A stretch of DNA of 64,000 bases from Nitrospirota bacterium (GTDB taxonomy: Bacteria > Nitrospirota > Thermodesulfovibrionia > SZUA-242), in NCBI GenBank assembly GCA_016212095.1, contig JACRHH010000037.1, positions 1 to 64,000 on the forward strand, written 5' to 3'. The position numbers and the translations under genes are program-made. Below, in pieces: positions 1 through 64,000 of the stretch (positions within the stretch are counted from its first letter, which is position 1; every line of letters begins with the position of its first letter). Below the pieces are notes generated by a model. That model was not told the origin of the DNA, did not search any database, and was given only the letters and a program-made list of their open reading frames with translations.

Positions 1-1
1 C

Positions 2-130
2 GGCCTGACAGGGCTAACGTCCGGCACGGCAGGAACGATTAAGATCCGTATGAGCATCAAAGGCAATGCCAAGACCTCAGACGGCACATCGTCCGGAGTT
101 CCCGCATCCTTCACGATAACGGCTCCGTAA
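2..130 (+). CDS. C-terminal end of an unidentified protein (partial)
   Basis: The frame is open from the window edge to a TAA at 128-130, giving 42 residues rich in Gly, Thr and Ser. The stop overlaps the ATG of the next gene (TAATG), so the two are very probably translationally coupled. Nothing in the fragment names a family. Because it precedes an outer-membrane barrel and a thioredoxin-like lipoprotein, an exported protein of the same envelope operon is likely, but this is inference only. Confidence 0.6.
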   Translation, partial: GLTGLTSGTAGTIKIRMSIKGNAKTSDGTSSGVPASFTITAP

Positions 131-1116
131 TGAAACGCAGCAACCGGTTTGTAATACTTCTTGCCGCCGCGATCACGGTCGCGGCGGCCTTTATTGCGCC
201 TTCCGGGAGTCTGGCCGCCTCCTGTTGCGGGGGCGGCTCGGCCTCCACGCTCGTTCTGCCGAAGCTGGGGCAGAGCGAGTATTCGGCGTCGCTGGTGAAG
301 GAAACATACACCGGCTATTGGAACGATACGGGAACGTGGCGTAATACCGGTTCCGACCAGAACCAGTATCGCCTTGAACTCGGAGCCGCCATGCGACTCG
401 CCCCGCGCTGGCAGGCGTCGATCTCGGTGCCATACGCATGGAATAGATACAGGTCTTCGGCTACGAATTCCAGCACCGACGGCATCGGCGACACGACCAT
501 CGGCATAAAATACGAGAACTTCGAACACGCGATGTGCATAACCGACATCGAGAACTGGCGCGATCTTCTGCCCGCGGTTTATATCGGCGCGGCGATGACA
601 TTGCCAACAGGCATCTCGCCTTACGACGATGTCGAAAACAGCTTCGGAATCACCGGGCGCGGCTTTTACCGCATGGACGGAAATCTCTTGATCGAAAAAA
701 CGATATATCCGTGGAATCTTTCGCTTGATTTTTCATACGGAACATCGCTTGAGCGGGATGTGAACCGTGAATATGGCAACTATGTGGAGCCGTACCGTAA
801 AAAGCTCGGCGACCGGTTTGCCGCTGCTGTGCGTTTCGGGTGGGGCTACGACCTGCCTTGGGGCGGCATGACGCTTACTCCGGCAGTAAGCTACTCATAT
901 GTTCACGAAGGCAAAGGCGAGATAAACGGCAGCCAGTACGAGACAAGCGGGTTTAGTTCTCGAAGCGTTGGCGCGTCGCTTTCGCTAGGCAATTTCACGA
1001 ATGAATGGATCGGAACGCTTTCCTGGGGCCACGCCATTAAAAAAGACAACTGGGGCCGCAATTTCCCCACAACCGATACCTGGATGCTGGGGGTTAGCCA
1101 TGTTCTCTATGAGTAA
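130..1116 (+). CDS. Predicted outer-membrane beta-barrel (porin/transporter-like) protein
   Basis: The 328-residue protein starts with a classical signal peptide (KR, then a hydrophobic Ala/Ile/Leu stretch, cleavage near LAA-S) followed by a Cys-Cys-Gly-Gly-Gly segment. The rest is alternating polar and aromatic beta-strand sequence (many Y, W, G and T) ending in an aromatic-containing strand (SHVLYE). These features fit an outer-membrane barrel. The start is fixed by the TAATG overlap with the preceding gene. The next gene, a thioredoxin-fold lipoprotein, overlaps its 3' end by 17 nt, so they form one operon. The CC motif next to a thioredoxin partner suggests metal or redox handling, but the substrate is unknown. 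Confidence 0.7.
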   Translation: MKRSNRFVILLAAAITVAAAFIAPSGSLAASCCGGGSASTLVLPKLGQSEYSASLVKETYTGYWNDTGTWRNTGSDQNQYRLELGAAMRLAPRWQASISVPYAWNRYRSSATNSSTDGIGDTTIGIKYENFEHAMCITDIENWRDLLPAVYIGAAMTLPTGISPYDDVENSFGITGRGFYRMDGNLLIEKTIYPWNLSLDFSYGTSLERDVNREYGNYVEPYRKKLGDRFAAAVRFGWGYDLPWGGMTLTPAVSYSYVHEGKGEINGSQYETSGFSSRSVGASLSLGNFTNEWIGTLSWGHAIKKDNWGRNFPTTDTWMLGVSHVLYE

Positions 1117-1693
1117 ACATTTTTATGCGGCGGCTGTCGCGCTGCTTTTATGCGTCACGCTTTCAGGCTGCGGCGGCATGACGGACGACCTGAACCCCTC
1201 CGGCACCGACAAGAGTCCACACGTCACGGCCGGAACCATCGGAAATCAGCCGGGCCAGAAATCGGAGGACTTCACACTGCCGACCACCGACGGCGGCACG
1301 TTCAAGCTGTCCGATCATCTCACCGGCGGCGCAACCCCCGCCGATGCCGTGGTGCTTTACTTCACCATGTGGTGTCCCGCATGCAGCAGCCACATGGATC
1401 ATATCCAGATCGACCTTATGCCGTTTTACAAGAATGCGGGTAAAGCCGTCCGTTTCGTGGCGGTGGATTACCTGAACGCGGTGGATGCGGCGCGCAACGA
1501 GCAGCAGATGGCGGGATACGACGGAAGCGGTTTTATTGTGGCGGTTGACACCGGTGACGTCGCGGAGAAATTTTTCCGCGCCACGATGGGAACAACCGTG
1601 GTGATCGACAAGGACGGCGTTGTCCGGATGAACGAGGATTTCAAGGACGGCGAAAAGCTTAAGGCGGTGCTTTCGGCGGCTACCGGCGAATAA
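1100..1693 (+). CDS. TlpA/AhpC-type thioredoxin-fold lipoprotein
   Basis: The 197-residue protein has a lipoprotein signal with lipobox L-S-G-C (acylated Cys about residue 24). It then has a redoxin domain opening with DFTLPTTDGG and carrying the active-site motif W-C-P-A-C (Cys92/Cys95), preceded by VVLYFTMW. TlpA-family proteins are membrane-anchored periplasmic disulfide reductases or oxidases. The chosen ATG at 1100 has a GGGGG stretch six bases upstream; an in-frame ATG at 1109 is an alternative. It overlaps the barrel gene, so both are probably made together. The true partner protein cannot be read from the sequence. Confidence 0.85.
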   Translation: MFSMSKHFYAAAVALLLCVTLSGCGGMTDDLNPSGTDKSPHVTAGTIGNQPGQKSEDFTLPTTDGGTFKLSDHLTGGATPADAVVLYFTMWCPACSSHMDHIQIDLMPFYKNAGKAVRFVAVDYLNAVDAARNEQQMAGYDGSGFIVAVDTGDVAEKFFRATMGTTVVIDKDGVVRMNEDFKDGEKLKAVLSAATGE

Positions 1694-1782
1694 GCATTTC
1701 CGGCGGCGCTTTCTTCCGCCCATTTTGGCAATCGTTTATTTTACAATTGAGCATTGCTATTCCGTATCAGGAGGGCCGCAAC

Positions 1783-1995
1783 ATGGAATGTGCTCAGGAG
1801 AACAATCGGAAAAACTGCCCTTGCACCTACGAGCCGTGCGAACGCAAGGGGAACTGCTGCAAATGCCTGCGCTATCACAGAAGAAGCGGCGAGCTTCCGG
1901 CCTGCTTCTTCCACGCAGCGTTCGAAAAAAGCTACGATCGCTCGGTGGAGAACTTCATTGAAATGGTGCGGACGGTTGGGATGAGGATGGATTGA
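1783..1995 (+). CDS. DUF6485-type cysteine-rich small protein
   Basis: The 70-residue protein has eight cysteines, seven of them in the N-terminal half, arranged as C-x(8)-C-x-C-x(4)-C-x(5)-CC-x(2)-C, followed by RYH, LPACFF and a conserved YDRSVENFI segment. I recognise this pattern as the DUF6485 family; its function is unknown, and metal (Zn or Fe-S) binding is a reasonable guess. The ATG at 1783 has a strong Shine-Dalgarno sequence (SD, AGGAGGG) eight bases upstream, so it is preferred over an earlier start at 1747. The gene stands alone and converges with the TA cassette downstream. Confidence 0.8.
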   Translation: MECAQENNRKNCPCTYEPCERKGNCCKCLRYHRRSGELPACFFHAAFEKSYDRSVENFIEMVRTVGMRMD

Positions 1996-2011
1996 GGGGG
2001 ATTACCCCCTC
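1994..2011. terminator. Hairpin at the end of the DUF6485 gene
   Basis: GAGGGGG at 1994-2000 and CCCCCTC at 2005-2011 form a 7-bp perfect stem with an ATTA loop directly after the DUF6485 stop. There is no strong T-run, so termination is inferred from position and symmetry. The right arm overlaps the left copy of the 23-bp direct repeat. Before the TA cassette arrived, this hairpin probably lay right at the 3' end of the GAF gene and served both convergent genes. Confidence 0.5.
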
Positions 2012-2024
2012 GCCTCCCGCGCCC
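2002..2024. repeat. 23-bp direct repeat, left copy (flanks TA cassette)
   Basis: These 23 bases recur exactly at 2565-2587. The right copy is the last seven codons and the stop of the triple-GAF gene (plus two bases). The left copy is the same sequence without its gene. The two copies bracket the toxin-antitoxin pair, as expected for a cassette inserted at the 3' end of the GAF gene with target-site duplication. Confidence 0.85.
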
Positions 2025-2034
2025 TTGCTTCGAA

Positions 2035-2343
2035 TTACCTAATCGCATTCATGCGTTGCGCCACGAACCTTGGCCCGCGCTTGCCATGAATCACCGCAAG
2101 CACAACTATTCGTTGTTTTTCAAAGAGATAGACGATCTTGTACGGAAATCGCTTGATCAAATGCTTTCGTGCCGTTTTGTATTCCGGCGGGTGCGCTTCC
2201 GGATTCCTTGCCATGAAAGCCAGCGCCGCGTCGATCTGCAACAGAAAGTCGCGTCCCAGCCCATCACGTCTGGCCTCGTACCACGAAAAAGCGTCCTGCA
2301 AGTCGTTTTCAGCTTCCGGGCTGATGATGACCGCATATTTCAT
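2035..2343 (-). CDS. RelE/ParE-family toxin
   Basis: The 102-residue protein begins MKYAVIISPEAENDLQDAF and continues with a WYE..R.GLG.DFL segment and a C-terminal FPYKIVYLFE...IVVLAVIHGKR block, the hallmark of ParE/RelE toxins (ribosome-dependent mRNase or gyrase poison; which cannot be told here). The ATG at 2343 overlaps the antitoxin stop (ATGA), which fixes the start and shows translational coupling. A longer start eight codons upstream would lie inside the antitoxin gene and is rejected. It is the second gene of a two-gene cassette enclosed by direct repeats. Confidence 0.88.
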   Translation of the reverse strand: MKYAVIISPEAENDLQDAFSWYEARRDGLGRDFLLQIDAALAFMARNPEAHPPEYKTARKHLIKRFPYKIVYLFEKQRIVVLAVIHGKRGPRFVAQRMNAIR

Positions 2344-2561
2344 CTGCCCGACAAAATCCTCTTGCAAACCTCATCCCACGGAGAACCTGCATCTGGATTC
2401 ATGTGATACGCTTCCAGTCGCTCGTCAATAACCGCCTTTTCCTCATTGGTCAGCTCAAACGCCTCCTGATTTGCCGCAATCGTATCCCAGATGTCTTCGA
2501 CAAGCTGAATCCTTTCAGGCACTGAAAGCGCAAGCGTGTCGGTTGCCGTAATCCGCTTCAT
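2340..2561 (-). CDS. Addiction-module antitoxin (RelE/ParE-associated)
   Basis: The 73-residue protein starts MKRITATDTLALSVPERIQLVEDIWDTI, matching the short antitoxin family (addiction module component, TIGR02574-like) with an L-S..ER..LVE.IWD core. Its C-terminus carries the toxin-neutralising extension ending in ILSGR. It precedes and overlaps the toxin by the ATGA junction. Its start lies just three bases past the stop of the triple-GAF gene, inside the direct-repeat-bounded cassette. A second pair of the same type sits at 31.5-32.0 kb. Confidence 0.85.
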   Translation of the reverse strand: MKRITATDTLALSVPERIQLVEDIWDTIAANQEAFELTNEEKAVIDERLEAYHMNPDAGSPWDEVCKRILSGR

Positions 2562-2564
2562 TTC

Positions 2565-2587
2565 TTACCCCCTCGCCTCCCGCGCCC
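2565..2587. repeat. 23-bp direct repeat, right copy
   Basis: Exact copy of 2002-2024. It forms the 3' end, including the TAA, of the triple-GAF gene, so the presumed insertion left that protein intact. Confidence 0.85.
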
Positions 2588-4232
2588 GCGCGTTTTCTAT
2601 CGCTATGCCGCTCTGCTCGGCAAGCACCGTGGCCACATCCACCTCGTCCTCGCTGAAATCACGCTTGAAGGCGCAGTAGAGCCGCATTTCGCCGATAACA
2701 TCGCCCCGCAGCATGATCGGAACCACCAACATGCTGCCAATTCCCTCCTCCTTCGCCTCCTTCGGGTAGATGATGCGAGGATCGTTCACAACGTCATACA
2801 CCATCACCGGAATGCCGGACAAAGCTTCGCCAACGCTTCGGGCCGCGTCAACCACGCCCTTGTTCAGGTATTTCTGGCTCAGGCCGTGCGACGCGGCAAT
2901 AACCAGTTTCTTCCCTTCGGCGTCCAGCAGCCTTATGGTGGCGGCCTTCAGGTTCATGATCTTCGGAACCGTGCGCACGATAACCTGAAGCACGTCCTCG
3001 GTGCGCGGAGCGGAGCCGACTGCCATCGCTACCTCGTGTATGGCTTTCAGGTAACGCGCCTCGCGGGCCAGACGGTGGAACATCCGCGCGTTTTCTATGG
3101 CCGTGCCGCACTGAAGCGCAAGCGACGACGCAAAGTTTATCTCGTCGGCGCTGAATTTTCTTGGCTGGTTTCCAAACACACGGAGCACGCCGATGACGCG
3201 GTTGCCTGATTTTACCGGAAGCGACAGTATGCTTCGAACAGGCGGATCGCAGTCGCGAAGCTCTATACCCTTCGGCTCGCGGTCTTCAATAACCGAAGGC
3301 TCGGCGCGGAGATCGTCCGCCCTTCGCTCAACGTCCGTAAGCACCTCGGAAATACATGCGCTCGATATTCCGTGGAGGGCTGCAAGCTCAACCCCGAATC
3401 CGTCCTCATCCAGAAGGTGAATGGCGGCGGAATCCAGATCCATCGCCTCCGGAACCTTGTTCACTATCATGTCGAGCACGTTTTCGATGTCGAGTGTGGA
3501 GCCGACCGCGGCGGCAACCTCCTGAAACAGGTTCAGGTAGCGCCGCTCGCGCGAAAGCTTCTTCTCGAAAAAACGGGCGTTCATTATGGCTATGGCGGCC
3601 TGTTCGGCGATTGCGGCCATGAAGCGCAGGTCTTCGTCGCTGTACGCCATCGGCTCGGCGGAATACATGCGAAGCACGCCGATCACGTCGTCTTTAAAGC
3701 GAAGCGGCACGGAGATGATGCTGCGGATTCCCTCGGCCTCGGCCTCGGCGCGGTAGCGCGCGTTCGGGTCGGCCAGTATGTCGTAGATCGAAACCGGCTT
3801 TCCGGCAAGCGCGTCCTCGATGCTCTTGTCGTACTGCACCGGCCCCTTCCCGGCGTAACGCTTGCTCAGGCCGTGATATGCGGCAACCTCAAGCTGGCTG
3901 GTCTGCCTGTTCAGAAGGCGAAGCAGGCTGGCCTTCACGTTCATCACCTTCACGACGTTCGTGACGATATGATCGAGCACTTCCGACAGCGTGAGGCTGG
4001 CGCTTATCGCCTTGCAGATCTGCTGATAGCTCTGGAGGTAGACCTTCTTGGTGAAAATCGTCTCGGCGCAGTCCGGACACATCGAGTGGGTGAATTCGCC
4101 GAAACCTTCGCGCGTGAGAACAATTTCGAGTTTTTCCCAGACGTCGGCGCCGGTTCGAATGCTTTTGCACCATCCGCAGATCGGCACAAGGCGGCTGCCC
4201 CGCGCGTTTGAATCGTTTTCCGCATTTTGCAT
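2565..4232 (-). CDS. Triple-GAF-domain sensory protein with N-terminal zinc-knuckle-like segment
   Basis: The 555-residue soluble protein opens with C19-x2-C22 (PICGWCKSIR) and C52-x2-C55 (CPDC), the short Cys module often found at the ends of PAS/GAF sensors. Three successive GAF domains follow (about 65-220, 235-385 and 395-550). Each has an internal 'AAxHGLS' or equivalent, a 'GxP' segment, a central 'S.L.VPL...VIGVLR.Y' strand pair and the closing 'AEQAAIAI.NAR' helix. No kinase, GGDEF or other output domain is present. It may act through partner binding, perhaps with the nearby RsbW-like ATPase. The ligand is unknown. Confidence 0.85.
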   Translation of the reverse strand: MQNAENDSNARGSRLVPICGWCKSIRTGADVWEKLEIVLTREGFGEFTHSMCPDCAETIFTKKVYLQSYQQICKAISASLTLSEVLDHIVTNVVKVMNVKASLLRLLNRQTSQLEVAAYHGLSKRYAGKGPVQYDKSIEDALAGKPVSIYDILADPNARYRAEAEAEGIRSIISVPLRFKDDVIGVLRMYSAEPMAYSDEDLRFMAAIAEQAAIAIMNARFFEKKLSRERRYLNLFQEVAAAVGSTLDIENVLDMIVNKVPEAMDLDSAAIHLLDEDGFGVELAALHGISSACISEVLTDVERRADDLRAEPSVIEDREPKGIELRDCDPPVRSILSLPVKSGNRVIGVLRVFGNQPRKFSADEINFASSLALQCGTAIENARMFHRLAREARYLKAIHEVAMAVGSAPRTEDVLQVIVRTVPKIMNLKAATIRLLDAEGKKLVIAASHGLSQKYLNKGVVDAARSVGEALSGIPVMVYDVVNDPRIIYPKEAKEEGIGSMLVVPIMLRGDVIGEMRLYCAFKRDFSEDEVDVATVLAEQSGIAIENARAREARG

Positions 4233-4406
4233 GTTTATAAATCAGAACAAGGCCGAAGTCATGTTCTGTCTCCCTTTGCCGATATTCTATTAGTAAATCA
4301 GCCGGGATGACAACAAATTACAACATTTATCCTCTGGCGGCATGGCTGCGTCCTGTGTTATTGTCGATCCAATGGCCAATTCCAGCATGATCGGCAGCCG
4401 CATCTA

Positions 4407-4874
4407 ATGGGCGAAGCGCTTTATCAGGGGCGGCATTTTGTGCAGGCCGGAGACTTCGTCCATGCGGGCGAGATTTCCACGCAGCTCAAAAACGCGCTCA
4501 AAAAGCTCGGATTCCCCCAGCCCGCCATAAGGCGCGCGTCGATAGCATCCTACGAGGCTGAGATCAATCTGGTAATCCACAGCAAGGGCGGATGGTTTCA
4601 GTACCGGGTTGAGGCAGACCGGATCGAATTCATCGTGCGCGACGTGGGGCCGGGAATAGAAAATCTCGACCTTGCCATGAAGGAGGGCTGGTCAACCGCC
4701 ACATCGGAGGTGCGCGAGATGGGATTTGGCGCGGGCATGGGGCTTCCGAACATCAAACGGAATTCCGACCGGTTCCGCATATCGTCGGGCAAGGGCGCGC
4801 AGACAATCCTGGAATTCCGCATAAACGTGAAGTGGCCAGGCGACAAGAAAATGCCGGTGTATCTGGATTGGTAA
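4407..4874 (+). CDS. Anti-sigma-factor-type (RsbW-like) HATPase protein
   Basis: The 155-residue protein is a single GHKL ATPase fold. It has an N-box-like segment (SYEAEINLVIHS), an ATP-binding D-x-G-x-G (DVGPGI, about residue 78) and the G-x-G-x-G lid (GFGAGMGLPNIKR, about 108-120). There is no dimerisation/phosphotransfer helix, so it resembles anti-sigma serine kinases or switch ATPases rather than a histidine kinase. It stands alone, divergent from the triple-GAF gene, a common partner of such switches. The ATG at 4407 has no good SD; GTG at about 4440, with GGGGCGG upstream, is an alternative start. Confidence 0.75.
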   Translation: MGEALYQGRHFVQAGDFVHAGEISTQLKNALKKLGFPQPAIRRASIASYEAEINLVIHSKGGWFQYRVEADRIEFIVRDVGPGIENLDLAMKEGWSTATSEVREMGFGAGMGLPNIKRNSDRFRISSGKGAQTILEFRINVKWPGDKKMPVYLDW

Positions 4875-4898
4875 CTGAATTATATCTTGATTGAAAAA

Positions 4899-4974
4899 TG
4901 GAGCGGGAAACGGGATTCGAACCCGCGACCCCAACCTTGGCAAGGTTGTGCTCTACCAGCTGAGCTATTCCCGC
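4899..4974 (-). tRNA. tRNA-Gly (anticodon GCC)
   Basis: On the minus strand the 76 nt fold as a full cloverleaf. The acceptor stem is GCGGGAA/TTCCCGC, the D-arm is GCTC...GAGC with AGCTGGTAGA, the anticodon stem is CAACC/GGTTG around loop TTGCCAA (anticodon GCC), and the T-arm is GCGGG-TTCGAAT-CCCGT. The discriminator T is followed by a genomically encoded CCA at 4901-4899. Confidence 0.97.
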
Positions 4975-5020
4975 ATCGATTAGCGGTTAACAAAATACCC
5001 TATCGAAGCCATTTTTGTCA

Positions 5021-5057
5021 ACCTGCCGCAACCTGCCGCAACCTGCCTCAACAGGCA
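5021..5057. repeat. Three 10-bp tandem units plus small hairpin
   Basis: ACCTGCCGCA occurs twice and then as ACCTGCCTCA (5021-5050). TGCCT-caac-AGGCA (5044-5057) forms a short stem at its end. It lies between tRNA-Gly and fliW and could help end fliW transcription, but there is no T-run. No coding role is seen. Confidence 0.5.
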
Positions 5058-5102
5058 AAGCCGGACACATTCCGCAACATGAAACTGATATACGGCGAAA
5101 TG

Positions 5103-5564
5103 CTATCCGGCAACAGCCTCCCGCTGTCCGCTGCCTGAGTTCATGCTTATAGGCTCACGCACGCCAAACCGCGACTTCTCCATGACAATCTGGAAGCCAC
5201 GCATCTTTGAGGCGTTGAAGACAAGCGGGGCCTGCAGGTTGAGCGTGACCTGCGGAGGCGTTTCATCCCTGCGGACGTTCATTATGGCCATCACCACCAG
5301 GTCTGCCGGGTCGTCCACTTCCAGAAGCTGCTTTTCCACCGGGCTTATGTCTGGGGCATATTCGGGAAAAAACAGAAACGGATCGACCACCATGAACGCC
5401 ACGGACGGATCGTCCACGGCCTGAAGCCACTTGATCGACGTATCCTTGTAGTCCATGAGGAAATACGCCTTCAGGCGGTCGAAGCCAAGGATGCCTCTTG
5501 GAAAACTGATTACCTTGTCTTCGGGAATCTCCACTTCTCCGAATCGCGTCGTATCTATCCTCAC
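5103..5564 (-). CDS. fliW: Flagellar assembly factor FliW
   Basis: The 153-residue protein matches FliW: MRIDTTRFGEVEIPEDKVISFPRG start, GILGFD...YFLMD, a middle LQAVDDPSVAFMVVDPF block and LNLQAPLVFN toward the end. FliW binds flagellin in the cytoplasm; when flagellin is exported, free FliW binds CsrA and relieves repression of flagellin mRNA (established for Bacillus and Campylobacter). It overlaps the csrA stop by an ATGA junction, so the partners are co-translated. The C-terminal tail (SGSGQREAVAG) is longer and less conserved. Confidence 0.95.
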   Translation of the reverse strand: MRIDTTRFGEVEIPEDKVISFPRGILGFDRLKAYFLMDYKDTSIKWLQAVDDPSVAFMVVDPFLFFPEYAPDISPVEKQLLEVDDPADLVVMAIMNVRRDETPPQVTLNLQAPLVFNASKMRGFQIVMEKSRFGVREPISMNSGSGQREAVAG

Positions 5565-5791
5565 CTTTTTTTCACGCTCCTTTTGATCCAGTCGAAGTCG
5601 TCGGGCTTCATCGCCGAGGCTGCCAGGTTCGCTCCGCGAACCTTTTCATACACCTCGTCCCTGTAAATCGGCGTCTCGCGCGATGCGTCTATTCCGAGCT
5701 TCACCTGTCCTTCGCGTATCTCGACAACGACAATGTGGATATTGTCGCCGATCCAGATGCCTTCACCGGACTTCCGCGTTAAAACAAGCAT
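5561..5791 (-). CDS. csrA: Carbon storage regulator CsrA
   Basis: The 76-residue RNA-binding protein begins MLVLTRKSGEGIWIGDNI and has the G-Q-V-K-L-G-I-D-A core and the R-E-x-P-I-Y-R-DE motif, all standard for CsrA. It is about 15 residues longer than Escherichia coli CsrA, with a basic tail (IKRSVKKR). A GGAGGG SD lies upstream of the ATG. CsrA blocks translation of target mRNAs by binding GGA motifs; the flagellin leader in this window has four GGA motifs, one of them in its SD. Cotranscribed with fliW. Confidence 0.96.
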   Translation of the reverse strand: MLVLTRKSGEGIWIGDNIHIVVVEIREGQVKLGIDASRETPIYRDEVYEKVRGANLAASAMKPDDFDWIKRSVKKR

Positions 5792-5939
5792 GGTTCTCTC
5801 TACCCTCCTGGCCCCATTCCCATTTCACATGGAACCAAAGAAAAAGGCATTCCGGCAAATCCTGCCGGGGACAACCGCGCCGGGCCGATACTTCCGTCCC
5901 GACACCTCCCCGCGCGGCCAGACCGCGCATCATGAAAAC

Positions 5940-5966
5940 TGATCGGCAGTCAATGTCGTTGACTTA
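5940..5966 (-). promoter_or_regulatory. Possible sigma28-type promoter for csrA-fliW
   Basis: On the minus strand GCCGATCA (5947-5940) matches the sigma28 -10 element GCCGATAA at 7 of 8 positions. Eleven bases upstream lies TAAGTCAA, a poor match to the -35 (TAAAGTTT). Start of transcription would leave a leader of about 130 nt before csrA. The -35 is weak, so this is tentative. Otherwise the 213-bp gap between flgL and csrA shows nothing. Confidence 0.35.
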
Positions 5967-6004
5967 AGGGCGGAAACCATTTCCCGGCCACGCGGAATGC
6001 ACGG

Positions 6005-7552
6005 TTACTGCAAAAAATCAAACAGCGACTGGCTGAGCGTCTTGATATTTGCGCTTCTGAGCGTATCTATCGCGGCCTGACGCCGTGCAAGAACCATTGC
6101 CGCCTCGATGATGTCGGCGTCTTCCACTCCCGACAACGCCTGCTGAACCGACAACTGCTCATCCTCGTTCCGCTCGGATTCGATATCCAGCCTGTTGAGG
6201 CGCGCGCCCGCAGTCGCCTCTGTATCGCGCAGGCTGTTCTGGTCGGTCTGAAGGCTTCCTATCGCCACGTTAATCCCGTCGATGTCGTTTGCATTCATGG
6301 CGGTTATGAATTTGTCCATCGACGCAAATATTTCGCTGAACGCGTCGCTGCCCGCAACGTTGGATGCGATGACCGCCCCATCTCCCACGGAAATATTTAT
6401 GGAGCCCGTATCGCCCTGAAACATGTATGTTTCCGAAATATAAACCGCGTCGTCCGCGGTTGTTGAGGCGGAAGACGCCACGGTGTCGTCGGCGCTGTCG
6501 AATCCGAGCAGGTTTCTGGCCGTGGCCAGCGGATCGCTCCATGCAAATGTGATCGGCGCTCCGGATATGTTTGTGAGCGAGAACCTGGCGGTTGACGAAT
6601 CGTAGTCAACGGTTACGTTTGCCGGGCCGAGCCGGGTCTGAATCTCCGTGATAAGGCTTGCCTCGGTGTATGCCCCTTCCGTAAGCGTGACGGTCTGAAG
6701 GCCCGCGCCGAAATCGGCCCTGAACGTTTTGTTGGACGACGTAACCGTGAAGCCCTGCGTAAAGCCGACCGCGCTGTCGGCTTCGGCAGTCGAGCCTGCT
6801 GCCACCGAATCGTCGGCTCCGGTGTCGAATCCGAGCGTGGCTGCCGCGGTTGAGCCGGCGTCTGTCCAGAGCAGATCGAGCGTGTTTGCGTTGTCGGCAT
6901 CGCCGGCCACGCTGAACTTGTTCGTGTCGTAGCTGAATGAAACGTCGTAAACATCCGCGCTTCCGTTTGCCGCCTCAAGCTTCGACTTGATTTCGTCGGC
7001 AAGCTGCCCCGGCGTATAGATTGCCGAATCGAGCGTTACGGTAAACGGCCCGCCGGCGGTTCCGTCGTCGAACACGATTGAGTCGTTGACGCCCGGCTCT
7101 ATCACGATGGTTTTTGCGTATGGGGGCGCGGCGGTCTTCCATCCGCCGAAGATATAGCGGTCTCCAATCCTGGTGTTGGCCAGCCCGGCAACGGATTCCC
7201 TGATTTCAACCAGTTCCTTCGCGCCGTTGGCGCGATCAGTGGATGTGTACGTGCCGCTTGCGTACTGCACCGCAAGCTCGTATGCGCGGGTGATGGCATT
7301 GCTTGCGCTCTGAAGGGTTGTGTCCGTATGCGAAAGCAGCGTTCTTGCAGCGGTTGAGTTTCGCCTGTACTGATCCATGCGCCCGATGCGCACGGAGTAA
7401 TCCATCGACTGATATGTTCCGGTAGGATCGTCGGACGGGCGGTTGATGCGCTTGCCGGATGCAACCTGCTCCTGTGCCGTCTGAATGGCGCTGAGGTTGC
7501 CCCTGAGGTCAAGCAGGAACCGGTCGTAAAGCGTCTTGTTCGATATTATCAT
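6005..7552 (-). CDS. flgL: Flagellar hook-filament junction protein FlgL (HAP3), enlarged
   Basis: The 515-residue protein has the flagellin-like N-terminus (MIISNKTLYDRFLLDLRGNL...QVASGKRINRPSDDPTG) and C-terminus (SLRDTEATAGARLNRLDIES...LARRQAAIDTLRSANIKTL-SQSLFDFLQ) that pack into D0/D1 coiled coils. FlgL joins the hook cap region to the filament. E. coli FlgL is about 317 residues; the extra length is a surface region (about 150-390) containing two related segments (LADEIKSKLEAANG...TLGFDTGADDS and LITEIQTRLGPANV...LLGFDSADDTV). Last gene of the flgMNKL block, 13 bp after flgK. Confidence 0.93.
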   Translation of the reverse strand: MIISNKTLYDRFLLDLRGNLSAIQTAQEQVASGKRINRPSDDPTGTYQSMDYSVRIGRMDQYRRNSTAARTLLSHTDTTLQSASNAITRAYELAVQYASGTYTSTDRANGAKELVEIRESVAGLANTRIGDRYIFGGWKTAAPPYAKTIVIEPGVNDSIVFDDGTAGGPFTVTLDSAIYTPGQLADEIKSKLEAANGSADVYDVSFSYDTNKFSVAGDADNANTLDLLWTDAGSTAAATLGFDTGADDSVAAGSTAEADSAVGFTQGFTVTSSNKTFRADFGAGLQTVTLTEGAYTEASLITEIQTRLGPANVTVDYDSSTARFSLTNISGAPITFAWSDPLATARNLLGFDSADDTVASSASTTADDAVYISETYMFQGDTGSINISVGDGAVIASNVAGSDAFSEIFASMDKFITAMNANDIDGINVAIGSLQTDQNSLRDTEATAGARLNRLDIESERNEDEQLSVQQALSGVEDADIIEAAMVLARRQAAIDTLRSANIKTLSQSLFDFLQ

Positions 7553-7565
7553 CTGCCGGCCTCCG

Positions 7566-8927
7566 TTATCGCAGGTTCAGGATCGTCTCGAAGAGCTGAT
7601 CGGCTGTCTGGATTATCTTGGCCGCCGCCTCGTAGGATCGCTGAAAACGGATGATGTTGGACGCTTCCTCGTCGAGCGAAACGCCCGATTTCTCCTGCAT
7701 CCTCGAATTTAGCTGAAACATTACGATGTCGGTGGCTTCGAGATCACGGTTTGCGGCTGCGGCGTCCATGCCCACCTGGCTCACAAGCGTCCTGTAATAG
7801 TCCGTGTAGGTTGAACCGGAAACCAGAGTCTGACTCTGGAGATCGGATATTGATTTTGCCATGGCGCTATTGCCGGGCAGACCGCCGGAAGTGGACGCCG
7901 CCGCGACCTCGTTGGCGCCGGATATGAAAACCCTCATGTTGGCCGCCGAGTCCGCGACAGCCGCAGGCTGGATGAAAAAGCTTCTGCCGGTCTTCCCGTC
8001 GAGGCCGTAGCCGGTTGAGTGCAGGGCGTTCACCTCGGTCATCAGGGAATAAGCCATCGTATCCAGTTGATCCAGATAATCGGGTATGGATGTATCCCTT
8101 ACCGCAATCTGCCCCTTCAGCTTGCCGCCGGTTATATTGTCGAAATTCAGCATGTCGCCGGTATTTGCAACCTTGATGTCGTACATGCCCTCGGAATCGG
8201 GCGTAACCTCAAGGCTCGAATATGCCTGCGGCATGACAAGGCTCTGTCCGCTGACAACAACGGTAACCAGGCCGTCCTCGTCCTCGAAGCGGTTCAACTG
8301 CATATACTCGGAAAGCTTGTTGATGGTTCTTTCGCGCTCGTCAAGCAGATCGGGCGACGCGCCGTTTTCGGCTATCAGGCGGTTTGAGCGGTAAATCCCC
8401 GCGACAAGGTCGTTGACCTCGGCAACGCTGTTTGACAGCTCGTTGTTCACCGACTGGCGATAATCGGTGAGCCTTGTGCTCATGTCATTGACGCGCGCTG
8501 AAAGCATGTTGGCGGTTTCTATAAGTGAAATGCGCTGCGGCCTGCCCTCCGGGCCGGAGGCAACCTCGTCCCATGCGTTGAAGAAATCCTGCATGGCGGT
8601 TGAAACGCCGGAGACATTCTCGTTGAACACATCCTCCACGCGCTTCATGGACGACGACATGGCGTCGTAGGTTCCACGCCTTGCGGTCTCGTTATGCGCC
8701 TGCAACTGGAGGAACGAGTCGTAGCTGCGGGAGATGTCGCCGATCTGCACGCCGCTTCCGATCCATTCGCCGCCGATGAAATGCGGCGCCGATGTGTCTA
8801 TCGTCACATCCTGCCGGTTGTATCCGGCTGTGTCGGCGTTGGCTACATTATGGGCCGTGACACTAAGCGCATACTGGCTTATCAGCAAGCCGGACTTGCC
8901 GATATTGAAGATGTTCGAGATGTTCAT
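7566..8927 (-). CDS. flgK: Flagellar hook-associated protein FlgK (HAP1)
   Basis: The 453-residue protein begins MNISNIFNIGKSGLLISQYALSVTAHNVANADTAGYNRQ, carrying the rod/hook/HAP motif (ALSVTAHNVANADT.GY). It ends with EASNIIRFQRSYEAAAKIIQTADQLFETILNLR, the C-terminal D0 helix. FlgK caps the hook and is the first junction protein. It is at the short end for the family. It sits between flgN (3-bp gap) and flgL. The context supports late flagellar assembly under sigma28 with flgM. Confidence 0.95.
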   Translation of the reverse strand: MNISNIFNIGKSGLLISQYALSVTAHNVANADTAGYNRQDVTIDTSAPHFIGGEWIGSGVQIGDISRSYDSFLQLQAHNETARRGTYDAMSSSMKRVEDVFNENVSGVSTAMQDFFNAWDEVASGPEGRPQRISLIETANMLSARVNDMSTRLTDYRQSVNNELSNSVAEVNDLVAGIYRSNRLIAENGASPDLLDERERTINKLSEYMQLNRFEDEDGLVTVVVSGQSLVMPQAYSSLEVTPDSEGMYDIKVANTGDMLNFDNITGGKLKGQIAVRDTSIPDYLDQLDTMAYSLMTEVNALHSTGYGLDGKTGRSFFIQPAAVADSAANMRVFISGANEVAAASTSGGLPGNSAMAKSISDLQSQTLVSGSTYTDYYRTLVSQVGMDAAAANRDLEATDIVMFQLNSRMQEKSGVSLDEEASNIIRFQRSYEAAAKIIQTADQLFETILNLR

Positions 8928-8930
8928 GGC

Positions 8931-9398
8931 TCATGCTCGTTTTGAAACGAGCCTTCCTTCCCCGCGGGCCCGACCTCCGGTAAGCAGTCCGATGAATCCG
9001 GCGGCGGCTCTGGTGTTAAAGAGCAGACCGCTTACGATTGCGTCGTTCCTGCTGTTCAGTTCCCGAAGCCGCGCAACGCGCTTCTTCAGGAGGCCTCCCA
9101 CCCGGAGCAGATTGCTGCCTTGCTCCGGGACGATGCCCGCGATATCCGACATGACGGCCTCCGGGCCGATTCCCGACTGCGCTGCAATTGAGCGCAACAT
9201 ACACGCCCTGCGCGCCTCAAGCTCAAGAAACTTCTCCTTGAGCCTGCCTTTCTCCCTCGACAGCGAATCCAGCTTGTCGGCGCCGTGCCGCCTTAGCGAC
9301 TCGGCCTCCTCCAGCAGCAGGAATTCGAAGCTGTCGCAGAGTGTCAGTTCGTCTTCGAGAACCCGGATCAGGCCGTCAATGTCAGAGGATTGTGCCAA
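8931..9398 (-). CDS. flgN: FlgN-type export chaperone
   Basis: The 155-residue, mostly helical protein has a FlgN-like pattern: an N-terminal long helix (LIRVLEDELTLCDSFEFLLLEEAESL) followed by a Lys/Arg/Glu-rich coiled segment and LRELNSRNDAIVSGLL near the end. FlgN chaperones FlgK and FlgL to the flagellar type III export gate. It overlaps flgM by 17 nt and directly precedes flgK, the usual order. Identity rests mainly on context and helix pattern. Confidence 0.82.
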   Translation of the reverse strand: MAQSSDIDGLIRVLEDELTLCDSFEFLLLEEAESLRRHGADKLDSLSREKGRLKEKFLELEARRACMLRSIAAQSGIGPEAVMSDIAGIVPEQGSNLLRVGGLLKKRVARLRELNSRNDAIVSGLLFNTRAAAGFIGLLTGGRARGEGRLVSKRA

Positions 9399-9681
9399 GC
9401 ATCGTCTCCTTCAGCATCTTGCCGGCAACGGCCTCGCCGCGCACGTTGTAGGTTCCGGTTGCAAGCTGCTCCTGCATCTGGCGAACCTTCTCCTCGCGCA
9501 CGTCCGGAGCCTTCTTCACTTCCGCAGTGATCTTCTGCACTTCCTTGGCTCTCGATGAAATCCTTACGGAGTCGTCGCGCTGCTGGGGCGCGTTCTTCTC
9601 CACCTGGGGCTTCTCCGCCGCCTGACGAAGATAAGCCTCCTTGACCTCAGGGAGCTGATTACTATTTCCACTAATCTTCAT
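9382..9681 (-). CDS. flgM: Anti-sigma28 factor FlgM
   Basis: The 99-residue protein begins MKISGNSNQ, contains a conserved DSVRISSRAKEVQKI segment and a C-terminal VREEKVRQMQEQLATGTYNVRGEAVAGKML block, diagnostic of FlgM. FlgM holds FliA (sigma28) inactive until it is exported through the finished hook-basal body. A GGAGG SD precedes the ATG. A near-perfect sigma28 promoter lies 26-52 bp upstream, so flgM is autoregulated as usual. First gene of flgM-flgN-flgK-flgL. Confidence 0.93.
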   Translation of the reverse strand: MKISGNSNQLPEVKEAYLRQAAEKPQVEKNAPQQRDDSVRISSRAKEVQKITAEVKKAPDVREEKVRQMQEQLATGTYNVRGEAVAGKMLKETMLGTIL

Positions 9682-9706
9682 AATAGCTTCCCTCCTTTCA
9701 AATAGC

Positions 9707-9733
9707 TTATCGGCGGATAATGCCTTATCTTTA
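9707..9733 (-). promoter_or_regulatory. Sigma28 (FliA) promoter of flgMNKL
   Basis: Minus strand: TAAAGATA (9733-9726), 11-bp spacer, GCCGATAA (9714-9707). The -10 is a perfect match to the enterobacterial sigma28 consensus and the -35 keeps TAAAG. Transcription would start near 9697, just before the flgM SD. Confidence 0.88.
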
Positions 9734-9750
9734 GTTTTATTTCCAGAAAA

Positions 9751-10200
9751 TTAATACTTTCCGGAAGATTTTTCCCTTATTTTTCCGTCAATTACATTAC
9801 TGTGCGTCATGCTGTTGACATGCACTGTATCGCGCGCAACACTACAGGGATCGGCTGCGTTGTTATTTTGCGACAAAGCGACGCTTGGGGGCTGTTTTCC
9901 GGTCATGCGGGCAAATGCCTCGCCCATTCCGGTTCCCTTTCGCGCGATTTCGTCGGCCATCGCATTCTGGATCATCGTTTCGTAAATATCGTTTCCCAAG
10001 CCGCCGCCCGGAAGAAAACCGCCTTCCGGCATCATTTTTGTGATTTCCTTCATAAGCTGGCTTGCAAACAGCGCCTCAAACTTCTGTCCAACCGAGTCGG
10101 TTGAACCGGCGGAATTGGCTCTGCCCAGTCTGCTTACAAGGCCATCCATTGAGGCGTTGCCGACGGTTAAAAGTCCGGCTGATGCGGGCGATGCAATCAT
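9751..10200 (-). CDS. flgJ: Rod-binding protein FlgJ (muramidase domain absent)
   Basis: The 149-residue protein carries the rod-binding domain only: KFEALFASQLMKEITKMMPEGGFLPGGGLGNDIYETMIQNAMADEIARKGTGMGEA (about 43-98). The peptidoglycan-hydrolase half found in E. coli FlgJ is missing, as in many non-enteric bacteria, so cell-wall opening must be done by a separate enzyme. It starts within the flgI stop (TAATG) and is the last gene of flgHIJ. The Ser/Asn-rich C-terminal tail (about 105-149) is not conserved. Confidence 0.92.
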   Translation of the reverse strand: MIASPASAGLLTVGNASMDGLVSRLGRANSAGSTDSVGQKFEALFASQLMKEITKMMPEGGFLPGGGLGNDIYETMIQNAMADEIARKGTGMGEAFARMTGKQPPSVALSQNNNAADPCSVARDTVHVNSMTHSNVIDGKIREKSSGKY

Positions 10201-11297
10201 TACAGAACCTCCAGTTCGGCCTTGAGCGCGCCAGCGGCCTTGAGCGCCTGAAGTATCGCGATAAGATCGCGCGGGGTAACGCCGAGCGAATTCAGCGCCC
10301 TGACAACCTCGCCAAGATTCGCGCCGCCTATTTCTATAAGGGATGCCTTTGCTTCCTTCACCTCAACCTTCGTGTCGGGTATTACCACGGTTTCGCCCTT
10401 CGGGCTAAACGGCGACGGCTGCGACACAGAAAGCGATGTTTTAATCTCCACCGTGAGATTTCCGTGCGAAAGCCCAACCGGCGACACTGTCACCCGCTCG
10501 CCAAGCACGATGGTTCCGGTCTTTTCATTTATAACCACGCGGGCCGGGATGTCGGTCTTGACTTCAACCGATTCCAGAAGCGCCAGAAACTCTATCACCC
10601 GTCCGGTGTACGACTCCGGAACCTTCACATGCACCGAGCGCGGGCCGTCCGCTTCGGCGCAGACATCGTCGAGCAGCCTGTTGATGGATTCGATGGCCGA
10701 GCGAACGGTTGTGAAATCCGGCGTGTTCAGCACGATGTCAACCGCCCTTGAATCGGCGAAGCTAACCGGAACCTCGCGCTCGATAACCGCGCCGTCCGGC
10801 ACTCGCCCCACGGTCGGATGGCCCTTGCTCACGCCTCCGGCAGCGAATCCGCCGATGGAGATCGCGCCCTGCGCCACGGCGTATGTTTCGCCGTCGGGGC
10901 CGGCAAGCGGCGTCATCAGAAGCGTTCCGCCCTGAAGGCTTTTTGCGTCGGAGATGGAGGAGACTATCACGTCCAGCCTGCTTCCGGAGCGCGCGAAGGT
11001 GGGCATGTTGGCCGTGACAACCACCGCCGCCACGTTTTTGGGCTTGAGATCGGCGTCGTTTACGTTCAGGCCCATGCGCCGAAGCATGTTGCCAAGCGCC
11101 TGCGGCATGGAGCCGGCCTTGTCGCCGGTTCCGTTTAGTCCCATCACAAGCCCGTAGCCCACAAGCTGGTTGTCGCGTATGCCGGAGATGGAGGATATGT
11201 CCTTCAGTCTCTCGGCTGAGGCGGAGGATGCCATCAAAACGGCTGCGAATACAACCGCTATTATCGCCACTGGTGGGCGTGAGCTTAGAACGGCCAT
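10200..11297 (-). CDS. flgI: Flagellar P-ring protein FlgI
   Basis: The 365-residue precursor has a signal peptide (cleavage after ASA) and mature start ERLKDISSISGIRDNQLVGYGLVMGLNGTGD, then family blocks SGSRLDVIVSSISDAKSLQGG, ...LNTPDFTT and a C-terminal L.PRDLIAILQALKAAGAL. FlgI forms the P-ring bushing in the periplasm. It overlaps flgH by 13 nt and is coupled to flgJ. Length is normal for the family. Confidence 0.97.
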   Translation of the reverse strand: MAVLSSRPPVAIIAVVFAAVLMASSASAERLKDISSISGIRDNQLVGYGLVMGLNGTGDKAGSMPQALGNMLRRMGLNVNDADLKPKNVAAVVVTANMPTFARSGSRLDVIVSSISDAKSLQGGTLLMTPLAGPDGETYAVAQGAISIGGFAAGGVSKGHPTVGRVPDGAVIEREVPVSFADSRAVDIVLNTPDFTTVRSAIESINRLLDDVCAEADGPRSVHVKVPESYTGRVIEFLALLESVEVKTDIPARVVINEKTGTIVLGERVTVSPVGLSHGNLTVEIKTSLSVSQPSPFSPKGETVVIPDTKVEVKEAKASLIEIGGANLGEVVRALNSLGVTPRDLIAILQALKAAGALKAELEVL

Positions 11298-12040
11298 ACT
11301 ACATCCAGCGCGCGGGTCATCCAGCCCGGCGACTGCCTGTCGTCGATCACTCCGTCGCCTGTGAGCGAAATCTGCGCGTCGGCAACGTAGGTTGATATTA
11401 CGGTGTTGTCGGATCGTATGTCGGAAGGACGCACGATGCCGCGAAGCACCAGTATCTGGTTTTCGTTGTTCACAAGCGTCTCCTTGCGGGCCTCAAGCAC
11501 CAGGTTGCCGTTTGGCAGCACATCCAGAACCTTGGCGGTGATGAGCGCTGTTAGTGTTCCGGCCCGCTGCGTTGCGCCCTTGCCCTTCATTTTGCTCGAT
11601 GTTGCGCCCGCCGCTTCAGGCGAAAACGCCTGATTCATCCCTAGCAGATCCTTCATGCCCAGATCGAGCGGCAGGCCCAGAAATTTAGTGAGGCTGCGGT
11701 CGTCCGACGATGTGCGTTCGGTGTCGGTGGTGGCGCTTTTTGTTCCGCTCACGCTTTCAACTACGCGTATTGTCACAAGGTCGTTGATCCTGCGCGCGCG
11801 GTTATCGTGAAAGATTCCTCCATTGCCCCGCCAAAGCGAGCCGGGCGCGGCATCCGTTTTCTCCTCCATGACCGGATAATATATCTGAGGCATAGGCTCC
11901 GCCTTAACCTGCCGCGCCTCGCGCGCTCCGCCGCACGCGGCAAGAAAGCCGCACGCGAAAACCGTTACCGCCGCGAACCGCATCGCGGCGAGCGGCATTA
12001 ATGAAAGCCGCATAGATTTTGTATTGGTAATTGTGTTCAT
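11285..12040 (-). CDS. flgH: Flagellar L-ring lipoprotein FlgH
   Basis: The 251-residue lipoprotein begins MNTITNTKSMRLSL, with lipobox LAAC after a hydrophobic segment. It has the FlgH core: GSLWRGNGGIFHDNRARRINDLVTIRVVES, a middle GNLVLEARKE and the closing V.DAQISLTGDGVIDDRQSPGWM. It forms the outer-membrane L-ring. The ATG at 12040 is chosen because GGAGG lies seven bases upstream and a sigma54-type promoter ends just beyond; a longer frame back to 12196 runs through a perfect palindrome and is unlikely. First gene of flgHIJ; no flgA, flgF or flgG adjoin it. Confidence 0.95.
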   Translation of the reverse strand: MNTITNTKSMRLSLMPLAAMRFAAVTVFACGFLAACGGAREARQVKAEPMPQIYYPVMEEKTDAAPGSLWRGNGGIFHDNRARRINDLVTIRVVESVSGTKSATTDTERTSSDDRSLTKFLGLPLDLGMKDLLGMNQAFSPEAAGATSSKMKGKGATQRAGTLTALITAKVLDVLPNGNLVLEARKETLVNNENQILVLRGIVRPSDIRSDNTVISTYVADAQISLTGDGVIDDRQSPGWMTRALDVVWPF

Positions 12041-12071
12041 GTTCGCCTCCGTTTGCTCCGCCATGGTGCAA

Positions 12072-12087
12072 AGCAATGGCGATGCCA
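12072..12087 (-). promoter_or_regulatory. Sigma54-type promoter of flgHIJ
   Basis: Minus strand reads TGGCATCGCCATTGCT (12087-12072): the GG at -24 and GC at -12 are exactly 10 bases apart, with TGGCA and TTGCT matching consensus. The start point would be near 12060, about 20 bp before the flgH ATG. This fits a class-II flagellar operon controlled by an NtrC-type activator; two such activators are in the window, but no link is shown. Confidence 0.78.
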
Positions 12088-12164
12088 GCGTTGAAACGCC
12101 AATTAACGCCCTTTGCGGGCTGGCGCGGTGGGGAAATTCGGGCTGGACGGGGAAAAATGTTCCA

Positions 12165-12195
12165 TGAAAATCGAAAGCGGCACTTTCGATTTTCA
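12165..12195. repeat. 13-bp perfect inverted repeat between flgH and hisIE
   Basis: TGAAAATCGAAAG and its reverse complement flank a 5-bp loop. It lies between two divergent genes, upstream of the sigma54 site, so it is not a normal terminator for either. It could be an operator, or a terminator for a minus-strand transcript. No T-run is adjacent on the plus strand; on the minus strand ATTTTT follows ten bases later. Confidence 0.6.
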
Positions 12196-12327
12196 AGGTA
12201 ATTTCCGACGGCGCGCTGTCCGGCGAAAGGCTGGAAACGGCATCCGTCAGTGATCGGCGGCAGATGTGCTACAATTTCCGCGCAATCAACAGCCGGCAAG
12301 GCAACAAGCAAGGCAGAGGTAAAAAAA

Positions 12328-13008
12328 TTGGCAAACGAAGAAACAATCCCGTCGCTGCGTTACGACGAAAACGGCCTAATACCGGCCATTGTTCAGGACG
12401 ACGAAAACGGCGAAATACTGATGATGGCCTACATGAACGCCGACTCCCTGCGGATGACCATCGAGACCGGCAAGACGCATTTCTGGAGCCGCTCGCGGAA
12501 AAAATTCTGGATGAAGGGCGAAACATCCGGCCATGTGCAGGAGGTTCGCAAAATCCTCTACGACTGCGACCGCGACACGCTGGTTATCAAGGTGAACCAG
12601 ATCGGCCCCGGCGCGTGCCACACCGGCCACCGGAGCTGTTTCTTCACCACGATTGACGGCGTGGAGACATCGAACGCCGCCTTCAGCGCAAACGAGGCGT
12701 ATAAAAAGCTGCCGGTTCTGGAGCATCTTCAGACTGTCATCCACGACCGGCGCTGCAATCCGAAGCCGGATTCATACGTTGCCGGGCTTTTCGCCAAGGG
12801 CCGCGAGACCATATACAAAAAGGTTGGCGAGGAGGCGGTGGAAACCGTGATCGCGGCGGCGTCTGGCGAGCGCGACGCCACAGTGCGCGAGCTTGCCGAT
12901 CTCATGTTTCATACGCTTGTGCTGATGGAGCATGAGGGGATTGCCTTGCAAGAAGTGTACGATGTGCTTTCCGGACGCACATGCAGCCTGAAAAAGAAGA
13001 CCGAATAG
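12328..13008 (+). CDS. hisIE: Bifunctional phosphoribosyl-AMP cyclohydrolase / phosphoribosyl-ATP pyrophosphatase
   Basis: The 226-residue protein fuses HisI and HisE. HisI (about 1-120) has [34 protein letters not shown], and the Zn ligands in [11 protein letters not shown]. HisE (about 130-226) has [13 protein letters not shown] and a [10 protein letters not shown] helix. They catalyse steps 2 and 3 of histidine synthesis. The start is taken as TTG at 12328, which has AGAGGT seven bases upstream; an ATG at 12250 would add 26 unconserved residues. No other his gene is nearby. Confidence 0.95.
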
Positions 13009-13018
13009 GAGGTAGTAG

Positions 13019-13366
13019 ATGAGCGCCGATTGTTTGTTCTGCAAGATCGCAAACGGAGATATTCCGGCGAAGCTGGTTCACGAGGACGACATGGCCGTTG
13101 CCTTCGAGGACATAAAGCCGGTTGCGCCGGTGCATATTCTGGTGATTCCCCGCAAGCACATCCCGACGGTTGACGACATCGAGCCGGAAGACTCGCAGGC
13201 CGTGGGGCATTTATTTCAGGTGGCTAAAAAAATCGCGTGCGAACGCGGGCTGGCCGAAAACGGCTACCGCCTCGTTTTCAACTGCAAGGCCGACGCCGGA
13301 CAGCTTGTATATCACATCCACCTGCACCTTCTGGGCGGCAGGAAGTTCAACTGGCCGCCGGGCTAA
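13019..13366 (+). CDS. HIT-family (histidine triad) nucleotide-binding protein
   Basis: The 115-residue protein starts MSADCLFCKIANGDIPAKLVHEDD, has HILVIPRKHIPT in the middle and ends with the histidine triad HIHLHLLGGR (about 99-108). This is the HinT/PKCI branch, which hydrolyses phosphoramidates such as AMP-lysine. An AGGAGG SD precedes the ATG. It follows hisIE by 10 bp and is followed 13 bp later by a radical SAM gene, so the three may be one transcript. Confidence 0.94.
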   Translation: MSADCLFCKIANGDIPAKLVHEDDMAVAFEDIKPVAPVHILVIPRKHIPTVDDIEPEDSQAVGHLFQVAKKIACERGLAENGYRLVFNCKADAGQLVYHIHLHLLGGRKFNWPPG

Positions 13367-13379
13367 CAATATAATTGCC

Positions 13380-14363
13380 GTGGGCGACAGTTCCCCAAAC
13401 CGCCCGAATTATCTGAAATTTCTCGACAGGCACGATCCGGCTGGCAGAATTGCGGCAATGCTGCGCCTGCTGGACGGCTGCCGCGTATGTCCGCGAAACT
13501 GCGGCGTTAACCGTCTGAAAGACGAGCGCGGGTTCTGCCGCACCGGGCGGCTTGCGCTTGTGGCAAGCCACTGCGTTCACCACGGCGAGGAACCGGCAAT
13601 TTCCGGCTCGCGCGGCTCAGGCACGATATTTTTCGGCAACTGCAACCTGCGCTGCCTTTTCTGCCAAAACCGGCAGATTTCGCAGGGCAACGACACGGGC
13701 GAGGAACAAGGCCCGTGGCAGATTGCCGACATGATGCTCGAACTCCAGCGCAAGGGAGCCCACAACATCAACTTCGTTTCGCCCACCCATGTTGCGCCGC
13801 AGATGGCCGAGGCCATAGTTGTTGCGGCGGGGCGCGGCCTGCGCATCCCGATAGTCTACAACTCGAACGGATACGAATCGGTTGAGATGCTGCGGCTTCT
13901 GCGCGGCTTTGTGGACATCTACATGCCCGACATGAAGTATGGCGATGACGAATCCGCCGAACTCTGCTCCTTCGCGCCGGGATATGTTCATTCAGCGCAG
14001 GCCGCGCTGGTTGAGATGCGGCGGGCTGTTGGGCATCTGAGGCTTGACGGCATGGGCGTTGCTCGAAACGGGCTGCTGGTTCGTCACCTCGTGCTGCCAA
14101 ACGATATGGCCGGAAGCCGGGATGTGCTTCGGTTTATCCGTAGGGTGATTGGCCGCGAAACCTCAATTTCGCTGATGTCGCAGTATTTCCCCAGCCACAA
14201 GGCGGCGGGCCACCAGCTTTTGGGGCGGCCCGTCCGGGCCGGGGAATATGCAGGGGTGCTCGATGAGATGGACAGGCTTGGCCTTGACGGCTGGATTCAG
14301 GAGCTTCAAAGCAGCGCGTATTACCGTCCCGATTTCGAAGGGGATCATCCGTTCGAGGGGTAG
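13380..14363 (+). CDS. PflX-like radical SAM protein (COG1313 type)
   Basis: The protein (327 residues from the GTG at 13380) has an N-terminal CRVCPRNCGVNR cluster-like motif, then the radical SAM motif C-x3-C-x2-C in FGNCNLRCLFCQNRQIS. Further blocks are NINFVSPTH, IVYNSNGYE and DIYMPDMKY, all characteristic of the PflA-related PflX family. It should bind a [4Fe-4S] cluster and S-adenosylmethionine. The physiological substrate of this subgroup is not established; no pyruvate-formate-lyase gene is nearby. The frame overlaps the HIT gene only if an upstream ATG is used, so GTG is preferred. Confidence 0.88.
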   Translation: MGDSSPNRPNYLKFLDRHDPAGRIAAMLRLLDGCRVCPRNCGVNRLKDERGFCRTGRLALVASHCVHHGEEPAISGSRGSGTIFFGNCNLRCLFCQNRQISQGNDTGEEQGPWQIADMMLELQRKGAHNINFVSPTHVAPQMAEAIVVAAGRGLRIPIVYNSNGYESVEMLRLLRGFVDIYMPDMKYGDDESAELCSFAPGYVHSAQAALVEMRRAVGHLRLDGMGVARNGLLVRHLVLPNDMAGSRDVLRFIRRVIGRETSISLMSQYFPSHKAAGHQLLGRPVRAGEYAGVLDEMDRLGLDGWIQELQSSAYYRPDFEGDHPFEG

Positions 14364-14392
14364 TAAACACGCGCTGCTTGCTGATATTGCCG

Positions 14393-15535
14393 CTACATGC
14401 CCCTGAAGATTATCTCCAGCGTAATCAACGCATAAGAGGTCGTCAGCACCGGATCCTTTTCCCACCACCGGCCCGTGGGATTCACCCATGAGCCTTCCTC
14501 GCCGTTCTGAAGCGACATTAGCCTGAGGGCGAGATCCTTGCGCCAGTTCACGGTTTTGCCGTCTTTCAGCGTAATATCATCCGCGCCATACGCGCTCAAG
14601 CCCTTGGCCATCGTATGAAAGTAGTAAAACAGGCCTTCCTGTCCCATGCCCGGATTTTCGGCAAGCGTATAGTTCTCGCCCAGCCATTTGTAAACCGCCT
14701 GAACTCGCGGATCGTCCTTCTTCAGGTCGGCGTAAATGTAGCTTAGAAGTCCGGCGTAGCTCATGCTACCGTATGAGCGAAGCGCCTTTTTTCCGGATGG
14801 CAGCGTAACCTCGCCAGCCTTGCTCTCGTCCTGGGCGTAGACAAATCCGCCCTTGTTCGCGGCATCGTCTGCCACCCACTCGTGCGGATTGTACTGCGGC
14901 AGGTTCTGGCAGCGCTGGATGAAATTGATGGCCGCTTTCCAGTCGAGCTGTTTCAGGTTTTTATCGGCCTTGTCCTGATCGAGATACCTGGAATAATAGA
15001 GCGCCTCAAGGCCGATGTACGTGTTCGACATGTCTGTGTGTCCGGTTTTGTTATAGCCGATTCCGCCCTCGTTCTGAAGCGAAGTGACGTATGCGCGGGC
15101 GTTTTTCAGCGCCGCGTCGTAAGACGGATCGCGCGCCATCAGAAGCGCCATCATGGCGATGGATGTGTTGTAGTTTTCCATCGGCGTGGCGGTTTTCCTT
15201 GAATATATGCCGCCGTCGGGCTGAACATTCGACATCAGATACCTGTAGCCGTTCTGAACAATCTGCGGCTTTTCGGCCATGTACCTGCCCGATGGCTCTC
15301 CCATGAAGGCTGTGAGCACAAGGGATGACAGCGCCGGATGCTCCGGCTGCGACCATGATCCGTCCGGATTCTGTTTCTTCTCCAGCCATTTCAGCCCCTT
15401 CTCGATGGCATTGGAGATTTCGAACTTCAGCGATACGTCCCGCTTTTTACCGATAACATCCTTATCGGCGGCGAATGCGGCTCCGCAGAGCGCCACCGAC
15501 AACAAAACCACCAGAAACGATACTGTTTTCTTCAT
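14393..15535 (-). CDS. Secreted alpha/alpha-toroid (prenyltransferase/squalene-oxidase repeat) protein
   Basis: The 380-residue protein has a signal peptide (cleavage near AFAA) and at least five repeats of the terpenoid-cyclase toroid type, each pairing a Gly-rich turn (QNPDGSW, PDGGIYS, EGGIGYN, GQEGLFYY, EEGSWVN) with a helix such as S-L-V-L-T-A. The DxDD acid motif of squalene-hopene cyclases is not seen, so cyclase activity is doubtful; a periplasmic binding or scaffold role is possible. It follows a YdjY-domain protein by 20 bp and shares its operon. Secreted proteins of this fold are common in Planctomycetes-like genomes with no assigned function. Confidence 0.82.
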   Translation of the reverse strand: MKKTVSFLVVLLSVALCGAAFAADKDVIGKKRDVSLKFEISNAIEKGLKWLEKKQNPDGSWSQPEHPALSSLVLTAFMGEPSGRYMAEKPQIVQNGYRYLMSNVQPDGGIYSRKTATPMENYNTSIAMMALLMARDPSYDAALKNARAYVTSLQNEGGIGYNKTGHTDMSNTYIGLEALYYSRYLDQDKADKNLKQLDWKAAINFIQRCQNLPQYNPHEWVADDAANKGGFVYAQDESKAGEVTLPSGKKALRSYGSMSYAGLLSYIYADLKKDDPRVQAVYKWLGENYTLAENPGMGQEGLFYYFHTMAKGLSAYGADDITLKDGKTVNWRKDLALRLMSLQNGEEGSWVNPTGRWWEKDPVLTTSYALITLEIIFRGM

Positions 15536-15555
15536 GTTTTATCTCCTGCGCGTGA

Positions 15556-16314
15556 TTACTTTTTCACGGCTTCGATGGTGATCGACGCCTTTGTGCCGGG
15601 AACCGGAACCTTGTCGGTGTTCACAAACAACATCGTATCGTCGCCGCCTTCGGGCATGGGGTTGTCGATGATTGCGGCGGGATCGTGGAATATCGCAACC
15701 AGCGAGCGCTCGATCTGCGCCATCAGACGGCCTTCGACAATCTTTGAGCCGGTGAACACCCAGTTCATTCTGGCCATCGGCTTCTTGTTCTTCATGTTCA
15801 TAACCAGTTCCTCGATGCGCGCCTTGTTTGACTTGCCGCCGTCCTGCCATTCCACACTGATGACAACCGGATCGCCTTCAGGCGCGCGAGGATCGCCCTG
15901 ATAATCGAGCGGGCGGCCGCTTTTCATGCCGAGCAGCACAAGCGCAACCTGCAAGTCATACGGCGAAATCGCTGTGCGGAGAAGGCTTTCATGGAGCTTG
16001 CCGTGATGCGCGACGATGGCATACTCAAGGCCGCCCTCCTTCATGTTGAACTCGCCATCGAACCTGATGGCTCTGGCCTTGGGGTCTACCTCGACCGCGC
16101 CCAGCCGTATGTTGCCGTTTTCGAGCATTTTTATGGCGCTCGGCATCTGAGGATATGAATCGGGCGGAAGCGGCGTTTCTATCGTCACGCCCGGAGGAAG
16201 CTGATCCTCCGGTGGTTGAGCCCAGACATCGCCGGAAAGCGGCCAGGCAATTGCGGCTAGCGCCAGCATTGCCAGCATTGCAGGAATAATACGAATACGT
16301 TTGAATCCGACCAT
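15556..16314 (-). CDS. Secreted YdjY-domain protein
   Basis: The 252-residue protein has a signal peptide (cleavage near VWAQ) and a YdjY-like domain: VEVDPKARAIRFDGEFNMKEG, then YAIVAHHGKLHESLL, SPYDLQVALVLLG and a C-terminal FHDPAAIIDNP. The HGK-HESLL plus ALLLLG pattern is how I recognise the family. Its biochemical role is unknown. AGGAGG lies upstream of the ATG at 16314, which rules out the longer frame to 16368. It is first in a two-gene unit with the toroid protein; the long 5' region contains a structured element. Confidence 0.82.
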   Translation of the reverse strand: MVGFKRIRIIPAMLAMLALAAIAWPLSGDVWAQPPEDQLPPGVTIETPLPPDSYPQMPSAIKMLENGNIRLGAVEVDPKARAIRFDGEFNMKEGGLEYAIVAHHGKLHESLLRTAISPYDLQVALVLLGMKSGRPLDYQGDPRAPEGDPVVISVEWQDGGKSNKARIEELVMNMKNKKPMARMNWVFTGSKIVEGRLMAQIERSLVAIFHDPAAIIDNPMPEGGDDTMLFVNTDKVPVPGTKASITIEAVKK

Positions 16315-16462
16315 TATTGCCTCCTGAAAAAAGAAATTACCGGCGGCATTCAGCGCCGCGCATTCCATTGCACGATTGATGTGCCTATCATTCTAATGGA
16401 TAACGAATGATCGGACAAGCGGGTGAAAACGAATTTCAGGCTTTGCCTCGTGACGCTTTACC

Positions 16463-16490
16463 TTGACATTGCCTGCCATGATGCTATGCT
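16463..16490 (+). promoter_or_regulatory. Sigma70-like promoter upstream of structured RNA
   Basis: TTGACA (16463-16468, perfect), 16-bp spacer, TATGCT (16485-16490, four of six). Transcription would begin near 16497, a few bases before the folded element at 16506-16605. No coding gene starts between here and flagellin. Confidence 0.5.
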
Positions 16491-16505
16491 TGAATTCAAG
16501 AACGC

Positions 16506-16605
16506 GCGAGGCACAAAAAAAGGGCGCCCGGCGGTTCGCCTGGGCAGGTTTCAAGGCGAGAGCCGAGTTTCAGCCCTTTCCAAGGGTCGTTAGACCCAGC
16601 CTCGC
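16506..16605 (+). ncRNA. Structured RNA candidate, family not recognised
   Basis: One hundred bases fold into a nested set of perfect helices. P1 is GCGAGGC/GCCTCGC (16506-16512 with 16599-16605). P2 is AAAGGGC/GCCCTTT (16519-16525 with 16573-16579). Inside P2 are a GCCCGGCG hairpin (16526-16545) and a GGC-GAGA-GCC hairpin with a GNRA-type loop (16555-16564). GGGTC-GTTA-GACCC (16584-16597) lies between P2 and P1. A sigma70-like promoter lies just upstream on the plus strand. Read on the minus strand, the same segment ends in a hairpin plus T7 (16521-16515), so it could instead be a leader/terminator for the YdjY operon. It does not match the riboswitch families I can recall. Confidence 0.5.
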
Positions 16606-16691
16606 CGTTTGCATGTCCTGATGAATCTTCCACTTCTTTTCGACTCTTGCCATGCGCCTGAATCCCGTCATTCAAGTTTTTCATCCGTTTC

Positions 16692-16718
16692 TAAAGTTAT
16701 TGAACAAGCCTCCGATAA
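16692..16718 (+). promoter_or_regulatory. Sigma28 (FliA) promoter of fliC
   Basis: TAAAGTTA (16692-16699), 11-bp spacer, TCCGATAA (16711-16718): an almost perfect sigma28 promoter. The start would be near 16728, giving a flagellin leader of about 140 nt. Confidence 0.9.
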
Positions 16719-16753
16719 ATACCTTAAGTGGAAGACCGGCAAACGGGCAGTAG

Positions 16754-16860
16754 AAAGGAGGCGACAGGAAACATCACGGGCCCAAAGCTTTAACGCCACG
16801 TATATCGCGGGATTTTAATCCCTGAGAAGCAGCGCATGGAAGCGCATAGTTACATGGAGG
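16754..16860 (+). promoter_or_regulatory. fliC leader with GGA motifs (candidate CsrA-binding region)
   Basis: The leader has GGA at 16757, 16767, 16838 and 16856, the last inside the SD (CATGGAGG) ten bases before the start codon. A GGGATT/AATCCC palindrome lies at 16809-16822. CsrA binds GGA in pairs, one usually at the SD, and the window encodes CsrA and FliW, so translational control of flagellin is expected. This is inferred by analogy with Bacillus hag. Confidence 0.55.
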
Positions 16861-16869
16861 TAACGCATC

Positions 16870-18420
16870 ATGGCAATGACCATCAACACCAACCTGTTCG
16901 GTTTGAACGCGCAGAGGAATCTCCGCAAGACCGAAGCCCCCCTTATGACCGCAATGCAGCGGCTCTCTTCCGGCCTGAGAATCAACTCGGCCAAGGACGA
17001 CGCCGCCGGTCTCGCAATCGGAACCAGAATGTCCCGCCAGATCATCGGACTCTCCGTTTCGATCAGAAACGCAAACGACGGCGTGTCGTTCGCCCAGACC
17101 GCTGAAGGCGCGATGGAAGAAATGACCACCGCCATGCAGCGTATCTACGAACTTTCCGAGCAGGCGGCCAGCAACAACACATCAACCGACCGTTCAAACA
17201 TGAACGTTGAAGTTCAGGAGCTTATCGCCGAGCTTAACCGCGTCGTGAACCAGACCAGGTTCAACGGCGAGAAGTTCCTCAACCAGGCCAAGAGCATCGA
17301 TGTGCAGGTTGGCGCGGATGTGAAGGAAACAATCAACATTTCGACGTCCAACGTGTCTCCGAACACCTTCGGCGTCGCAACGAACTATTCCGACACATGG
17401 ACAGGCACGGACATAGCGAAGTCCGCCGGACTTGCGATGCTTTCCACGGGAATCGCTGCATCCGCCACGATCAACGGCAAGGACATCGGAGACGCAATTA
17501 CAAGCGCCACGGCGTTCAAGAACAACAGCCAGAACATTGTCAACCGCATTAACGACTACACAAGCGAGCACGGCGTAACCGCGTTCAGCTACGGCAACTC
17601 GGTTGTTGCCAACACAGCCATCGCAGCCATCACGCTCACATCCGCCGCGGCAGCCCAGTATGTTGATTCCGGATACCTGACAATCAACGGAACGCAGGTG
17701 GGAAGCTTCGTGGCAGCGGCAGCCGGAGGCGCGGCAAGCGCCGATACCGCCATGAGCAACATGATCTCCGCCATAAACGCGAAATCGGCTACAACCGGCG
17801 TGGTTGCATACTCGATGGACAAGTCCGATTTCACGGTTTCGAGCGTCGGTCAGGCAAGCAGCCTTCTTGTTCTTACAAACACCACCGGAGCGGCAATCAG
17901 CGTCTCGATGAACTCGGCGGTCACAAACGGAACCGCGTTCACAACGCTTCTTGCCTCGGCCACCATGTCGGTTTCCGCCGGACAGAACGGCAAGATCGTT
18001 TTCAACGGCAACTTCGGCGCGGGCTCGACAACCTTCGACGGAACCGCCACCGGCGCAGCCTTGGGCATTTCGTCCTCGGCGTCAACCATCGCGCTTACAG
18101 ACAAGTCCGTGAACGAGATCAGCGTGACCAATAACGCGAACGCCAATATCGCCATTCTTGTCACCGGCAAGGCGCTCGACACCCTCAACAGCCAGCGCGC
18201 GACGCTCGGCGCGAAACTGAACAGGCTCGATTCGACTATCAGAAACCTCGACAACGTTCGCGAGAATCTCGAAGCAGCCAAGTCGAGAATCATGGACGCG
18301 GACTTCGCCGAGGAATCGGCAAAGATGACGAAGATGATGATCATGCAGCAGGCTGGTGTCTCGGTTCTTACCCAGGCGAACACCATCCCGCAGAACGTGC
18401 TTGCCCTGCTCAGGGGTTAA
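16870..18420 (+). CDS. fliC: Flagellin
   Basis: The 516-residue protein has the conserved N-terminus (MAMTINTNLFGLNAQRNLRK...RLSSGLRINSAKDDAAGLAI) and C-terminus (AKSRIMDADFAEESAKMTKMMIMQQAGVSVLTQANTIPQNVLALLRG) that form the D0/D1 filament core. The centre (about 180-430) is a variable, Ala/Ser/Thr-rich surface domain. There is one flagellin gene in the window. It is preceded by a sigma28 promoter and a GGA-rich leader and followed by an 11-bp hairpin before flaG. Exported by the flagellar type III system with FliS as likely chaperone. Confidence 0.98.
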   Translation: MAMTINTNLFGLNAQRNLRKTEAPLMTAMQRLSSGLRINSAKDDAAGLAIGTRMSRQIIGLSVSIRNANDGVSFAQTAEGAMEEMTTAMQRIYELSEQAASNNTSTDRSNMNVEVQELIAELNRVVNQTRFNGEKFLNQAKSIDVQVGADVKETINISTSNVSPNTFGVATNYSDTWTGTDIAKSAGLAMLSTGIAASATINGKDIGDAITSATAFKNNSQNIVNRINDYTSEHGVTAFSYGNSVVANTAIAAITLTSAAAAQYVDSGYLTINGTQVGSFVAAAAGGAASADTAMSNMISAINAKSATTGVVAYSMDKSDFTVSSVGQASSLLVLTNTTGAAISVSMNSAVTNGTAFTTLLASATMSVSAGQNGKIVFNGNFGAGSTTFDGTATGAALGISSSASTIALTDKSVNEISVTNNANANIAILVTGKALDTLNSQRATLGAKLNRLDSTIRNLDNVRENLEAAKSRIMDADFAEESAKMTKMMIMQQAGVSVLTQANTIPQNVLALLRG

Positions 18421-18438
18421 GCATAAACTGATGGAGGA

Positions 18439-18469
18439 ACGGGGAGAGCTGAAATAATGCTCTCCCCGT
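18439..18469. terminator. Hairpin after fliC
   Basis: ACGGGGAGAGC and GCTCTCCCCGT make an 11-bp perfect stem with a 9-base loop between the fliC stop and flaG. No T-run follows, so partial termination or mRNA 3'-end protection, letting flagellin message accumulate above the downstream genes, is more likely than a complete stop. Confidence 0.6.
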
Positions 18470-18473
18470 AAAC

Positions 18474-18839
18474 ATGGTCATGAAAATAGGCGGAACTGAA
18501 AACGGTTGGCAGGCGGTCTTGCCGTTTGCAAGGGGCAGGAACAGCAAGAGCGCGGTGTCATCCTCTGAACCTGGGCGTGAGGATGTCCGCGCGGTCAAGC
18601 CGGCCGATGCAGCTACGCGAGAAACCGGAGGCAGCGTCATTGCCGATCTGGTCAAGGAACAGGCAAAGGACGCCACAAAGGCTTATTTCGCCATCGACGA
18701 CAACAAGAACGTGGTTATACGGGTAGTTGACTCGAAGGGAAACGTCATTCAGCAGATACCCTCGGAGGCCATGCAGAAGATGGCCGACGAGTTCAAGAAG
18801 AAGCTTGCCGCTGGCGATCTCTTCAACATGAAGGCATGA
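18474..18839 (+). CDS. flaG: FlaG family protein
   Basis: The 121-residue protein ends in the FlaG domain: AKDATKAYFAIDDNKNVVIRVVDSKGNVIQQIPSEAMQKMADEFKKKLAAGDLFNMKA (about 64-121). The N-terminal half is low complexity. FlaG affects filament length in several bacteria; its mechanism is not well known. It lies between fliC and fliD, the usual place, and ends 7 bp before fliD. The second Met (ATG 18480) is an alternative start. Confidence 0.9.
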   Translation: MVMKIGGTENGWQAVLPFARGRNSKSAVSSSEPGREDVRAVKPADAATRETGGSVIADLVKEQAKDATKAYFAIDDNKNVVIRVVDSKGNVIQQIPSEAMQKMADEFKKKLAAGDLFNMKA

Positions 18840-18846
18840 GGCGGTC

Positions 18847-20256
18847 ATGGGCTTAACAATCAGCAGCGGCCTGTTCTCCGGCATGAATACCGATCAGATC
18901 GTCACACAGTTGATGACGCTGGAGAAAAAGCCGCTTGAAACGCTTGCAACGCAGAAGGCCTCATACCAGGCCAAGATCAGCTCATACGCCAGCTTATCAA
19001 GCGCGCTGTCCGGACTTAAAAGTGCCGCGAACTCCCTGGCCGACGCCGAGTTTCTCTCGATGTCGGCATCGGTGTCGGATACAACGGTCTTTTCGGCCTC
19101 GGCAACTTCCAGCGCTTCGGAGGGCGTATACAACATCAAGGTGAGCAGACTGGCTTCAACGCAGAGCATCTACTCGCCGGCATACACGGCGGAAAGCTCC
19201 GAGGTGGCGGATCTGTCTTCGTTCTCCACCCAGAAGCTGAGCATACAGGTGGGAAGCAATGCGGCGGTGGAGGTTACGATAACATCGGCGAACAATTCGC
19301 TCACAGGCCTGCGCGACGCCATCAACGACGCCGGAACAGGCGTCACCGCGTCGGTGGTCAATGACGGCTCGAATTACAGGCTGATTCTTTCGTCCGATTC
19401 AACCGGAGCGTCCGGCAGGATTATCGTCAAGGCCGACGAGAACGGCGACGGCACGTACACTGAGGCCGGAGGCGACATCGACAGCACCGGGCTTTCAAAA
19501 CTCGCGTTCAACGCAACTTACGACGCGGACGGCCTGGTTACAGGCGGAACCGCGAACATGACACAGTCGCAGGCCGCCCTCGACGCGGCTCTTACCGTGA
19601 ACGGGCTTTCGGTCACGAGGTCGTCGAACGAGATCGACGACCTCATCACCGGAGTCACGCTCAATCTTCTTAAAACGGAAACCACCAGCAACGTGAAGCT
19701 TACGGTGTCGAAGGACTATTCTTCCGGATCCGCCAAGGCAAGCGCGTTCGTTTCGGCATACAATTCGGTGATGAGCCTTGCGAAGGGCCTGACATCGGTG
19801 ACGGACGGCAAGAAGGTTCTGCTTACCGGCGATGTGACGGCCCGGTCGATCATGTCGGGGCTTCGCTCGGCAATAACCGCGAGGTACGACGGTCTGTCCG
19901 CGGCGCGTATGGGCATAAGCCACGACAAGAACGGAATGCTCACACTGGACAGTTCGGTATTTTCCGCGGCCATGGAGGATGACATCGACGCAGTCGCGGC
20001 AACGCTCAACTCGATGGGCGCGGCGCTTGAGACTACCGTGTCGGACTTCATAACCACCATGATTCCCGCCCGAAAGACCGGAATCCAGAACTCGATCTCG
20101 CGGCTCAACGACAAGATCGAGAACATCAACCGTAACCTGACGCTCAAGGAAAAGAGCTATCGGGACAGGTTCAATGCCATGGAAGAGATACTTGGCAAGT
20201 TACAGAAGAATGGCGATTTCCTGACGCAGCAGTTCAGTAATTCGTCGAGTAAATAG
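18847..20256 (+). CDS. fliD: Flagellar filament cap protein FliD (HAP2)
   Basis: The 469-residue protein begins MGLTISSGLFSGMNTDQIVTQLMTLEKKPLETLATQKASYQAKISSY, the FliD N-terminal coiled domain. It ends with the C-terminal domain (SRLNDKIENINRNLTLKEKSYRDRFNAMEEILGKLQKNGDFLTQQF). FliD caps the growing filament and directs flagellin insertion. Length is typical. A GC-rich hairpin (about 20258-20282) and then the fliS SD follow. Confidence 0.97.
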   Translation: MGLTISSGLFSGMNTDQIVTQLMTLEKKPLETLATQKASYQAKISSYASLSSALSGLKSAANSLADAEFLSMSASVSDTTVFSASATSSASEGVYNIKVSRLASTQSIYSPAYTAESSEVADLSSFSTQKLSIQVGSNAAVEVTITSANNSLTGLRDAINDAGTGVTASVVNDGSNYRLILSSDSTGASGRIIVKADENGDGTYTEAGGDIDSTGLSKLAFNATYDADGLVTGGTANMTQSQAALDAALTVNGLSVTRSSNEIDDLITGVTLNLLKTETTSNVKLTVSKDYSSGSAKASAFVSAYNSVMSLAKGLTSVTDGKKVLLTGDVTARSIMSGLRSAITARYDGLSAARMGISHDKNGMLTLDSSVFSAAMEDDIDAVAATLNSMGAALETTVSDFITTMIPARKTGIQNSISRLNDKIENINRNLTLKEKSYRDRFNAMEEILGKLQKNGDFLTQQFSNSSSK

Positions 20257-20319
20257 CGGCGCGGACATGGAAGTCCGGCGCCGGATAGCAGTCGCGCCTT
20301 TAACCTCAGGGAGGAGATT

Positions 20320-20805
20320 ATGTTTATGACCAACGGATACGGAACGGCAAACGGCAGCCTCGGAGCCTACCAGAACGTGGATGTGAGAACAGCGGCTCCG
20401 GAGCAGCTTCTTCTGATGCTGTACTCCGGCGCGATCAAGTTCACGACGCAGGCCAGGGAATACATGATTGCCGGAAGGAAGGCCGACAAGGCCGAGCGGC
20501 TGTCGAGGGTATGCCGGATAATCGAGGCGCTTCAGACCTCGCTGGATGTGGAGACCGGCGGCGAAGTGGCGGAGAACCTCTCAAGGTTGTACTATTACAT
20601 GATGCTCCAGCTCACCAAGGCCAATATCCATAACGACCACGCCATTCTTGACGAGGTGATAGGGCTTCTTGCAACACTCAACGAGGGCTGGACAGCCGCC
20701 GTGAACAGTTGCAGGGCGGTTAACGGGCAGGCTGCTAATGCAGAGGCCGGAAAGGGCAAGGCCGAACCGGTTCCCATGCGTCAGCCGCTTGTCGTGGCAG
20801 CTTAG
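20320..20805 (+). CDS. fliS: Flagellin export chaperone FliS
   Basis: The 161-residue helical protein contains the FliS signature: GAYQNVDVRTAAPEQLLLMLYSGAIKFTTQA..., then KAERLSRVCRIIEALQTSLDVETGGEVAENLSRLYYYMMLQLTKANIHND. FliS binds the flagellin C-terminus and delivers it for export. The C-terminal 30 residues are an Ala/Asn-rich extension. A GGGAGGAG SD precedes the ATG at 20320. It follows fliD by 63 bp. Confidence 0.96.
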   Translation: MFMTNGYGTANGSLGAYQNVDVRTAAPEQLLLMLYSGAIKFTTQAREYMIAGRKADKAERLSRVCRIIEALQTSLDVETGGEVAENLSRLYYYMMLQLTKANIHNDHAILDEVIGLLATLNEGWTAAVNSCRAVNGQAANAEAGKGKAEPVPMRQPLVVAA

Positions 20806-20812
20806 TAAAGAG

Positions 20813-21187
20813 ATGATCGGGGGGGGCTACCGTGAATATCTGACCGGCAAGGAGCGTCTTTTAGCGGCGCTCCTTGCCGCATCCGAGGCGATGAAGCAGG
20901 CCGTTGACAGCGGGGACGAAGATGAAGTAGTCTCCTGCCAAAACAGGCGGGACGCGTTGATCCTCGAAATTCGAAGCCTGGACGGGGATTTTCCAGCTCC
21001 GGATCCTTCCTCAACCGAAGCGGCGATTCTGCAGGATAAAATAAAATCACTCATAGCCGCATCGCTGGAACTCAACAGACAATTGTCCGAGACGCTGTCG
21101 GCACGGCTCGATGACATGAGGCTGGAAGGCAGGCGCGCCGAGGCGGCAAGGTTGTATGAAAAAGCCGGAGCCGGGCGGCGGATTTAA
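20813..21187 (+). CDS. FliT-like small helical flagellar protein
   Basis: The 124-residue protein starts MIGGGYREYLTGKERLLAALLAASEAMKQAVDSGDEDEVVSCQNRRDALI, with an amphipathic helix pattern and a hinge typical of FliT chaperones, which follow fliS in many genomes and bind FliD. It begins 7 bp after fliS. Its fourth to sixth residues are encoded in an 8-G run, which could slip. Identity is by position and helix pattern rather than a diagnostic motif. Confidence 0.6.
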   Translation: MIGGGYREYLTGKERLLAALLAASEAMKQAVDSGDEDEVVSCQNRRDALILEIRSLDGDFPAPDPSSTEAAILQDKIKSLIAASLELNRQLSETLSARLDDMRLEGRRAEAARLYEKAGAGRRI

Positions 21188-21268
21188 GGTTATCGCCCTA
21201 CCGTCCGATATGTCTTGGTAGAGGGGTGGCCGAAATGTTTTTGGCTGTATGACGCAGGGAGGCGCATG

Positions 21269-21469
21269 ATGACGATAAGCTCCTTTCCGGTTGGAAACGT
21301 CCTCAAGACCTATAATCGGGTCATGCGGGGCGGCTTTCGTCAGGAAGACGCAAGAGACGGCGGCGCGCAGGTGAGGGATGTCGTGACCATCTCGCTTGAG
21401 GGCAAGAAGAAGCAGATTATGGATCACGCCGCTCGTGAAATTATCGAAAAGGTGAAGGAAACCAGATGA
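21269..21469 (+). CDS. Small protein of the flagellar operon, function unknown
   Basis: The 66-residue protein begins MTISSFPVGNVLKTYNRVMRGG and ends in a basic amphipathic helix with DVVTISLEGKKKQIMDHAAREIIEKVKE. The DVV-x-IS-x-E-(A/G)-KK pattern recalls the region that precedes sigma28-binding helices in FlgM and related small flagellar proteins, but there is no full match. GGGAGG lies six bases upstream of the ATG at 21269. It sits tightly before a response regulator (1-bp gap). I do not recognise a named family. Confidence 0.6.
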   Translation: MTISSFPVGNVLKTYNRVMRGGFRQEDARDGGAQVRDVVTISLEGKKKQIMDHAAREIIEKVKETR

Positions 21470-21470
21470 T

Positions 21471-22040
21471 ATGGAAAAGAGTGATTTCAGGATTCTGATA
21501 GCCGACGATGACTCAAGCGTGCGCGATGTTGTGCGCGACATGCTTATGAGGGAGGGCTATGTCGTTGATCAGGCGGTGGACGGGCGCGACGCGCAGGCAA
21601 GAATCCTGGCCGGATCGTACCATCTGATAATCACCGATCTGATGATGCCTGGCGCTGACGGACTGAGCGTTCTGAAAAGCGCTCTCTCGCTCGATCCGGA
21701 CACTTCCGTTGTGATAATCACCGCCTATGCGACACTGCAAAGCGCGCTCGAAGCGGTTCGCGAGGGCGCTTACGATTACGTCACCAAGCCGTTCCGGCTG
21801 GAGGAGATGCTTGTTACGGTCGGCAACGCCTTCAAGCGGACAAGGCTCATCCAGCAGAACCGCTTTCTGCTCGGCAAGCTCAAGGAGCAGGGCAGAAACC
21901 CCAACGATCCGGTCGTGAGGCTCGAACGCCTTTCGAAGCTCAAGGAACACGGCTTCGTGGACGAAGACGAGTTTTACGCTCTAAAAGAAAAGGTTATTGA
22001 TGCTATCGACAGCACTGCCGAAAGTACTCGTAGTCGATGA
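21471..22040 (+). CDS. Receiver-domain response regulator with short helical tail
   Basis: The 189-residue protein has a complete receiver: DDD cluster (IADDDSS), phospho-acceptor Asp in LIITDLMMPGADG, the Thr/Ala switch in VVIITAYAT and Lys in YVTKPF. The tail (about 125-189) is helical (SKLKEHGFVDEDEFYALKEKVIDAID), resembling a short coiled segment rather than a DNA-binding domain. It overlaps the next regulator gene by 41 nt, so the two are made together and may share a kinase with the histidine kinase 1.5 kb downstream. Confidence 0.9.
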   Translation: MEKSDFRILIADDDSSVRDVVRDMLMREGYVVDQAVDGRDAQARILAGSYHLIITDLMMPGADGLSVLKSALSLDPDTSVVIITAYATLQSALEAVREGAYDYVTKPFRLEEMLVTVGNAFKRTRLIQQNRFLLGKLKEQGRNPNDPVVRLERLSKLKEHGFVDEDEFYALKEKVIDAIDSTAESTRSR

Positions 22041-23487
22041 CGATCCCCTTGTAAGGGATCTTCTGGTTCAGGTTATCGGCGAATCCGGATACTCGGCGGA
22101 TGACGCCGAAGACGGCGAAACCGCTCTGGCAAAGATGAGCGGCGGGCGCTACGACGCCGTATTTACAGATCTGATGATGCCCCGCATGGGCGGAATGGAT
22201 CTGCTGCGACGGCTCAAGGTTATCAATCCGTCCGTTCCGGTAATCGTGATCACCGGATTTCCGAGCATGGAAACCGGCATCAGCGCGCTGAAGGAAGGCG
22301 CAACCGATTTTGTCACCAAGCCTTTCCGGCTGAACGAAATCAAGCTGCTTCTGGACAAGCTTGTCAGAAAAAGCAGGCTGGAACAGGATTCGCAGGCAGG
22401 CGGCGGTCATAACTTCCTTGATGTGGTCAACGAGAAGCTGTACGAAAAGGTCAAGCATATCTCGATGCTTTCCTACATCAACGAGAGCATCAGCGAGATA
22501 CGCGAAAACAGCAGGCTCATGGACTGGGTTGCGCATACCGCGCGCGATCTGACCGGAGCCGGCGAAGTCACTGTCGGATTCATAGAGGAAGACCGTTTCG
22601 TTGTAAGACGCGCCCTTGGGGTTTCAAGCGGGCTTGTCGTGAAGTTTGCCGGCACCGCAATGGCCGAGGCGCAGCGGACAAAAAGCTGCTGTCAGTCGCC
22701 TCCGGGCGTGCCGAGTCCTTACGGCGTTTACACGCTTCTGAGCGGTTTTCTCTCGGTTCCGCTGATAATCCGCGATGAGGTGATCGGTTTCCTGAACCTG
22801 TCGGGCAAATCCGACGGCAGCACATTCACCGACGAGGAGGCGCAGCTTGCGGCAGCGCTTGCCGAAAAGATGGTTCTGCGGTTCGAAAACAACGCGCTCT
22901 ACGAATCGCTCTACACAAACTTCATCGACACGCTGAAGGCGCTTGTTTCGACAATCGGCGCCCGCGACTCATACACCAAGGAACACTCCGAGAGGGTCAC
23001 CCGTTACGCCCTGGAGATGGCGCAGATCGTTGGCCTGAGCGACGAGGAGAGCGACGCCATCAGGTTTGCCTGCTATCTGCACGACATCGGCAAGATAGGC
23101 GTGCGCGACACCGTGCTTTTAAAGCCCGGACGGCTTACCGTGGAGGAATTCGCCGACATAAGGCAACATCCAATCATCGGCGATTCGATAGTGCAGTCGC
23201 TGGCGTTCCTGCCGCTTGAGCGAGCCATAATACGCCACCATCATGAGCGATGGGACGGTCTTGGCTATCCCGACGGCATCGGCGGCGATGGCATTCCACT
23301 GCTTGCGCGGCTGGTCGCCGTGGCCGATACCTACGATGCGCTGACCACGATGAGGCCGTACAGAAATCCGCAGGGGCATGAATTCGCGATACGCGAGCTT
23401 ATCACGTATTCCGGAAGCCAGTTCGATCCGGCTATGGTGGATGCTTTCCTGCGAACCGAAACAGGCCGAAACGGGCCTCGCTGCTAG
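22000..23487 (+). CDS. Response regulator with GAF-like and HD-GYP domains
   Basis: The 495-residue protein has a receiver (VVDDDPLVRD, Asp in AVFTDLMMPRMGG, VTKPF), a GAF-like middle segment (about 155-310) and a full HD-GYP domain (about 315-490) with HSERVTRYALEMAQ, HDIGKIGV, RHHERWDGLGYPDG and VADTYDALTTMRPYR. HD-GYP proteins hydrolyse cyclic di-GMP. Lying in the filament operon, it probably lowers c-di-GMP to favour motility. ATG at 22000 is used (TTG at 21997 precedes it). Confidence 0.93.
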   Translation: MLSTALPKVLVVDDDPLVRDLLVQVIGESGYSADDAEDGETALAKMSGGRYDAVFTDLMMPRMGGMDLLRRLKVINPSVPVIVITGFPSMETGISALKEGATDFVTKPFRLNEIKLLLDKLVRKSRLEQDSQAGGGHNFLDVVNEKLYEKVKHISMLSYINESISEIRENSRLMDWVAHTARDLTGAGEVTVGFIEEDRFVVRRALGVSSGLVVKFAGTAMAEAQRTKSCCQSPPGVPSPYGVYTLLSGFLSVPLIIRDEVIGFLNLSGKSDGSTFTDEEAQLAAALAEKMVLRFENNALYESLYTNFIDTLKALVSTIGARDSYTKEHSERVTRYALEMAQIVGLSDEESDAIRFACYLHDIGKIGVRDTVLLKPGRLTVEEFADIRQHPIIGDSIVQSLAFLPLERAIIRHHHERWDGLGYPDGIGGDGIPLLARLVAVADTYDALTTMRPYRNPQGHEFAIRELITYSGSQFDPAMVDAFLRTETGRNGPRC

Positions 23488-23509
23488 ATTGACAACGCAC
23501 ATGACATAA

Positions 23510-25189
23510 ATGAGAGGGGAGCATCGCGCTGCCTTCCTTGTTCAGTATGAAAAATCATCCGGAACAGGGAATTGCACCGTGAACGATACGATTGAAATGC
23601 ATAAGGATGGCGACAGGCGGCATTTGCAGGATGAGGGCAGGCGCGACGAGGATTACTTCAACCGCAGGATGCTGTTTCTGAATTCACTTCTTACAGAGAT
23701 AGGTTCGACGCTCGATCACCGGGCGATTCTGGCCAAGGGGGTTTCCGGCGCGGCATCGCTGCTTCGCGCCTGCGGCGGCTATGTGATGACCGCCGAAGGC
23801 GGCTCCCTGTCGTTCCCGTACATCTGCGCGCCGGACGATGAGCTTGCGGAGCTTGCATTCGACGATAATGATGAAAACCGGCGTGCCTTCGGATTCGAAA
23901 GCACTGTGATGATCGATGGCGAGCAAGGGTTTGCAGGCCTGCGGGAGCGGTTCTGGGAATGCGGCATCCAGGCGCTTCTGGCCATTCCGCTTGTTTCAGG
24001 GAAGATGTCTTTCGGCGCGATGGGCGTCTTCTCGCTCGATCCGGACAGGAAGTTTTCGGAGCGCGACACCGAACTGCTGAAGGTGCTGGCGCGCGGAATA
24101 GCCGTAGCCCTGAACAACAGCATACTTTTCGACGAGGTGCGCGACACGCAGCGGCAGTGGCAGGCCACTTTCGACTGCATAACAGACGCCATCATGATCC
24201 AGAACGAGGACGGCGTTATCCTTCGCGCCAACCAGTGGGCGGCCCAGCAGGCCGGCACGCGTCCCGGAGACATGGTCGGACGGCGCACCGACGAGATGTT
24301 TCCGGTTCCGAAGTCCGTAAAGGACGACCCATTCAAAAAGGCGATGGAAAGCGGCGAGCCCGTTTCGTTTGAGACCTCTTCCGGCGGGCGCGATTACATG
24401 GTGAGCGTATTCCCGGTTGAGTACCCGCGCGGAACCGGTCGGGCGTGCGTGCATGTGCGCAAGGACGTGACCGAACTGAAGCGTCTTCAGGCGCAGCTTT
24501 TCAACACCGAGAAGCTTCTTGCGATCGGCAGGCTTGTATCCGGCGTGGCGCACGAGATCAACAACCCCCTGACCGGCGTGATCGGGTATGCCGAGCTTCT
24601 GATGCGTAAAAGCGGCGGCGAGGGCGAACGCGAACTGAACAAGATTCTGGAGAGCGCGCTCAGGTGCAAGTCGATTGTGGAAAACCTGCTCACATTCTCG
24701 CGGCAGAGACCGCAGGACAGGCAGTGCGTGGTCATCAACAGCATCCTGGACAACACGCTCGATCTTCGCTCGTACTGGTTCCGCCAGAACCGGATCAATA
24801 TCGAACGCCATTATGGCGATGTTCCGGTTGTCATGGTGGCGTCGCAACAGATTCAGCAGGTTTTCCTGAACGTGGTGGAGAATGCCGAACAGGCCATAAA
24901 GGAAGCTCACGGAGCCGAAGGCGGCACGATAACGATTGAAACATTCCACGCCGGAGGCCGGGTACTGATAAGCATCAGCGACAACGGCTGCGGGATGCCG
25001 GATGATGTGGTGTCGAAGGTGTTCGATCCGTTCTTCAGCACGCGCGAGGTTGGCCAGGGCGTGGGGCTTGGGCTTTCCAGCTCCTACGGCATCGTGAAGG
25101 AACACGGCGGCGATATGCGCATCCAGAGCACGCAGGGCCAGGGATCGACCGTAATCATTGAACTCCCGGCGGCAAAGATAGGCATGTAG
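23510..25189 (+). CDS. Soluble GAF-PAS sensor histidine kinase
   Basis: The 559-residue protein has no membrane segment. Order: GAF (about 50-205), PAS (about 215-325, with ATFDCITDAIMIQNEDG), HisKA with H-box SGVAHEINNPLTGVIGYAELL, and HATPase with N-box NVVENAEQAI, ISDNGCGMPDD, and GVGLGLSSSYGIVKEHGG. GTG at 23579 is another possible start. It follows the HD-GYP regulator by 22 bp and is the natural kinase for both upstream receivers. It ends at an 11-bp palindrome. Confidence 0.93.
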   Translation: MRGEHRAAFLVQYEKSSGTGNCTVNDTIEMHKDGDRRHLQDEGRRDEDYFNRRMLFLNSLLTEIGSTLDHRAILAKGVSGAASLLRACGGYVMTAEGGSLSFPYICAPDDELAELAFDDNDENRRAFGFESTVMIDGEQGFAGLRERFWECGIQALLAIPLVSGKMSFGAMGVFSLDPDRKFSERDTELLKVLARGIAVALNNSILFDEVRDTQRQWQATFDCITDAIMIQNEDGVILRANQWAAQQAGTRPGDMVGRRTDEMFPVPKSVKDDPFKKAMESGEPVSFETSSGGRDYMVSVFPVEYPRGTGRACVHVRKDVTELKRLQAQLFNTEKLLAIGRLVSGVAHEINNPLTGVIGYAELLMRKSGGEGERELNKILESALRCKSIVENLLTFSRQRPQDRQCVVINSILDNTLDLRSYWFRQNRINIERHYGDVPVVMVASQQIQQVFLNVVENAEQAIKEAHGAEGGTITIETFHAGGRVLISISDNGCGMPDDVVSKVFDPFFSTREVGQGVGLGLSSSYGIVKEHGGDMRIQSTQGQGSTVIIELPAAKIGM

Positions 25190-25212
25190 AGACGCATTTG
25201 CAATGCGTCTCT
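25188..25212. repeat. 11-bp inverted repeat overlapping kinase stop (dispersed palindrome)
   Basis: AGAGACGCATT-TGC-AATGCGTCTCT, 11-bp perfect stem, starting in the stop codon of the histidine kinase gene. It can terminate the flagellar/signalling operon. The sequence resembles palindromes that many environmental genomes carry at gene ends; other palindromes in this window have the same placement. Confidence 0.7.
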
Positions 25213-25280
25213 GCCGGCGCGGCAAACAGCGCCACTTGCAGTGCATCCCCCGGTTTTTCGTCAATTGGTTAATATATCGG

Positions 25281-25982
25281 ATGACCGGAACAACCCAACC
25301 GTACAAACTGGTTCTATTCGACATCGATGGCACGCTGATAAGCACCGGCGGGGCCGGAACACGCTCGATGAGCCTCGCCTTCGAGGAACTCTTCGGCATA
25401 CCAAACGGATTTGCCGGACTGACGATGGCAGGCCGCACCGATCCGGCGATCATCCGCGACGGATTTTCCCGCCATGGCTTCGACTCATCCGACGGTTTTT
25501 ACAGCCGCTACGAGGCGGCGTATCTGCGCCATCTTGAGCGCGAGATTCTAGCAAGCCAAAACCGCCGCGTGATGCCTGGCATAGTCGAAATATTAGCGAA
25601 GCTGGCCGACGGGCCTGTTGCGGTTGGCCTGCTTACCGGCAACATGGAGGACGGCGCAATGATAAAACTTCAGGCGATGGGGCTTTGGAATTACTTCGCC
25701 TTCGGCGCATACGGCAGCGACCACGACGACAGAAACAGGCTTCTTGGCGTTGCGATGAAGCGCTACGAGAGCCTCCACGGCAAGCCCATTGAGCCGCGAG
25801 AGGTTATCGTTGTGGGCGACACTCCCAAGGATATTGAATGCTCGAAGCCGTTTGGGGCGGTGGCGGTGGCGGTGGCTACCGGGCCATATTCCAAAGACGC
25901 GCTTTCAGCCCACGCGCCGGATCATCTTTACGACGATCTTTCCAACACGGCGTCGTTTCTGGGCATTGTTGCAGGAAGTTAA
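25281..25982 (+). CDS. HAD-family phosphatase (phosphoglycolate phosphatase-like)
   Basis: The 233-residue protein has HAD motif I (LVLFDIDGTLISTGG, catalytic Asp pair), an alpha-helical cap (about 20-90), motif II (VGLLTGN), and motifs III/IV (REVIVVGDTPKDIECSK). This is the Gph/PGMB branch; the substrate cannot be assigned. The start at 25281 places motif I near residue 15 as expected; an upstream in-frame ATG at 25203 would lie in palindromic DNA. Confidence 0.88.
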   Translation: MTGTTQPYKLVLFDIDGTLISTGGAGTRSMSLAFEELFGIPNGFAGLTMAGRTDPAIIRDGFSRHGFDSSDGFYSRYEAAYLRHLEREILASQNRRVMPGIVEILAKLADGPVAVGLLTGNMEDGAMIKLQAMGLWNYFAFGAYGSDHDDRNRLLGVAMKRYESLHGKPIEPREVIVVGDTPKDIECSKPFGAVAVAVATGPYSKDALSAHAPDHLYDDLSNTASFLGIVAGS

Positions 25983-26004
25983 TAGAATTTTTACGGATCA
26001 AAAA

Positions 26005-26051
26005 CTCCCCCCAGCCCCCCTCATTGAGGGGGGAGGCTAAGCCGGGGGGAG
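26005..26051. repeat. Dispersed C/G-rich palindrome (copy A)
   Basis: ACTCCCCCC (about 26005-26013) pairs with GGGGGGAG (about 26044-26051). Inside, CCCCCC-TCATTGA-GGGGG (26016-26033) forms a second hairpin. The same loop TCATTGA and arms recur at 61466-61519. It lies between the HAD gene and fumC. Confidence 0.8.
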
Positions 26052-26080
26052 CGAGAAAAAACATCCGAGAGGACTTGCTA

Positions 26081-27460
26081 ATGAAATACAGAACAGAAAA
26101 AGACACGCTTGGCGAGGTCAGGGTTCCGGAAGACGCGCTCTTCGGCGCTCAGACCCAGCGGGCGATTGATAACTTCCCGATCAGCGGACTGACGCTTCCG
26201 CGCCGGTTCATAAGGGCGCAGGCGATAATAAAGCTTGCCGCGGCGCGGGCGAACCGCCGGGCCGGGGCGCTCGACGAAAAACGCGCCGCCGCAATCGAGC
26301 AGGCGGCGCAGGAGGTTGTTGACGGCCTGCACGACAGCCATTTCCGCGTTGACGTGTTTCAGGCCGGAGCCGGAACCTCGCAGAACATGAACGCAAACGA
26401 GGTTATCGCAAACCGGGCCAACGAGATTATGGGCGGCGCGCGCGGCGACCTTTCGCTATGCGGCCCGAACGATCATGTGAACATGGCGCAATCCACCAAT
26501 GACACCATCCCGTGCGCCATTCACATCTCGGTTGCCGAAGCGGTGAAGCACGACCTCATGCCAGCCATTTCCGCACTGCAAAAAACGCTTGCGAAAAAGG
26601 CCGCCGAGTTCATGCCGATTGTGAAATCCGGGCGCACCCACCTTCAAGACGCCGTGCCGATGCGGCTTGGACAGGAGTTTGCGGCGTGGGCGTCGGCTGT
26701 GAAGCGCGACATGGGCCGGATTGAACGCGCGGCGGAAACGCTTCTGGAACTCCCGCTTGGCGGAAACGCCGTCGGAACCGGCATAAACGCCCATCCGAAA
26801 TACCGCGCTTACGCCATCAAGGAAATCGCCAAAATTACAAAAATGCCGTTTAGACCCATGGAAAACATGTTCGAGGGCATCCAGAACGTGGTTGGCGCGC
26901 TTGAGCTTTCCTCGGCGCTTCGCGGTCTTGCTGTCACGCTTTCGCGCATCGCAAACGACGTGCGCCTGCTTGCCTCCGGCCCGCGCACCGGTCTTGCCGA
27001 ACTGTTGCTTCCGGCTGTTCAGCCCGGCTCGTCTATAATGCCGGGCAAGGTGAATCCGGTGATGCCGGAGATGCTGAACATGATCTGTATTCAGGTTGCA
27101 GGAAACGACGCGGCTGTCTCGATGGCCGCGCAGTCGGGCCAGCTTGAGCTGAACGTGATGATGCCGGTTATGGCGCATAACCTGCTGCAATCAATAACCA
27201 TTCTGGCCAACGGCGCGTCGGCGTTCAACACGCGATGCCTTGCCGGGCTGAAGGCCGACAAAAAACAGTGCGCCCAGTGGATGGGCCGAAGCCTAGCCAT
27301 CGCCACGGCGCTCAATCCGGCAATAGGCTACCACAAGGCAGCCGCCGTATCGAAGCGCGCCCACGCCGAGAACAAGACGGTGCTTGAGGTGGTGGTGGAA
27401 CAGGGCATTCTGCCTGAGGCGGAGGCGAAGAAGCTGCTCGATCCGGAGCGGCTGGTGTGA
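26081..27460 (+). CDS. fumC: Class II fumarate hydratase
   Basis: The 459-residue protein matches FumC: MKYRTEKDTLGEVRVPEDALFGAQTQRA, the first signature SGRTHLQDAVP, NAVGTGIN and the superfamily signature GSSIMPGKVNPV (about 313-324). It interconverts fumarate and malate without an iron cluster. The ATG at 26081 is preferred because the upstream open frame passes through the palindromic repeat. It stands alone, with no other TCA-cycle gene beside it. Aspartase and argininosuccinate lyase are related, but the SGRTHLQDA and SSIMPGKVNP pattern fits fumarase best. Confidence 0.93.
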   Translation: MKYRTEKDTLGEVRVPEDALFGAQTQRAIDNFPISGLTLPRRFIRAQAIIKLAAARANRRAGALDEKRAAAIEQAAQEVVDGLHDSHFRVDVFQAGAGTSQNMNANEVIANRANEIMGGARGDLSLCGPNDHVNMAQSTNDTIPCAIHISVAEAVKHDLMPAISALQKTLAKKAAEFMPIVKSGRTHLQDAVPMRLGQEFAAWASAVKRDMGRIERAAETLLELPLGGNAVGTGINAHPKYRAYAIKEIAKITKMPFRPMENMFEGIQNVVGALELSSALRGLAVTLSRIANDVRLLASGPRTGLAELLLPAVQPGSSIMPGKVNPVMPEMLNMICIQVAGNDAAVSMAAQSGQLELNVMMPVMAHNLLQSITILANGASAFNTRCLAGLKADKKQCAQWMGRSLAIATALNPAIGYHKAAAVSKRAHAENKTVLEVVVEQGILPEAEAKKLLDPERLV

Positions 27461-27505
27461 TGCGACGAGTGGTATAATTATTCCATTATTTGCAGGAGGT
27501 TATCG

Positions 27506-27751
27506 ATGCAATCAGTCAGCTTGAATCTTGATCCAGGCGTTTTGAAAACCATAAAATCCAGGGCGATGGCTGCCAATGTGCCGGTTGCAAAAATCCTGCG
27601 TGACGCGGTTGATTTATACCTGAAAGAAGATGAAAAGCGTGCAGCCAAGTTGCGCGTGCTTGAATGCCTGAAGGAAAAACCCTTTGGTGGGATGAGCCAG
27701 TGGGACAAGCATCACGAGGAAAGGACAGGCGCTGATGCTTGCAGGCGTTGA
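27506..27751 (+). CDS. VapB-type ribbon-helix-helix antitoxin (partner toxin is broken)
   Basis: The 81-residue protein begins MQSVSLNLDPGVLKTIKSRAMAANVPVAKILRDAVDLYLKEDE, a CopG/ribbon-helix-helix DNA-binding fold, followed by a Lys/Glu-rich toxin-binding tail. AGGAGG lies just upstream of the ATG. The next reading frame starts like a PIN-domain VapC toxin but stops after 18 codons, so the antitoxin may be an orphan. Its last codons overlap that start. Confidence 0.75.
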   Translation: MQSVSLNLDPGVLKTIKSRAMAANVPVAKILRDAVDLYLKEDEKRAAKLRVLECLKEKPFGGMSQWDKHHEERTGADACRR

Positions 27752-27791
27752 CACCGGTTTCTTCTTTGCGACGGGCGGTTTAGCGCTCTGA
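27735..27791 (+). pseudogene. Truncated VapC (PIN-domain) toxin, N-terminal 18 codons
   Basis: ATG at 27735, overlapping the vapB end, encodes MLAGVDTGFFFATGGLAL and then TGA. The V-D-T-G-F-F-F-A stretch is the first strand of PIN-domain toxins, with the first catalytic Asp. The remaining ~110 residues are absent, and the frame runs directly into the DNA-ligase N-terminus. A deletion that joined vapC codon ~13 to the ligase 5' end explains this. Confidence 0.7.
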
Positions 27792-29557
27792 ACTTCTCCA
27801 CCCTCATCTCATGCTTCGAACGTATCGAGGCCACCAGCAAGCGCTTGGAGATGTTCGATATTCTGGCCGACCTCTTCCGGCAGGCCGCGCCGGACGAGAT
27901 AGATAAAATAATCTACCTCTCGCAGGGGCAACTGCTTCCGCCGTATCGCGGGCTGGAAACCGGCATGTCGGCCAAACTCATGTTGCGCGCCGTTGCCGAT
28001 GCTTCCGGCCATTCCGTGGCGGAGGTTGAAAAGGCCTACGACAATAGCGGCGACATGGGCGACACCGCCGAGAAACTGCTTTCAGCGCGCAGGCCGAGGC
28101 AGCCTGTTTCGTTGTTTGATGCCATCAGCGAGCCGCCGCGCGCCGAAACCGTGGGCGAGGTTTACGCGATTTTGATGGAAATCGCCCGGACTTCCGGGGC
28201 CGGAAGCGTGGAGAGAAAAATCAGCCTCACCTCCGATCTGCTTTCAGCCGTCTCGCCGGTTGAGGCGAAGCATATCTCGCGCTTTGTCGTTGGAAAACTG
28301 CGGCTTGGCGTTGGCGATCCGACGGTGCTTGAGGCGCTTGCCATTACGCACGGCGGGCGCGAGCACAAGCAGGAGCTTGAACGAGCCTACAACAACTGCT
28401 GCGACCTTGGGCTTGTGGCAACCACGCTTCTGAGCGCCGGCATGGACGGCGTGAACAGGATGCATATCCGCGCAGGAACGCCCATCCGCATGGCGCTTTG
28501 CGAGCGCGTAAGCTCGGCGGATGAGATAATCGCCAGGATGGGAAGCGCGGCTGTCGAGGCCAAATACGACGGATTCCGCATTCAGGCGCATATAACCGGC
28601 GGCGATGTGGAGATGTTTTCGCGCAATCTGGAGCGCACAACCGGCATGTTTCCGGAAATCGCCGAGGCCCTGCTGGCGCATCTGAAGGCAGAATCTGCTG
28701 TGATCGAGGGCGAGGCGATGGCGTTTGACGAGATCACCGGCGAACTGCTTCCGTTTCAGGTGACCATTCAGCGCAAGCGAAAGCACGACATCGGCGAGAT
28801 GGCCGAGAAATTCCCGCTTCGTTTTTACGCGTTCGACCTTTTGTATCTAAACGGCGAGGATTTGACCGGCTTGCCGTTTGTCGAGCGGCGCAATCTGCTT
28901 GAAAGCGTGATCGTTCCCAACTCGGTCATCACAACGTCGGAGATGTTCATAACCGAGCGGCCCGAAGAGATAACGCGGGCGTTCGAATCGGCCATAGGGC
29001 GAGGGCTTGAGGGGCTGGTTGTTAAGCGGCCTGATTCCGGCTACACCGCGGGCGCGCGAAACTTCAACTGGATAAAGCTCAAACGCAGCTACCGGGCCGA
29101 ACTTTCGGACAGCGTGGATTTATGCATCGTTGGCTATTTCCTTGGGCGCGGCTCGCGCGCAAAATTTGGCATCGGCGGCGTTCTGGCGGCTGTTTACGAT
29201 GAGGAAGCCGACATGTTCCGGACTGTAACCAAGATTGGCAGCGGTTTCAGCGAGGACGAGCTTGCGGATATAAAGAAGATGCTGGACGTAACCGCGCTTT
29301 CGCACCGCCATCCGCGTGTTGATTCCGCCATCGAGGCCGACGTCTGGGTTGAGCCTCGCCATGTAATAAAAGTGACCGCCGACGAGCTTACGCGCTCGCA
29401 GCTTCACACCGCAGGGCGCGACGAAACCGGAACCGGATTTGCGCTACGGTTTCCGCGATTTGTGGGCGAACTCCGCACCGACAAGCGCCCGGAGGACGCA
29501 ACCACGGTGCGGGAAATCGTGCGGCTGTACGAGATGCAGGGGGCAGCAGCGCCGTAG
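27788..29557 (+). CDS. LigB-type (archaeal-like) ATP-dependent DNA ligase
   Basis: About 589 residues if begun at CTG 27788. N-terminal DNA-binding domain; adenylation domain with the nucleotidyl-transfer Lys in EAKYDGFRIQ (about residue 259), RNLE and EGEAMAFD, F-Y-A-F-D-L-L-YLNGE and GLVVKRP; then an OB domain with NWIKLKRSY. Homologs begin M-x-F-x-x-L...F..IE.T..R..M; here that stretch (NFSTLISCFERIEATSKRLEM) is in frame but has no ATG, GTG or TTG before TTG 27845. CTG at 27788 would give M-N-F-S-T-L exactly. If TTG 27845 or ATG 27851 is used, the first helix is lost. Confidence 0.9.
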   Translation: MNFSTLISCFERIEATSKRLEMFDILADLFRQAAPDEIDKIIYLSQGQLLPPYRGLETGMSAKLMLRAVADASGHSVAEVEKAYDNSGDMGDTAEKLLSARRPRQPVSLFDAISEPPRAETVGEVYAILMEIARTSGAGSVERKISLTSDLLSAVSPVEAKHISRFVVGKLRLGVGDPTVLEALAITHGGREHKQELERAYNNCCDLGLVATTLLSAGMDGVNRMHIRAGTPIRMALCERVSSADEIIARMGSAAVEAKYDGFRIQAHITGGDVEMFSRNLERTTGMFPEIAEALLAHLKAESAVIEGEAMAFDEITGELLPFQVTIQRKRKHDIGEMAEKFPLRFYAFDLLYLNGEDLTGLPFVERRNLLESVIVPNSVITTSEMFITERPEEITRAFESAIGRGLEGLVVKRPDSGYTAGARNFNWIKLKRSYRAELSDSVDLCIVGYFLGRGSRAKFGIGGVLAAVYDEEADMFRTVTKIGSGFSEDELADIKKMLDVTALSHRHPRVDSAIEADVWVEPRHVIKVTADELTRSQLHTAGRDETGTGFALRFPRFVGELRTDKRPEDATTVREIVRLYEMQGAAAP

Positions 29558-29587
29558 CAATATCGGACGGTTCGCGAACCGCCCCTA
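29557..29587. repeat. Palindrome after ligase gene
   Basis: CGGTTCGCGAACCG (29568-29581) is a 14-base perfect palindrome followed by CCCCTAC. It resembles the element at 39026-39067 (GGGCGAAC-GGCC-GTTCGCCC...CCCCTAC), suggesting one dispersed family. Confidence 0.65.
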
Positions 29588-29591
29588 CGTG

Positions 29592-29966
29592 TCACGCCAA
29601 AACCGCCTCATCCTGATTCACCACCAGAAACAACGCCATGCTTCCCCTGTCGTCGTAATCGAAGGCAACGGTTTCACGCACAAGAACCGACACCGTGTAC
29701 GCCAGATCGTCGAGCTTCTCCTTCAGCCCTGCTTCCGTCCGATCCTCAAGGTCGTAGAGTTCCAGGATGTCCACAATCTCCTCGATGTCGTCGGTCTGAT
29801 AAGATTCCAGCGTTATCCGTCCGGAATGTGCCGAATTGGCCGAATTGGCCAAGCTGGCCGAACTGGCCGAACTGGCCAAACTGGCGTTCAGGCGCTTTAT
29901 CGCGTTTTCTATCTGAAACTTCACCCTCTGAAGGCACACGTTGTAAATTTTCGCGTCGTCGTCCAT
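29592..29966 (-). CDS. Hypothetical protein with nonapeptide-DNA tandem repeat
   Basis: The 124-residue protein begins MDDDAKIYNVCLQRVKFQIENAIKRLNA, then a low-complexity S/A/L/N run (about 29-47), then TLESYQTDDIEEIVDILELYDLEDRTEAGLKEKLDDLAYTVSVLVRETVAFDYDDRG...LFLVVNQ. The start at 29966 has GAGGTGG upstream. The low-complexity part is encoded by six 9-bp units. I do not recognise the family; the acidic helical C-terminal half suggests a small cytoplasmic protein. It converges on the ligase and diverges from an NtrC-type regulator. Confidence 0.65.
   Translation of the reverse strand: MDDDAKIYNVCLQRVKFQIENAIKRLNASLASSASSASLANSANSAHSGRITLESYQTDDIEEIVDILELYDLEDRTEAGLKEKLDDLAYTVSVLVRETVAFDYDDRGSMALFLVVNQDEAVLA
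29830..29883. repeat. Six 9-bp tandem repeat units within a gene
   Basis: Units read gccgaattg (twice), gccaagctg, gccgaactg (twice), gccaaactg. The period preserves reading frame, so unit gain or loss would change the protein by three residues each. It looks like a young, variable-number repeat. Confidence 0.9.
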
Positions 29967-30127
29967 GTCAAGCCACCTCGTTTTAATGTCAGCCGTCGTC
30001 GGCTTCCAACATAGAGCAACCGGCGTGCCATATCGCAAACAGCCTGAATACGCCATTTCCAGGCCGATGGCGGATATGTGTAGATAATATATTTATCAAG
30101 TTGTATGTTATATGCACAGGACGCAAC

Positions 30128-31471
30128 ATGGAAACAGTATCATTGCTCGCAACAGACCCAACCTTGGCCGCGGAGCTTGCCGCTGTTTTGCCGCCGGACA
30201 TGAAAATCGCTGATGCGGTGACGGAGAATGACTGTCTGGCGGTATTTTTCGACATCGACAGCGTAAAGCCCGGCGAGATCAAACGGCTTGGCCACCGGCA
30301 TTTCATTGTTGCAATAACGAAACATCGGCAGACCGGGCCGGTTATGGAGGCCACGGCGCTTGGCGCATACGAGGTTCTGCACAGGCCGCTTGAGCGAGGC
30401 GCGGTGCAATCGCTGCTTGAGGAAATGCGGGCATTGCGCGCCGAGACCGGCGACGCCATGCCGCTTTCGCATCTTCCGCCCGCGCCCACATGCGCCATTG
30501 TCGGCGGCTCGCCGGAAGTGATGGACGTATGCAAGCGGCTTGCGCGGCTGTCGCAGGTTGACGCGCCGGTGCTGATAACCGGCGAAACCGGAACAGGCAA
30601 GGAGCTTATCGCCGAAACCATCGCGCAGATGTCGTCGCGGTTTGGAAAGCCTTTTGTGGTTGTAAACTGCGCGGCCATGCCGGAGGCGCTGCTTGAGTCG
30701 GAACTGTTCGGATTCGAGAAGGGGTCGTTCACCGGAGCAACGGCCCCGAAGGAGGGCTTGTTCAAGATCGCCGACGAGGGCTGCGCGTTTCTGGATGAAA
30801 TCGGAGAGCTTCCGCTTCCGATCCAGGCCAAGCTGCTTCGTTTTTTGCAAACCCAGACGTTCTACCCCATTGGTGGAACGAGGGAGACGCACGTTAATGT
30901 GCGGGTTCTGTCGGCCACGCACCGCAACCTTGAGCAGATGGCGCGGGCCGGAACCTTCCGGGAAGACCTGTTTCACAGGCTTCGCGTAACAACAATCCAC
31001 ATTCCGCCGCTTCGGGAGCGCAAGGGCGACATCCTGCCGCTGGTGCTATTTTTCCTGAACCGCTACCGGCATACGGCCCCGCTTGAGATCGCGGGTTTTT
31101 CACGAAAATTCCTCGAACGGCTGGAGTCGCACGGCTGGCCGGGCAACATCCGCGAACTCGAAAACACGCTCCGCTCCGCGCTTGCGCTCGCAAAAACGCC
31201 ATATCTTTCAACGCACGAGCTTGGCGGCCTGAGCAGGCACGCCGCGTTATCGGAAAACGACGGCAATGCTGAATTGCTTGCGCCTCACGTCATAGCGCTT
31301 GCAAAGCGCTTGCTGGCCGGCGGCGAGGCGGACATTCACGGCAAGCTGCATCGGGAGGTTGACGCCGCGCTGATCGCGGCTGTCATGTCGCATGTTGGAG
31401 AAAACCAGTCGGAAGCCGCGCGGCTGCTTGGAATCAGCAGGCTTACGCTGAGGAAAAAGCTGAGGCGGTAG
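30128..31471 (+). CDS. Sigma54-dependent NtrC-type regulator with pseudo-receiver
   Basis: The 447-residue protein has three parts. Residues 1-115 have a receiver-like outline (FDIDSVKPGEIKRLGH, then HRPLERG) but lack the N-terminal acidic pair. The AAA+ domain (about 120-350) has Walker A GETGTGKE, the sigma54 loop GSFTGA (family usually GAFTGA), LDEIGELPL and RLRVTTIHIPPLRERKGDI. The C-terminal Fis-like HTH is SEAARLLGISRLTLRKKL. It activates sigma54 promoters, but with no phospho-acceptor confirmed its trigger is unclear. Start at 30128, since earlier Met codons lie in an AT-rich promoter-like stretch. Confidence 0.9.
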   Translation: METVSLLATDPTLAAELAAVLPPDMKIADAVTENDCLAVFFDIDSVKPGEIKRLGHRHFIVAITKHRQTGPVMEATALGAYEVLHRPLERGAVQSLLEEMRALRAETGDAMPLSHLPPAPTCAIVGGSPEVMDVCKRLARLSQVDAPVLITGETGTGKELIAETIAQMSSRFGKPFVVVNCAAMPEALLESELFGFEKGSFTGATAPKEGLFKIADEGCAFLDEIGELPLPIQAKLLRFLQTQTFYPIGGTRETHVNVRVLSATHRNLEQMARAGTFREDLFHRLRVTTIHIPPLRERKGDILPLVLFFLNRYRHTAPLEIAGFSRKFLERLESHGWPGNIRELENTLRSALALAKTPYLSTHELGGLSRHAALSENDGNAELLAPHVIALAKRLLAGGEADIHGKLHREVDAALIAAVMSHVGENQSEAARLLGISRLTLRKKLRR

Positions 31472-31476
31472 TACGC

Positions 31477-31776
31477 TCATTCAACTCCAAGCGCCTGTTC
31501 TGTCTTTGCCGGATTACGGCGCAAATCGAGAATTCTGTAAACAACAACCGCACGCTTTTCGTCAATTTTGTAATAAACAGCGTAAGGAAACCTTTTTGAA
31601 AGCAGACGATGATAGCCGAAAACCTGCATGTGAATTCCGCCGTAAAGCGTCAATGAGTCTATGTCGGAAAAAAGCGAATCAAAAAAATACTCGCCGACGC
31701 CTTCTCCCTGCTTTTCGTAAAACAATCGCCCCTGATGCAAATCGTCCAGAGCCGAAGAAAGCAACCGGATTTTCAT
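31477..31776 (-). CDS. RelE/ParE-family toxin (second TA pair)
   Basis: The 99-residue protein starts MKIRLLSSALDDLHQGRLFYEKQGEGVGEYFFDSLFSDI, has YGYHRLLSKRFPYAVYYKIDEKRAVVVYRILDLRRNP at the end and so fits the ParE/RelE fold. The start at 31776 overlaps the antitoxin stop by ATGA. Its C-terminal R-x-L-D-L-R-R-N-P is the usual position of catalytic or contact residues. It belongs to the same superfamily as the cassette at 2.0-2.6 kb but is clearly diverged. Confidence 0.85.
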   Translation of the reverse strand: MKIRLLSSALDDLHQGRLFYEKQGEGVGEYFFDSLFSDIDSLTLYGGIHMQVFGYHRLLSKRFPYAVYYKIDEKRAVVVYRILDLRRNPAKTEQALGVE

Positions 31777-31991
31777 TCGAACCGGTTCCTGAGTTCCTTT
31801 TTCGCATCGTGCCAATCCATAATGCGCTCTTGTCCGGCTTCAAGCCTCCGGCTTGTTTCAAGCAACATTTCCTTATGCCAATCCGGAGATTCCAGTTCAG
31901 CCTCATCCCTTGACAAGTCTTCCCAAATGGCTTCCATGACCTGAAGTTTTTCTTCCCTCGAAAGGCGTTCTATTTCGATAACACTTTGCAT
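31773..31991 (-). CDS. Addiction-module antitoxin (second TA pair)
   Basis: The 72-residue protein begins MQSVIEIERLSREEKLQVMEAIWEDLSRDE, with the L-S..EKL.VME.IWEDL core of TIGR02574-like antitoxins, and ends in ERIMDWHDAKKELRNRF, the toxin-contacting helix. It overlaps the toxin start. It lies between the NtrC-type gene and the CysM-JAMM gene. No flanking direct repeat as clear as that at 2.0 kb was seen. Confidence 0.83.
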   Translation of the reverse strand: MQSVIEIERLSREEKLQVMEAIWEDLSRDEAELESPDWHKEMLLETSRRLEAGQERIMDWHDAKKELRNRFE

Positions 31992-32043
31992 TACCCAAAC
32001 CTCTTGCATTCAGTTAACCTGCGGTCAGCAACCGCATTATACC

Positions 32044-33405
32044 CTAACCGTGTTCCCCGACTATATCAATCAACTCCTCGCGGAACGCGCCGTTTTCAAG
32101 CCGCCACGAATAGCCCGAAACCATCCCGCCGCCGCTTATCGAGAAGATAAAATACGAAAAGTCCTCCCACGCCGCGTCGAGGTCTGTCTGCGACGGACGG
32201 GGCGGGTGATCGGGGTGGCTGTGGGCGATGCCCAGAATTTTCAACCCGGCATTTCGCGCCTCGGCCTCCACGCGCCTGTAATCGTTCGGGTCGATGTCGT
32301 AACGGTCGTTTCGGCTGTCGGCGTTCCGGTTCGTAACCTGCGCGAATTTTTTTATGACCGGCTTGTCGGGCCTGCCGGTCTGAACGCCAAGCAAAAGCCC
32401 GCAGCCCTCTTCCGGATAGCATTTCTCGAAATACGCGCCCATTTCCCGGAAAAGCGCGCGGGTGAGCGCCGGGCCGTAGAACCGGCGGCTCCATATCTTT
32501 TCGTAGAGATACCGGTCTGCGCCATCCGGCAGAACCGTCACGATAACGCCGCCGGGGCTTCGGTCTACCATTCTGAGCGCGGCTATGTAATTTGCTCCGG
32601 ATGAGATGCCGGCGAAAACGCCGCGCTCCGCCAGCAGATCCACACCCTTGTATGCGTCGTCGGTGGATATGAAAAGAGTGCCGTCGAGCGCCGCCTTTCC
32701 GGTTTCGAATATTCCCTTCATTTTCCGGCCATCGAGCTTGATCTCCGGCACAGCCTCGGTTGCCATATGCTTTGTTCCCTCTATGCCGTGAAAATCCTCG
32801 GCGGGTTCCACCGAATATGCCGCAACCGACGGCTTCAGCCGTTTCAAGCCCCGCGTTGCGCCGATGGCCGTGCCGCCGGTTCCGGTTGCCGCCACAAAAT
32901 GCGTAACCCGTCCGCCGGTCTGGGCGAAGATTTCGTCGGCTGTCTTGGAATGCGCGTCGCAGTTGGCCTGGTTGTAGTACTGGTTCGGCCAGAACCATGC
33001 TTCCGGATCGGCCTTGTAGATGGACAACGCCTTTTCTAACGCGCCGTTCGACCCGGCAAGTTGATCGGAAAAAATTACCTCGGCTCCGGCGGAACGGAGA
33101 ATATCCAGTCTTTCCACGCTTGCCTGCGGCGGAGCTACGATTGTCACCGGATAGCCCGCAAGCCGCCCGATCACCGCAAGGCCGATGCCGGTGTTTCCGC
33201 TTGTGGCCTCGATTATCCTTCTGCCCGGCGCAAGCGAGCCGTCGGCCAGCCCCTTTTGAATCATGCCCAGAGCCGCCCTGTCCTTCACCGAGCCGCTCAG
33301 GTTGTGGCTTTCAACCTTGGCCCATATTTCGGCGCGGCTTCCCGGAGGCGTGAGGTCGATCAGGGGCGTGTTGCCCACGCGAAGGGCTATTTCTGAAAGC
33401 GTCAT
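32044..33405 (-). CDS. Cysteine synthase (CysM/CysK type) fused to JAMM (Mec+-type) metallopeptidase
   Basis: The 453-residue protein joins a PLP-dependent cysteine synthase (1-315) to a C-terminal JAMM/MPN peptidase (about 317-453). The synthase has GNTPLIDL, PLP-Lys41 in SGSVKDRA, TSGNTGIGLA, the phosphate loop TGTGGT, and PDGADRYL. The peptidase has H395-S-H397-x7-S405-x2-D408 and a Glu in PEEGCGLLLG. In Mycobacterium the separate enzymes CysM and Mec+ make cysteine on, and release it from, the sulfur carrier CysO; here both ends of that cycle are in one chain. No ThiS/CysO-like carrier gene is in the window. Start by domain boundary (ATG 33405). Confidence 0.9.
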   Translation of the reverse strand: MTLSEIALRVGNTPLIDLTPPGSRAEIWAKVESHNLSGSVKDRAALGMIQKGLADGSLAPGRRIIEATSGNTGIGLAVIGRLAGYPVTIVAPPQASVERLDILRSAGAEVIFSDQLAGSNGALEKALSIYKADPEAWFWPNQYYNQANCDAHSKTADEIFAQTGGRVTHFVAATGTGGTAIGATRGLKRLKPSVAAYSVEPAEDFHGIEGTKHMATEAVPEIKLDGRKMKGIFETGKAALDGTLFISTDDAYKGVDLLAERGVFAGISSGANYIAALRMVDRSPGGVIVTVLPDGADRYLYEKIWSRRFYGPALTRALFREMGAYFEKCYPEEGCGLLLGVQTGRPDKPVIKKFAQVTNRNADSRNDRYDIDPNDYRRVEAEARNAGLKILGIAHSHPDHPPRPSQTDLDAAWEDFSYFIFSISGGGMVSGYSWRLENGAFREELIDIVGEHG

Positions 33406-33573
33406 ATCCGGATTGTACCATGCGTCCGAATCAAGTTTTGCGCGAATCAACCGAAAATAACGCAAGGGCGAACACTTGGAATGTGGTGAACTACCATGCT
33501 GAAACGATTTTTCAATTGCGCTTTTCGATCGGGCAAGAGTAAAATGGGTCAAACTTGTTTCGGGGGGAATACC

Positions 33574-33732
33574 GTGGCTAAACCTATAAAAGAGACGCCA
33601 GTGCTGTACGGCAAACATTCAGACCGATTTTTGGCTGCTGTCAAAAAAAATGAAGACACTCGTGTGTCGCCAGAAGAATACAATCAATCCAGAATAATCT
33701 TTGAGCGAATACTTAAAAAGGCGAAACTTTAA
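33574..33732 (+). CDS. Small protein paired with GNAT (candidate antitoxin)
   Basis: The 52-residue protein starts (GTG at 33574, with GGGGGG upstream) M-A-K-P-I-K-E-T-P-V-L-Y-G-K and ends VSPEEYNQSRIIFERILKKAKL. I know similar short proteins beside GNAT acetyltransferases, where they look like antitoxins, but no experiment is assumed. It lacks an obvious DNA-binding fold and ends six bases before the GNAT gene. Codon use is less GC-rich than its neighbours. Confidence 0.6.
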   Translation: MAKPIKETPVLYGKHSDRFLAAVKKNEDTRVSPEEYNQSRIIFERILKKAKL

Positions 33733-33738
33733 CTGTCG

Positions 33739-34293
33739 GTGAGATTACCCGACGCGCTTGCGTTGCTTGAGCCTTTGGAATACAGGCGGATTCCCGTTGG
33801 CGTTCCGCTGAAGCCATTTGATTGCGGCAACGCCGATCTGAACGATTTCTTTCATAAAGACGCCAAAGACTATGCCAGTCAATTGCTCGCGGTAACATAT
33901 GCTTTTGAAACAGACGATTTGACCGTGGCTTTTTTCAGCGTTCTTAATGATGCAATTTACAACAAAGACAGTCACGGTCAAAGAATAACAAACAAACTCA
34001 CAAGGAGAATTCCCAACCCGAAGCGTCGTCCAACCTTCCCGTCCGTCAAGATCGGTCGATTCGGCATTTGCAAAGACTATCAGCGCAATGGCGTTGGAAC
34101 GGCAGTAATCACGTTTATCAAACACCTCTTTACGGCAAGCAATATAACCGGATGTCGCTTCGTTACGGTTGACGCCTATGCCGAAGTTGTTGAATTTTAT
34201 CGGAAATGCGGCTTCCATTTCCTGCATGACGCAGATCGTCGCGATGACACGCGCCAGATGTGGTTTGACCTGAAAACGTTTTCGCCAGACTGA
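33739..34293 (+). CDS. GNAT N-acetyltransferase (candidate toxin)
   Basis: The 184-residue protein starts at GTG 33739. It has a GNAT fold: LKPFDCGNADLNDFF, then beta-strands to VKIGRFGICKDYQRNGVGTAVI, where the Q/R-x-x-G-x-G/A pyrophosphate loop appears as RNGVGT, and VDAYAEVVEFYRKCGF. TA-type GNATs (TacT-like) acetylate aminoacyl-tRNA; here the upstream small protein and the FDCGN start suggest that class, but the substrate is unproven. AT-richer composition than neighbours suggests recent arrival. It ends at a GCCAGAC/GTCTGGC hairpin. Confidence 0.72.
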   Translation: MRLPDALALLEPLEYRRIPVGVPLKPFDCGNADLNDFFHKDAKDYASQLLAVTYAFETDDLTVAFFSVLNDAIYNKDSHGQRITNKLTRRIPNPKRRPTFPSVKIGRFGICKDYQRNGVGTAVITFIKHLFTASNITGCRFVTVDAYAEVVEFYRKCGFHFLHDADRRDDTRQMWFDLKTFSPD

Positions 34294-34368
34294 GCGCCAG
34301 CCAGCAGTCTGGCAAATCCGGCAAAGCAGACTGCGCTTGCATAACCCGATTACTTGACCATATCAATA

Positions 34369-34401
34369 AACCTTGACTAATTTCGTCGAGTATATTATTG
34401 T
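34369..34401 (+). promoter_or_regulatory. iscS-iscU promoter overlapping an IscR/Rrf2-like operator
   Basis: TTGACT (34373-34378), 17-bp spacer, TATTGT (34396-34401). The 25-bp segment 34369-34393 keeps the type-1 IscR dyad: TTGACT on the left and GTCGAGTAT on the right (22 of 25 positions fit the consensus I remember for E. coli). IscR binding would block the -35. No iscR gene is in the window. Confidence 0.6.
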
Positions 34402-34446
34402 GTCTGTATGAAGCCGGGCCGTTGGCCTGAAAGGGAGGCATCGCAA

Positions 34447-35610
34447 ATGAAAAACGTATATCTGGACAGCGTGGCGACAACGCCGTGCCATCCCGACGCG
34501 GCGGCGGCGGCGATGCCTTATTTCACCGAAATCTACGGCAATCCGCAGAGCGATCACGAGGTTGGCTGGAAGTCTAAAATGGCGATAGACGAGGCGCGGC
34601 ACGAGGTGGCGGCGCTCATCAATGCCACGCCTGAAGAGATCATATACACGTCTTCCGGAACCGAGGCGAACAACTTTGGACTGAAGGGCGTTATCCATTC
34701 GTATTCGGGCAAGGGGAAGCATTTCATCATATCGGCCATCGAGCATCGCTCGATACTCACGGCGTCGCGCTTTCTCGAAAAAAATGGCCACGAACTGACC
34801 GTCTTGCCGGTTGACCGCTACGGTTTGGTCGATCCGGAGGATGTCCGGAAGGCGATAAGGCCCGACACGGTTGTGGTTTCGGTCATTCACGGCAACAACG
34901 AAATCGGCACTGTCGAGCCGATTGCCGAGATCGGCAGGATCACGCGCGAGGCCGGAGTACTTTTTCTGGTTGACGCGGGTTCGAGCGGCGGCGTTGTTCC
35001 GGTTGACGTGAAGGAGATGAACGCCGATCTGCTTACTCTTTCCGCCCACAACTTCTACGGGCCGAAGGGTGTTGGCGCGCTTTATGTGCGAAAGGGCGTG
35101 AAGATCACTCCGCTCATTCATGGCGGCGCTCAGGAGCGCGGGCGGCGCACCGGAATCGAAAACGTGCCCGGCATCGTGGGCATGGGCGTTGCGGCGCGGC
35201 TTGCCAAAGCGGAAATGCCCGCGAGAATTGCGCATCTTACACGGCTTCGCGACAGGCTTGAGACCGGCATTGTTGGCGCGATTCCGAACTCGGTGATTAA
35301 CGGACACCCGGAAAAGCGGCTTCCTCATATGCTCAACATGTCGTTTGAGGGCGTCGAGGGAGAGTCGATGCTTCTTTCGCTGGCCGACGAGGGTGTGTTT
35401 GCATCCAGCGCGTCTACCTGCACGATGATGTCGCTTGAAACATCCTATGTGCTTCTTGCCATCGGGCTGTCGGGCTATCTGGCAAACAGCACGCTGATGA
35501 TGTCGCTTGGAATATGGAATACGGACGAGGACGTTAACCGCGTGATCGAGGTTCTCCCGCCGATTATTGAACGCTTACGGGCAATGTCGGCAGTGCCGAC
35601 AGCAGTATGA
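34447..35610 (+). CDS. iscS: IscS-type cysteine desulfurase lacking the PLP lysine
   Basis: The 387-residue protein is a class-V aminotransferase-fold desulfurase. Seen: MKNVYLDSVATTP, TSSGTEANN, AIEHRSIL with the PLP-stacking His100, DAGSSGG, SAHNFYGPKGVGALYVRKG, and the active-site Cys325 in SASTCTMMSLETS. The residue that normally binds PLP (Lys in S-x-H-K-x-x-G-P-K-G) is Asn202, codon AAC at 35050-35052. Archaeoglobus fulgidus IscS has the same substitution and pairs with IscU, so this is likely a defined subtype, not a decayed gene. iscU follows by 15 bp. Strong SD (GGGAGG) before ATG 34447. Confidence 0.93.
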   Translation: MKNVYLDSVATTPCHPDAAAAAMPYFTEIYGNPQSDHEVGWKSKMAIDEARHEVAALINATPEEIIYTSSGTEANNFGLKGVIHSYSGKGKHFIISAIEHRSILTASRFLEKNGHELTVLPVDRYGLVDPEDVRKAIRPDTVVVSVIHGNNEIGTVEPIAEIGRITREAGVLFLVDAGSSGGVVPVDVKEMNADLLTLSAHNFYGPKGVGALYVRKGVKITPLIHGGAQERGRRTGIENVPGIVGMGVAARLAKAEMPARIAHLTRLRDRLETGIVGAIPNSVINGHPEKRLPHMLNMSFEGVEGESMLLSLADEGVFASSASTCTMMSLETSYVLLAIGLSGYLANSTLMMSLGIWNTDEDVNRVIEVLPPIIERLRAMSAVPTAV

Positions 35611-35625
35611 TTTGGAGGTGTAATC

Positions 35626-36069
35626 ATGAAATACTCTGAAACGGTGATGGATCATTTCAGGAATCCGCGCAATGTGGGCGATCTTCCCGGAGCCGACGGC
35701 GTTGGCGAGGAGGGCAACCCCCTCTGCGGCGACGTAATGCAGATTGCTATAAAGGTTGCGAACGACAGGATCGAGGACATACGCTTCAAGACATTCGGCT
35801 GCGGATCGGCCATTGCGGTATCGAGCATGATAACCGAGATGGCCAAGGGCAAGACGCTGGATGAGGCGCTCAGCATATCCAAAGAGATGGTTGCCGCGGA
35901 GCTTGGCGGGCTTCCGCCGAACAAGATGCACTGCTCGAACCTGGGTTCGCTGGCGCTCAAGAAGGCGATTGACAGCTACCGCGCGCGCGGCGAAGGCGCG
36001 TCAGCGCCTTCGTTGGTTAATTCGGGCGCGTCAGCGCCTTCGTTGGCAAATTCCTCCATGTCGCACTAA
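35626..36069 (+). CDS. iscU: IscU-type Fe-S cluster scaffold with repeated tail
   Basis: The 147-residue protein has IscU/NifU-N ligands: Cys in GNPLCGD, Cys in FGCGSAIA and Cys in HCSNLG; the first block reads MKYSETVMDHFRNPRNVG. IscU assembles [2Fe-2S] clusters from sulfur delivered by IscS, so it is the direct partner of the upstream desulfurase. The C-terminal tail (about 122-147) is two 10-residue repeats (GASAPSLVNS/GASAPSLANS) encoded by a 30-bp duplication around a GAAGGCGC/GCGCCTTC palindrome, foreign to the family; the scaffold proper ends near SYRARGE. Confidence 0.95.
   Translation: MKYSETVMDHFRNPRNVGDLPGADGVGEEGNPLCGDVMQIAIKVANDRIEDIRFKTFGCGSAIAVSSMITEMAKGKTLDEALSISKEMVAAELGGLPPNKMHCSNLGSLALKKAIDSYRARGEGASAPSLVNSGASAPSLANSSMSH
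35995..36054. repeat. 30-bp tandem duplication with palindrome in the iscU 3' end
   Basis: Two 30-bp units (35995-36024 and 36025-36054) each contain the core GCGC-GTCA-GCGC. The first has the complete GAAGGCGC...GCGCCTTC stem (35992-36011). This looks like a REP-type element that inserted, was duplicated, and was read in frame. Confidence 0.75.
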
Positions 36070-36070
36070 C

Positions 36071-36097
36071 TTATATTTCAGTCCTTCCAGCCGATAG
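36071..36097 (+). promoter_or_regulatory. Possible sigma28 promoter of the secreted protein/chemoreceptor unit
   Basis: TTATATTT (36071-36078), 11-bp spacer, GCCGATAG (36090-36097). The -10 is 7/8 and the -35 5/8 of consensus. Chemoreceptors often depend on sigma28. TTCCGCCGG/CCGGCGGAA (36125-36153) is a 9-bp hairpin in the leader, which might instead end the iscU transcript. Confidence 0.35.
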
Positions 36098-36195
36098 GAA
36101 TAGCGGAGTCTGTATTCGTACTGTTTCCGCCGGCATGGGCAAGACCGGCGGAATGTCGTATCATTTAAGCTATATTCCCGCAGGAGGAGTTGGAA

Positions 36196-36849
36196 ATGAA
36201 AGTTGCAGCAATCGCGGCGGCCCTGATGTTCGGGCTGCTGTTTTATTCGGAACCGGCCGCCGCGAAGCCTCAACCGCCCAAAGAACTGCTGGAGATATTC
36301 AGGTCGATCCAACAGATCGAAACCGGCTATGAATCCGGCGCATGGGAAAAGGCGCTGTCCCTGACCAACCGTATCGAGTCGCAGATAAGCGCGGCGTCCG
36401 CCCGCATCGGCAAGGATGTCAATGCGTCGGTTATCAACGATTTCAAGGTTGTCCTGGTTAATCTGCGCGGCGCGATAATCCAGAAGAATCTCAACAGGTC
36501 AACCAACGGACTCATCATGTTGCAGCGCCTGCTTTTCGATATCATGATGGCGTATGATTACAAAAAGCCGCCCATTTTTACAGTGATAGAGAAGTATATC
36601 GATGAGGCTGCCGAATCGGCTGAGAAATCGGATTTCACGAATGTTGTCAACGAGATGAAAGAGATCGACGCGCTTTTCAGACAGGCCGGACAACTTTTAC
36701 AGGAACGCAACATCAAACCAGCCGAGCTTGACGGCATTTCATCTCTTGTTCAGGAGATAATCGAAGCCGGCTCGGCAGGCAACAGGGAGGGGACGGAATC
36801 TTTGCTGAAAAAACTCAAGGCCAGACACAAGGCTGTTACGGCAAGATAG
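36196..36849 (+). CDS. Secreted helical protein, function unknown
   Basis: The 217-residue protein has a signal peptide (MKVAAIAAALMFGLLFYSEPAAA, split as charged start and hydrophobic core) and is then almost wholly amphipathic helix, with AAESAEKSDFTNVVNEMKEI and LLKKLKARHK. No Cys, no repeats. It could be a periplasmic helical-bundle ligand-binding protein. It is followed 67 bp later by a chemoreceptor whose sensor domain is also helical, so it may supply that receptor's ligand or partner. The start with GGAGGAG spacing (36196) is preferred over TTG 36190. Confidence 0.7.
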   Translation: MKVAAIAAALMFGLLFYSEPAAAKPQPPKELLEIFRSIQQIETGYESGAWEKALSLTNRIESQISAASARIGKDVNASVINDFKVVLVNLRGAIIQKNLNRSTNGLIMLQRLLFDIMMAYDYKKPPIFTVIEKYIDEAAESAEKSDFTNVVNEMKEIDALFRQAGQLLQERNIKPAELDGISSLVQEIIEAGSAGNREGTESLLKKLKARHKAVTAR

Positions 36850-36916
36850 CACCGATAATGCCTGAAAAACCGTTGCCGGACAGATGCAAGGCAGACAATC
36901 ATATCCAGGAGGGAAG

Positions 36917-39028
36917 ATGCGCCTTTCAAATTTGACGATACGCGGCGGGATAGCCGCCGGTTTCATCATCGTGCTGATGGTATTCGCGATTCCGGTGGCG
37001 TATTCCGTTTACACAAACTACACGATACAGCGAAACGCAAGCGAACTTGAGAAGGTTCTGCACGTGCTGCTCGAAGATACATCCGAAATGCTCACGCTGC
37101 TTCAGGAAACAAGGCTGACGCTGACGGCAGCCATATCCGAAGCCGAACCGGGATATGTCAAGCGGGCGGAGACAATTGGGCATGAATTCAAGAAGCGCTC
37201 GGACGAAATCCGGAGGTTAAACGACGGCGCCAACATACGCGATATCGCCGAACTGTACGACAGGTATCTCAAGACCGGCGTTGCTGCCGCAACCCAGATA
37301 AGTTCGGGGAGAAGCCTGGTCGGCATTGCGGATGAGGTGTCGAAACTGGAAAGCATGGCCGGGGATCTGAAGCTGCGGGTTGAAGACCATTACAAGTATC
37401 ATCATGAAAGGTTTATCGACAACATAAGCACAACCTCCAGGCATTCGCAACGGGCCATGTATCTAACACTGGGAGCATTCGTCCTGGCGATTATTGCAGG
37501 CACATGGATTACCACGCGCCTCTCAGGAAACATTGCCGACAGGATAGGCCTGGCATCCGACAAAATGAAGGATTTCGCATACGGCGGAGGCGACCTCACG
37601 CAAACGCTCGACCTGCCTCAGCACGATGAAATAGGCCGCATGGCCGAAAATTTCAACCTGTTCATGCAGAACCTGCGCGACATTATCAGGATGATCAAGA
37701 CAACGTCAGACGGCATAGCCACGACATCGAGCCATATCACGGTTGAAGCGGGGAGGCTGAGCCGGGGAGCGGAGCATCAGGACGAGGCTGCGTCCGTGAC
37801 GCTCAGAACCATGAACGAGATGTTCGGCGCGGTGACCACCATCTCGTCGAGCGCCGAAAGCCTTGCGGGAAACGCCCAGGAAACGTTCGAAGCCGTGCAG
37901 GGCCTGCAAAATTCGGTTGTCAAGGTGGAGGACAACGCGATCAAGCTCACGCGGGCTATGTCCGGAACGATATCATCGATTCAGGAGATGTCCACGTCGA
38001 TCGGCGAAGTTGCAAAGGGAGCCGATGTTCAAAGCAACCGCACCAAAACCGCCGCTGTGGCCGTCGATAGAATCGCGCAGTCGATAGAGGACGTGCTCTT
38101 TACGGTTCAGCAGGCCGACAGCATCGCCAGGCGCAACGCGGAAACAGGCGAGACCGGACGCAAGGCAGTCAGGCAGGCCGAGGAATCGATGAACACCATG
38201 ATTGAAGTCATGCGCTCCACCGTCGATGCCATCCAGAAGCTGGGCGAACGCTCGTCGCAGATAGCTGACATCGTTCGCTTCGTGGACGACATCGGCGAAA
38301 AAACGCGCCTGCTTGCGCTCAACGCGGCTATAATCGCCGCCCAGGCAGGCGAACACGGAAAGGGGTTCGCCGTGGTTGCAAACCAGGTTGGCCAGCTTGC
38401 CGACCGCTCGATGACCGCGACGAAAACAATCGAGAGCGTCATTCGCGACATTCTGAAGGAGACAAGCGGCGCGGTGATACTTGCGGAGAACACTCTTCGT
38501 GAAACCGAGGAGAGCGTGCGTCTTTCGCAGGAGGCGGGCGGCTCCATCCTTGATATCATGGAAGGGCTTGAGCAGTCGGCCACACTGTTTACCAGGGTCT
38601 CGGATGCCTGCGTAAGCCAGAAGCGCATCGCGGAAGAAGTGGTTGATGCCATGGACGCGCTTAACCTGATCTCCGAACAGGTAAGAACCGCGATGAGCCA
38701 GCAGCTTGCAGCCAGCAAAAGAATCGGGGACTCCGCGGAAAATGTGATGGAAATAGCCGAGGATGTACGGTTTGCCTGTCAGGAACAGACGCAGACAACC
38801 GCCCTTATCGCCTCTTCGATAAACGACATCGAAAAAACAACTCATGCGGTTGCCGCTGCGGCGGCCCAGCAGAGGGCGGGCGGACAGAACATAGTAACCA
38901 TCATGGCAAATGTGAAGGAGATATCCGGCGGCAATCTGGAGTCGGTCAAGCGGCTGCTTGCCGCCGACAAGAAGCTTGTCGCAAAAAGCGATGACATGGT
39001 GAGGCTGGTCACGAGGTTCACGACGTAG
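36917..39028 (+). CDS. Methyl-accepting chemotaxis protein with divergent tip
   Basis: The 703-residue receptor has TM1 (about 10-32), a periplasmic helical bundle (about 33-178), TM2 (about 179-200), HAMP (about 201-255, with HDEIGRMAENFN), and a long coiled-coil signalling domain. The hairpin tip reads GEKTRLLALNAAIIAAQAGEHGKGFAVVANQV. In most receptors the tip has TN-x-LALNAA-x-EAARAGE; here N is R, E is I and R is Q. GGAGGG SD before ATG 36917. The stop lies in a palindromic repeat. No che gene is in the window. Confidence 0.93.
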   Translation: MRLSNLTIRGGIAAGFIIVLMVFAIPVAYSVYTNYTIQRNASELEKVLHVLLEDTSEMLTLLQETRLTLTAAISEAEPGYVKRAETIGHEFKKRSDEIRRLNDGANIRDIAELYDRYLKTGVAAATQISSGRSLVGIADEVSKLESMAGDLKLRVEDHYKYHHERFIDNISTTSRHSQRAMYLTLGAFVLAIIAGTWITTRLSGNIADRIGLASDKMKDFAYGGGDLTQTLDLPQHDEIGRMAENFNLFMQNLRDIIRMIKTTSDGIATTSSHITVEAGRLSRGAEHQDEAASVTLRTMNEMFGAVTTISSSAESLAGNAQETFEAVQGLQNSVVKVEDNAIKLTRAMSGTISSIQEMSTSIGEVAKGADVQSNRTKTAAVAVDRIAQSIEDVLFTVQQADSIARRNAETGETGRKAVRQAEESMNTMIEVMRSTVDAIQKLGERSSQIADIVRFVDDIGEKTRLLALNAAIIAAQAGEHGKGFAVVANQVGQLADRSMTATKTIESVIRDILKETSGAVILAENTLRETEESVRLSQEAGGSILDIMEGLEQSATLFTRVSDACVSQKRIAEEVVDAMDALNLISEQVRTAMSQQLAASKRIGDSAENVMEIAEDVRFACQEQTQTTALIASSINDIEKTTHAVAAAAAQQRAGGQNIVTIMANVKEISGGNLESVKRLLAADKKLVAKSDDMVRLVTRFTT

Positions 39029-39067
39029 GGGCGAACGGCCGTTCGCCCTCTTGCCATTCGCCCCTAC
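39026..39067. repeat. Palindromic repeat supplying the chemoreceptor stop
   Basis: GGGCGAAC-GGCC-GTTCGCCC (39029-39048) and a nearby CATTCGCCCCTAC. The TAG of the chemoreceptor lies in its first bases. Similar to the palindrome at 29557-29587. Confidence 0.75.
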
Positions 39068-39089
39068 TTGGGAGCTGCTTGCCCCGCCC

Positions 39090-40451
39090 CTACCCCTGAT
39101 TGAATTTCTCCAGCCTGTACAGAAAAGTCTTGTAGCTCATCCCCAACAGTTTGGCCGCCTTTGCCGCCACGCCGTCGGTCTTTTCCATGGCCTTGTTGAT
39201 GAGCGCCTTCTCAAGCGCCTCGAAATCCAGCCCCTCGTCCGGAATGTCCATGCTGAACGAACCTGCCGACCCCGGCGCTTCCGCGGCGCGCAACTCGCCC
39301 TGAATATCCTTGCGGTTTATCGTGCCGGTTTCGTTCAGCAGAACGGCCCGCTCAAGCACGGATGAAAGCTGCCTGATATTGCCCGGCCACCTGTACGCGG
39401 CAAACGCCTTCATCACGTCCTGATCGACGCCGGCAACACGCTTTCCGTATTCCTGATTGTACTTGTTCAGGAAGAACGAGATCAGTTCCGGCAGATCCTC
39501 CATGCGTCTCCAGAGCGACGGCATCTCGATTGTTATCACCGATAAACGGTAGTAGAGATCTTCCCTGAAGCCGCCCGACGCAAGCTCCTTTTCCAGATCC
39601 TTGTTGGTTGCGGCGATTATCCGCACATCGATGCGGATGTTTTCCTTCCCGCCCACGCGCCGTATCTCCTTCTCCTGAAGCGCGCGCAGAAGCTTCGACT
39701 GCATCGGCAGCGGCAGATCGCCTATTTCATCCAGAAACAGCGTGCCGCCCTCCGTGATCTCGAAAAGCCCTGCCTTTCGCGTGGCCGCTCCCGTGAAAGC
39801 CCCGGCCTCGTAGCCGAACAGTTCACTTTCAAAGAGGTTTTCCGGAATCGCGGCGCAGTTGAGCGCGGTGTATGGCTTGGCCTTGCGCTGGCTGTTATGA
39901 TGAATAGCGCGCGCGATAAGCTCCTTGCCGGTTCCCGACTCGCCGCGTATGAGCGCCGTGACTGACGACGGCGCGATCTTTCGGACTATCTCCATCGCCT
40001 CGCGCATGGCGGACGAATCGCCGATGATGCCCTCGATGCGGAACTGGCCGTAAAGCTCGCGCCTCAGGCGAAGGTTTTCCTTCAAAAGCGCGGCCCTGTC
40101 CGCGGCGCGGCGCACGGTAAGCAGCAGGCTGTCCTTTTCGAGCGGCTTGGTAAGATAGTCGGCAGCGCCCTTCTTGAGCGCCTCGACCGCCGAATTGATT
40201 GTGCCGTGCGCGGTCATGATGATTATCGACGGCCCGGCCATCTCCTTCATGATCGCCTCCATCAGCTCGATGCCGTCCATGCCGTTCATGCGCAGGTCGG
40301 CCAGAACGACATCGGGATCGAGCCTTTTGGCAAGCTCGATGGCCTCTTCGCCGGATGCCGCCGAATATGTTTCGTATCCGGCGGAATCGAGTATCGTTTT
40401 CAGGATGTCGCGCTGAAGCGGCTCGTCGTCAACAATAAGTATTACCGGCAC
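39090..40451 (-). CDS. NtrC-family sigma54-dependent response regulator
   Basis: The 453-residue protein has a canonical receiver (VDDEPLQRD, phospho-acceptor in VVLADLRMNGMDG, TAHG, YLTKPL), an AAA+ domain with Walker A GESGTGKEL, GAFTGA (canonical) and LDEIGDLPL, and a Fis-type HTH near the C-terminus (AKAAKLLGMSYKTFLYRLEK). The start is GTG at 40451, with GGGAGG upstream inside the kinase 3' end; an ATG at 40484 would be inside the kinase. Paired with the histidine kinase, with a 16-bp gap. A candidate activator for sigma54 promoters such as flgHIJ, but unproven. Confidence 0.93.
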   Translation of the reverse strand: MPVILIVDDEPLQRDILKTILDSAGYETYSAASGEEAIELAKRLDPDVVLADLRMNGMDGIELMEAIMKEMAGPSIIIMTAHGTINSAVEALKKGAADYLTKPLEKDSLLLTVRRAADRAALLKENLRLRRELYGQFRIEGIIGDSSAMREAMEIVRKIAPSSVTALIRGESGTGKELIARAIHHNSQRKAKPYTALNCAAIPENLFESELFGYEAGAFTGAATRKAGLFEITEGGTLFLDEIGDLPLPMQSKLLRALQEKEIRRVGGKENIRIDVRIIAATNKDLEKELASGGFREDLYYRLSVITIEMPSLWRRMEDLPELISFFLNKYNQEYGKRVAGVDQDVMKAFAAYRWPGNIRQLSSVLERAVLLNETGTINRKDIQGELRAAEAPGSAGSFSMDIPDEGLDFEALEKALINKAMEKTDGVAAKAAKLLGMSYKTFLYRLEKFNQG

Positions 40452-40467
40452 GGTTTTCCTCCCAGGA

Positions 40468-41901
40468 TCACGTCTCGCCGCCAAGCGGCAGCGTTATCGT
40501 AATGGTGCTTCCCCTGCCTTCCTCGCTGCGAAATGAAATTTTGCCTCCATGCTCCACGATAACCATCTTTGTGAAGGCCAGCCCAAGCCCCACGCCGTCC
40601 ATCTTGGTGGTGAAGAACGGATCGAAAACCTTTTCCGATTTCCCCTCAGGCATCCCGCCGCCGGTGTCGGTCACCGTCACCATGTAATTTGATTGATCCG
40701 CCGAGGTTCCGATCTTCAGCACGCCGCCGCCCGGCATGGCCTGAAACGCGTTGGTCACGATGTTGTACAGACATGCCTTTATCAGTTCGGGGTCAACCAT
40801 CAGATCGCGGCCCGACTGGAATTCAGTCGTGACGGTTATGTGATCCTTGCGCGCCTTCGCGGAAACCAGTTCAACCACCTCGCCAGTCAGTCGAACCATG
40901 TCGGTCTTTTGAAGGTTCAGGGTTATCGGCTTGCCGAGCTTCAGGAAACTTTCAGCAAACCTGCTCACGCGAAGTATCTCCTTCTTCATGTTCACGAGAA
41001 TCGACTCGAACTTCTCGGCCTTCTCAGCATCTTCAGGGCGGTACGCCTCGCGGATATGATCCACCGACAGGCTCATGAAGTTGAGCGGATTCTTGATCTC
41101 ATGCGCGATGCTCTGGGAGAAATAGCCGATTCCGGCCAGATGCTCGGCCTTTCTAAGGCGCTCGCGAAGCTTCTGCTCCTCGCGCAGCCTGCCAAGCATG
41201 TAGTTGAAACCGCGCGACAGATCGCCTATCTCGTCCTTGCGGCTCTGCATGGAAAGTTCTTGGTTCAGGTCTCCGGCAGCCACCTTGCGCGCCGCCGCCA
41301 CGACATTCTCAATCGGCATCGTGTATCGCTTGGCCAGAAAAAAAGCCAGAATCGTGCCCACGCCAAAGATGAGGGAGGCGGCTATCACGCGATTGATGAT
41401 GCTCGTGCGCAGGAATACCGAAAAATGCTCCGTATTGATCTTCATGTGAATGTAACCGGCAAGCGTTTCTCCGCTCATCACCGGAATTGTAACGTTGTAA
41501 ACCGGCACGTCGTCGCTGGCAGGGCCGCCCAGATTGGCCTTGAAAATAAGTTCCTTCTTGTTCTTGGTTATCCATTTGCCGACTTCCTGCGGATTGGTGC
41601 TGGATACGATTCGATCCGAGGTGCTGACGATCGAGATTTCATTTACGCCCTTCTGGTTCAGGCGCTGGAGGTATTCCTTCAGGCGCTTCTCGTCAACGCC
41701 GCCGCTGCCTGATACCTCGCGTATGCCGATCTGTATCGCTTTCAGAAGGCCTGAGGTCTGTCGCTCGAATTCGTTGTACAGGGTTCTCTCTGTCTGGTAG
41801 TAGAGAAAGACAAGAATGAAGATCAGGCTCAGGTTCAGGAAAACCATGATCGCCACAAGCTTCTTGTTCAGCGTGGGTCTGAAAAGGCGGCTTCCGAGCA
41901 T
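40468..41901 (-). CDS. Membrane sensor histidine kinase
   Basis: The 477-residue kinase has TM1 (about 15-35), a periplasmic sensor domain (about 36-170) resembling a single-Cache fold, TM2 (about 170-190), HAMP (about 190-245), HisKA (H in SIAHEIKNPLNFMSLSVDHI, about 270-290) and HATPase (NAFQAMPGGG, DTGGGMPEG, GVGLGLAFTKMVIVEHGG). It phosphorylates the adjacent NtrC-type regulator. The ligand is unknown. Upstream lies a degenerate palindromic repeat (about 41935-42005). Confidence 0.93.
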   Translation of the reverse strand: MLGSRLFRPTLNKKLVAIMVFLNLSLIFILVFLYYQTERTLYNEFERQTSGLLKAIQIGIREVSGSGGVDEKRLKEYLQRLNQKGVNEISIVSTSDRIVSSTNPQEVGKWITKNKKELIFKANLGGPASDDVPVYNVTIPVMSGETLAGYIHMKINTEHFSVFLRTSIINRVIAASLIFGVGTILAFFLAKRYTMPIENVVAAARKVAAGDLNQELSMQSRKDEIGDLSRGFNYMLGRLREEQKLRERLRKAEHLAGIGYFSQSIAHEIKNPLNFMSLSVDHIREAYRPEDAEKAEKFESILVNMKKEILRVSRFAESFLKLGKPITLNLQKTDMVRLTGEVVELVSAKARKDHITVTTEFQSGRDLMVDPELIKACLYNIVTNAFQAMPGGGVLKIGTSADQSNYMVTVTDTGGGMPEGKSEKVFDPFFTTKMDGVGLGLAFTKMVIVEHGGKISFRSEEGRGSTITITLPLGGET

Positions 41902-41934
41902 TATTATCCCCGTTTCATTTTACCTCGCCTCTTG

Positions 41935-42005
41935 CCTTCCCCTGACTAAAAGGGGATACAAGACTGCCGGCTTTCTCCCGCTCCTTCAGGAGAGGGCCGG
42001 GGTGA
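41935..42005. repeat. Degenerate C/G palindromic repeat
   Basis: CCCCTGACTAAAAGGGG (about 41939-41955) and CTCCTTCAGGAG, then GGGCCGGGGTGAGG. The pattern resembles the C-rich elements at 26005 and 61466 but has decayed. It is non-coding DNA between the kinase start and the stop of the next minus-strand gene. Confidence 0.45.
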
Positions 42006-42009
42006 GGTT

Positions 42010-42648
42010 CTATCTATGCGGATCGTGGATTATAAAACTTTCGAAGTTTTCCTGAAACGCCCAGTAAAGCGCCTGGGCTTCCTCAGGATTCATCGACAAA
42101 TAGATATAGGTTGAAGAAGGATTCTTTCTGTATTGATCCACCAGTGTGATTATCGCGCGGGAATAACGCCAGTAGATGCTGTCCCACAAGTCGGCAATTC
42201 GCCCCTTGAAGCCCTCCATGCGTCCACGCACATGCATCACCACATTATCCTCGAAGAACAGATCGTACGATACGGGCATGTCTTTAAGTTCCTGCGCCTC
42301 GGCGTCTTTCTTTACGGCCCTGTCGGCTATGGAGTCGCCGGTCTTGATGGTCGGCTTGACAAGCGCCTCTTTCCTCAGCAGTGAAAGCGCCTTCAGCGTA
42401 GGTATCCGGCCCCATGCGCTCCACTTGACGATATTCAACTCGCGGTGCGTTACTCCCCTTGCCCTGAACTGGGCAAGCGATTTATCGAGATCGAAGACAA
42501 AATATATCGACGGCTTTTTGGCAAGCGCGAACTCGGCGTCGAGGATCCTGTTTTCCTTGCGCAGGTCGTACAGTTCATCAGCGACAGCCGGAACGACGGA
42601 GGCGACAAGACAGACAAAAATCAATAAGGCGGAAATCGTTTGGCGCAT
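42010..42648 (-). CDS. Secreted protein, function unknown
   Basis: The 212-residue protein has a signal peptide (MRQTISALLIFVCLVASVVPAVA, in two parts) and a mature part of mixed helix and strand: ELYDLRKENRILDAEFALAKKPSIYFVFDL, VMHVRGRMEGFKG, and YIYLSMNPEEAQALYWAFQENF. No cysteine pair or known motif. It is the last gene of a minus-strand run with two L,D-transpeptidases (22-bp gap), which suggests an envelope role. I do not recognise a named family. Confidence 0.65.
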   Translation of the reverse strand: MRQTISALLIFVCLVASVVPAVADELYDLRKENRILDAEFALAKKPSIYFVFDLDKSLAQFRARGVTHRELNIVKWSAWGRIPTLKALSLLRKEALVKPTIKTGDSIADRAVKKDAEAQELKDMPVSYDLFFEDNVVMHVRGRMEGFKGRIADLWDSIYWRYSRAIITLVDQYRKNPSSTYIYLSMNPEEAQALYWAFQENFESFIIHDPHR

Positions 42649-42669
42649 TAGTGTTTTTATTGATAAAGA

Positions 42670-43311
42670 TTAATAAATCGTGACCTTGGCGCCGATCGGC
42701 ACATTCTTGTACAGCGCTTCAAGATCCTCGTCGCCTATCCTTATGCATCCATGGCTTACGTTTCTGCCGAGAAGGCGCTTGTAAAGCGTGCCGTGAAGAT
42801 AGTATCCGTTTCCGATGCCAAGCGCGTAATCGCCCAAAACACCGCTTTCAATCCGTTCCGTGCTGTTCTTGGGCGGTATCGGCTCTCCATCCTCAATGAA
42901 CGCCCAGTCCGGCTTCACCCAGTCCGGCGCGACCTTCTTGACCTGCACCGAATGTTCGCCGCGCGGTGTATCGAAAACCCATTCGCGCTTGCCTGCCGGA
43001 TCCACCAGCTTCTTGCCGGTTCCGCAGGACACAACCGCCTGCCGCACTGTCTCGCTGCCGTTTTTTAGCCAAAGTATATTTCGCGCCGTATCGACGACTA
43101 TGTTTACACCCTTTGGAGCAAGCGCGTCAACGCGGGCCTTGAGCTTCAGGTTTTTGTCCTTCAGCGACTTCAGATCGCCACCGCCATCACCCAGCCGGGG
43201 CGCACCCTTGGCGGCTGATGACGAAAGATAGTAGCCGATCCCCTCGGCGGCGGAAAATAGAACGGCGACGATCACAACGATACCTGCAAGGAACCAGACG
43301 ATAGCTTTCAT
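42670..43311 (-). CDS. L,D-transpeptidase (YkuD family), membrane-anchored
   Basis: The 213-residue protein has an N-terminal TM (about 5-28) and a YkuD domain: NGYYLHGTLYKRLLG and the active-site motif SHGCIRIGDEDLEAL (Cys near residue 194). L,D-transpeptidases make 3-3 peptidoglycan crosslinks or attach lipoproteins. It precedes a second family member by 10 bp on the same strand. A distinct subgroup from the lipoprotein version upstream, since the catalytic Cys contexts differ. Confidence 0.92.
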   Translation of the reverse strand: MKAIVWFLAGIVVIVAVLFSAAEGIGYYLSSSAAKGAPRLGDGGGDLKSLKDKNLKLKARVDALAPKGVNIVVDTARNILWLKNGSETVRQAVVSCGTGKKLVDPAGKREWVFDTPRGEHSVQVKKVAPDWVKPDWAFIEDGEPIPPKNSTERIESGVLGDYALGIGNGYYLHGTLYKRLLGRNVSHGCIRIGDEDLEALYKNVPIGAKVTIY

Positions 43312-43320
43312 TTTGACTTC

Positions 43321-44424
43321 CTACAACTCTTTGACAGCGTTCGAAACACGATTGTCGAAATCCGACGATCCAACTATGGTAACAGGCGTGCCGTTGTCTA
43401 CGATGCGATACAGCTCGTCCATCTGGCCGTTGTCAAGCCCTACACAGCCATAGGTCATGCCCAGACTGCCGCCGCCATGTATCTCGATAAGATTTCCTAT
43501 GCCCGCGTTTCTGGGAATGAGCCCTTTTCTTTTTGCCAGGGCAAACTGTCTCCTGTCCTCGTCATTAGGGTAGTTAATCAATAGCGCCCTGTGGTATTTG
43601 CTGTTTGGAACTTTTTTTATTACGCGGTAGCGGCCTTCGGGAGTTGCCCTGTCGCCAGCGAACATCTTGTCGCGAGCGCCGTTTAACCCGATGCCTACAT
43701 CGTATGTCTTGTGAATCCGGCCCGCGCGATACAGGTAGAGCGTTTTGTCTATCTTGTCCACGATTATGGCGTAATCGCCGCTTCTTCTGGATTCGGCCAC
43801 GGTTTCGTTGACCCATGCCCGCCATTTGGTTATCTGGTTTTTGTCCGTGAACCGGCCAAGAATGGGTCGCATCCGGTTTGCCGCCGCATCCACGTAGTAG
43901 ACAGCGTCCTTAAGCTTCTGCTCTGCTTCGGGGTATCGGCCCGTGTCGTAAAGCTTGGAAGCCTCCGCCAAAATGACATCGGCTGTGGACACATGCTTTC
44001 TGCAGACGCGGCCCTCGTTAACAAGGGTGCTAAGACGGGTTATCGTTTTGGTTCTGCTTTTCAGCAGCGCAAGCTGATCGGCAACACCTGCCGCCTTGAC
44101 GCTCTTGCGCTCCTTGAGGATTTTATCGACCTGTTCGCCCTCGCTGATTATTTTTCTGTATTCGGCGGTTACGTTCTTGTAATTCCTGAACCAGCCGAAC
44201 CGGGCGTTTTCCTTCACAAGCATGTCAGCCCCCCTTCGCAGGGAGGCTTTGAACGAGACGTACTCCTTGGGAGCGTAGGTCTCGGCTCCTTCCTTCCAGA
44301 GTCCGCGCTCCTTCTGCGTGGCCTGCGCAACCTCAGACGGTATCGGCGGGGTTGTACACCCCGCCGATGCGCTGAATACTGCAAGCAGGAGAACTGTAAC
44401 TACTGTTCGACTACCGAAAAACAA
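43321..44424 (-). CDS. L,D-transpeptidase (YkuD family) lipoprotein
   Basis: The 367-residue protein has a lipoprotein signal (lipobox SASAGC), a helical region (about 30-215) with Lys/Arg-rich coiled helices, and a C-terminal YkuD domain with IIVDKIDKTLYLYRAG, IEIHGGGSLGM and the Cys motif in MTYGCVGLDNGQM (usual SHGCIR replaced by TYGCVG). The helical part may bind peptidoglycan or a partner. It lies between the lipoprotein gene and the membrane-anchored LDT, giving a compact envelope operon. Confidence 0.9.
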   Translation of the reverse strand: MFFGSRTVVTVLLLAVFSASAGCTTPPIPSEVAQATQKERGLWKEGAETYAPKEYVSFKASLRRGADMLVKENARFGWFRNYKNVTAEYRKIISEGEQVDKILKERKSVKAAGVADQLALLKSRTKTITRLSTLVNEGRVCRKHVSTADVILAEASKLYDTGRYPEAEQKLKDAVYYVDAAANRMRPILGRFTDKNQITKWRAWVNETVAESRRSGDYAIIVDKIDKTLYLYRAGRIHKTYDVGIGLNGARDKMFAGDRATPEGRYRVIKKVPNSKYHRALLINYPNDEDRRQFALAKRKGLIPRNAGIGNLIEIHGGGSLGMTYGCVGLDNGQMDELYRIVDNGTPVTIVGSSDFDNRVSNAVKEL

Positions 44425-44458
44425 ACTTCCGTATTCCTGCTTCCCGATTCAAAATTTT

Positions 44459-44480
44459 AATACCGAATACTTACGGTATT
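44459..44480 (-). terminator. Hairpin at the 3' end of the lipoprotein gene
   Basis: AATACCG and CGGTATT form a 7-bp stem with an 8-base loop, overlapping the lipoprotein stop codon and followed on the minus strand by AAAATTTT. Probably a weak terminator or attenuator before the L,D-transpeptidase gene. Confidence 0.5.
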
Positions 44481-45138
44481 AGTGGCCAGCCGGCTTCTTT
44501 GCTGCCGGGGCAGCCTTGGCGGCGGCCTTCTTGCCCTTCGGGGCCTTTACCTTCTCAAGGGCGGCGGTGATTTCGCTGCCGATGCTCTCGGCCTTCGACT
44601 TGATGGCGTTGGCCTTGTCGGTGGCGCCGAAGAAGTCTTCCTTGCCGATCTGTCCCTGAACGTCGGCGAGTGCGGCCTCAAAACCTGCGACATCAGCCTT
44701 CATTGCTTCGAGGTCTGCGATCGAGCCCTTTCCCTTCGGAGCCTTCTTCAGAAGCTCGGTGGCGCTGGCAACGGCAGCCTTGGCGGCTTCCTGAGCGGCA
44801 ACGGCAGCCTGCTTGGCGGCTTCCTTGCGGGCCGGGATCATGCCCTTCACATTGGCGGCATCACCCTTAACCTTAACATACATTTCGCGGGCCTTGTCGA
44901 AGTTCTTGAAAATCTTGGCTTCCTGCGTCTTGACTTCGTCAGCGGCTGCCGCTGTTGCATCGTGAAGACCCTTGAGCTCATCCTTCGCGTAGATCTCGCC
45001 GCCATCGGCGACAACCGCATCGATACCGGCCTTGGCATCGGCAGCTTCCTGTGTCGGCGGCTGGCTGCAACCAACCGTGAATGCCATTACGAACATTGCG
45101 AACATACCGAGAACCAGCTTCTTTGACAGACTCTTCAT
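44479..45138 (-). CDS. Ala/Lys-rich helical lipoprotein
   Basis: The 219-residue protein has a lipoprotein signal (lipobox TVGC) and a mature part of Ala-rich amphipathic helices (AKAGIDAVVADGGEIYAKDEL..., ARKEAAKQAAVAAQEAAKAA). The tail is Lys/Ala/Pro-rich (KAPKGKKAAAKAAPAAKKPAGH), like linker or histone-like tails. Such proteins can be crosslinked to, or bridge, peptidoglycan; the neighbours are two L,D-transpeptidases, which in E. coli attach Lpp. The strong SD (GGAGGAG) and abundant-protein codon bias fit high expression. ATG 45138 is chosen over longer frames for the SD and signal sequence. Confidence 0.75.
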   Translation of the reverse strand: MKSLSKKLVLGMFAMFVMAFTVGCSQPPTQEAADAKAGIDAVVADGGEIYAKDELKGLHDATAAAADEVKTQEAKIFKNFDKAREMYVKVKGDAANVKGMIPARKEAAKQAAVAAQEAAKAAVASATELLKKAPKGKGSIADLEAMKADVAGFEAALADVQGQIGKEDFFGATDKANAIKSKAESIGSEITAALEKVKAPKGKKAAAKAAPAAKKPAGH

Positions 45139-45360
45139 GCCTATCTCCTCCTTAAGAGTAAAATGTTTTCCTTTCGGTGCGGGGCACGCCGCGACCAGCG
45201 CGGAACGTCCTTCGCATCCAATGCGGAGGCAGAAAGCAATTGCTGTGCCAGGAATTGGCAGATTATAAGGTGGAATCGTAACATCGTTGCGCTGCACTCA
45301 TAATCGCGCATATTCCAATAATTTGCAGCAGAATGGCGGACTGCAAAATTCCAGCCAACT

Positions 45361-45392
45361 CCCCAAATGAGGACAATTCTCCTCATTTGGGG
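45361..45392. terminator. 13-bp hairpin between the lipoprotein and the carboxylase genes
   Basis: CCCCAAATGAGGA and TCCTCATTTGGGG form a 13-bp perfect stem with a 6-base loop, 12 bp after the stop of the biotin-carboxyltransferase gene. It is a convincing transcription end for the carboxylase operon. Between it and the lipoprotein start (45138) the 222 bp hold the promoter region and SD; no other gene is seen. Confidence 0.75.
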
Positions 45393-45404
45393 ATATTGCC
45401 ATGA

Positions 45405-47471
45405 TTACTGTACCGGCTCCTCCAGATCGGATACCGGCGCTTTGGTCTTGTCGGCGGCAACCTGCTCGATAATGAAAAGGAGCTGTCCTTCCTGAACCGT
45501 TTCATTGAGCTTCACGCACACCTCAACAATCTGGCCGTCGAAAGGCGCCACAATCGTGTTTTCCATCTTCATCGCCTCAAGGTTGGCTATCTCCTCGCCC
45601 TTATGCACGATGTCGCCAATCTTTATGGCTCCGCGCTCCGGATTGCCGATGCGCCAGATGTTGCCGTTGATGGCCGCCGGAATCTGGCCCGCCCCCTTTG
45701 CCATGCGTATTTCCGACTTTTTGGCGCGCGGCGTTTGAACCTCGTACACGCGGGTATTGTTGTTCATGCGGATCACTACATGAATAACGCCGTCGTGCTC
45801 TCCGCCTATGGAAAGAAGCTCAATGGTGTAGGGCTTGCCGCGAAGATCGAATTCAACCTTGTCGCCTACCCGTTTCAGCCCCTCCCTCCAGACGTTGGTC
45901 GGCAGGTGAAGCGGAGCGTCTCCATATTTTTCCCTGAAGTCGATCATCTCGACCGCGTCTTTGGGATGCATCAGATAGAGGATGAACTCATCCTGCGACG
46001 GCTCGCGGCAGAGGGCCTCGCCAAGCGTCAGCCTGAGCCTGTCAAGGTTGTCCTCCTCGACAGATTCAAGCGGCGAGGTTTCCTTGCGTCCGGCCAGCTT
46101 CGCCTGCCATTCCTCGCCGAAGGCGCTGCGGTAAACCCATTCCGGCGGCCAGCCCATCGGAAGACGTCCGTATCCGCCAAGAAGCAGGTTTTTGAAATCA
46201 CCGGGGGCTGTCTTGAACAAGCCAAGCAGCTCATCCTGATCCGCCTTGTCCATCGCCTCGAATTCGCCGTTTTTCTCCACTACAAACCTTGAAAGCAGAT
46301 CGATCACATGCTTCACTCCGGCAACGCCACGCTCCTTGTCGTAGCGGTTCACTATGCCGCTGCATGTAACCCACGTGATCTGCGATCCGGGCGTCACGTC
46401 GAAATAGCGGATTATCCGGTTATAAAGCGACATAACCTGCAAAATGGCAGGCATCAGGTGCAGGAATCCGCCGTTTGCCGCCTGCTCGAACGAGCTCGGA
46501 AACGCGCCGCCCGGCATCCTGTGCTCCGTAACCGTGTGGTCGTAGCCCTTGAACGGAGACTCGGCCCATTCATAATGGCCTATCCAGCCGCGCGCCTTCT
46601 GCACAGCCTGCTCTGCCTCGGCCCTGTCGATATTCACCGGAATGCCCGACTCCTCAAGATAGGCGTGAAGCCCAAGTATCGGAGCCTGGCCATAGAACCG
46701 TGTCATCGAGTCTTCCTGCGCGTCCAGAATCTTCGCGCCGGCCTGTGCCGCGGCAAGAAGCGCCGGCATCGCAAGCCCGTCCGTTGCGTGGCGGTGATAC
46801 TGGATCACCAGCTCCGGATACGCCTGTTTAATCGCGTCAACCAGGCTGCCGATACGTTTGGGGCTTCCCACTCCTGCCATGTCCTTGATGCAGAGGATTA
46901 TCTCGTTCACGCCGCCGCAAAGATCGACCATGTCGCGCACAACGCCCAGATAATATTCGTTTGTTGTCCAGTCGGCCTGCGTAAACGAAATCGCGGGCTG
47001 AAACAGCCTTCCGCGCCGCATCACAACCTCGGCCACGGTGCGCATGTTTCGCACATCGTTCAGGAACGAGAAACAGCGCCACACGTCTATGTCCACGCGC
47101 GAAACCACGTATTCGATCACGTTGCGCGGATACGGGCGGTAGCCCCAGAGATTCGTCTCGCGGATAAGTGTTTGCAGCATGACGTTCGGCATGAGCTGAC
47201 GCAGTATGTCGATCTCCTCGAACGGGCTTTCCCTGCGGTTCATGACGCCGACGTGCCATCGAGCGCCGCCGTGGCATTCCGCGCTGAAAAGACCCATGCG
47301 GTCGTAATGCGGCGCAAGCGTTTTCAGGTCGTATATCCTGTGGCGGTTCTTGAAGTCGGACTGCGCGGCGTCGCGCATTCCCGTGGATGTGATGAACACG
47401 CCTGAGGCGTTTCTGACGGTCTTTACTATTTCGCCGGGCAGGGTTCCGGGCTTGATGAATTCAATTGGCAT
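45405..47471 (-). CDS. pycB: Pyruvate carboxylase-type carboxyltransferase and biotin carrier subunit (PycB-like)
   Basis: The 688-residue protein has an HMGL-like carboxyltransferase TIM barrel (about 10-290, with LSRV-type 'YVVSRVDIDVWRCFSFLNDVRN' positions and 'CIKDMAGVGSPKR'). Next is a PYC/OADA conserved domain (about 310-500) and a C-terminal biotinyl domain with the biotin-Lys motif EAMKMEN (about 645-651). Together with the adjacent biotin carboxylase it makes a two-subunit pyruvate carboxylase or related enzyme. ATG 47471 has AGGTG upstream. The second-substrate specificity is inferred. Confidence 0.9.
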   Translation of the reverse strand: MPIEFIKPGTLPGEIVKTVRNASGVFITSTGMRDAAQSDFKNRHRIYDLKTLAPHYDRMGLFSAECHGGARWHVGVMNRRESPFEEIDILRQLMPNVMLQTLIRETNLWGYRPYPRNVIEYVVSRVDIDVWRCFSFLNDVRNMRTVAEVVMRRGRLFQPAISFTQADWTTNEYYLGVVRDMVDLCGGVNEIILCIKDMAGVGSPKRIGSLVDAIKQAYPELVIQYHRHATDGLAMPALLAAAQAGAKILDAQEDSMTRFYGQAPILGLHAYLEESGIPVNIDRAEAEQAVQKARGWIGHYEWAESPFKGYDHTVTEHRMPGGAFPSSFEQAANGGFLHLMPAILQVMSLYNRIIRYFDVTPGSQITWVTCSGIVNRYDKERGVAGVKHVIDLLSRFVVEKNGEFEAMDKADQDELLGLFKTAPGDFKNLLLGGYGRLPMGWPPEWVYRSAFGEEWQAKLAGRKETSPLESVEEDNLDRLRLTLGEALCREPSQDEFILYLMHPKDAVEMIDFREKYGDAPLHLPTNVWREGLKRVGDKVEFDLRGKPYTIELLSIGGEHDGVIHVVIRMNNNTRVYEVQTPRAKKSEIRMAKGAGQIPAAINGNIWRIGNPERGAIKIGDIVHKGEEIANLEAMKMENTIVAPFDGQIVEVCVKLNETVQEGQLLFIIEQVAADKTKAPVSDLEEPVQ

Positions 47472-47480
47472 TGCTTGCAC

Positions 47481-48938
47481 CTACATCCATTTTTGTGGCC
47501 CAAGCGCCGAGATCTCGGCAACGTAACGGGCTATTTTCAAGACATCATCCTCGCTGGTGCTCTCACGGAACCGGGAGATGAGTTCGTCCATGTGTTCCTC
47601 AATGAAGCGGGTGGAAACCTCGCCCGATATGAACGCCGGATGGCGGATTATGCTTAGAAGTAGCGGCGCAAGGGTTTTTACCCCCTCAACGCGCAGGTTC
47701 CGGCTAAGAGATCTGTCCATCACCCGGATCGCGTCCTCGCGATCCGCCCCGGCGGACATCAGAAGCATGAAGAGCGAATCGTAATAAGGCGGAATGTCGG
47801 CTCCCTCGTATGCGCCTGACGATATGCGAACTCCCGGCCCCTGCGGTATCTGCAAGCGGGTGATAGTGCCGAACGACGGGCTGAAGGTCTTCGGGTCTTC
47901 GGCGTTCAACCGCACCTCAAGCGCCCAGCGGTTCGGGCGGATGTCGGACTGATTAAACGGCAGACGCTTTCCCATCGAAACATCAAGCATTATGCCTACA
48001 ATGTCGAGGCCGGTGATCAGTTCGGTGATGCCGTGCTCCACCTGAAGGCGGGTGTTCACCTCAAGGAAATAGAACCGCCTGGCATGAGCGTCGAATATGA
48101 ACTCCACGGTTCCGGCTGTCGAATAGCCGATCTCGCGCATCAGCCGCACGGCGGTGAAGCAGATCTCCTGACGCAGATTGTCATCGAGCGTTGGCGACGG
48201 AGCCTCTTCGATGATCTTCTGGTTCCGGCGCTGAAGCGTGCATTCGCGTTCGAAAAGATGCACGACGTTTCCGTGTTCGTCGGCCACGATCTGAACCTCG
48301 ATGTGGCGTCCGCGCTCGATATATTTTTCCACGAGAAGCTTGTCGTCGCCGAACGCCTTCTTCGCCTCCGACCTGGCCTGGGCAACGGCCTGGGACATCT
48401 GCGAGTCTTCCTCGACCTTGACCATTCCCTTGCCGCCGCCTCCTGCCGACGCCTTGATGATGATCGGGAATGTCACGCCTTCGTCGCGCATCCACTGCCG
48501 AATCCTGTCGGGATCGTCCACATTGCTTATGCCCGGAATGGTCGGAACGTTCGCCCGGCCCGCGATGATCTTGGCCTCTATCTTGTCGCCCATCATCCGG
48601 ATTACATCGGGCGACGGGCCAACCCATACAAGTCCGGCGTCGATGACCCTTTGCGCGAATTCCTCGTTCTCGGCCAGAAAGCCCCAGCCCGGATGAACTG
48701 CGTCGGCTCCGGTGTCCTTCGCCGCGCGTATGAGCCTGTCCATGTTCAGATACGATTCGGCGGGCGGAGCCTCGCCGATATGAACAGCCTTGTCGGCCAT
48801 GAAGACGTGATGCGAAAGCCGGTCGGGTGTGCTATAGACAGCGATGGTGCTGATTTTCCTGTCGCGGCAGGTATGCATTATGCGCACCGCGGGTACGCCA
48901 CGATTGGCAACCAGAAGGCTTCTTATCTCTTTTTTCAT
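47481..48938 (-). CDS. pycA: Biotin carboxylase subunit (PycA-like)
   Basis: The 485-residue protein has an ATP-grasp biotin carboxylase: LLVANRGVPAVRIMHTCRD start, VHPGWGFLAENEEFA, the Gly-rich loop KASAGGGGKGM, the ERECTLQRRNQKIIEEAPSP block, and FLEVNTRLQVEHGITE. It charges biotin on the carrier domain of the next subunit. It starts at ATG 48938 (weak SD); an upstream frame to 49067 is not conserved. It is followed 9 bp later by pycB. One Ala/Pro change at 'NRGVPAVR' (usually NRGEIA-R) is visible. Confidence 0.93.
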   Translation of the reverse strand: MKKEIRSLLVANRGVPAVRIMHTCRDRKISTIAVYSTPDRLSHHVFMADKAVHIGEAPPAESYLNMDRLIRAAKDTGADAVHPGWGFLAENEEFAQRVIDAGLVWVGPSPDVIRMMGDKIEAKIIAGRANVPTIPGISNVDDPDRIRQWMRDEGVTFPIIIKASAGGGGKGMVKVEEDSQMSQAVAQARSEAKKAFGDDKLLVEKYIERGRHIEVQIVADEHGNVVHLFERECTLQRRNQKIIEEAPSPTLDDNLRQEICFTAVRLMREIGYSTAGTVEFIFDAHARRFYFLEVNTRLQVEHGITELITGLDIVGIMLDVSMGKRLPFNQSDIRPNRWALEVRLNAEDPKTFSPSFGTITRLQIPQGPGVRISSGAYEGADIPPYYDSLFMLLMSAGADREDAIRVMDRSLSRNLRVEGVKTLAPLLLSIIRHPAFISGEVSTRFIEEHMDELISRFRESTSEDDVLKIARYVAEISALGPQKWM

Positions 48939-49140
48939 TACCGTTATCCCAGCGAAGTTACTTGATGCGTCGGGACAAGCCCGCGCCAGCCGATTCATAC
49001 CTCGATAAACTAGCCGGATTGAATCAAACGAGTTGTAAAGTATATCATGTCTGGCCGCCAGGTTCATACATCGGGCGGCGGCATCAGGCGGCGGCGCAGA
49101 CGCTCATGTGTTATTATTTTATTTCTATTCCGGAATCGTT

Positions 49141-50619
49141 ATGTCCCGGATGATATTAAACGCCATAAAGGCTTCATGCGCAAGCAGTGAAGAAATTGGA
49201 GAAGCATTGAACAATTTCGACGTTAGCGAGGACAAATTCCGCGAGGAATGCGGCGTGTTCGGCGTGTTCAACCACATCGAGGCGGCCAACCTGACATATC
49301 TGGGCCTGTACGCCCTCCAGCATCGCGGGCAGGAAGGCGCGGGCATCTGCTCGTCCGACGGCAAGATGCTTCATCTGGAGAAATCCATGGGGCTTGTGGC
49401 CGATGTTTTCTCGGAGCGGCGCATCCAGCGCCTGAAGGGACAGATGGCGATCGGGCATAACCGCTACTCAACGGCGGGCTCTTCGTCGCTTAAAAACGTT
49501 CAGCCGATTCTGGTCAACTATTCGCTTGGGCAGCTTGCCATTGCCCATAACGGCAACCTGATAAACGCCGCCGAAATCCGGCGCGAACTGGAAGCAGAGG
49601 GCGCGATATTCCAGTCCGACTCCGACAGCGAGGTGATAGTTCACCTGATAGCTCACGCGCGTTGCGGTAACCTGCACGACAGGATAATCGAGGCGGTGCG
49701 CCGCATATCCGGCGCGTTCAGCCTCATTTTGATGACCGCAAACGAGATGATCGTGGTGCGCGACACCCACGGATTCAGGCCGCTGGCGCTCGGCACGCAT
49801 GACGGCGCATGGGTGGTGGGCTCGGAAACCTGCGCCTTCGACCTGATCGGCGCGGAATACATCCGCGACATCGATCCGGGCGAGATGCTCGTGATAAACG
49901 AGGACGGCGTCAAGTCGATTCAGTATGCAAACCCGGCAAGGCTTTCCCACTGCATCTTTGAGTTTATATATTTTTCGCGCCCCGACAGCAACATCTTCGG
50001 CAACCTGAACGTCAACGAACTCCGGAAGGAGTTCGGGCGAAAGCTTGCGCGCGATCACGCGGTTGAAGCCGACATTGTCATCCCGGTGCCGGATTCCGGC
50101 GTTCCGGCAGCCTTGGGCTACGCCGAGCAGGCCGGTATTCCGTTCGATTTCGGCCTTATCCGCAACCACTACGTCGGCAGGACGTTCATCGAGCCGCAGC
50201 AGAGCATCCGGCATTTCGGGGTAAAGATCAAGCTCAATCCGATAAGAAAGCTGCTTGAGGGCAAACGCGTGGTGGTCGTTGACGATTCGATAGTTCGCGG
50301 CACAACCAGCAAGAAGATAGTCAAAATGATCCGCGAAAGCGGCTGCGCCAAAAGCGTACACTTGCGCATCAGCTCCCCCCCCACGGTCGGCCCGTGCTAT
50401 TACGGGATAGACACGCCCACAAGAAACGAGTTAATAGCGTCAACCCACAGCGTGGAGGAGATACGGAAGTATGTCACAGCCGATTCGCTCGGCTATCTGA
50501 ACACAGACGAATTGAGGGAGGTTGTACCGAACTGCGGCAATTACTGCATGGCCTGTTTCGATAACAGATACCCGCTTCCGTTCCCGAACGATCGACTGTT
50601 TCAGCATACGCTTTTCTAG
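49141..50619 (+). CDS. purF: Amidophosphoribosyltransferase PurF (Fe-S, propeptide type)
   Basis: About 492 residues. After a propeptide ending in REE lies the N-terminal nucleophile Cys in [11 protein letters not shown]-amidotransferase blocks include [18 protein letters not shown] and SGAFSLI. The phosphoribosyl domain has [16 protein letters not shown] and [16 protein letters not shown]. The C-terminal cysteines ([11 protein letters not shown]) are Fe-S ligands as in Bacillus PurF. It makes phosphoribosylamine, the first committed step of purine synthesis. The start is uncertain: ATG 49141 lacks an SD, while TTG 49207 (GGAG upstream) would leave a 14-residue propeptide like that in Bacillus. 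Confidence 0.95.
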
Positions 50620-50802
50620 CCGTCATCAGCACTTTAATAAATATATATACGTCGCGCGAAAAAAAAATAGTGACTTTGCCCGTCCGGATTGTTTAACATT
50701 ATGCAAACGGCAGAGCCGGTTTTGCGTTTCGTCGCAGAAATAGATTCAGGACAGCACCGCCACATATAAAGCGACAGACGCGTAACCACTGGAGGGGTTG
50801 TG

Positions 50803-52095
50803 GTGGGGAGTCGCGGTTTTTTTTACTATGGTCATGCGGTTAATGCGGCTGGAGAATCAGCGCATTTGGCTGGTTGTCTTTTTCTTGCCCTGTCTTTTCT
50901 TCTTGTATTTTCAACCTCATCCCACGCCCTTTTCGGTTTCGGTTCCTCCGAAGAAACCCCAAAAGGCTCTGTTCTCACCCCCCAGGAGTGCAAGCTGGAA
51001 TTCAACAACAGGAAAAAGCAGATCCGGACGGAGCAGAGCGTTGACCTGACAGCCGCCAACATCGCTTCAGTGTTCGGATCGATTCACAAGACATGTTCAT
51101 ACCGGGAGGAGCTTTTTCAGTACGCGCTCAGAAAAGGCAAATACGACAATGCGCTTCTGTCCGGAATTGGCCGCGCCCTTTACGAAGGCGCCATCTTTGG
51201 CGCGATAAATCCGGACGATGACTGGAAAATGGAGGCGCGGAAGGCCGATCTGCGGCAAAGGATGCTCGGAGCGGCAGACGCGCTGCTTGAACGATACAAG
51301 GCTGAAAAGATTCCTTACGAAAAATACGCCGACGGAATCAGGCCGATGATTGGATTCGCCCGGCTGCAACTCGATTCGAGATCCTCATCGGCTTCCGGCG
51401 ATTATGGGGAGTCCAAACTGCCTTCCGAAATTCCGGTTGACGAGCTGGAATTGCTTGCCCATTCACCGGCCACCATGTTTGTCTATTTCAACTATTATTC
51501 CGATAACGGGATCCTGGGAAATTACCGCAACTTCGAGACAATGCGGACATCCCTCGACAAATTCCTCTCAGACGCTGAAGACGCCTGCGAATTTATCCTG
51601 ACGCTCTCATCCGGCGAATTACGGGTGCTTGACCTGGGATTCGGTCTCCAGATTCAGGCAGCGGTTGAGGGGCTCGCCGCGCCGTCGAAGCAGACCACTT
51701 CAAGTCCGGCCTTCATACGTGATCCATCGACAGGCCAGGCGCTGCCGGATCCATTCCTGATGGTTCCGGCCACTCATAATGCCCCTTACAGGACATGGCT
51801 CGGCGGATATGCCTATATCCTGAAACCTGAGCCGTCATCCATCGGAGAAAATAAAACTCTTGCGGCGGTCATCGACAAGGAACGAACCGCTAAACCGGTA
51901 AGCCCAAGGATGCGCGTGCTTCAGCTGCTGGGCAAGGTGAAGCCTGAGGAGGAGCCGCCAAAGACTGAAACCGTAACCGCAAAATTTGACAAGCCACGCG
52001 TTTATCGGATTATAAGCTACATATCAAGCGAGAAACTCCGGGAGCTTGAGAACTCCTGCGGAACCAGGCTGAATAATTTAATAGCTATTCCTTGA
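50803..52095 (+). CDS. Secreted or membrane-anchored protein, function unknown
   Basis: The 430-residue protein begins at a GTG (50803, with GGAGGGG upstream; 50800 also possible). It has a hydrophobic segment (about 25-45, CLFLALSFLLVFSTSSHA) that is either a signal peptide or anchor. The mature part includes a helical-repeat-like stretch (LTPQECKLEFNNRKKQI..., KADLRQRMLGAADALLERYKAEK), a middle mixed region, and a C-terminal domain (about 330-430). I recognise no family. It stands alone between purF and recJ; the 180-bp upstream AT-rich stretch (aaaaaaaaa, TATATATA) is the probable promoter. Confidence 0.65.
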   Translation: MGSRGFFYYGHAVNAAGESAHLAGCLFLALSFLLVFSTSSHALFGFGSSEETPKGSVLTPQECKLEFNNRKKQIRTEQSVDLTAANIASVFGSIHKTCSYREELFQYALRKGKYDNALLSGIGRALYEGAIFGAINPDDDWKMEARKADLRQRMLGAADALLERYKAEKIPYEKYADGIRPMIGFARLQLDSRSSSASGDYGESKLPSEIPVDELELLAHSPATMFVYFNYYSDNGILGNYRNFETMRTSLDKFLSDAEDACEFILTLSSGELRVLDLGFGLQIQAAVEGLAAPSKQTTSSPAFIRDPSTGQALPDPFLMVPATHNAPYRTWLGGYAYILKPEPSSIGENKTLAAVIDKERTAKPVSPRMRVLQLLGKVKPEEEPPKTETVTAKFDKPRVYRIISYISSEKLRELENSCGTRLNNLIAIP

Positions 52096-52107
52096 CGTTT
52101 CCTGCGT

Positions 52108-53772
52108 TCAGCTTGCCGCCCGCACGCCTTTAAGATTAAGCTGCACGCTTACCCGCCCGTTCCATTCGTTAAGTTGCGGCGTGAATGCCGCGTCTATCAG
52201 ACCGGCGCCTTGAAGCGTTCCGGCGTCGCCTCCCATGTCGAATCCTATCGAGTCGAGCGTGGAAAGCCCCTGACGCAGACGCATCTTCAGGTGATTTTTC
52301 CCGACTATCCGAAATTCCTGCGGCTCGACGCCCTTGCAGCCTAGCACCGGTTCCGGGTTCCCGCAGCCGAAAGGCTCCAGCATCGCGATTTCGCGGGCAA
52401 GCGCGTAGCTAACCTCTGAAAGCGAAACAGCCGCGTCGATCCGAAGCGACGGTAAATATGGCTTGCCGTCGAGCGTTGCCGCCAGAATTTCCGACATGCG
52501 GGCGCGGAATTCATTAATGCGCGCTGTTTGAATTCGCACGCCAGCCGCCTGGTGATGACCGCCGAAACCCTCCAGCATGTCGGCGCATCGTGTGAGCGCG
52601 CCTGTCAGGTCAAACGGCGGAATGCTGCGGCCAGAGCCTTTGGCCAGGCCGTTTTCGACGGAGAGCAGAATTACCGGACGCGAAAACTCATCGGCCAGAC
52701 GGGCAGCCGCGATGCCGAGCACGCCGTGATGCCATCCCTCGGCGCAAGCAACTGTCACGCCGGTATCCGCCGGATCGATCATTGCGCGCGCGGATTTCAG
52801 CAGTTCGGCCTCGATCTCCTGACGCTGCCGGTTGTTTTCGTGCAGGAATCCGGCAATCGCAAGCGCCTGATCCTCGCGCCCGGTCGTAAGCAGATCGACT
52901 ACCGGCGCGGCGTCGCCAAGCCGTCCGGCTGCGTTTATGCGCGGGCCAAGGGCAAATCCGATGGTCGTGCCGGTAACAGGCTTGCCTGCCGCGCCCGCAA
53001 CCTGAAGCAGCGCGCGCACGCCCGGACGCGGAGCGGCATTAATAGCAAGCAGGCCCGTCTTCACGATTATCCGGTTTTCGTCCACAAGCGGCACAACGTC
53101 GGCAACAGTTCCCATTGCCGCAAGATCAATCAGTCCCATCGCCCGATCTCTTCCGGCCAGAGCCTCGGCAACCTTCCATGCAACTCCCGCGCCGGCCAGA
53201 TCCTTGAACGGGTAACCGGAACCGGCGCGGTGCGGATTCACAACCGCAACGGCGGCGGGAAGCTCTCCGGTCTGGCTGTGATGGTCTGTTATCACCACAT
53301 CCATGCCAAGCGACGCGGCAAGCCTCACCTCATCGACGGCAGAGATGCCGCAGTCCACCGTAATAATCAGCCTCGCGCCAAGCGATGCAGCCTTTCGAAC
53401 AGACGATTCGCTCAGGCCGTATCCGTCGGTCAGGCGGTTCGGGATGATAAATCGGGCATTCGCGCCGATCATGCGAAGCGCCTCCATCATGATAGCGGTG
53501 GATGTGAGTCCGTCAACGTCGTAATCGCCGTGGATGAGCACCATCTCGCCGTTTTCGGCTGCCTTGCGAATGCGGGCGACGGCCCTGTCCATGTCGGGAA
53601 GAAGAAACGGATCGCGGAGGTTGTCGGTCGATCCCTTTAGAAAACGCGTGGCGTCTTCGGGCGTGGAGATTTTACGGTTGACCAGAATCTGCGCCAGAGC
53701 GGGAGATATTCCCGCCCCGGCTGACAGATATTGAAGGTATTCCCTGTTTGTTCTTGATACTACCCAGCGCAC
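52108..53772 (-). CDS. recJ: Single-stranded-DNA-specific exonuclease RecJ
   Basis: The 554-residue protein has the RecJ DHH motifs: IHGDYDVDGLTSTAIM (motif I), VDCGIS, VITDHHSQTGELP (DHH, motif III) and a DHHA1 domain with GFGGHHQAAGV. RecJ degrades 5'-to-3' single-stranded DNA in repair and recombination. It follows secF on the same strand (27 bp), a common Deltaproteobacteria-like arrangement. Length is typical. Confidence 0.95.
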   Translation of the reverse strand: MRWVVSRTNREYLQYLSAGAGISPALAQILVNRKISTPEDATRFLKGSTDNLRDPFLLPDMDRAVARIRKAAENGEMVLIHGDYDVDGLTSTAIMMEALRMIGANARFIIPNRLTDGYGLSESSVRKAASLGARLIITVDCGISAVDEVRLAASLGMDVVITDHHSQTGELPAAVAVVNPHRAGSGYPFKDLAGAGVAWKVAEALAGRDRAMGLIDLAAMGTVADVVPLVDENRIIVKTGLLAINAAPRPGVRALLQVAGAAGKPVTGTTIGFALGPRINAAGRLGDAAPVVDLLTTGREDQALAIAGFLHENNRQRQEIEAELLKSARAMIDPADTGVTVACAEGWHHGVLGIAAARLADEFSRPVILLSVENGLAKGSGRSIPPFDLTGALTRCADMLEGFGGHHQAAGVRIQTARINEFRARMSEILAATLDGKPYLPSLRIDAAVSLSEVSYALAREIAMLEPFGCGNPEPVLGCKGVEPQEFRIVGKNHLKMRLRQGLSTLDSIGFDMGGDAGTLQGAGLIDAAFTPQLNEWNGRVSVQLNLKGVRAAS

Positions 53773-53799
53773 ATCATGCCAGACAAACTAAAACCGCCA

Positions 53800-54708
53800 T
53801 CAGGCTGCTGCTGACGTCTTCTTCTCAAGAGCAAGCACAATCGGGCTTGCAACGAATATAGAGGAGAACGTGCCTACCAGAACGCCCAGGATCATCGCAA
53901 GCGAGAAGTCGTGCAGCACCTCGCCACCGAAGAAAAACAGGCAGATTGAAGAAAGAAGCACCGTCCAGGAAGTGATGATTGTGCGTGAAAGCACCTCGTT
54001 GATGCTCAGGTTCATGATCTCGATGAGCGTGGATTTCTTCTGCCGCTTCATCTCCTCGCGAATCCTGTCGAAGACCACGATCGTATCGGTGAGCGAATAA
54101 CCGGCTATGGTCAGAAGCGCCGATAGAAGGATGAGGTTTATCTCCTTGTCCATCAGGTAGAAAATGCCGAGCACCGCCATCACGTCGTGGAATGTGGCCA
54201 CGGTTGCGCCCACTCCGAAGCGAAACTGGAATCGCCACGCGATGTAGGCAAGTATGAACAATGTGGCCAGAAGCACTGCCCAGAACGCGTCGTTCCTGAG
54301 GCGCGACCCCACTTTTGGGCCGATCTCGGTTGTTGAATCGACAACGAACTTGTTGCCGGGAATGCCCTTGCCAAGCGCCGCCACAATGCGGTTCGAGGTG
54401 TCGCCCAGTTTTTCCTCTTTGCCCTTCATCCGGATGAGCACCTTGTTTACAGACGGAAAATCCTGGATGTCCGGCTCTTTCAGCCCGCCCGCCTCAACAG
54501 CGGCGCGAACGTCATGAACACTAACCGGGCGTTCGAACTTAAGTTGAACCGCCGTTCCACCGGCGAAGTCTATGCCGAGGTTGGCCTTGCCGGTAAATAC
54601 ATGAATTACTGCCAGAAGGCCTATGAGCGTAAGCACGCCCGACACGGCGAAGGCGTAATAACGCTTGCCGAGAAAATCGATTTTTGTGTTCTTGATAAGT
54701 GTAATCAT
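53800..54708 (-). CDS. secF: Protein translocase subunit SecF
   Basis: The 302-residue membrane protein has six predicted TM segments: TM1 ([19 protein letters not shown]), the large periplasmic P1 loop with [14 protein letters not shown], then TM2-6 with the conserved FDRIREEMK and [11 protein letters not shown] segments. With SecD and YajC it uses the proton gradient to pull exported proteins across the membrane. Its start overlaps the SecD stop (ATGA). Confidence 0.97.
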
Positions 54709-56336
54709 ATGCTGAGCGCCTTGACCTCCTTTCTGCTGTTCAAGAGGTCGAAGACGACCTTGGTTCCAACAAGGGCGGTGAACAGATTTATCGAGACGCC
54801 CAGAAACAGCGTCACCGCAAAGCCCTTTATCGGGCCGGTTCCATACTGGAATAGAACGGCTGCGGTTATCAGCGTGGTCACATGCGAGTCCACAATCGTC
54901 AGAAACGCCTTGTCGTAACCCGAATCCACGGCTGCTCGCGGCGTTTTGCCCACAAGCAGTTCCTCGCGCATGCGCTCGAACATCAGCACGTTGCTGTCAA
55001 CCGCCATTCCGATGGCCAAAATCACGCCCGCTATGCCGGGCATCGTAAGCGTGGCACCAAGCCATGCCAGAGCGCCAAGCAGAAGCAGGATGTTCAGTAC
55101 GAGCGCAAAGTCGGCGATTACGCCCGACAGCTTGTAGTAAAAGGCCATGAATAGCGAAACAAGAATCATGGAAGCGATGCCCGCGAGCTTTCCGGCCTCG
55201 ATGGAGTCGCGGCCAAGCGTGGGGCCCACGGTCACGTTCTGTATCATCTTCACCGGAGCCTGAAGCGCGCCGGCCTTGAGCACGATGGCCAAGTCCTTGG
55301 CCTCCTCCATCGTGAATCCGCCGCTTATTTGTGCTTTACCACCGGCTATCTTCTCCCTGATTTCAGGCGCGGAATGGATGTTCTTGTCGAGGACAATCGC
55401 CATGCGCTTTTTCACGTTCGCGCCGGTCACGTCCTCGAAGAGCCTTGATCCCTCGTCGTTGAATTCGATGCTGACGTACGGCTCGTTGAAGCGGGTGTCT
55501 ATGCTGACACGCGCATCGGTAAGCAGATCGCCGGTGAGAAGCGATTCCTTTTTCACCAGATACACGCGCTTTGTCACCTGCTGGGTCTGCCGGTCAACCT
55601 GGCGGCCAAAGAGTATCTCGGTTCCTTCCGCAAGCTTCGGCGAGAAGTTCTTTATCAGATTCTCCTCCTCGCCCGGCTGAACCGACGCCGGAAGCTCGGC
55701 GGCAAGCGGGCTTGTCTCATCGAGCATCTTGAACTCAAGAAGCGCCACACGGTTTATAAGCTCGATCGCCCGCTTCGGGTCTTTCACGCCCGGAAGCTGG
55801 ATCACGATCTCGTTTGCGCCCTGACGGTGAATTGTCGGCTCCGCGACTCCGAACTGGTCAATTCTGTTGCGGATGGTCTCGATGGCCTGATCCACCGAAT
55901 TGGCCTTGATCGTTTTGACTTCCGCCGCCTGAAGCGCAAAAAGCAGATCGCTTCCGGTTGTAAACGAGCTTTCAAGGCTTGGATACTGGTCTTTAACCAG
56001 AGCCGCGACCGCCTTCGCGTCCGACGCGCCGATCACGCGGATTTCGGTGCCGGACGTCTTCACGTCAGCGGTAATATTCTTCTTTTTAAGCGAATCCCTG
56101 AGATTTCTTCCGAGCCTCTCGATTGTCACATCGACAGCCTTGTCCCATTCGACTTCAAAAACAAGATGCAGTCCGCCCTGAAGATCCAGTCCCAGAACGA
56201 TGCCTCTCGACGGCATGATGTTTTTCCACCACTGGGGCATGGAGTTGTACGTACTTGTGGCGGGAAGCAGATAGACAAGCGCCACGATTATTGACGTGGC
56301 GATAAGTCCAAGCCTCCAGATGATGCTTTTCTTCAT
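54705..56336 (-). CDS. secD: Protein translocase subunit SecD
   Basis: The 543-residue membrane protein has TM1 at the N-terminus, the P1 periplasmic domain with [14 protein letters not shown], and the C-terminal TM bundle with [25 protein letters not shown], diagnostic of SecD. The second ATG (56336) has better spacing from AGGAGG than the first (56339). It sits between yajC and secF, the usual order. Confidence 0.97.
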
Positions 56337-56410
56337 CATTCCTCCTGATTGGCCTCCTGATTGGGATGAGTGCTTTTGCGGCGATGGAACAGCTCGTGAA
56401 AGCGCCCTGT

Positions 56411-56740
56411 TTATTCCTCTGTTGCGCTTCGAATCGCGGCAACAGCGGAACGCAACATCTTCACCCGCACGTTATCGGCTATTTTTACTGTAACTGTATC
56501 GTCAGCCACTGTCTCGACAAGGCCGTACACGCCGCCGTTCGTGATGATTTTATCGCCCTTTTTTAGATTGTCGAGCATTGCCTTGGTCTCTTTCGCGCGC
56601 TTCTGCTGCGGACGGATCAACAGGAAATAGAAGACGACAAATATAAGGATAAGCGGCACGAACTGGCCAAGAACGCCAGCCCCGCCCTGTGGAGCAGCAG
56701 CCGTATCGGCTGCGATAGCCTCTGTCACACTGAAAAACAC
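56411..56740 (-). CDS. yajC: Preprotein translocase subunit YajC
   Basis: The 109-residue protein has one TM ([22 protein letters not shown]), the cytoplasmic YajC motif [13 protein letters not shown] and a C-terminal [17 protein letters not shown]. It is a small component of the SecDF-YajC complex. It starts at GTG 56740 with GGGGAGG eight bases upstream. First gene of yajC-secD-secF. Confidence 0.95.
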
Positions 56741-56814
56741 TGATGTTACCTCCCCAAAAAATGATGTTACTATACCTGTCCGATTTGCCGGTTTTCAAGT
56801 TGACACGACAGCAA

Positions 56815-57309
56815 TCAAAGCCCCAAATCCAGCCGCTTCTGCCTCAGGAAATCCTCGACTGACTCGCGGTAGATGTCGCGCGCGGCGCGCACCGCCTCGC
56901 TCACACGGCTGTTGTAAAGCTTGAGGCCTTCCTTTATATCATCGCCAAACTCGTTGAAGAACGTGTCGTTTCGTATCGAATTTTCGACCTTTTTCGAGTT
57001 GTAAAGCCATATGTCGGACATTATGGTGCGCGCAAGACGGCGGGCCTTTTCCATAGCCTCAGCCATTTCCGGCGTAATCTGCTCCTGCGCCTCCGGTGAG
57101 ATCCGCTCCTGCGCCTCCGGCGCGACAGGTTCGCCCGGCGGCTGTGGCGGTTCCGGCTGTGGCGGTTCCGGCTGTGGCGGCTGTGGCGTGGGCTTCTTTA
57201 CGATAAAGGCGGTGGTGCATTTCGGACATTTGAACTTCGTGCCGGATTCCGCCACGCGGTCGTCATCGAGTTTCAGCTTCGTCTTGCATTTCGGGCATAG
57301 AACTACCAT
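56815..57309 (-). CDS. MJ0042-type zinc-ribbon protein
   Basis: The 164-residue protein starts with a zinc ribbon of the MJ0042 type: MVVLCPKCKTKLKLDDDRV and F-K-C-P-K-C-T-T-A-F, with two CxxC knuckles. A Pro/Gln-rich linker (PQPEPPQ repeats, about 45-65) and a helical C-terminal part (about 80-164) follow. Such proteins are frequent in Deltaproteobacteria and Planctomycetes with varied roles. It stands alone upstream of yajC on the same strand; an RNA- or protein-binding role is a guess. Confidence 0.75.
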   Translation of the reverse strand: MVVLCPKCKTKLKLDDDRVAESGTKFKCPKCTTAFIVKKPTPQPPQPEPPQPEPPQPPGEPVAPEAQERISPEAQEQITPEMAEAMEKARRLARTIMSDIWLYNSKKVENSIRNDTFFNEFGDDIKEGLKLYNSRVSEAVRAARDIYRESVEDFLRQKRLDLGL

Positions 57310-57426
57310 CTCGCCGACTCCTGTAACCGAAGTTTATGTTCCAAAGGCGCATGACAGGCTCTGCCGCGCCGTTAATAATCTGCATCAAACGGGCCGAAAA
57401 CACAAGATAAATGCGTCTTCAGGCAA

Positions 57427-58605
57427 TCACCAGACAGCAAGCGCGAGCCCTTTCAGGTACAGCCCCTCCGGGTGATAGATGTTGACGGGGTGATCGGCGG
57501 GCTGAAAAAGGTGGCGCAATATCCTGACGTTCCGCCCGGATTCGATGGCAGCGGCGGTAACCGCGCCCGAAAACATCCCCGGCCCGACAGCCTGCGAGCA
57601 GGAGAAGGTGAAGATAATCCCGCCTGCCGCCACCTTTTTAAACGCGGCCAGATTGAGCCTTCTGTATGCCTGAACAGCCTGATGACGGGCAGAGATATTC
57701 TTGGCAAACGCAGGCGGATCGAGGACTATAACGTCATAGAAATCATTCGGCGCGCCATGCAGGAAATCGAAAACATCGGCAACAAAAGACTGGTGTTCGC
57801 TGCCGGTTTCGTTCAACGCAATGTTTTCGTCCGTCCATTCGATCGCCCGCGCCGAGCTGTCAACCGAATGAACAAGCGACGCTCCCGCGCAAGCCGCGTA
57901 AACCGAGAAGCCGCCGGAATAGCAGAATGTATTCAAAACTCGTTTCCCTTGCGCGTAACCGGACAGTATCGATCTGTTGTCGCGCTGATCGAGGAAAAAG
58001 CCGGTCTTCTGGCCTCGCTCCCAGTCCACATTGAAACGGAGTCCGTTTTCGGTGATGAGCCCGCCGGTCTTCTCTCCGAACAGATATTGTCCGCCCGCTT
58101 TACCCGATCCCTTCGAGGAGTGCGGCTTGTGATAGACGGCGCGCAGGCGCTCGCCATAAATCGCGCGAAGAATTTCCGCAAATGTATGCGCTTCCCGGTG
58201 CATGCCCTCGGAATGCGTCTGCATGACGGCGGTTCCGTTGTACCAGTCAACAATCAGGCCGGGCATTCCGTCGCCCTCGGCGTTTATCAGGCGGTATGCG
58301 TTTGTTGCTGCGTTTTCGGCCAGTCCGGCTGTCTTTCTAAGGCCATACGCATTCCTGAACCGCTCATCCCAGAGCGTTCTGACATTGGCAATGCGTTCGA
58401 AGCCGACGATTCTTACAGCGATGCTGCCGGGAGCGTAATGGCCGATGGCCAGATACTCGCCGTCTTCCGAGAAGACCTCGACAAGGTCGCCCTCGCTTAT
58501 CCCATTGTCCATGCGCTTTATCGCGCCGGAAAAAATCCAGGGATGAAACCTCCGGGCGGAGTCTGTTTTACTTCTTTTCAATACTATTTGCGGATAGGCG
58601 GGCAT
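57427..58605 (-). CDS. RlmI-like class I SAM-dependent rRNA methyltransferase
   Basis: The 392-residue protein has an N-terminal PUA domain (about 1-80, with RFHPWIFSGAI and VRIVGFE) and a Rossmann methyltransferase (about 190-392). Its SAM motifs are VLNTFCYSGGFSVYAACAGA and VDSSARAIEWTDEN, and the catalytic DPPAF motif with IIFTFSCSQ follows. This is the RlmI/YccW family, which methylates cytosine 1962 of 23S rRNA to 5-methylcytosine. ATG 58605 is used. It stands alone downstream of mlaE. Confidence 0.9.
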   Translation of the reverse strand: MPAYPQIVLKRSKTDSARRFHPWIFSGAIKRMDNGISEGDLVEVFSEDGEYLAIGHYAPGSIAVRIVGFERIANVRTLWDERFRNAYGLRKTAGLAENAATNAYRLINAEGDGMPGLIVDWYNGTAVMQTHSEGMHREAHTFAEILRAIYGERLRAVYHKPHSSKGSGKAGGQYLFGEKTGGLITENGLRFNVDWERGQKTGFFLDQRDNRSILSGYAQGKRVLNTFCYSGGFSVYAACAGASLVHSVDSSARAIEWTDENIALNETGSEHQSFVADVFDFLHGAPNDFYDVIVLDPPAFAKNISARHQAVQAYRRLNLAAFKKVAAGGIIFTFSCSQAVGPGMFSGAVTAAAIESGRNVRILRHLFQPADHPVNIYHPEGLYLKGLALAVW

Positions 58606-58906
58606 CAATTATATTGCTCCGGTTTCATGCGATTATTGCCTCTTGACAGTCATCTGCCGACAGAGTAAATTGAAATTGTAGCAGGTGTTTGAAGACGGCG
58701 TTTCGGAGTCGAGCGGACAAGGTAACGATTGAAGTAGGCAAGGGTAGAAACGTGCAGGTTACGGTGAGCACGCCTCAAGCAGCAAGAGGAAGCCTGAAGC
58801 ACCGGCCGCGAAACCCACTTGTAAAAAGTCCTGTCGACGTCAACTCCGAAACGCCGCATCTGTTTCCATGAAATCCCTTCCATCATTTGCCGCTTGACCT
58901 GTCCAT
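58606..58906. other. Non-coding spacer
   Basis: About 300 bp between the RlmI-like gene and mlaE. Both are on the minus strand. An open minus-strand frame crosses it (to 59411), but it lies mostly antisense-framed over mlaE, has no SD and no recognisable sequence. Nothing further is seen. Confidence 0.6.
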
Positions 58907-59686
58907 TTACACATAATAAAACAGGAACGAAATCGCCGCATCCGCAATAAATACCAGTAACAGACTTCTCATGACCGCGCGGGTGGCCACCTGGGGCACG
59001 GCTGTCAGGCTGCTTCCCGCGTTCATGCCCTGAGCGCAGCATATTGCGGCGATGCCCAAGCCAAACAGGACGCCCTTTGTGGATGACATCAGTATATCGA
59101 GAAGCGTGAGTGACGAGATGACTCCCATGCCGTATACGCCAAACGGGATGCCGAGCGCAAGCGACGCAACCAGCACGCCGCCCAGAATCGCGGCGATCTC
59201 GAAATAGAGAACCAGAATAAGCGCGGACATCACCATTCCAAGCACGCGCGGCGCAAGAAGGTAGACCGCCGGATTTATTCCCATCAACCGCAGGCTCTCG
59301 ATCTCTCCGGTCACCTGCATGGTTCCAAGCTCGGCGGCAACAGCTGTTCCGCTTCGCGCCACTACGATAATCGCGGCCAGAAGCGGCCCCACGCCCCGCA
59401 CGATAACCCATACAAGCGTCCGCCCGGTGAGCGCCTCGCTGCCATGCCCGGCAAGGCCGATGATCTGGGCGATGATCGCAACGCCTATCACAAGGGCGAG
59501 GAACGTGACTACCGGAACCGCCTGATATGCCGTGAAGTATATCTGACGCAGGAAAACCGTCATCACTGCCCGCCGCCGGAGCGCGGTAACAACGCCGCCG
59601 GGGCGGAACAACGGCGTCATCATCGCGACAATATCGGAAACCGCTCCGACGAAAACGATTGCCCTGCGACCGAGATATTCGAGCAT
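58907..59686 (-). CDS. mlaE: MlaE-family ABC transporter permease
   Basis: The 259-residue integral membrane protein has five or six TM segments and the MlaE core: RQIYFTAYQAVPVVTFLALVIG, then VVARSGTAVAAELGTMQVTGEIE and LMGINPAVYL, which is the coupling-helix region. MlaE moves phospholipids between membranes with MlaF and MlaD; no mlaF, mlaD or mlaB gene is adjacent here, so the partners must be elsewhere or this is a lone permease. It is followed by a CPBP protease gene on the same strand upstream. Confidence 0.93.
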   Translation of the reverse strand: MLEYLGRRAIVFVGAVSDIVAMMTPLFRPGGVVTALRRRAVMTVFLRQIYFTAYQAVPVVTFLALVIGVAIIAQIIGLAGHGSEALTGRTLVWVIVRGVGPLLAAIIVVARSGTAVAAELGTMQVTGEIESLRLMGINPAVYLLAPRVLGMVMSALILVLYFEIAAILGGVLVASLALGIPFGVYGMGVISSLTLLDILMSSTKGVLFGLGIAAICCAQGMNAGSSLTAVPQVATRAVMRSLLLVFIADAAISFLFYYV

Positions 59687-59714
59687 TGCGGCTAGATGAA
59701 TGGAGTTCGGCGCA

Positions 59715-60407
59715 TCACCAGAAGCGCCACTGGCCGCTTGAAAGAACGTAAACGCCGAGCATGAGATTCGTTACGCCGTGCGCGATTATCGGATACCAGA
59801 GGTTGCCGGTTCTGTAAAGAAGCAGGTTGTAGGCCGCGCCCGCCATTATTCCGGCAAGCCAGAGATAGTGCTCAAGCCCGAACAGAACCGATGATATTGC
59901 AAACGACGCAAGCGTGTATGCGCCGATTCGAACAGAGAGAAAATCCGGATTGATAATGTAGCGCAGGATGAACGACCGCCAGAAAAGCTCCTCGAAGACC
60001 GGAACCACAATCGCGGCCCCGAATATTCTTACGGCGAAAAATATCGCTCTGCCGCCATCGGGAATAGAGCTTGGATTGAAAACCTTCTGGCCGCCCATGA
60101 CGGCGAACTCCCAGTCCATGTTAATCCAGAGCACGAAAACTACCGCTCCGGCAGCCACCGACAGTAAACCGCTCGACATGTTCGGGCGAAATCCCTTTAG
60201 CTCGTCATAAGATTTCCGGAACGCAAACAGCGCCGCGAGCACGCAAATTGTCTTGACCGCGTAAACAAACGCCGGAAGCACAGCAGACAGGTTTTCGGGC
60301 GCAAGCTGCGCGATGAACGGCTCAAGCGCGATGAACGCCATATACACGCCAAACGGAAGAACTCGCGGAACCCACGGCTTTTCAAGCAATTGCTCCGGCA
60401 TAAGCAA
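59715..60407 (-). CDS. CPBP-family intramembrane protease
   Basis: The 230-residue protein has about seven TM segments and the CPBP motifs: FEELFWRSFILR (EExxxR, motif 1), FGLEHYLW (FxxxH, motif 2) and the final NL.YPIIAHGVTN with His. CPBP (Rce1-like) proteases cut prenylated or peptide substrates in the membrane; bacterial roles include bacteriocin immunity and maturation. The substrate is unknown. It is encoded 28 bp upstream of mlaE on the same strand. Confidence 0.9.
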   Translation of the reverse strand: MLMPEQLLEKPWVPRVLPFGVYMAFIALEPFIAQLAPENLSAVLPAFVYAVKTICVLAALFAFRKSYDELKGFRPNMSSGLLSVAAGAVVFVLWINMDWEFAVMGGQKVFNPSSIPDGGRAIFFAVRIFGAAIVVPVFEELFWRSFILRYIINPDFLSVRIGAYTLASFAISSVLFGLEHYLWLAGIMAGAAYNLLLYRTGNLWYPIIAHGVTNLMLGVYVLSSGQWRFW

Positions 60408-60467
60408 GCCCCTTCAGAAAATGAGATGAAGAATTATATCATCGCGCGCAATATTGTATTATCAGCA

Positions 60468-61466
60468 ATGGATCCGGTAACGCACATAACCGCCGGGGCT
60501 CTGATGGGCAGAGCCATCCGCCTGCGAACGCCGCGGGCGGGCATAACAGTTTTAGCGATCATCTGCGCCGTGCTGCCGGACATCGATAATTTCATAGGCC
60601 TGATCGGGCCGGAGCTGTATCTGCTGCATCACAGGGGAATAACGCATTCATTGCCCGGCATAGCGGCGCTTTCGGCGCTCATGGCCCTGCTGTTTCGGCG
60701 CTTCCGGAGCGAACTGCCGGATTTTCTGCCGACGTTCCTGATAGCGCTTGCCGCGATGGGCGGCCATGTTTTCCTCGATGTGGTAACAAGCTACGGTACG
60801 CAGCTTTTCGCGCCGTTTTCAGACAGGCGGTTCTCGCTCGACAGCGTTTTCATAATCGATCCGGTATTCACCGGCTTGATGGCTGTTCTGCTTGCGCTGT
60901 CGTATTCAAGGCGGCGGGCAGAGCTTGCGCGGGCCGGAATCGCGCTGATTCTGCTTTATCCGATGCTTTCGCTTGCCGCAAGGGAATATGCCCGCCCGAA
61001 CGCCGAGGCAGTTCTTCACTCCCAGGGTTTTTCGTGCGAGAAGCTCGAACTGGTTCCGGATGCGTTCGCGCCATTGCGCTGGAAGGCGATAGCAACTTGC
61101 GGCGATTCGCTGCTGTTTTTTGGAGCGGGCGGTGGGAATAATCCGGCTCCTGCGGATGGCATCAGGTCTTTCCGCCGCGCCGACCTGTCGATTCTGCGAA
61201 ACGGAGCGTCGCGCATCTCGATGTTCCGCACATGGGAATGGTTTGCGCGGTATCCGTTCATGGAGACAAGCGAAACCGGCAACGGCGGAAAAATAGTCCG
61301 GTTCGGCGATCTTCAGTTTGAAAGCACGTGGGATTTCATCAAAAAGCGCTGGAACGGCGGCGTCAGGCCGTTTTCACTCGGCCTGACGCTTGACGGCAGC
61401 GGCGCGATGACAGGCTGGAGCTACACGCGTCCGGGCCGCGAAACGGTGACGATGCGCGTGCAGTAA
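60468..61466 (+). CDS. DUF457/YdjM-family membrane-bound metal-dependent hydrolase
   Basis: The 332-residue protein begins MDPVTHITAGALMGRAI, the usual family start, and has the metal motifs VLPDIDNF and LLHHRGITHSLPG plus HVFLDVVTSYGTQL, the H/D residues of DUF457. TM helices follow (about 85-200), and a hydrophilic C-terminal domain (about 205-332) is not conserved. Function is unproven. ATG 60468 is chosen by family; a longer frame from 60426 exists. A triple-hairpin repeat follows the stop. Confidence 0.85.
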   Translation: MDPVTHITAGALMGRAIRLRTPRAGITVLAIICAVLPDIDNFIGLIGPELYLLHHRGITHSLPGIAALSALMALLFRRFRSELPDFLPTFLIALAAMGGHVFLDVVTSYGTQLFAPFSDRRFSLDSVFIIDPVFTGLMAVLLALSYSRRRAELARAGIALILLYPMLSLAAREYARPNAEAVLHSQGFSCEKLELVPDAFAPLRWKAIATCGDSLLFFGAGGGNNPAPADGIRSFRRADLSILRNGASRISMFRTWEWFARYPFMETSETGNGGKIVRFGDLQFESTWDFIKKRWNGGVRPFSLGLTLDGSGAMTGWSYTRPGRETVTMRVQ

Positions 61467-61519
61467 ACTCCCCCCGGCCTTCGGCCTCCCCCCTCATTGA
61501 GGGGGGCGCGGGGGGAGTT
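61466..61519. repeat. Dispersed C/G-rich palindrome (copy B)
   Basis: AACTCCCCCC (61466-61475) pairs with GGGGGGAGTT (61510-61519). Inside are GGCC-TTC-GGCC (61476-61486) and CCCCCC-TCATTGA-GGGGGG (61488-61506). It shares the loop and arms with 26005-26051. Confidence 0.85.
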
Positions 61520-61530
61520 GTTTCCCTCCC

Positions 61531-62244
61531 CTACGCCAAAACCGCCTTCTGGGCCGCGATCAGGCCGCCGATTCCGCCTTCCGCAAGCGCCATCATGCGG
61601 TTCAGGTCGTCCCTCGGAAAAGGCTCCGATTCCGCCGTGCCCTGCACCTCCACGAAACCGCCGCGCCCGGTCATGACGATGTTCATATCCACCTCGGCCT
61701 TCGAATCCTCCTCGTAGCAGAGATCGAGCAGCGGGCGGCCATCGACCATGCCCACGCTTATCGCGGCCAGATAATCGATGAACGGGTCTTCCGCAATCTG
61801 CCCCGCCGCCATTGCGCGGCCAATCGCAAGCCGCAGCGCGGCATACGCGCCGGTTATCGACGCCGTGCGTGTGCCGCCGTCGGCCTCGATCACGTCGCAG
61901 TCTATCCAGACGGTGCGCTCGCCAAGCTTTTTCAGATCGACCACCGCGCGCAGGCTTCGCCCGATCAATCGCTGAATCTCGTGCGTCCTGCCTCCAACCT
62001 TGCCCCGCGTCGATTCGCGCGGCGTCCGCTCCTTCGTGGCCCGCGGCAGCATCGAATACTCCGCCGTGACCCATCCCTGGCCCTTGTCCCTCAGGAATGG
62101 CGGAACCTTCTCCTCAACGCTCGCGTTACATATCACCCGCGTGCGGCCAAGCTCGATAAGCACCGAGCCTTCCGCAGCGCCGATAAAATCCTTCAGCATG
62201 GCTACCGGGCGAATTTCATCGTCCCGCCGTCCGTCTGTTCTCAA
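61531..62244 (-). CDS. rph: Ribonuclease PH
   Basis: The 237-residue protein begins [14 protein letters not shown] and has [56 protein letters not shown] and [20 protein letters not shown], all diagnostic of RNase PH. It trims tRNA 3' ends by phosphorolysis. Its start overlaps the murI stop (ATGA), so murI-rph is coupled. Confidence 0.97.
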
Positions 62245-63050
62245 CGTGATGCCTCCGTTTGAAGCTGTATTTTTGAAAGATTTTCGACCGTACGGCCAAG
62301 AAACCGCTCCACCAACAGCGCGAATTTCTGCGGCTTGTCGGTCACGAAATATTCATGCGAAGGCTGCGCTTCGCCCGCGTTCAATATGCCGTCCGCCGCC
62401 AGAATGCGGCGCACCTCAAGCGCGGTCTCGACCGCCGAATCCACTAGAAGCGTATCCGGCCCCATCACCCGGCCTATCACTCCGCGAAAAAGCGGGTAGT
62501 GTGTGCAGCCCAGAACCAGCGCTCCCGTGCCGCGCAACTCCTCCAGATACCGCCTGGCCACAAGCTCGGCCACGTCGTCGTCAACCCACCCCTCCTCGGC
62601 AAGCGGCACGAAAAGCGGGCACGGCCTGCACCTCACCTCGGCGTCAGGGTTCAGCATGGTGATGGCCCGCTGGTACGCGCCGCTTTTGATGGTTGCGTCG
62701 GTTCCGATCACCGCCACGCTATGCGCGCCCGACGCAACCGCCGCGCGCGCCCCCGGCTCGATTACGCCGACAACCGGGATGTCTACCTGTGCCCGTATGC
62801 TCTCCAGCGCCACTGAAGACGCCGTGTTGCACGCAACAACAAGCAGCTTTATCCCGCGCGATTTCAGGAACGAAACGCTCTCGGCGCAGTATTTTCGCAC
62901 GGTTTCGTCTGAGCGGATGCCGTACGGCACTCGCGCGGTGTCGCCAAGATATATGGTGCTCTCCGCCGGAAGCTCGCGGTGAATCTCCCGCAGCACGGTC
63001 ATGCCGCCAAGGCCGGAGTCGAATACGCCTATCGGAAGGTCATTCCTCAT
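62241..63050 (-). CDS. murI: Glutamate racemase
   Basis: The 269-residue protein has [16 protein letters not shown], the first catalytic Cys in VACNTASS and the second in [10 protein letters not shown], standard for MurI, which makes D-glutamate for peptidoglycan. ATG 63050 is used; the gene overlaps the end of the GerMN gene by 11 nt. It is within a gerMN-murI-rph set, and an amidase gene lies upstream. Confidence 0.96.
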
Positions 63051-63603
63051 CGTATTCATCCGCAACCGGACGCCCGGCGTCCAGATGCCCCCAGAGCGTA
63101 TCTATCTCCTTGCCGTCGATCAGGAATTTAACCGCCTGCACGCTGCCGACGTTCTGCCTCAGGCTCTCATAAAAACCCTGGATTGAGAGATATTCGCCTG
63201 TTGCATCCTTCGGAGCGCCGGAAAGCGCGGATCGATCCAGATCGATGTAGGCCGAGCCGTCCGCGTCGATGAACAGACCCTTCAGCGAAGTGCCGGAGGG
63301 AACAAGCGGCTCGGCCAGTCCGGATAGAAGTATCGGGCCGCGCAGAAGCTCGTCGATCACCGCCCCGGCGCGTTCGACATCCGATGCCCCGCGCAGTGTT
63401 ATCCGGCGCTCCTCGGCGGTCAGCGCATCGCCCTTCGGAAAGAAAAGACGCGCGTTCACCGTTTCCCATGCCCTGCCTTCGGCTGCGGACGGCAGAACAG
63501 GCTGCGTCCTCTGTTCAAGCAATCGCATCCGCCCTTTGTAAACCCCTGCGGCAAGCGACGCGGCAATGAGGGCAAGCGCAAGAAATATCCACAAAACGCG
63601 CAT
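63040..63603 (-). CDS. GerMN-domain membrane protein
   Basis: The 187-residue protein has an N-terminal TM/signal-anchor (MRVLWIFLALALIAASLAAG) and a GerMN domain (about 55-175): NARLFFPKGDALTAEERRI, GAVIDELLRGP, GTSLKGLFIDADGSAYIDLDRSAL, and VKFLIDGKEIDTLWG. GerMN domains occur in proteins of sporulation and cell-wall assembly, and also in Gram-negative genomes next to amidases. Start ATG 63603. It begins 2 bp past the amidase stop. Confidence 0.85.
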   Translation of the reverse strand: MRVLWIFLALALIAASLAAGVYKGRMRLLEQRTQPVLPSAAEGRAWETVNARLFFPKGDALTAEERRITLRGASDVERAGAVIDELLRGPILLSGLAEPLVPSGTSLKGLFIDADGSAYIDLDRSALSGAPKDATGEYLSIQGFYESLRQNVGSVQAVKFLIDGKEIDTLWGHLDAGRPVADEYDEE

Positions 63604-63604
63604 G

Positions 63605-64000
63605 TCAGCGCCTGTTTTCCGAAGACGGCTCAAGCGCCTGAAGAATTGCGCGGATTACCGGCGTCGAAACCGTCTCGTCGTCCAGATCGATATTGGCCGG
63701 AATTTCCACAAGCACGCCCGGCGTGTGAATATGTTCGGTCATGTAAAGCGGAATCTGGCGCGAAGAAACCGCGTCTTCGCCGAACGCCTCGGCCAGACCG
63801 GCAAGCATCCTGTCGCGAAGGCCTTCGCTTTCGGCCCTCACGGAGTTTTCTATCGCCGAAAATACCGAAAACCGCGCGCGGCTTCTATGCAGGCCGACAT
63901 AGAGGTCGGGCGTTTCGTTGTTAACACGCGATGCCCGCTCCTGAAGCGACACGTAGCGGTTTGCGTCCCGCGTGAGCGCAACCTTTGTTCCGGCCTCGCG
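63605..64000 (-). CDS. N-acetylmuramoyl-L-alanine amidase, C-terminal part (runs off the window)
   Basis: The frame is open from 64000 to a stop at 63605 and gives 131 residues. It has the Amidase_3 pattern: TRDANRYVSLQERASRVNN, then DLYVGLH (Zn-ligand region), AGLAEAFGED and a C-terminal PGVLVEIPANIDLDDE with the catalytic Glu position. The family cuts the amide bond between muramic acid and L-Ala. The N-terminal half lies outside the window. It precedes the gerMN, murI and rph genes. Confidence 0.88.
   Translation of the reverse strand, partial: REAGTKVALTRDANRYVSLQERASRVNNETPDLYVGLHRSRARFSVFSAIENSVRAESEGLRDRMLAGLAEAFGEDAVSSRQIPLYMTEHIHTPGVLVEIPANIDLDDETVSTPVIRAILQALEPSSENRR

What the first reader, a model, noticed from the sequence alone, without database searches (positions are those of the whole stretch)
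2002..2587. Toxin-antitoxin cassette inserted at a gene end, bracketed by exact 23-bp direct repeats
A 540-bp RelE/ParE TA pair lies between two perfect 23-bp copies. The right copy is the 3' end and stop of the triple-GAF gene; the left copy is the displaced original, still attached to the hairpin that once followed that gene. This is the footprint of a site-specific or replicative capture that spared the host gene, with no transposase or integrase. It looks like a minimal mobile TA unit.
Basis: seen in the sequence. Interest (0 to 1): 0.7.

Follow-up and report, generated by a model that had tools for sequence, protein, structure and literature searches.

The report
Toxin-antitoxin genes inserted with target duplication
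A two-gene toxin-antitoxin unit was spliced onto the end of a host gene together with an exact 23-base copy of that gene's end, and the same kind of scar surrounds many other toxin-antitoxin and phage-defence genes in this genome, which suggests how such genes can settle in chromosomes without a transposon.

Summary
Two exact 23-bp copies (2002-2024, 2565-2587), the only ones in the 2.97-Mb genome, bracket 540 bp, of which 527 bp is a PF09720 antitoxin / ParE toxin operon. The right copy ends an intact triple-GAF gene; the left copy is the displaced gene end, still forming a perfect hairpin with its old neighbour. The insert has no transposase or integrase. In 1.15 Mb (39%) of the same genome I found about 18 comparable scars, each with a different 20-160 bp duplicated host-gene end (dnaB, mfd, acn, rsmI, cas6, mltG, ispG, csb2 and others), with mostly toxin-antitoxin or defence cargo. 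An inverted-repeat control was nearly empty. This matches 'insertion with long target duplication', described for restriction-modification genes; here it applies to toxin-antitoxin modules and recurs across one genome. Best mechanism: capture of short linear DNA by one homologous and one illegitimate join (the mltG-ispG scar looks like this), or break capture. No close relative with an empty site was found, so mechanism and mobility are inferred. New variant of a known kind; interest 0.55.

The parts
2565..4232 (-). host gene: triple-GAF protein, 555 aa, intact; its last 23 bp including TAA are the right copy of the duplication
   Evidence: ORF; three GAF matches PF13185/PF01590
2565..2587 (-). 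right (in-gene) copy of the 23-bp target duplication; also supplies a purine-rich Shine-Dalgarno-like stretch just before the antitoxin ATG
   Evidence: exact repeat; SD role is inference
2340..2561 (-). antitoxin gene, 73 aa, PF09720 / TIGR02574
2035..2343 (-). ParE-type toxin gene, 102 aa from the ATG, overlaps the antitoxin stop
   Evidence: PF05016
2025..2564 (-). inserted segment, 540 bp, 527 bp of it coding; GC 0.51 against 0.57 for the window
2002..2024 (-). left copy: displaced former 3' end of the GAF gene
   Evidence: exact repeat
1994..2011 (.). hairpin with a perfect 7-bp stem spanning the outer edge of the left copy only; likely the former shared 3' end/terminator of the GAF and DUF6485 genes
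   Evidence: sequence; fold
1783..1995 (+). convergent neighbour gene, DUF6485 (PF20095), whose stop overlaps the hairpin

Best explanation
The TA operon was captured as a bare short DNA segment at the junction of the GAF gene and its 3' hairpin, by an insertion that duplicated 23 bp of the target, so the GAF gene kept its full end and stop. It is one of about 18 events of the same kind seen in 39% of this genome ('insertion with long target duplication'), mostly with TA or phage-defence cargo. Shown: the scar geometry, its recurrence with variable duplications of 20-160 bp, the cargo bias, no recombinase in the insert, and no Ku or reverse transcriptase in the genome. Inferred: the molecular step. 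I favour end capture without a dedicated enzyme: incoming linear DNA joined at one side by homologous recombination in the flanking gene and at the other by illegitimate joining back into the recipient gene end, or an equivalent break-repair capture. Selection keeps events at gene ends that leave the host gene whole, and addiction or defence keeps the cargo. The confidence given is for insertion with target duplication; for the one-sided homologous route specifically I would say about 0.4.
For: Exact unique repeat. Hairpin only at the displaced copy. Recurrent scars in own-genome stretches. Cargo identities. 5 of 24 PF09720/ParE modules are bracketed by strong repeats, against about 1.2% of random positions. 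Inverted-repeat control at the same spacing: 4 hits, maximum score 20. mltG-ispG scar: the displaced mltG end differs by 3 synonymous changes only, and an ispG start fragment sits at the end of the TA cassette, as expected for DNA from a relative carrying TA at the same site. No Ku, no RVT_1; ComEC present. Precedent for R-M genes: PMC3874152 and PMC3031569; one-sided homologous capture discussed in PMC2884548.
Against: No empty-site genome was available, so insertion is inferred from anatomy. The mfd scar is identical near the stop and diverged further in, the reverse of simple one-sided homologous capture. Nested scars at acn (50 and 46 bp) and csb2 (29 and 27 bp) reuse nearly the same end points, which random breaks would not predict. 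The other 19 ParE/PF09720 modules show no such repeat, so other routes, or old decayed scars, must exist. Pooled differences of 17 synonymous / 10 nonsynonymous also fit ordinary divergence after duplication.
Confidence: 0.75

Rival explanations
1. The repeats are attL/attR of an integrative element whose integrase was lost, leaving the TA as a remnant; elements that integrate in gene 3' ends carry a copy of that end.
For: Use of gene 3' ends, restored host genes, and mostly synonymous differences at mfd, cusA and mltG are what att duplications show (precedent from general knowledge: phage 21 and e14 in icd). A few tyrosine recombinases exist in the genome.
Against: About 14 different target sites with different duplicated sequences of 20-160 bp, some at gene 5' ends (rsmI, nadE, ispG). 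Inserts are 0.2-2.4 kb with no recombinase remnant; the window insert is 98% TA coding.
Confidence: 0.1
2. Each TA plus a piece of the host-gene end forms a small circle that excises and reinserts by homologous recombination between the gene-end copies, so the gene end acts as a portable attachment site.
For: Nested cassettes at acn, csb2, mfd and the contig-7 array reuse nearly the same copies.
Against: Repeats of 20-30 bp are at or below the RecA threshold quoted in PMC2884548. No circle or excised state was seen, and it does not explain the first insertion at each gene.
Confidence: 0.1
3. The repeat is coincidence or a dispersed genomic repeat.
For: GC-rich low-complexity look of the repeat.
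Against: Only two copies in 2.97 Mb even with 3 mismatches; expectation about 3e-6; other TA loci show the same geometry with other sequences.
Confidence: 0.02

Closest known systems
Insertion with long target duplication of restriction-modification genes (Nobusato et al. 2000; Furuta et al. 2010, as cited in PMC3874152 and PMC3031569)
   Same: Small selfish/addictive gene unit, no linked transposase, long and variable target duplication, chromosomal target.
Homology-facilitated illegitimate recombination (Acinetobacter, Pseudomonas stutzeri, pneumococcus; cited in PMC2884548)
   Same: One homologous and one illegitimate join capture foreign DNA beside a host gene; needs no Ku.
   Different: Not tested in this organism; the duplication outcome and the mfd pattern are not the textbook product.
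PF09720/TIGR02574-ParE type II toxin-antitoxin modules
   Same: Antitoxin then toxin, overlapping genes, both families matched.
   Different: The insert has almost no upstream DNA of its own, so its expression probably depends on transcription of the GAF gene (inference).
Mobile mystery proteins A/B (TIGR02612/TIGR02613)
   Same: In this genome such a pair is bracketed by a 29-bp exact duplication of a csb2-like gene 3' end.
   Different: Different families from the window's TA.

Membership tests
Insertion with long target duplication | direct repeat of target sequence flanks the inserted unit | tested here: met
   23 bp exact, unique in genome; about 18 comparable scars
Insertion with long target duplication | single copy at the empty site in a related genome | not testable with these tools
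   no near relative held; best GAF-gene relatives about 66% identical over part of the protein, in other families, without synteny
Insertion with long target duplication | duplication long (order of 100 bp) and variable between events | tested here: inconclusive
   variable, 20-160 bp across events, but the window's own copy, 23 bp, is at the short end
Insertion with long target duplication | no transposase or integrase in the unit | tested here: met
   insert holds only the two TA genes
Integrase-borne element (att repeats) | site-specific recombinase in or near the element | tested here: not met
   none in the 540-bp insert; phage-type integrases of the genome lie on other contigs
DNA transposon / MITE | terminal inverted repeats and a short fixed-length target duplication | tested here: not met
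   no shared insert ends among scars; duplications 20-160 bp
Type II TA, PF09720 antitoxin with ParE toxin | both families matched above curated cut-offs, adjacent and overlapping | tested here: met
Type II TA, PF09720 antitoxin with ParE toxin | toxin inhibits growth and antitoxin neutralises it | not tested
   needs an experiment

The most novel reading that the evidence does not exclude
Small TA and defence modules spread between chromosomes as bare DNA segments through one recurrent insertion process that duplicates 20-160 bp of a host-gene end and thereby spares the gene, making this a general route by which orphan chromosomal TA modules are acquired without mobile elements, and gene ends hot spots that take several modules in turn.
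Probability: 0.4. Interest if true: 0.75.

Novelty: new variant of a known kind. Interest (0 to 1): 0.55.

Why it matters
Chromosomal toxin-antitoxin modules are known to move horizontally, but many sit alone in the chromosome with no mobile element, and how they arrive is open. A scar that can be ranked by age (exact copies young, diverged copies old) at about 18 places in 39% of one genome gives a direct handle: it can be counted, its ends compared and its age estimated. It extends a mechanism proposed for restriction-modification genes to toxin-antitoxin and other defence cargo.

Tried and rejected
Viral-contig search with the antitoxin: no relative. Plasmid search: only 43-44% hits in cyanobacterial plasmids. 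Genome-contig search with the GAF protein: only distant relatives, so no empty site. Orthologous GAF genes in other families lack the TA but also lack synteny, so they are not a usable empty site. Ku-dependent end joining rejected: no Ku. Retro-insertion considered unlikely: no RVT_1. Rfam: only a tRNA in the window. Apparent repeats set aside as paralogous or tandem coding repeats or other repeats: L084, L130, L132, L075, L070, L128, L145, L082:1-550 (CRISPR-like), L129 (IS200-like/REP), L146. In 29 further PF09720 loci from the class only L112 was a clear bracket. In 29 ParE loci across the phylum L168 (29 bp exact) and L152 (117 bp) were clear; several others were dispersed repeats. So the pattern occurs elsewhere but is rarer than in this genome.

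Full report
What is there. Two 23-bp copies of TTACCCCCTCGCCTCCCGCGCCC lie at 2002-2024 and 2565-2587. They are the only matches in the 2.97-Mb genome, even allowing three mismatches. An exact direct repeat of this length within 2.5 kb is expected about 3e-6 times in 64 kb. Between them are 540 bp. Read on the minus strand: 3 nt, a 73-aa antitoxin (PF09720, TIGR02574), an overlapping ParE toxin (PF05016), and 10 nt. Thus 527 of 540 bp are coding.

Which copy is original. The right copy is the end and stop of an intact triple-GAF gene. The left copy, with sequence just outside it, forms a perfect hairpin, GAGGGGG-ATTA-CCCCCTC (1994-2011), whose loop holds the former GAF stop and whose outer edge overlaps the stop of a convergent DUF6485 gene. 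The right copy forms no such hairpin. The natural reading is that the GAF gene once ended in that shared hairpin, and the TA pair was inserted at the boundary with 23 bp duplicated.

It is not alone. A second PF09720-type/ParE pair on contig 9 of the same genome is bracketed by a different exact 21-bp repeat. A scan of 1.15 Mb of the genome then gave about 18 such scars. Target and duplicated length: cas6 3' end 41 bp, dnaB 3' end 74 bp, rsmI 5' end 77 bp, nadE start 22 bp, a cusA-like gene 3' end 125 bp, acn 3' end 50 and 46 bp (nested), a site beside hypE 45 bp, mltG 3' end 35 bp, ispG start 20 bp, csb2 3' end 29 and 27 bp (nested), mfd 3' end 160 and 31 bp (nested), downstream of gltA 54 and 42 bp, and an array on contig 7. 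The names of these host genes are my reading of the translated sequences, not profile searches.

Cargo. By profile search: VapC-type PIN, HEPN with nucleotidyltransferase, HicA, MqsA-like, Phd with RelE/YoeB-like, UPF0175, RelE/ParE TIGR02683, mobile mystery proteins A and B, an AIPR/AbiU-like protein, a Bro-N protein (PDC-S13), a DUF4143 ATPase (PDC-S01) and an IrrE-like peptidase. Some inserts carry genes with no TA or defence match (the 77-aa gene at nadE, the two-ORF insert at mfd apart from one marginal hit, part of the second acn insert). About 21 of the 59 stretches read were chosen around TA hits, so the cargo share is biased upward; but the scars at cusA, acn, csb2, mfd and gltA came from stretches chosen without regard to TA genes, and those at dnaB, rsmI, nadE and ispG were not the reason their stretch was chosen.

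Controls. Of 24 PF09720/ParE modules in the genome 5 are bracketed by strong repeats, against about 1.2% of random positions, a figure that itself includes the scars. Inverted repeats at the same spacing, which should share any compositional cause, gave 4 hits with a maximum score of 20. Direct repeats due to paralogous or tandem coding sequence were set aside by inspection, which is a judgement.

Mechanism. Ku is absent, as is RVT_1; ComEC is present. Duplications differ in sequence and length, so one site-specific enzyme is unlikely. The mltG-ispG scar is the most informative: the displaced mltG end differs from the in-gene end by three synonymous changes, and the TA cassette ends in a copy of the start of ispG. 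This is what one would see if DNA from a relative carrying the TA at the same site joined by homology in mltG on one side and illegitimately on the other. Pooled over genes, differences between copies are 17 synonymous and 10 nonsynonymous where unconstrained change predicts 23% synonymous (p about 1e-5); this may equally reflect the in-gene copy evolving under constraint after duplication. The mfd scar shows the opposite layout to simple one-sided capture, and nested scars at acn and csb2 reuse nearly the same end points; both are unexplained. By eye, cargo lies in the same direction as the host gene in 12 of 15 scars.

Known or new. Long, variable target duplications flanking restriction-modification genes are described (PMC3874152; PMC3031569; both cite Nobusato 2000 and Furuta 2010, which I could not read). 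These papers state this for R-M genes, and my literature searches found no report for TA modules; the library is partial. I therefore call it a new variant of a known kind. The pattern is present but rarer in other genomes of the class and phylum.

What is not shown. No empty site, no excision, no activity of the pair. The step from scar to mechanism is inference.

Noticed in passing
L141:2488-4757 (G000 contig 29): mfd 3' end carries two successive inserts; the 160-bp copy is identical over about 100 bp at the stop side and diverged, mostly synonymously, further in.
   Followed up: partly
L077:9573-11117 (G000 contig 35): mltG-TA-ispG start-mltG end-BroN-ispG: two alternative inserts at one gene junction lying in tandem, as if two alleles were joined.
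   Followed up: partly
L082:4593-6747 (G000 contig 10): Mobile mystery proteins A/B and an IrrE-like peptidase nested at the 3' end of a csb2-like CRISPR gene.
   Followed up: partly
L066:9383-10755 (G000 contig 7): Array of three related 30-135-bp repeats with a PF09720/ParE pair and a nucleotidyltransferase between them, next to a Phd-like gene.
   Followed up: partly
L129:15293-16060 (G000 contig 33): IS200-like/REP-associated transposase flanked by imperfect repeats; a different, known kind.
   Followed up: no
L146:1106-1850 (G000 contig 5): Palindromic 34-bp element (TTTTGTAGAGACGCAAAATCTTGCGTCTCTACAA) in several copies.
   Followed up: no
L152:1061-2174 and L168:1440-2138: Clear TA-bracketing duplications in other genomes of the phylum (117 bp at the 5' end of a gene that reads like aat; 29 bp exact).
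   Followed up: partly

Follow-up and report, generated by a model that had tools for sequence, protein, structure and literature searches.

We describe a structured RNA of about 116 nt, with high probability a stand-alone transcript of its own as judged from sequence, that is predicted on the plus strand of the 64,000-nt stretch of DNA analysed here (the window). It most likely represents a so far unlisted RNA family found in three genera. These are the source genus and the other two genera of the same taxonomic family (G002 and G001), with one genome per genus and 3 in all. Comparison of the three copies shows a common predicted structure, strand and putative promoter, independence of the neighbouring genes and presence in all three genera; transcription, the ends of the RNA and protein binding are what we infer beyond this.

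Position and predicted fold of the element

The interval 16463-16620 is situated between two divergent genes, a secreted-protein gene on the minus strand and a flagellin gene on the plus strand. Its features are as follows.

16463-16490, plus strand: putative sigma70-type promoter TTGACA-N16-TATGCT with extended -10 TG (10/12 match; same -35 and spacer in both homologues)
16497-16612, plus strand: predicted structured small RNA, ~116 nt (fold z-score, homologues in G002 and G001, covariation)
16500-16512, plus strand: closing helix P1, 5' arm GAACG, bulged C, GCGAGGC (pair probability 0.79-1.0; 4 double-changed pairs in 3 sequences)
16519-16525, plus strand: P2, 5' arm AAAGGGC (pair probabilities; G-C to A-U change in G001)
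16526-16572, plus strand: P2 interior, of variable sequence, for which a long imperfect stem-loop is the favoured fold (folding; alignment)
16573-16579, plus strand: P2, 3' arm GCCCTTT (helix seen in the sequence; pair probabilities)
16579-16582, plus strand: junction strand UCCA (identical in 3/3 sequences; partly paired in G002 and G001)
16584-16597, plus strand: P3 hairpin GGGUC-GUUA-GACCC with a GNNA loop (pair probability 1.0; conserved GGGnCGnnAGnCCC)
16599-16610, plus strand: P1, 3' arm GCCTCGC CGTTT (pair probabilities; covariation)

The P1 core GCGAGGC/GCCTCGC pairs 16506-16512 with 16599-16605, and GAACG/CGTTT lengthens the helix. Pair probability is near 1 for P1, the base of P2 and P3. 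The 5' end of the RNA is placed from the promoter and its 3' end from the closing helix; no clear intrinsic terminator was seen on the plus strand of the window copy. The A7 at 16515-16521 corresponds to a T7 on the minus strand.

All five helices named in the first-pass annotation, which was made by eye (P1, P2, the GTTA-loop hairpin, a GCCC..GGGC hairpin and a GAGA hairpin), were found in the sequence at the coordinates it gave. Two of them, the small hairpins inside P2, are present as sequence but do not belong to the preferred fold: with a pair probability of ~0.08 they form a minor fold, and a single long imperfect stem is favoured in their place, in both homologues likewise.

The plus strand of 16497-16612 folds at -56.3 kcal/mol (z -4.47 versus shuffles), the minus strand at -54.1 kcal/mol (z -3.56). 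Across the window, 2 of 1162 tiles of the same size reach -56 kcal/mol or lower, while the z-score of the element is good, not extreme, some window tiles scoring lower. These tiles, together with the GC content of 62%, would fit hairpins arisen by chance in intergenic DNA rich in GC, or a dispersed repeat. However, neither DNA searches nor searches with a single-sequence model detected a second copy in the source genome, and two other genera possess homologues that combine compensatory changes with the same promoter (see below). Such an origin is therefore extremely improbable.

Homologues in two other genera

Direct DNA search of 61 relatives yielded, the window aside, just chance matches of at most 36 nt. 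A covariance model built from the window sequence alone (R1) gave a full-length match of equal length in G002, with 17.8 bits and an E-value of 1.94, which is not significant by itself. The match is convincing because of its surroundings: the promoter starts with CTTGACATTG as in the window (the TTGACATTG promoter start is the same in both copies), GAATT and an identical TCCAAGGGTCG are common to both, P1 is rebuilt from different bases and the copy has a marked fold of its own (z -5.33). A two-sequence model of the window and G002 copies (R2), for which two P1 bulge bases were dropped from the window row to keep the helix in register, then recovered the G001 copy, unseen by the model, at an E-value of 2.2e-4. 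This third copy (z -3.72) displays the same three-way junction. The RNA is present in 3/3 genomes of the taxonomic family, and in 37 non-family genomes the R2 search returned nothing further at E<=5.

Searches over a wider range gave no additional member. The single-sequence model, applied across the class (200 genomes) and to a phylum sample, produced weak matches that were short or located in coding DNA (an mlaA-like gene). A three-sequence model (R3) was run over 230 genomes of the class, over 396 genomes sampled from the phylum and, with loose filters, over 40 of the class; it retrieved the three members only. Every weak match that we inspected lay in or across ORFs or a tRNA, or had no conserved P3 and promoter. 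Viral contigs carrying the motif TCCARGGGNCGNNAGNCCC provided 94 chance stretches, and the model run on 80 of them gave at best a truncated alignment of 24 bits. Within the genomes searched, one taxonomic family accounts for every copy of the RNA.

The first-pass annotation had proposed a covariance search for compensatory changes in P1 and P2, and such changes are indeed present among the homologues. In the three-sequence alignment, which was fitted to the structure so that pair counts are flattered, double changes with pairing kept occur in 6/20 pairs (four in P1, one in P2 and one in P3). In total, 95% of its cells are paired and its covariation score was reached by none of 500 shuffles. 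When partner registers were slid, pairing fell to 38-52%, with 0-1 double-changed pairs. The same layout was obtained from RNAalifold's own prediction on this alignment, with 9 double-changed pairs, and from each of the three sequences folded alone.

Promoter and strand

The TTGACA promoter that had been proposed to point into the element on the plus strand was recovered as TTGACA-16-TATGCT. Each of the 3 members has a TTGACA box separated by 16 nt from a -10 box (TATGCT, TAGGAT or TAATAT; 10/12 each), in the same orientation and immediately 5' of P1, the end of the -10 box being 15, 12 and 9 nt away from the invariant GCGAGG of P1. In all three, folding energy is lower for the sense than for the antisense strand (-56.3/-54.1, -54.8/-52.1 and -50.5/-44.0). 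The homologues, having the same promoter and compensatory changes, support the earlier reading of a plus-strand small RNA. As to the 3' end, G001 has T7 directly after the 3' arm of P1 and G002 has T6 13 nt past P1, with no clear intrinsic terminator adjoining P1 in the latter.

Read in the opposite direction, the element had been taken for a riboswitch-like leader with a transcription terminator, serving the ydjY-like operon. On the minus strand of the window copy a T7 does come after P2, the ydjY-like gene begins ~300 nt downstream, and in 3/3 genomes a gene is found on that side in that direction. Nevertheless, this hairpin with its T-run is a trait of the window copy and is not conserved: both homologues are devoid of the minus-strand T-run, and the terminator or riboswitch reading is therefore removed. 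Moreover, the genes that would be read into (ydjY-like, yicC and dus) are unrelated and have nothing in common, the ydjY-like protein is missing from G001 and G002, the three shared promoters face the opposite way and P1 would span the terminator. We consider a minus-strand leader largely refuted and give it hardly any probability.

Genomic context

On the minus strand, the ATG of the secreted-protein gene has its first base at 16314, ahead of a prenyltransferase/squalene-cyclase-like gene. Labelled YdjY before, it matched no Pfam family even at E<=1, and we call it ydjY-like. Flagellin starts at 16870 on the plus strand. The G002 copy, on contig C60, is flanked by yicC (with gmk) and a gene of unknown product, and flagellin is located on C108 with two tRNA genes upstream in place of the RNA. 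The G001 copy has gcvPB-like and dus genes as its neighbours. No flagellin was found in the G001 genome, nor was the ydjY-like protein found to have a relative in either G001 or G002. Since neighbours differ among the genera and G001 has neither flagellin nor a ydjY-like relative, the RNA is independent of either neighbour. At the level of sequence, this comparison shows the apparent links to flagellin and to a riboswitch to be accidents of place.

The functional tie to flagellin suggested by the first-pass annotation, be it as a cis-acting flagellin leader or as a flagellum-specific small RNA, had its basis in location: the element precedes flagellin by 260 nt and shares its strand. Against it, there is a conserved sigma28-like promoter at 16694 that belongs to flagellin itself, the G002 flagellin has tRNA genes in its promoter region and the RNA on another contig, and G001 contains the RNA without any flagellin. 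This tie is largely refuted as well, and very unlikely. Long stretches of the region 3' of P1 that are complementary to the flagellin leader (e.g. CCATGCGC at 16650-16657 with GCGCATGG at 16832-16839) were dismissed, as their length is that expected by chance.

The flagellin locus has traits of its own. The sigma28-like promoter reads TAAAGTT-N12-TCCGATAA (16694-16721, plus strand) and has the same spacing in G002. The flagellin mRNA leader (16832-16864, plus strand) comprises two GGA-loop hairpins, GCGC-AUGGAA-GCGC and GUUAC-AUGGAG-GUAAC, the second one over the SD; both are kept almost letter for letter in G002. The window also contains csrA (PF02599) and fliW (PF02623) at 5103-5791 on the minus strand. 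By analogy, this leader together with csrA and fliW resembles the CsrA-FliW-flagellin control described for Bacillus hag. Directly past the flagellin stop (18441-18470, plus strand) there is a perfect hairpin GGGGAGAG...CTCTCCCC without a T-run; G002 has a similar GGGGAGAG...CTCTCCCC past its flagellin, followed by TTTTT. Between flgI/flgH and flagellin, 10200-16870 contains hisIE-, HIT-, radical SAM-, prenyltransferase-like and ydjY-like genes. The G002 equivalent, beside flgF-G-A-H-I, consists of a phosphoglucomutase-like gene and two tRNAs.

Distribution of conserved residues

Residues identical in 3/3 sequences gather at the junction: GCGAGG/CCnCGC in P1, AAGGRC/GYCC in P2, UCCA, and GGGnC-GNNA-GnCCC, the P3 loop being GUUA, GACA and GAUA in the three members. 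Outer P1, the P2 tip and the adjoining genes vary. Apart from the three conserved helices, no uninterrupted invariant stretch is longer than UCCA, therefore there is no conserved antisense seed; no conserved unpaired run longer than 4 nt was found among the three sequences.

This bears on the possibility that the element is a trans-acting antisense small RNA, pairing with mRNAs through its loops or A-rich strand, P1 holding the ends, perhaps with the help of a chaperone. A stand-alone gene of ~115 nt with its own promoter would suit such a role, as would the T-runs that follow P1 in G001 and G002, the A-rich J1/2 of the window copy and the lineage-restricted spread. On the other hand, the contiguous conserved unpaired stretch never exceeds 4 nt, and the P2 tip and J1/2 vary between genera. 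We hold antisense action to be unlikely, if the more serious of the competing explanations. A protein-binding or tertiary-structured RNA is favoured instead, because conservation is found at the junction and in the GNNA hairpin and there is no conserved seed. The protein-binding reading relies solely on where conservation falls in three sequences, and targets and seeds can change fast.

Comparison with known RNAs

Rfam models gave no match at gathering score; at E<=10, over 16300-16900, the one hit was to a human lncRNA model, which is implausible and does not fall within the element. The earlier statement that no recognised RNA family is involved thus stands. No described RNA of such a kind was found in a literature search.

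In layout, the element is reminiscent of 6S RNA (RF00013), which is likewise stand-alone, with a sigma70-type promoter, a closing stem, a long terminal stem and a small junction hairpin on the 3' side. However, it is ~70 nt shorter and has no large open bubble. The 6S model has no match in 16300-16900 at E<=10, nor in the homologues, and the three-sequence model had no match on 25 loci with 6S RNAs. Since two ordinary 6S RNAs are present elsewhere in the source genome, the element is not 6S. The two genes, L082 (G000:C13:2499-2682) and G000:C29:26110-26268, score above cut-off with 78 and 49 bits; among the relatives searched, genomes with at least two 6S matches are common.

CsrA-sequestering RNAs of the CsrB/RsmZ type are also small and stand-alone, and the genome has csrA, fliW and flagellin-leader hairpins resembling CsrA sites. 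This identity was rejected, the plus strand of 16497-16612 containing no GGA anywhere. Riboswitches with terminators (ZTP, fluoride, c-di-GMP-I and others) resemble the element in their compact junction fold and, for the window copy, in the minus-strand hairpin with T7. Unlike them, the element lacks a common downstream gene, and none of its three copies matches an Rfam riboswitch at E<=10. The flanking pairs ydjY-like/flagellin, yicC-gmk/unknown and dus/gcvPB share no gene or pathway, which argues against a cis-regulatory riboswitch, and the restriction of T7 to the window copy argues against a conserved expression platform. With its own predicted promoter, a conserved covarying fold and context-independence, the element very probably belongs among stand-alone structured small RNAs, which are a class and not a family.

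Discussion

The explanation we prefer, and regard as reasonably probable in its entirety, is a plus-strand small RNA folded into a three-way junction, the core of which binds a protein or holds a tertiary fold. The RNA would have a housekeeping-type promoter of its own (16463-16490), and its transcription would start just 5' of the closing helix P1. It would then fold into P1, the long stem P2 and the short P3 hairpin with its GNNA loop, leaving a junction core that may bind a protein or keep a fixed tertiary fold. In this form it could act in trans, either as an RNP component or as a protein-binding regulator. Taken by itself, protein binding as the way of working comes close to an even chance, somewhat short of it. 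A bolder version, that of a lineage-specific housekeeping RNP RNA of an undescribed kind, offering a conserved three-way-junction protein site in every genus of the taxonomic family regardless of motility, is rather improbable.

What began as a guess made by eye has become a small RNA family for which a consensus and a covariance model are available and a strand and a putative promoter are assigned. It offers a clean target for approaching the role that a lineage-specific structured RNA may have in a poorly studied bacterial group.
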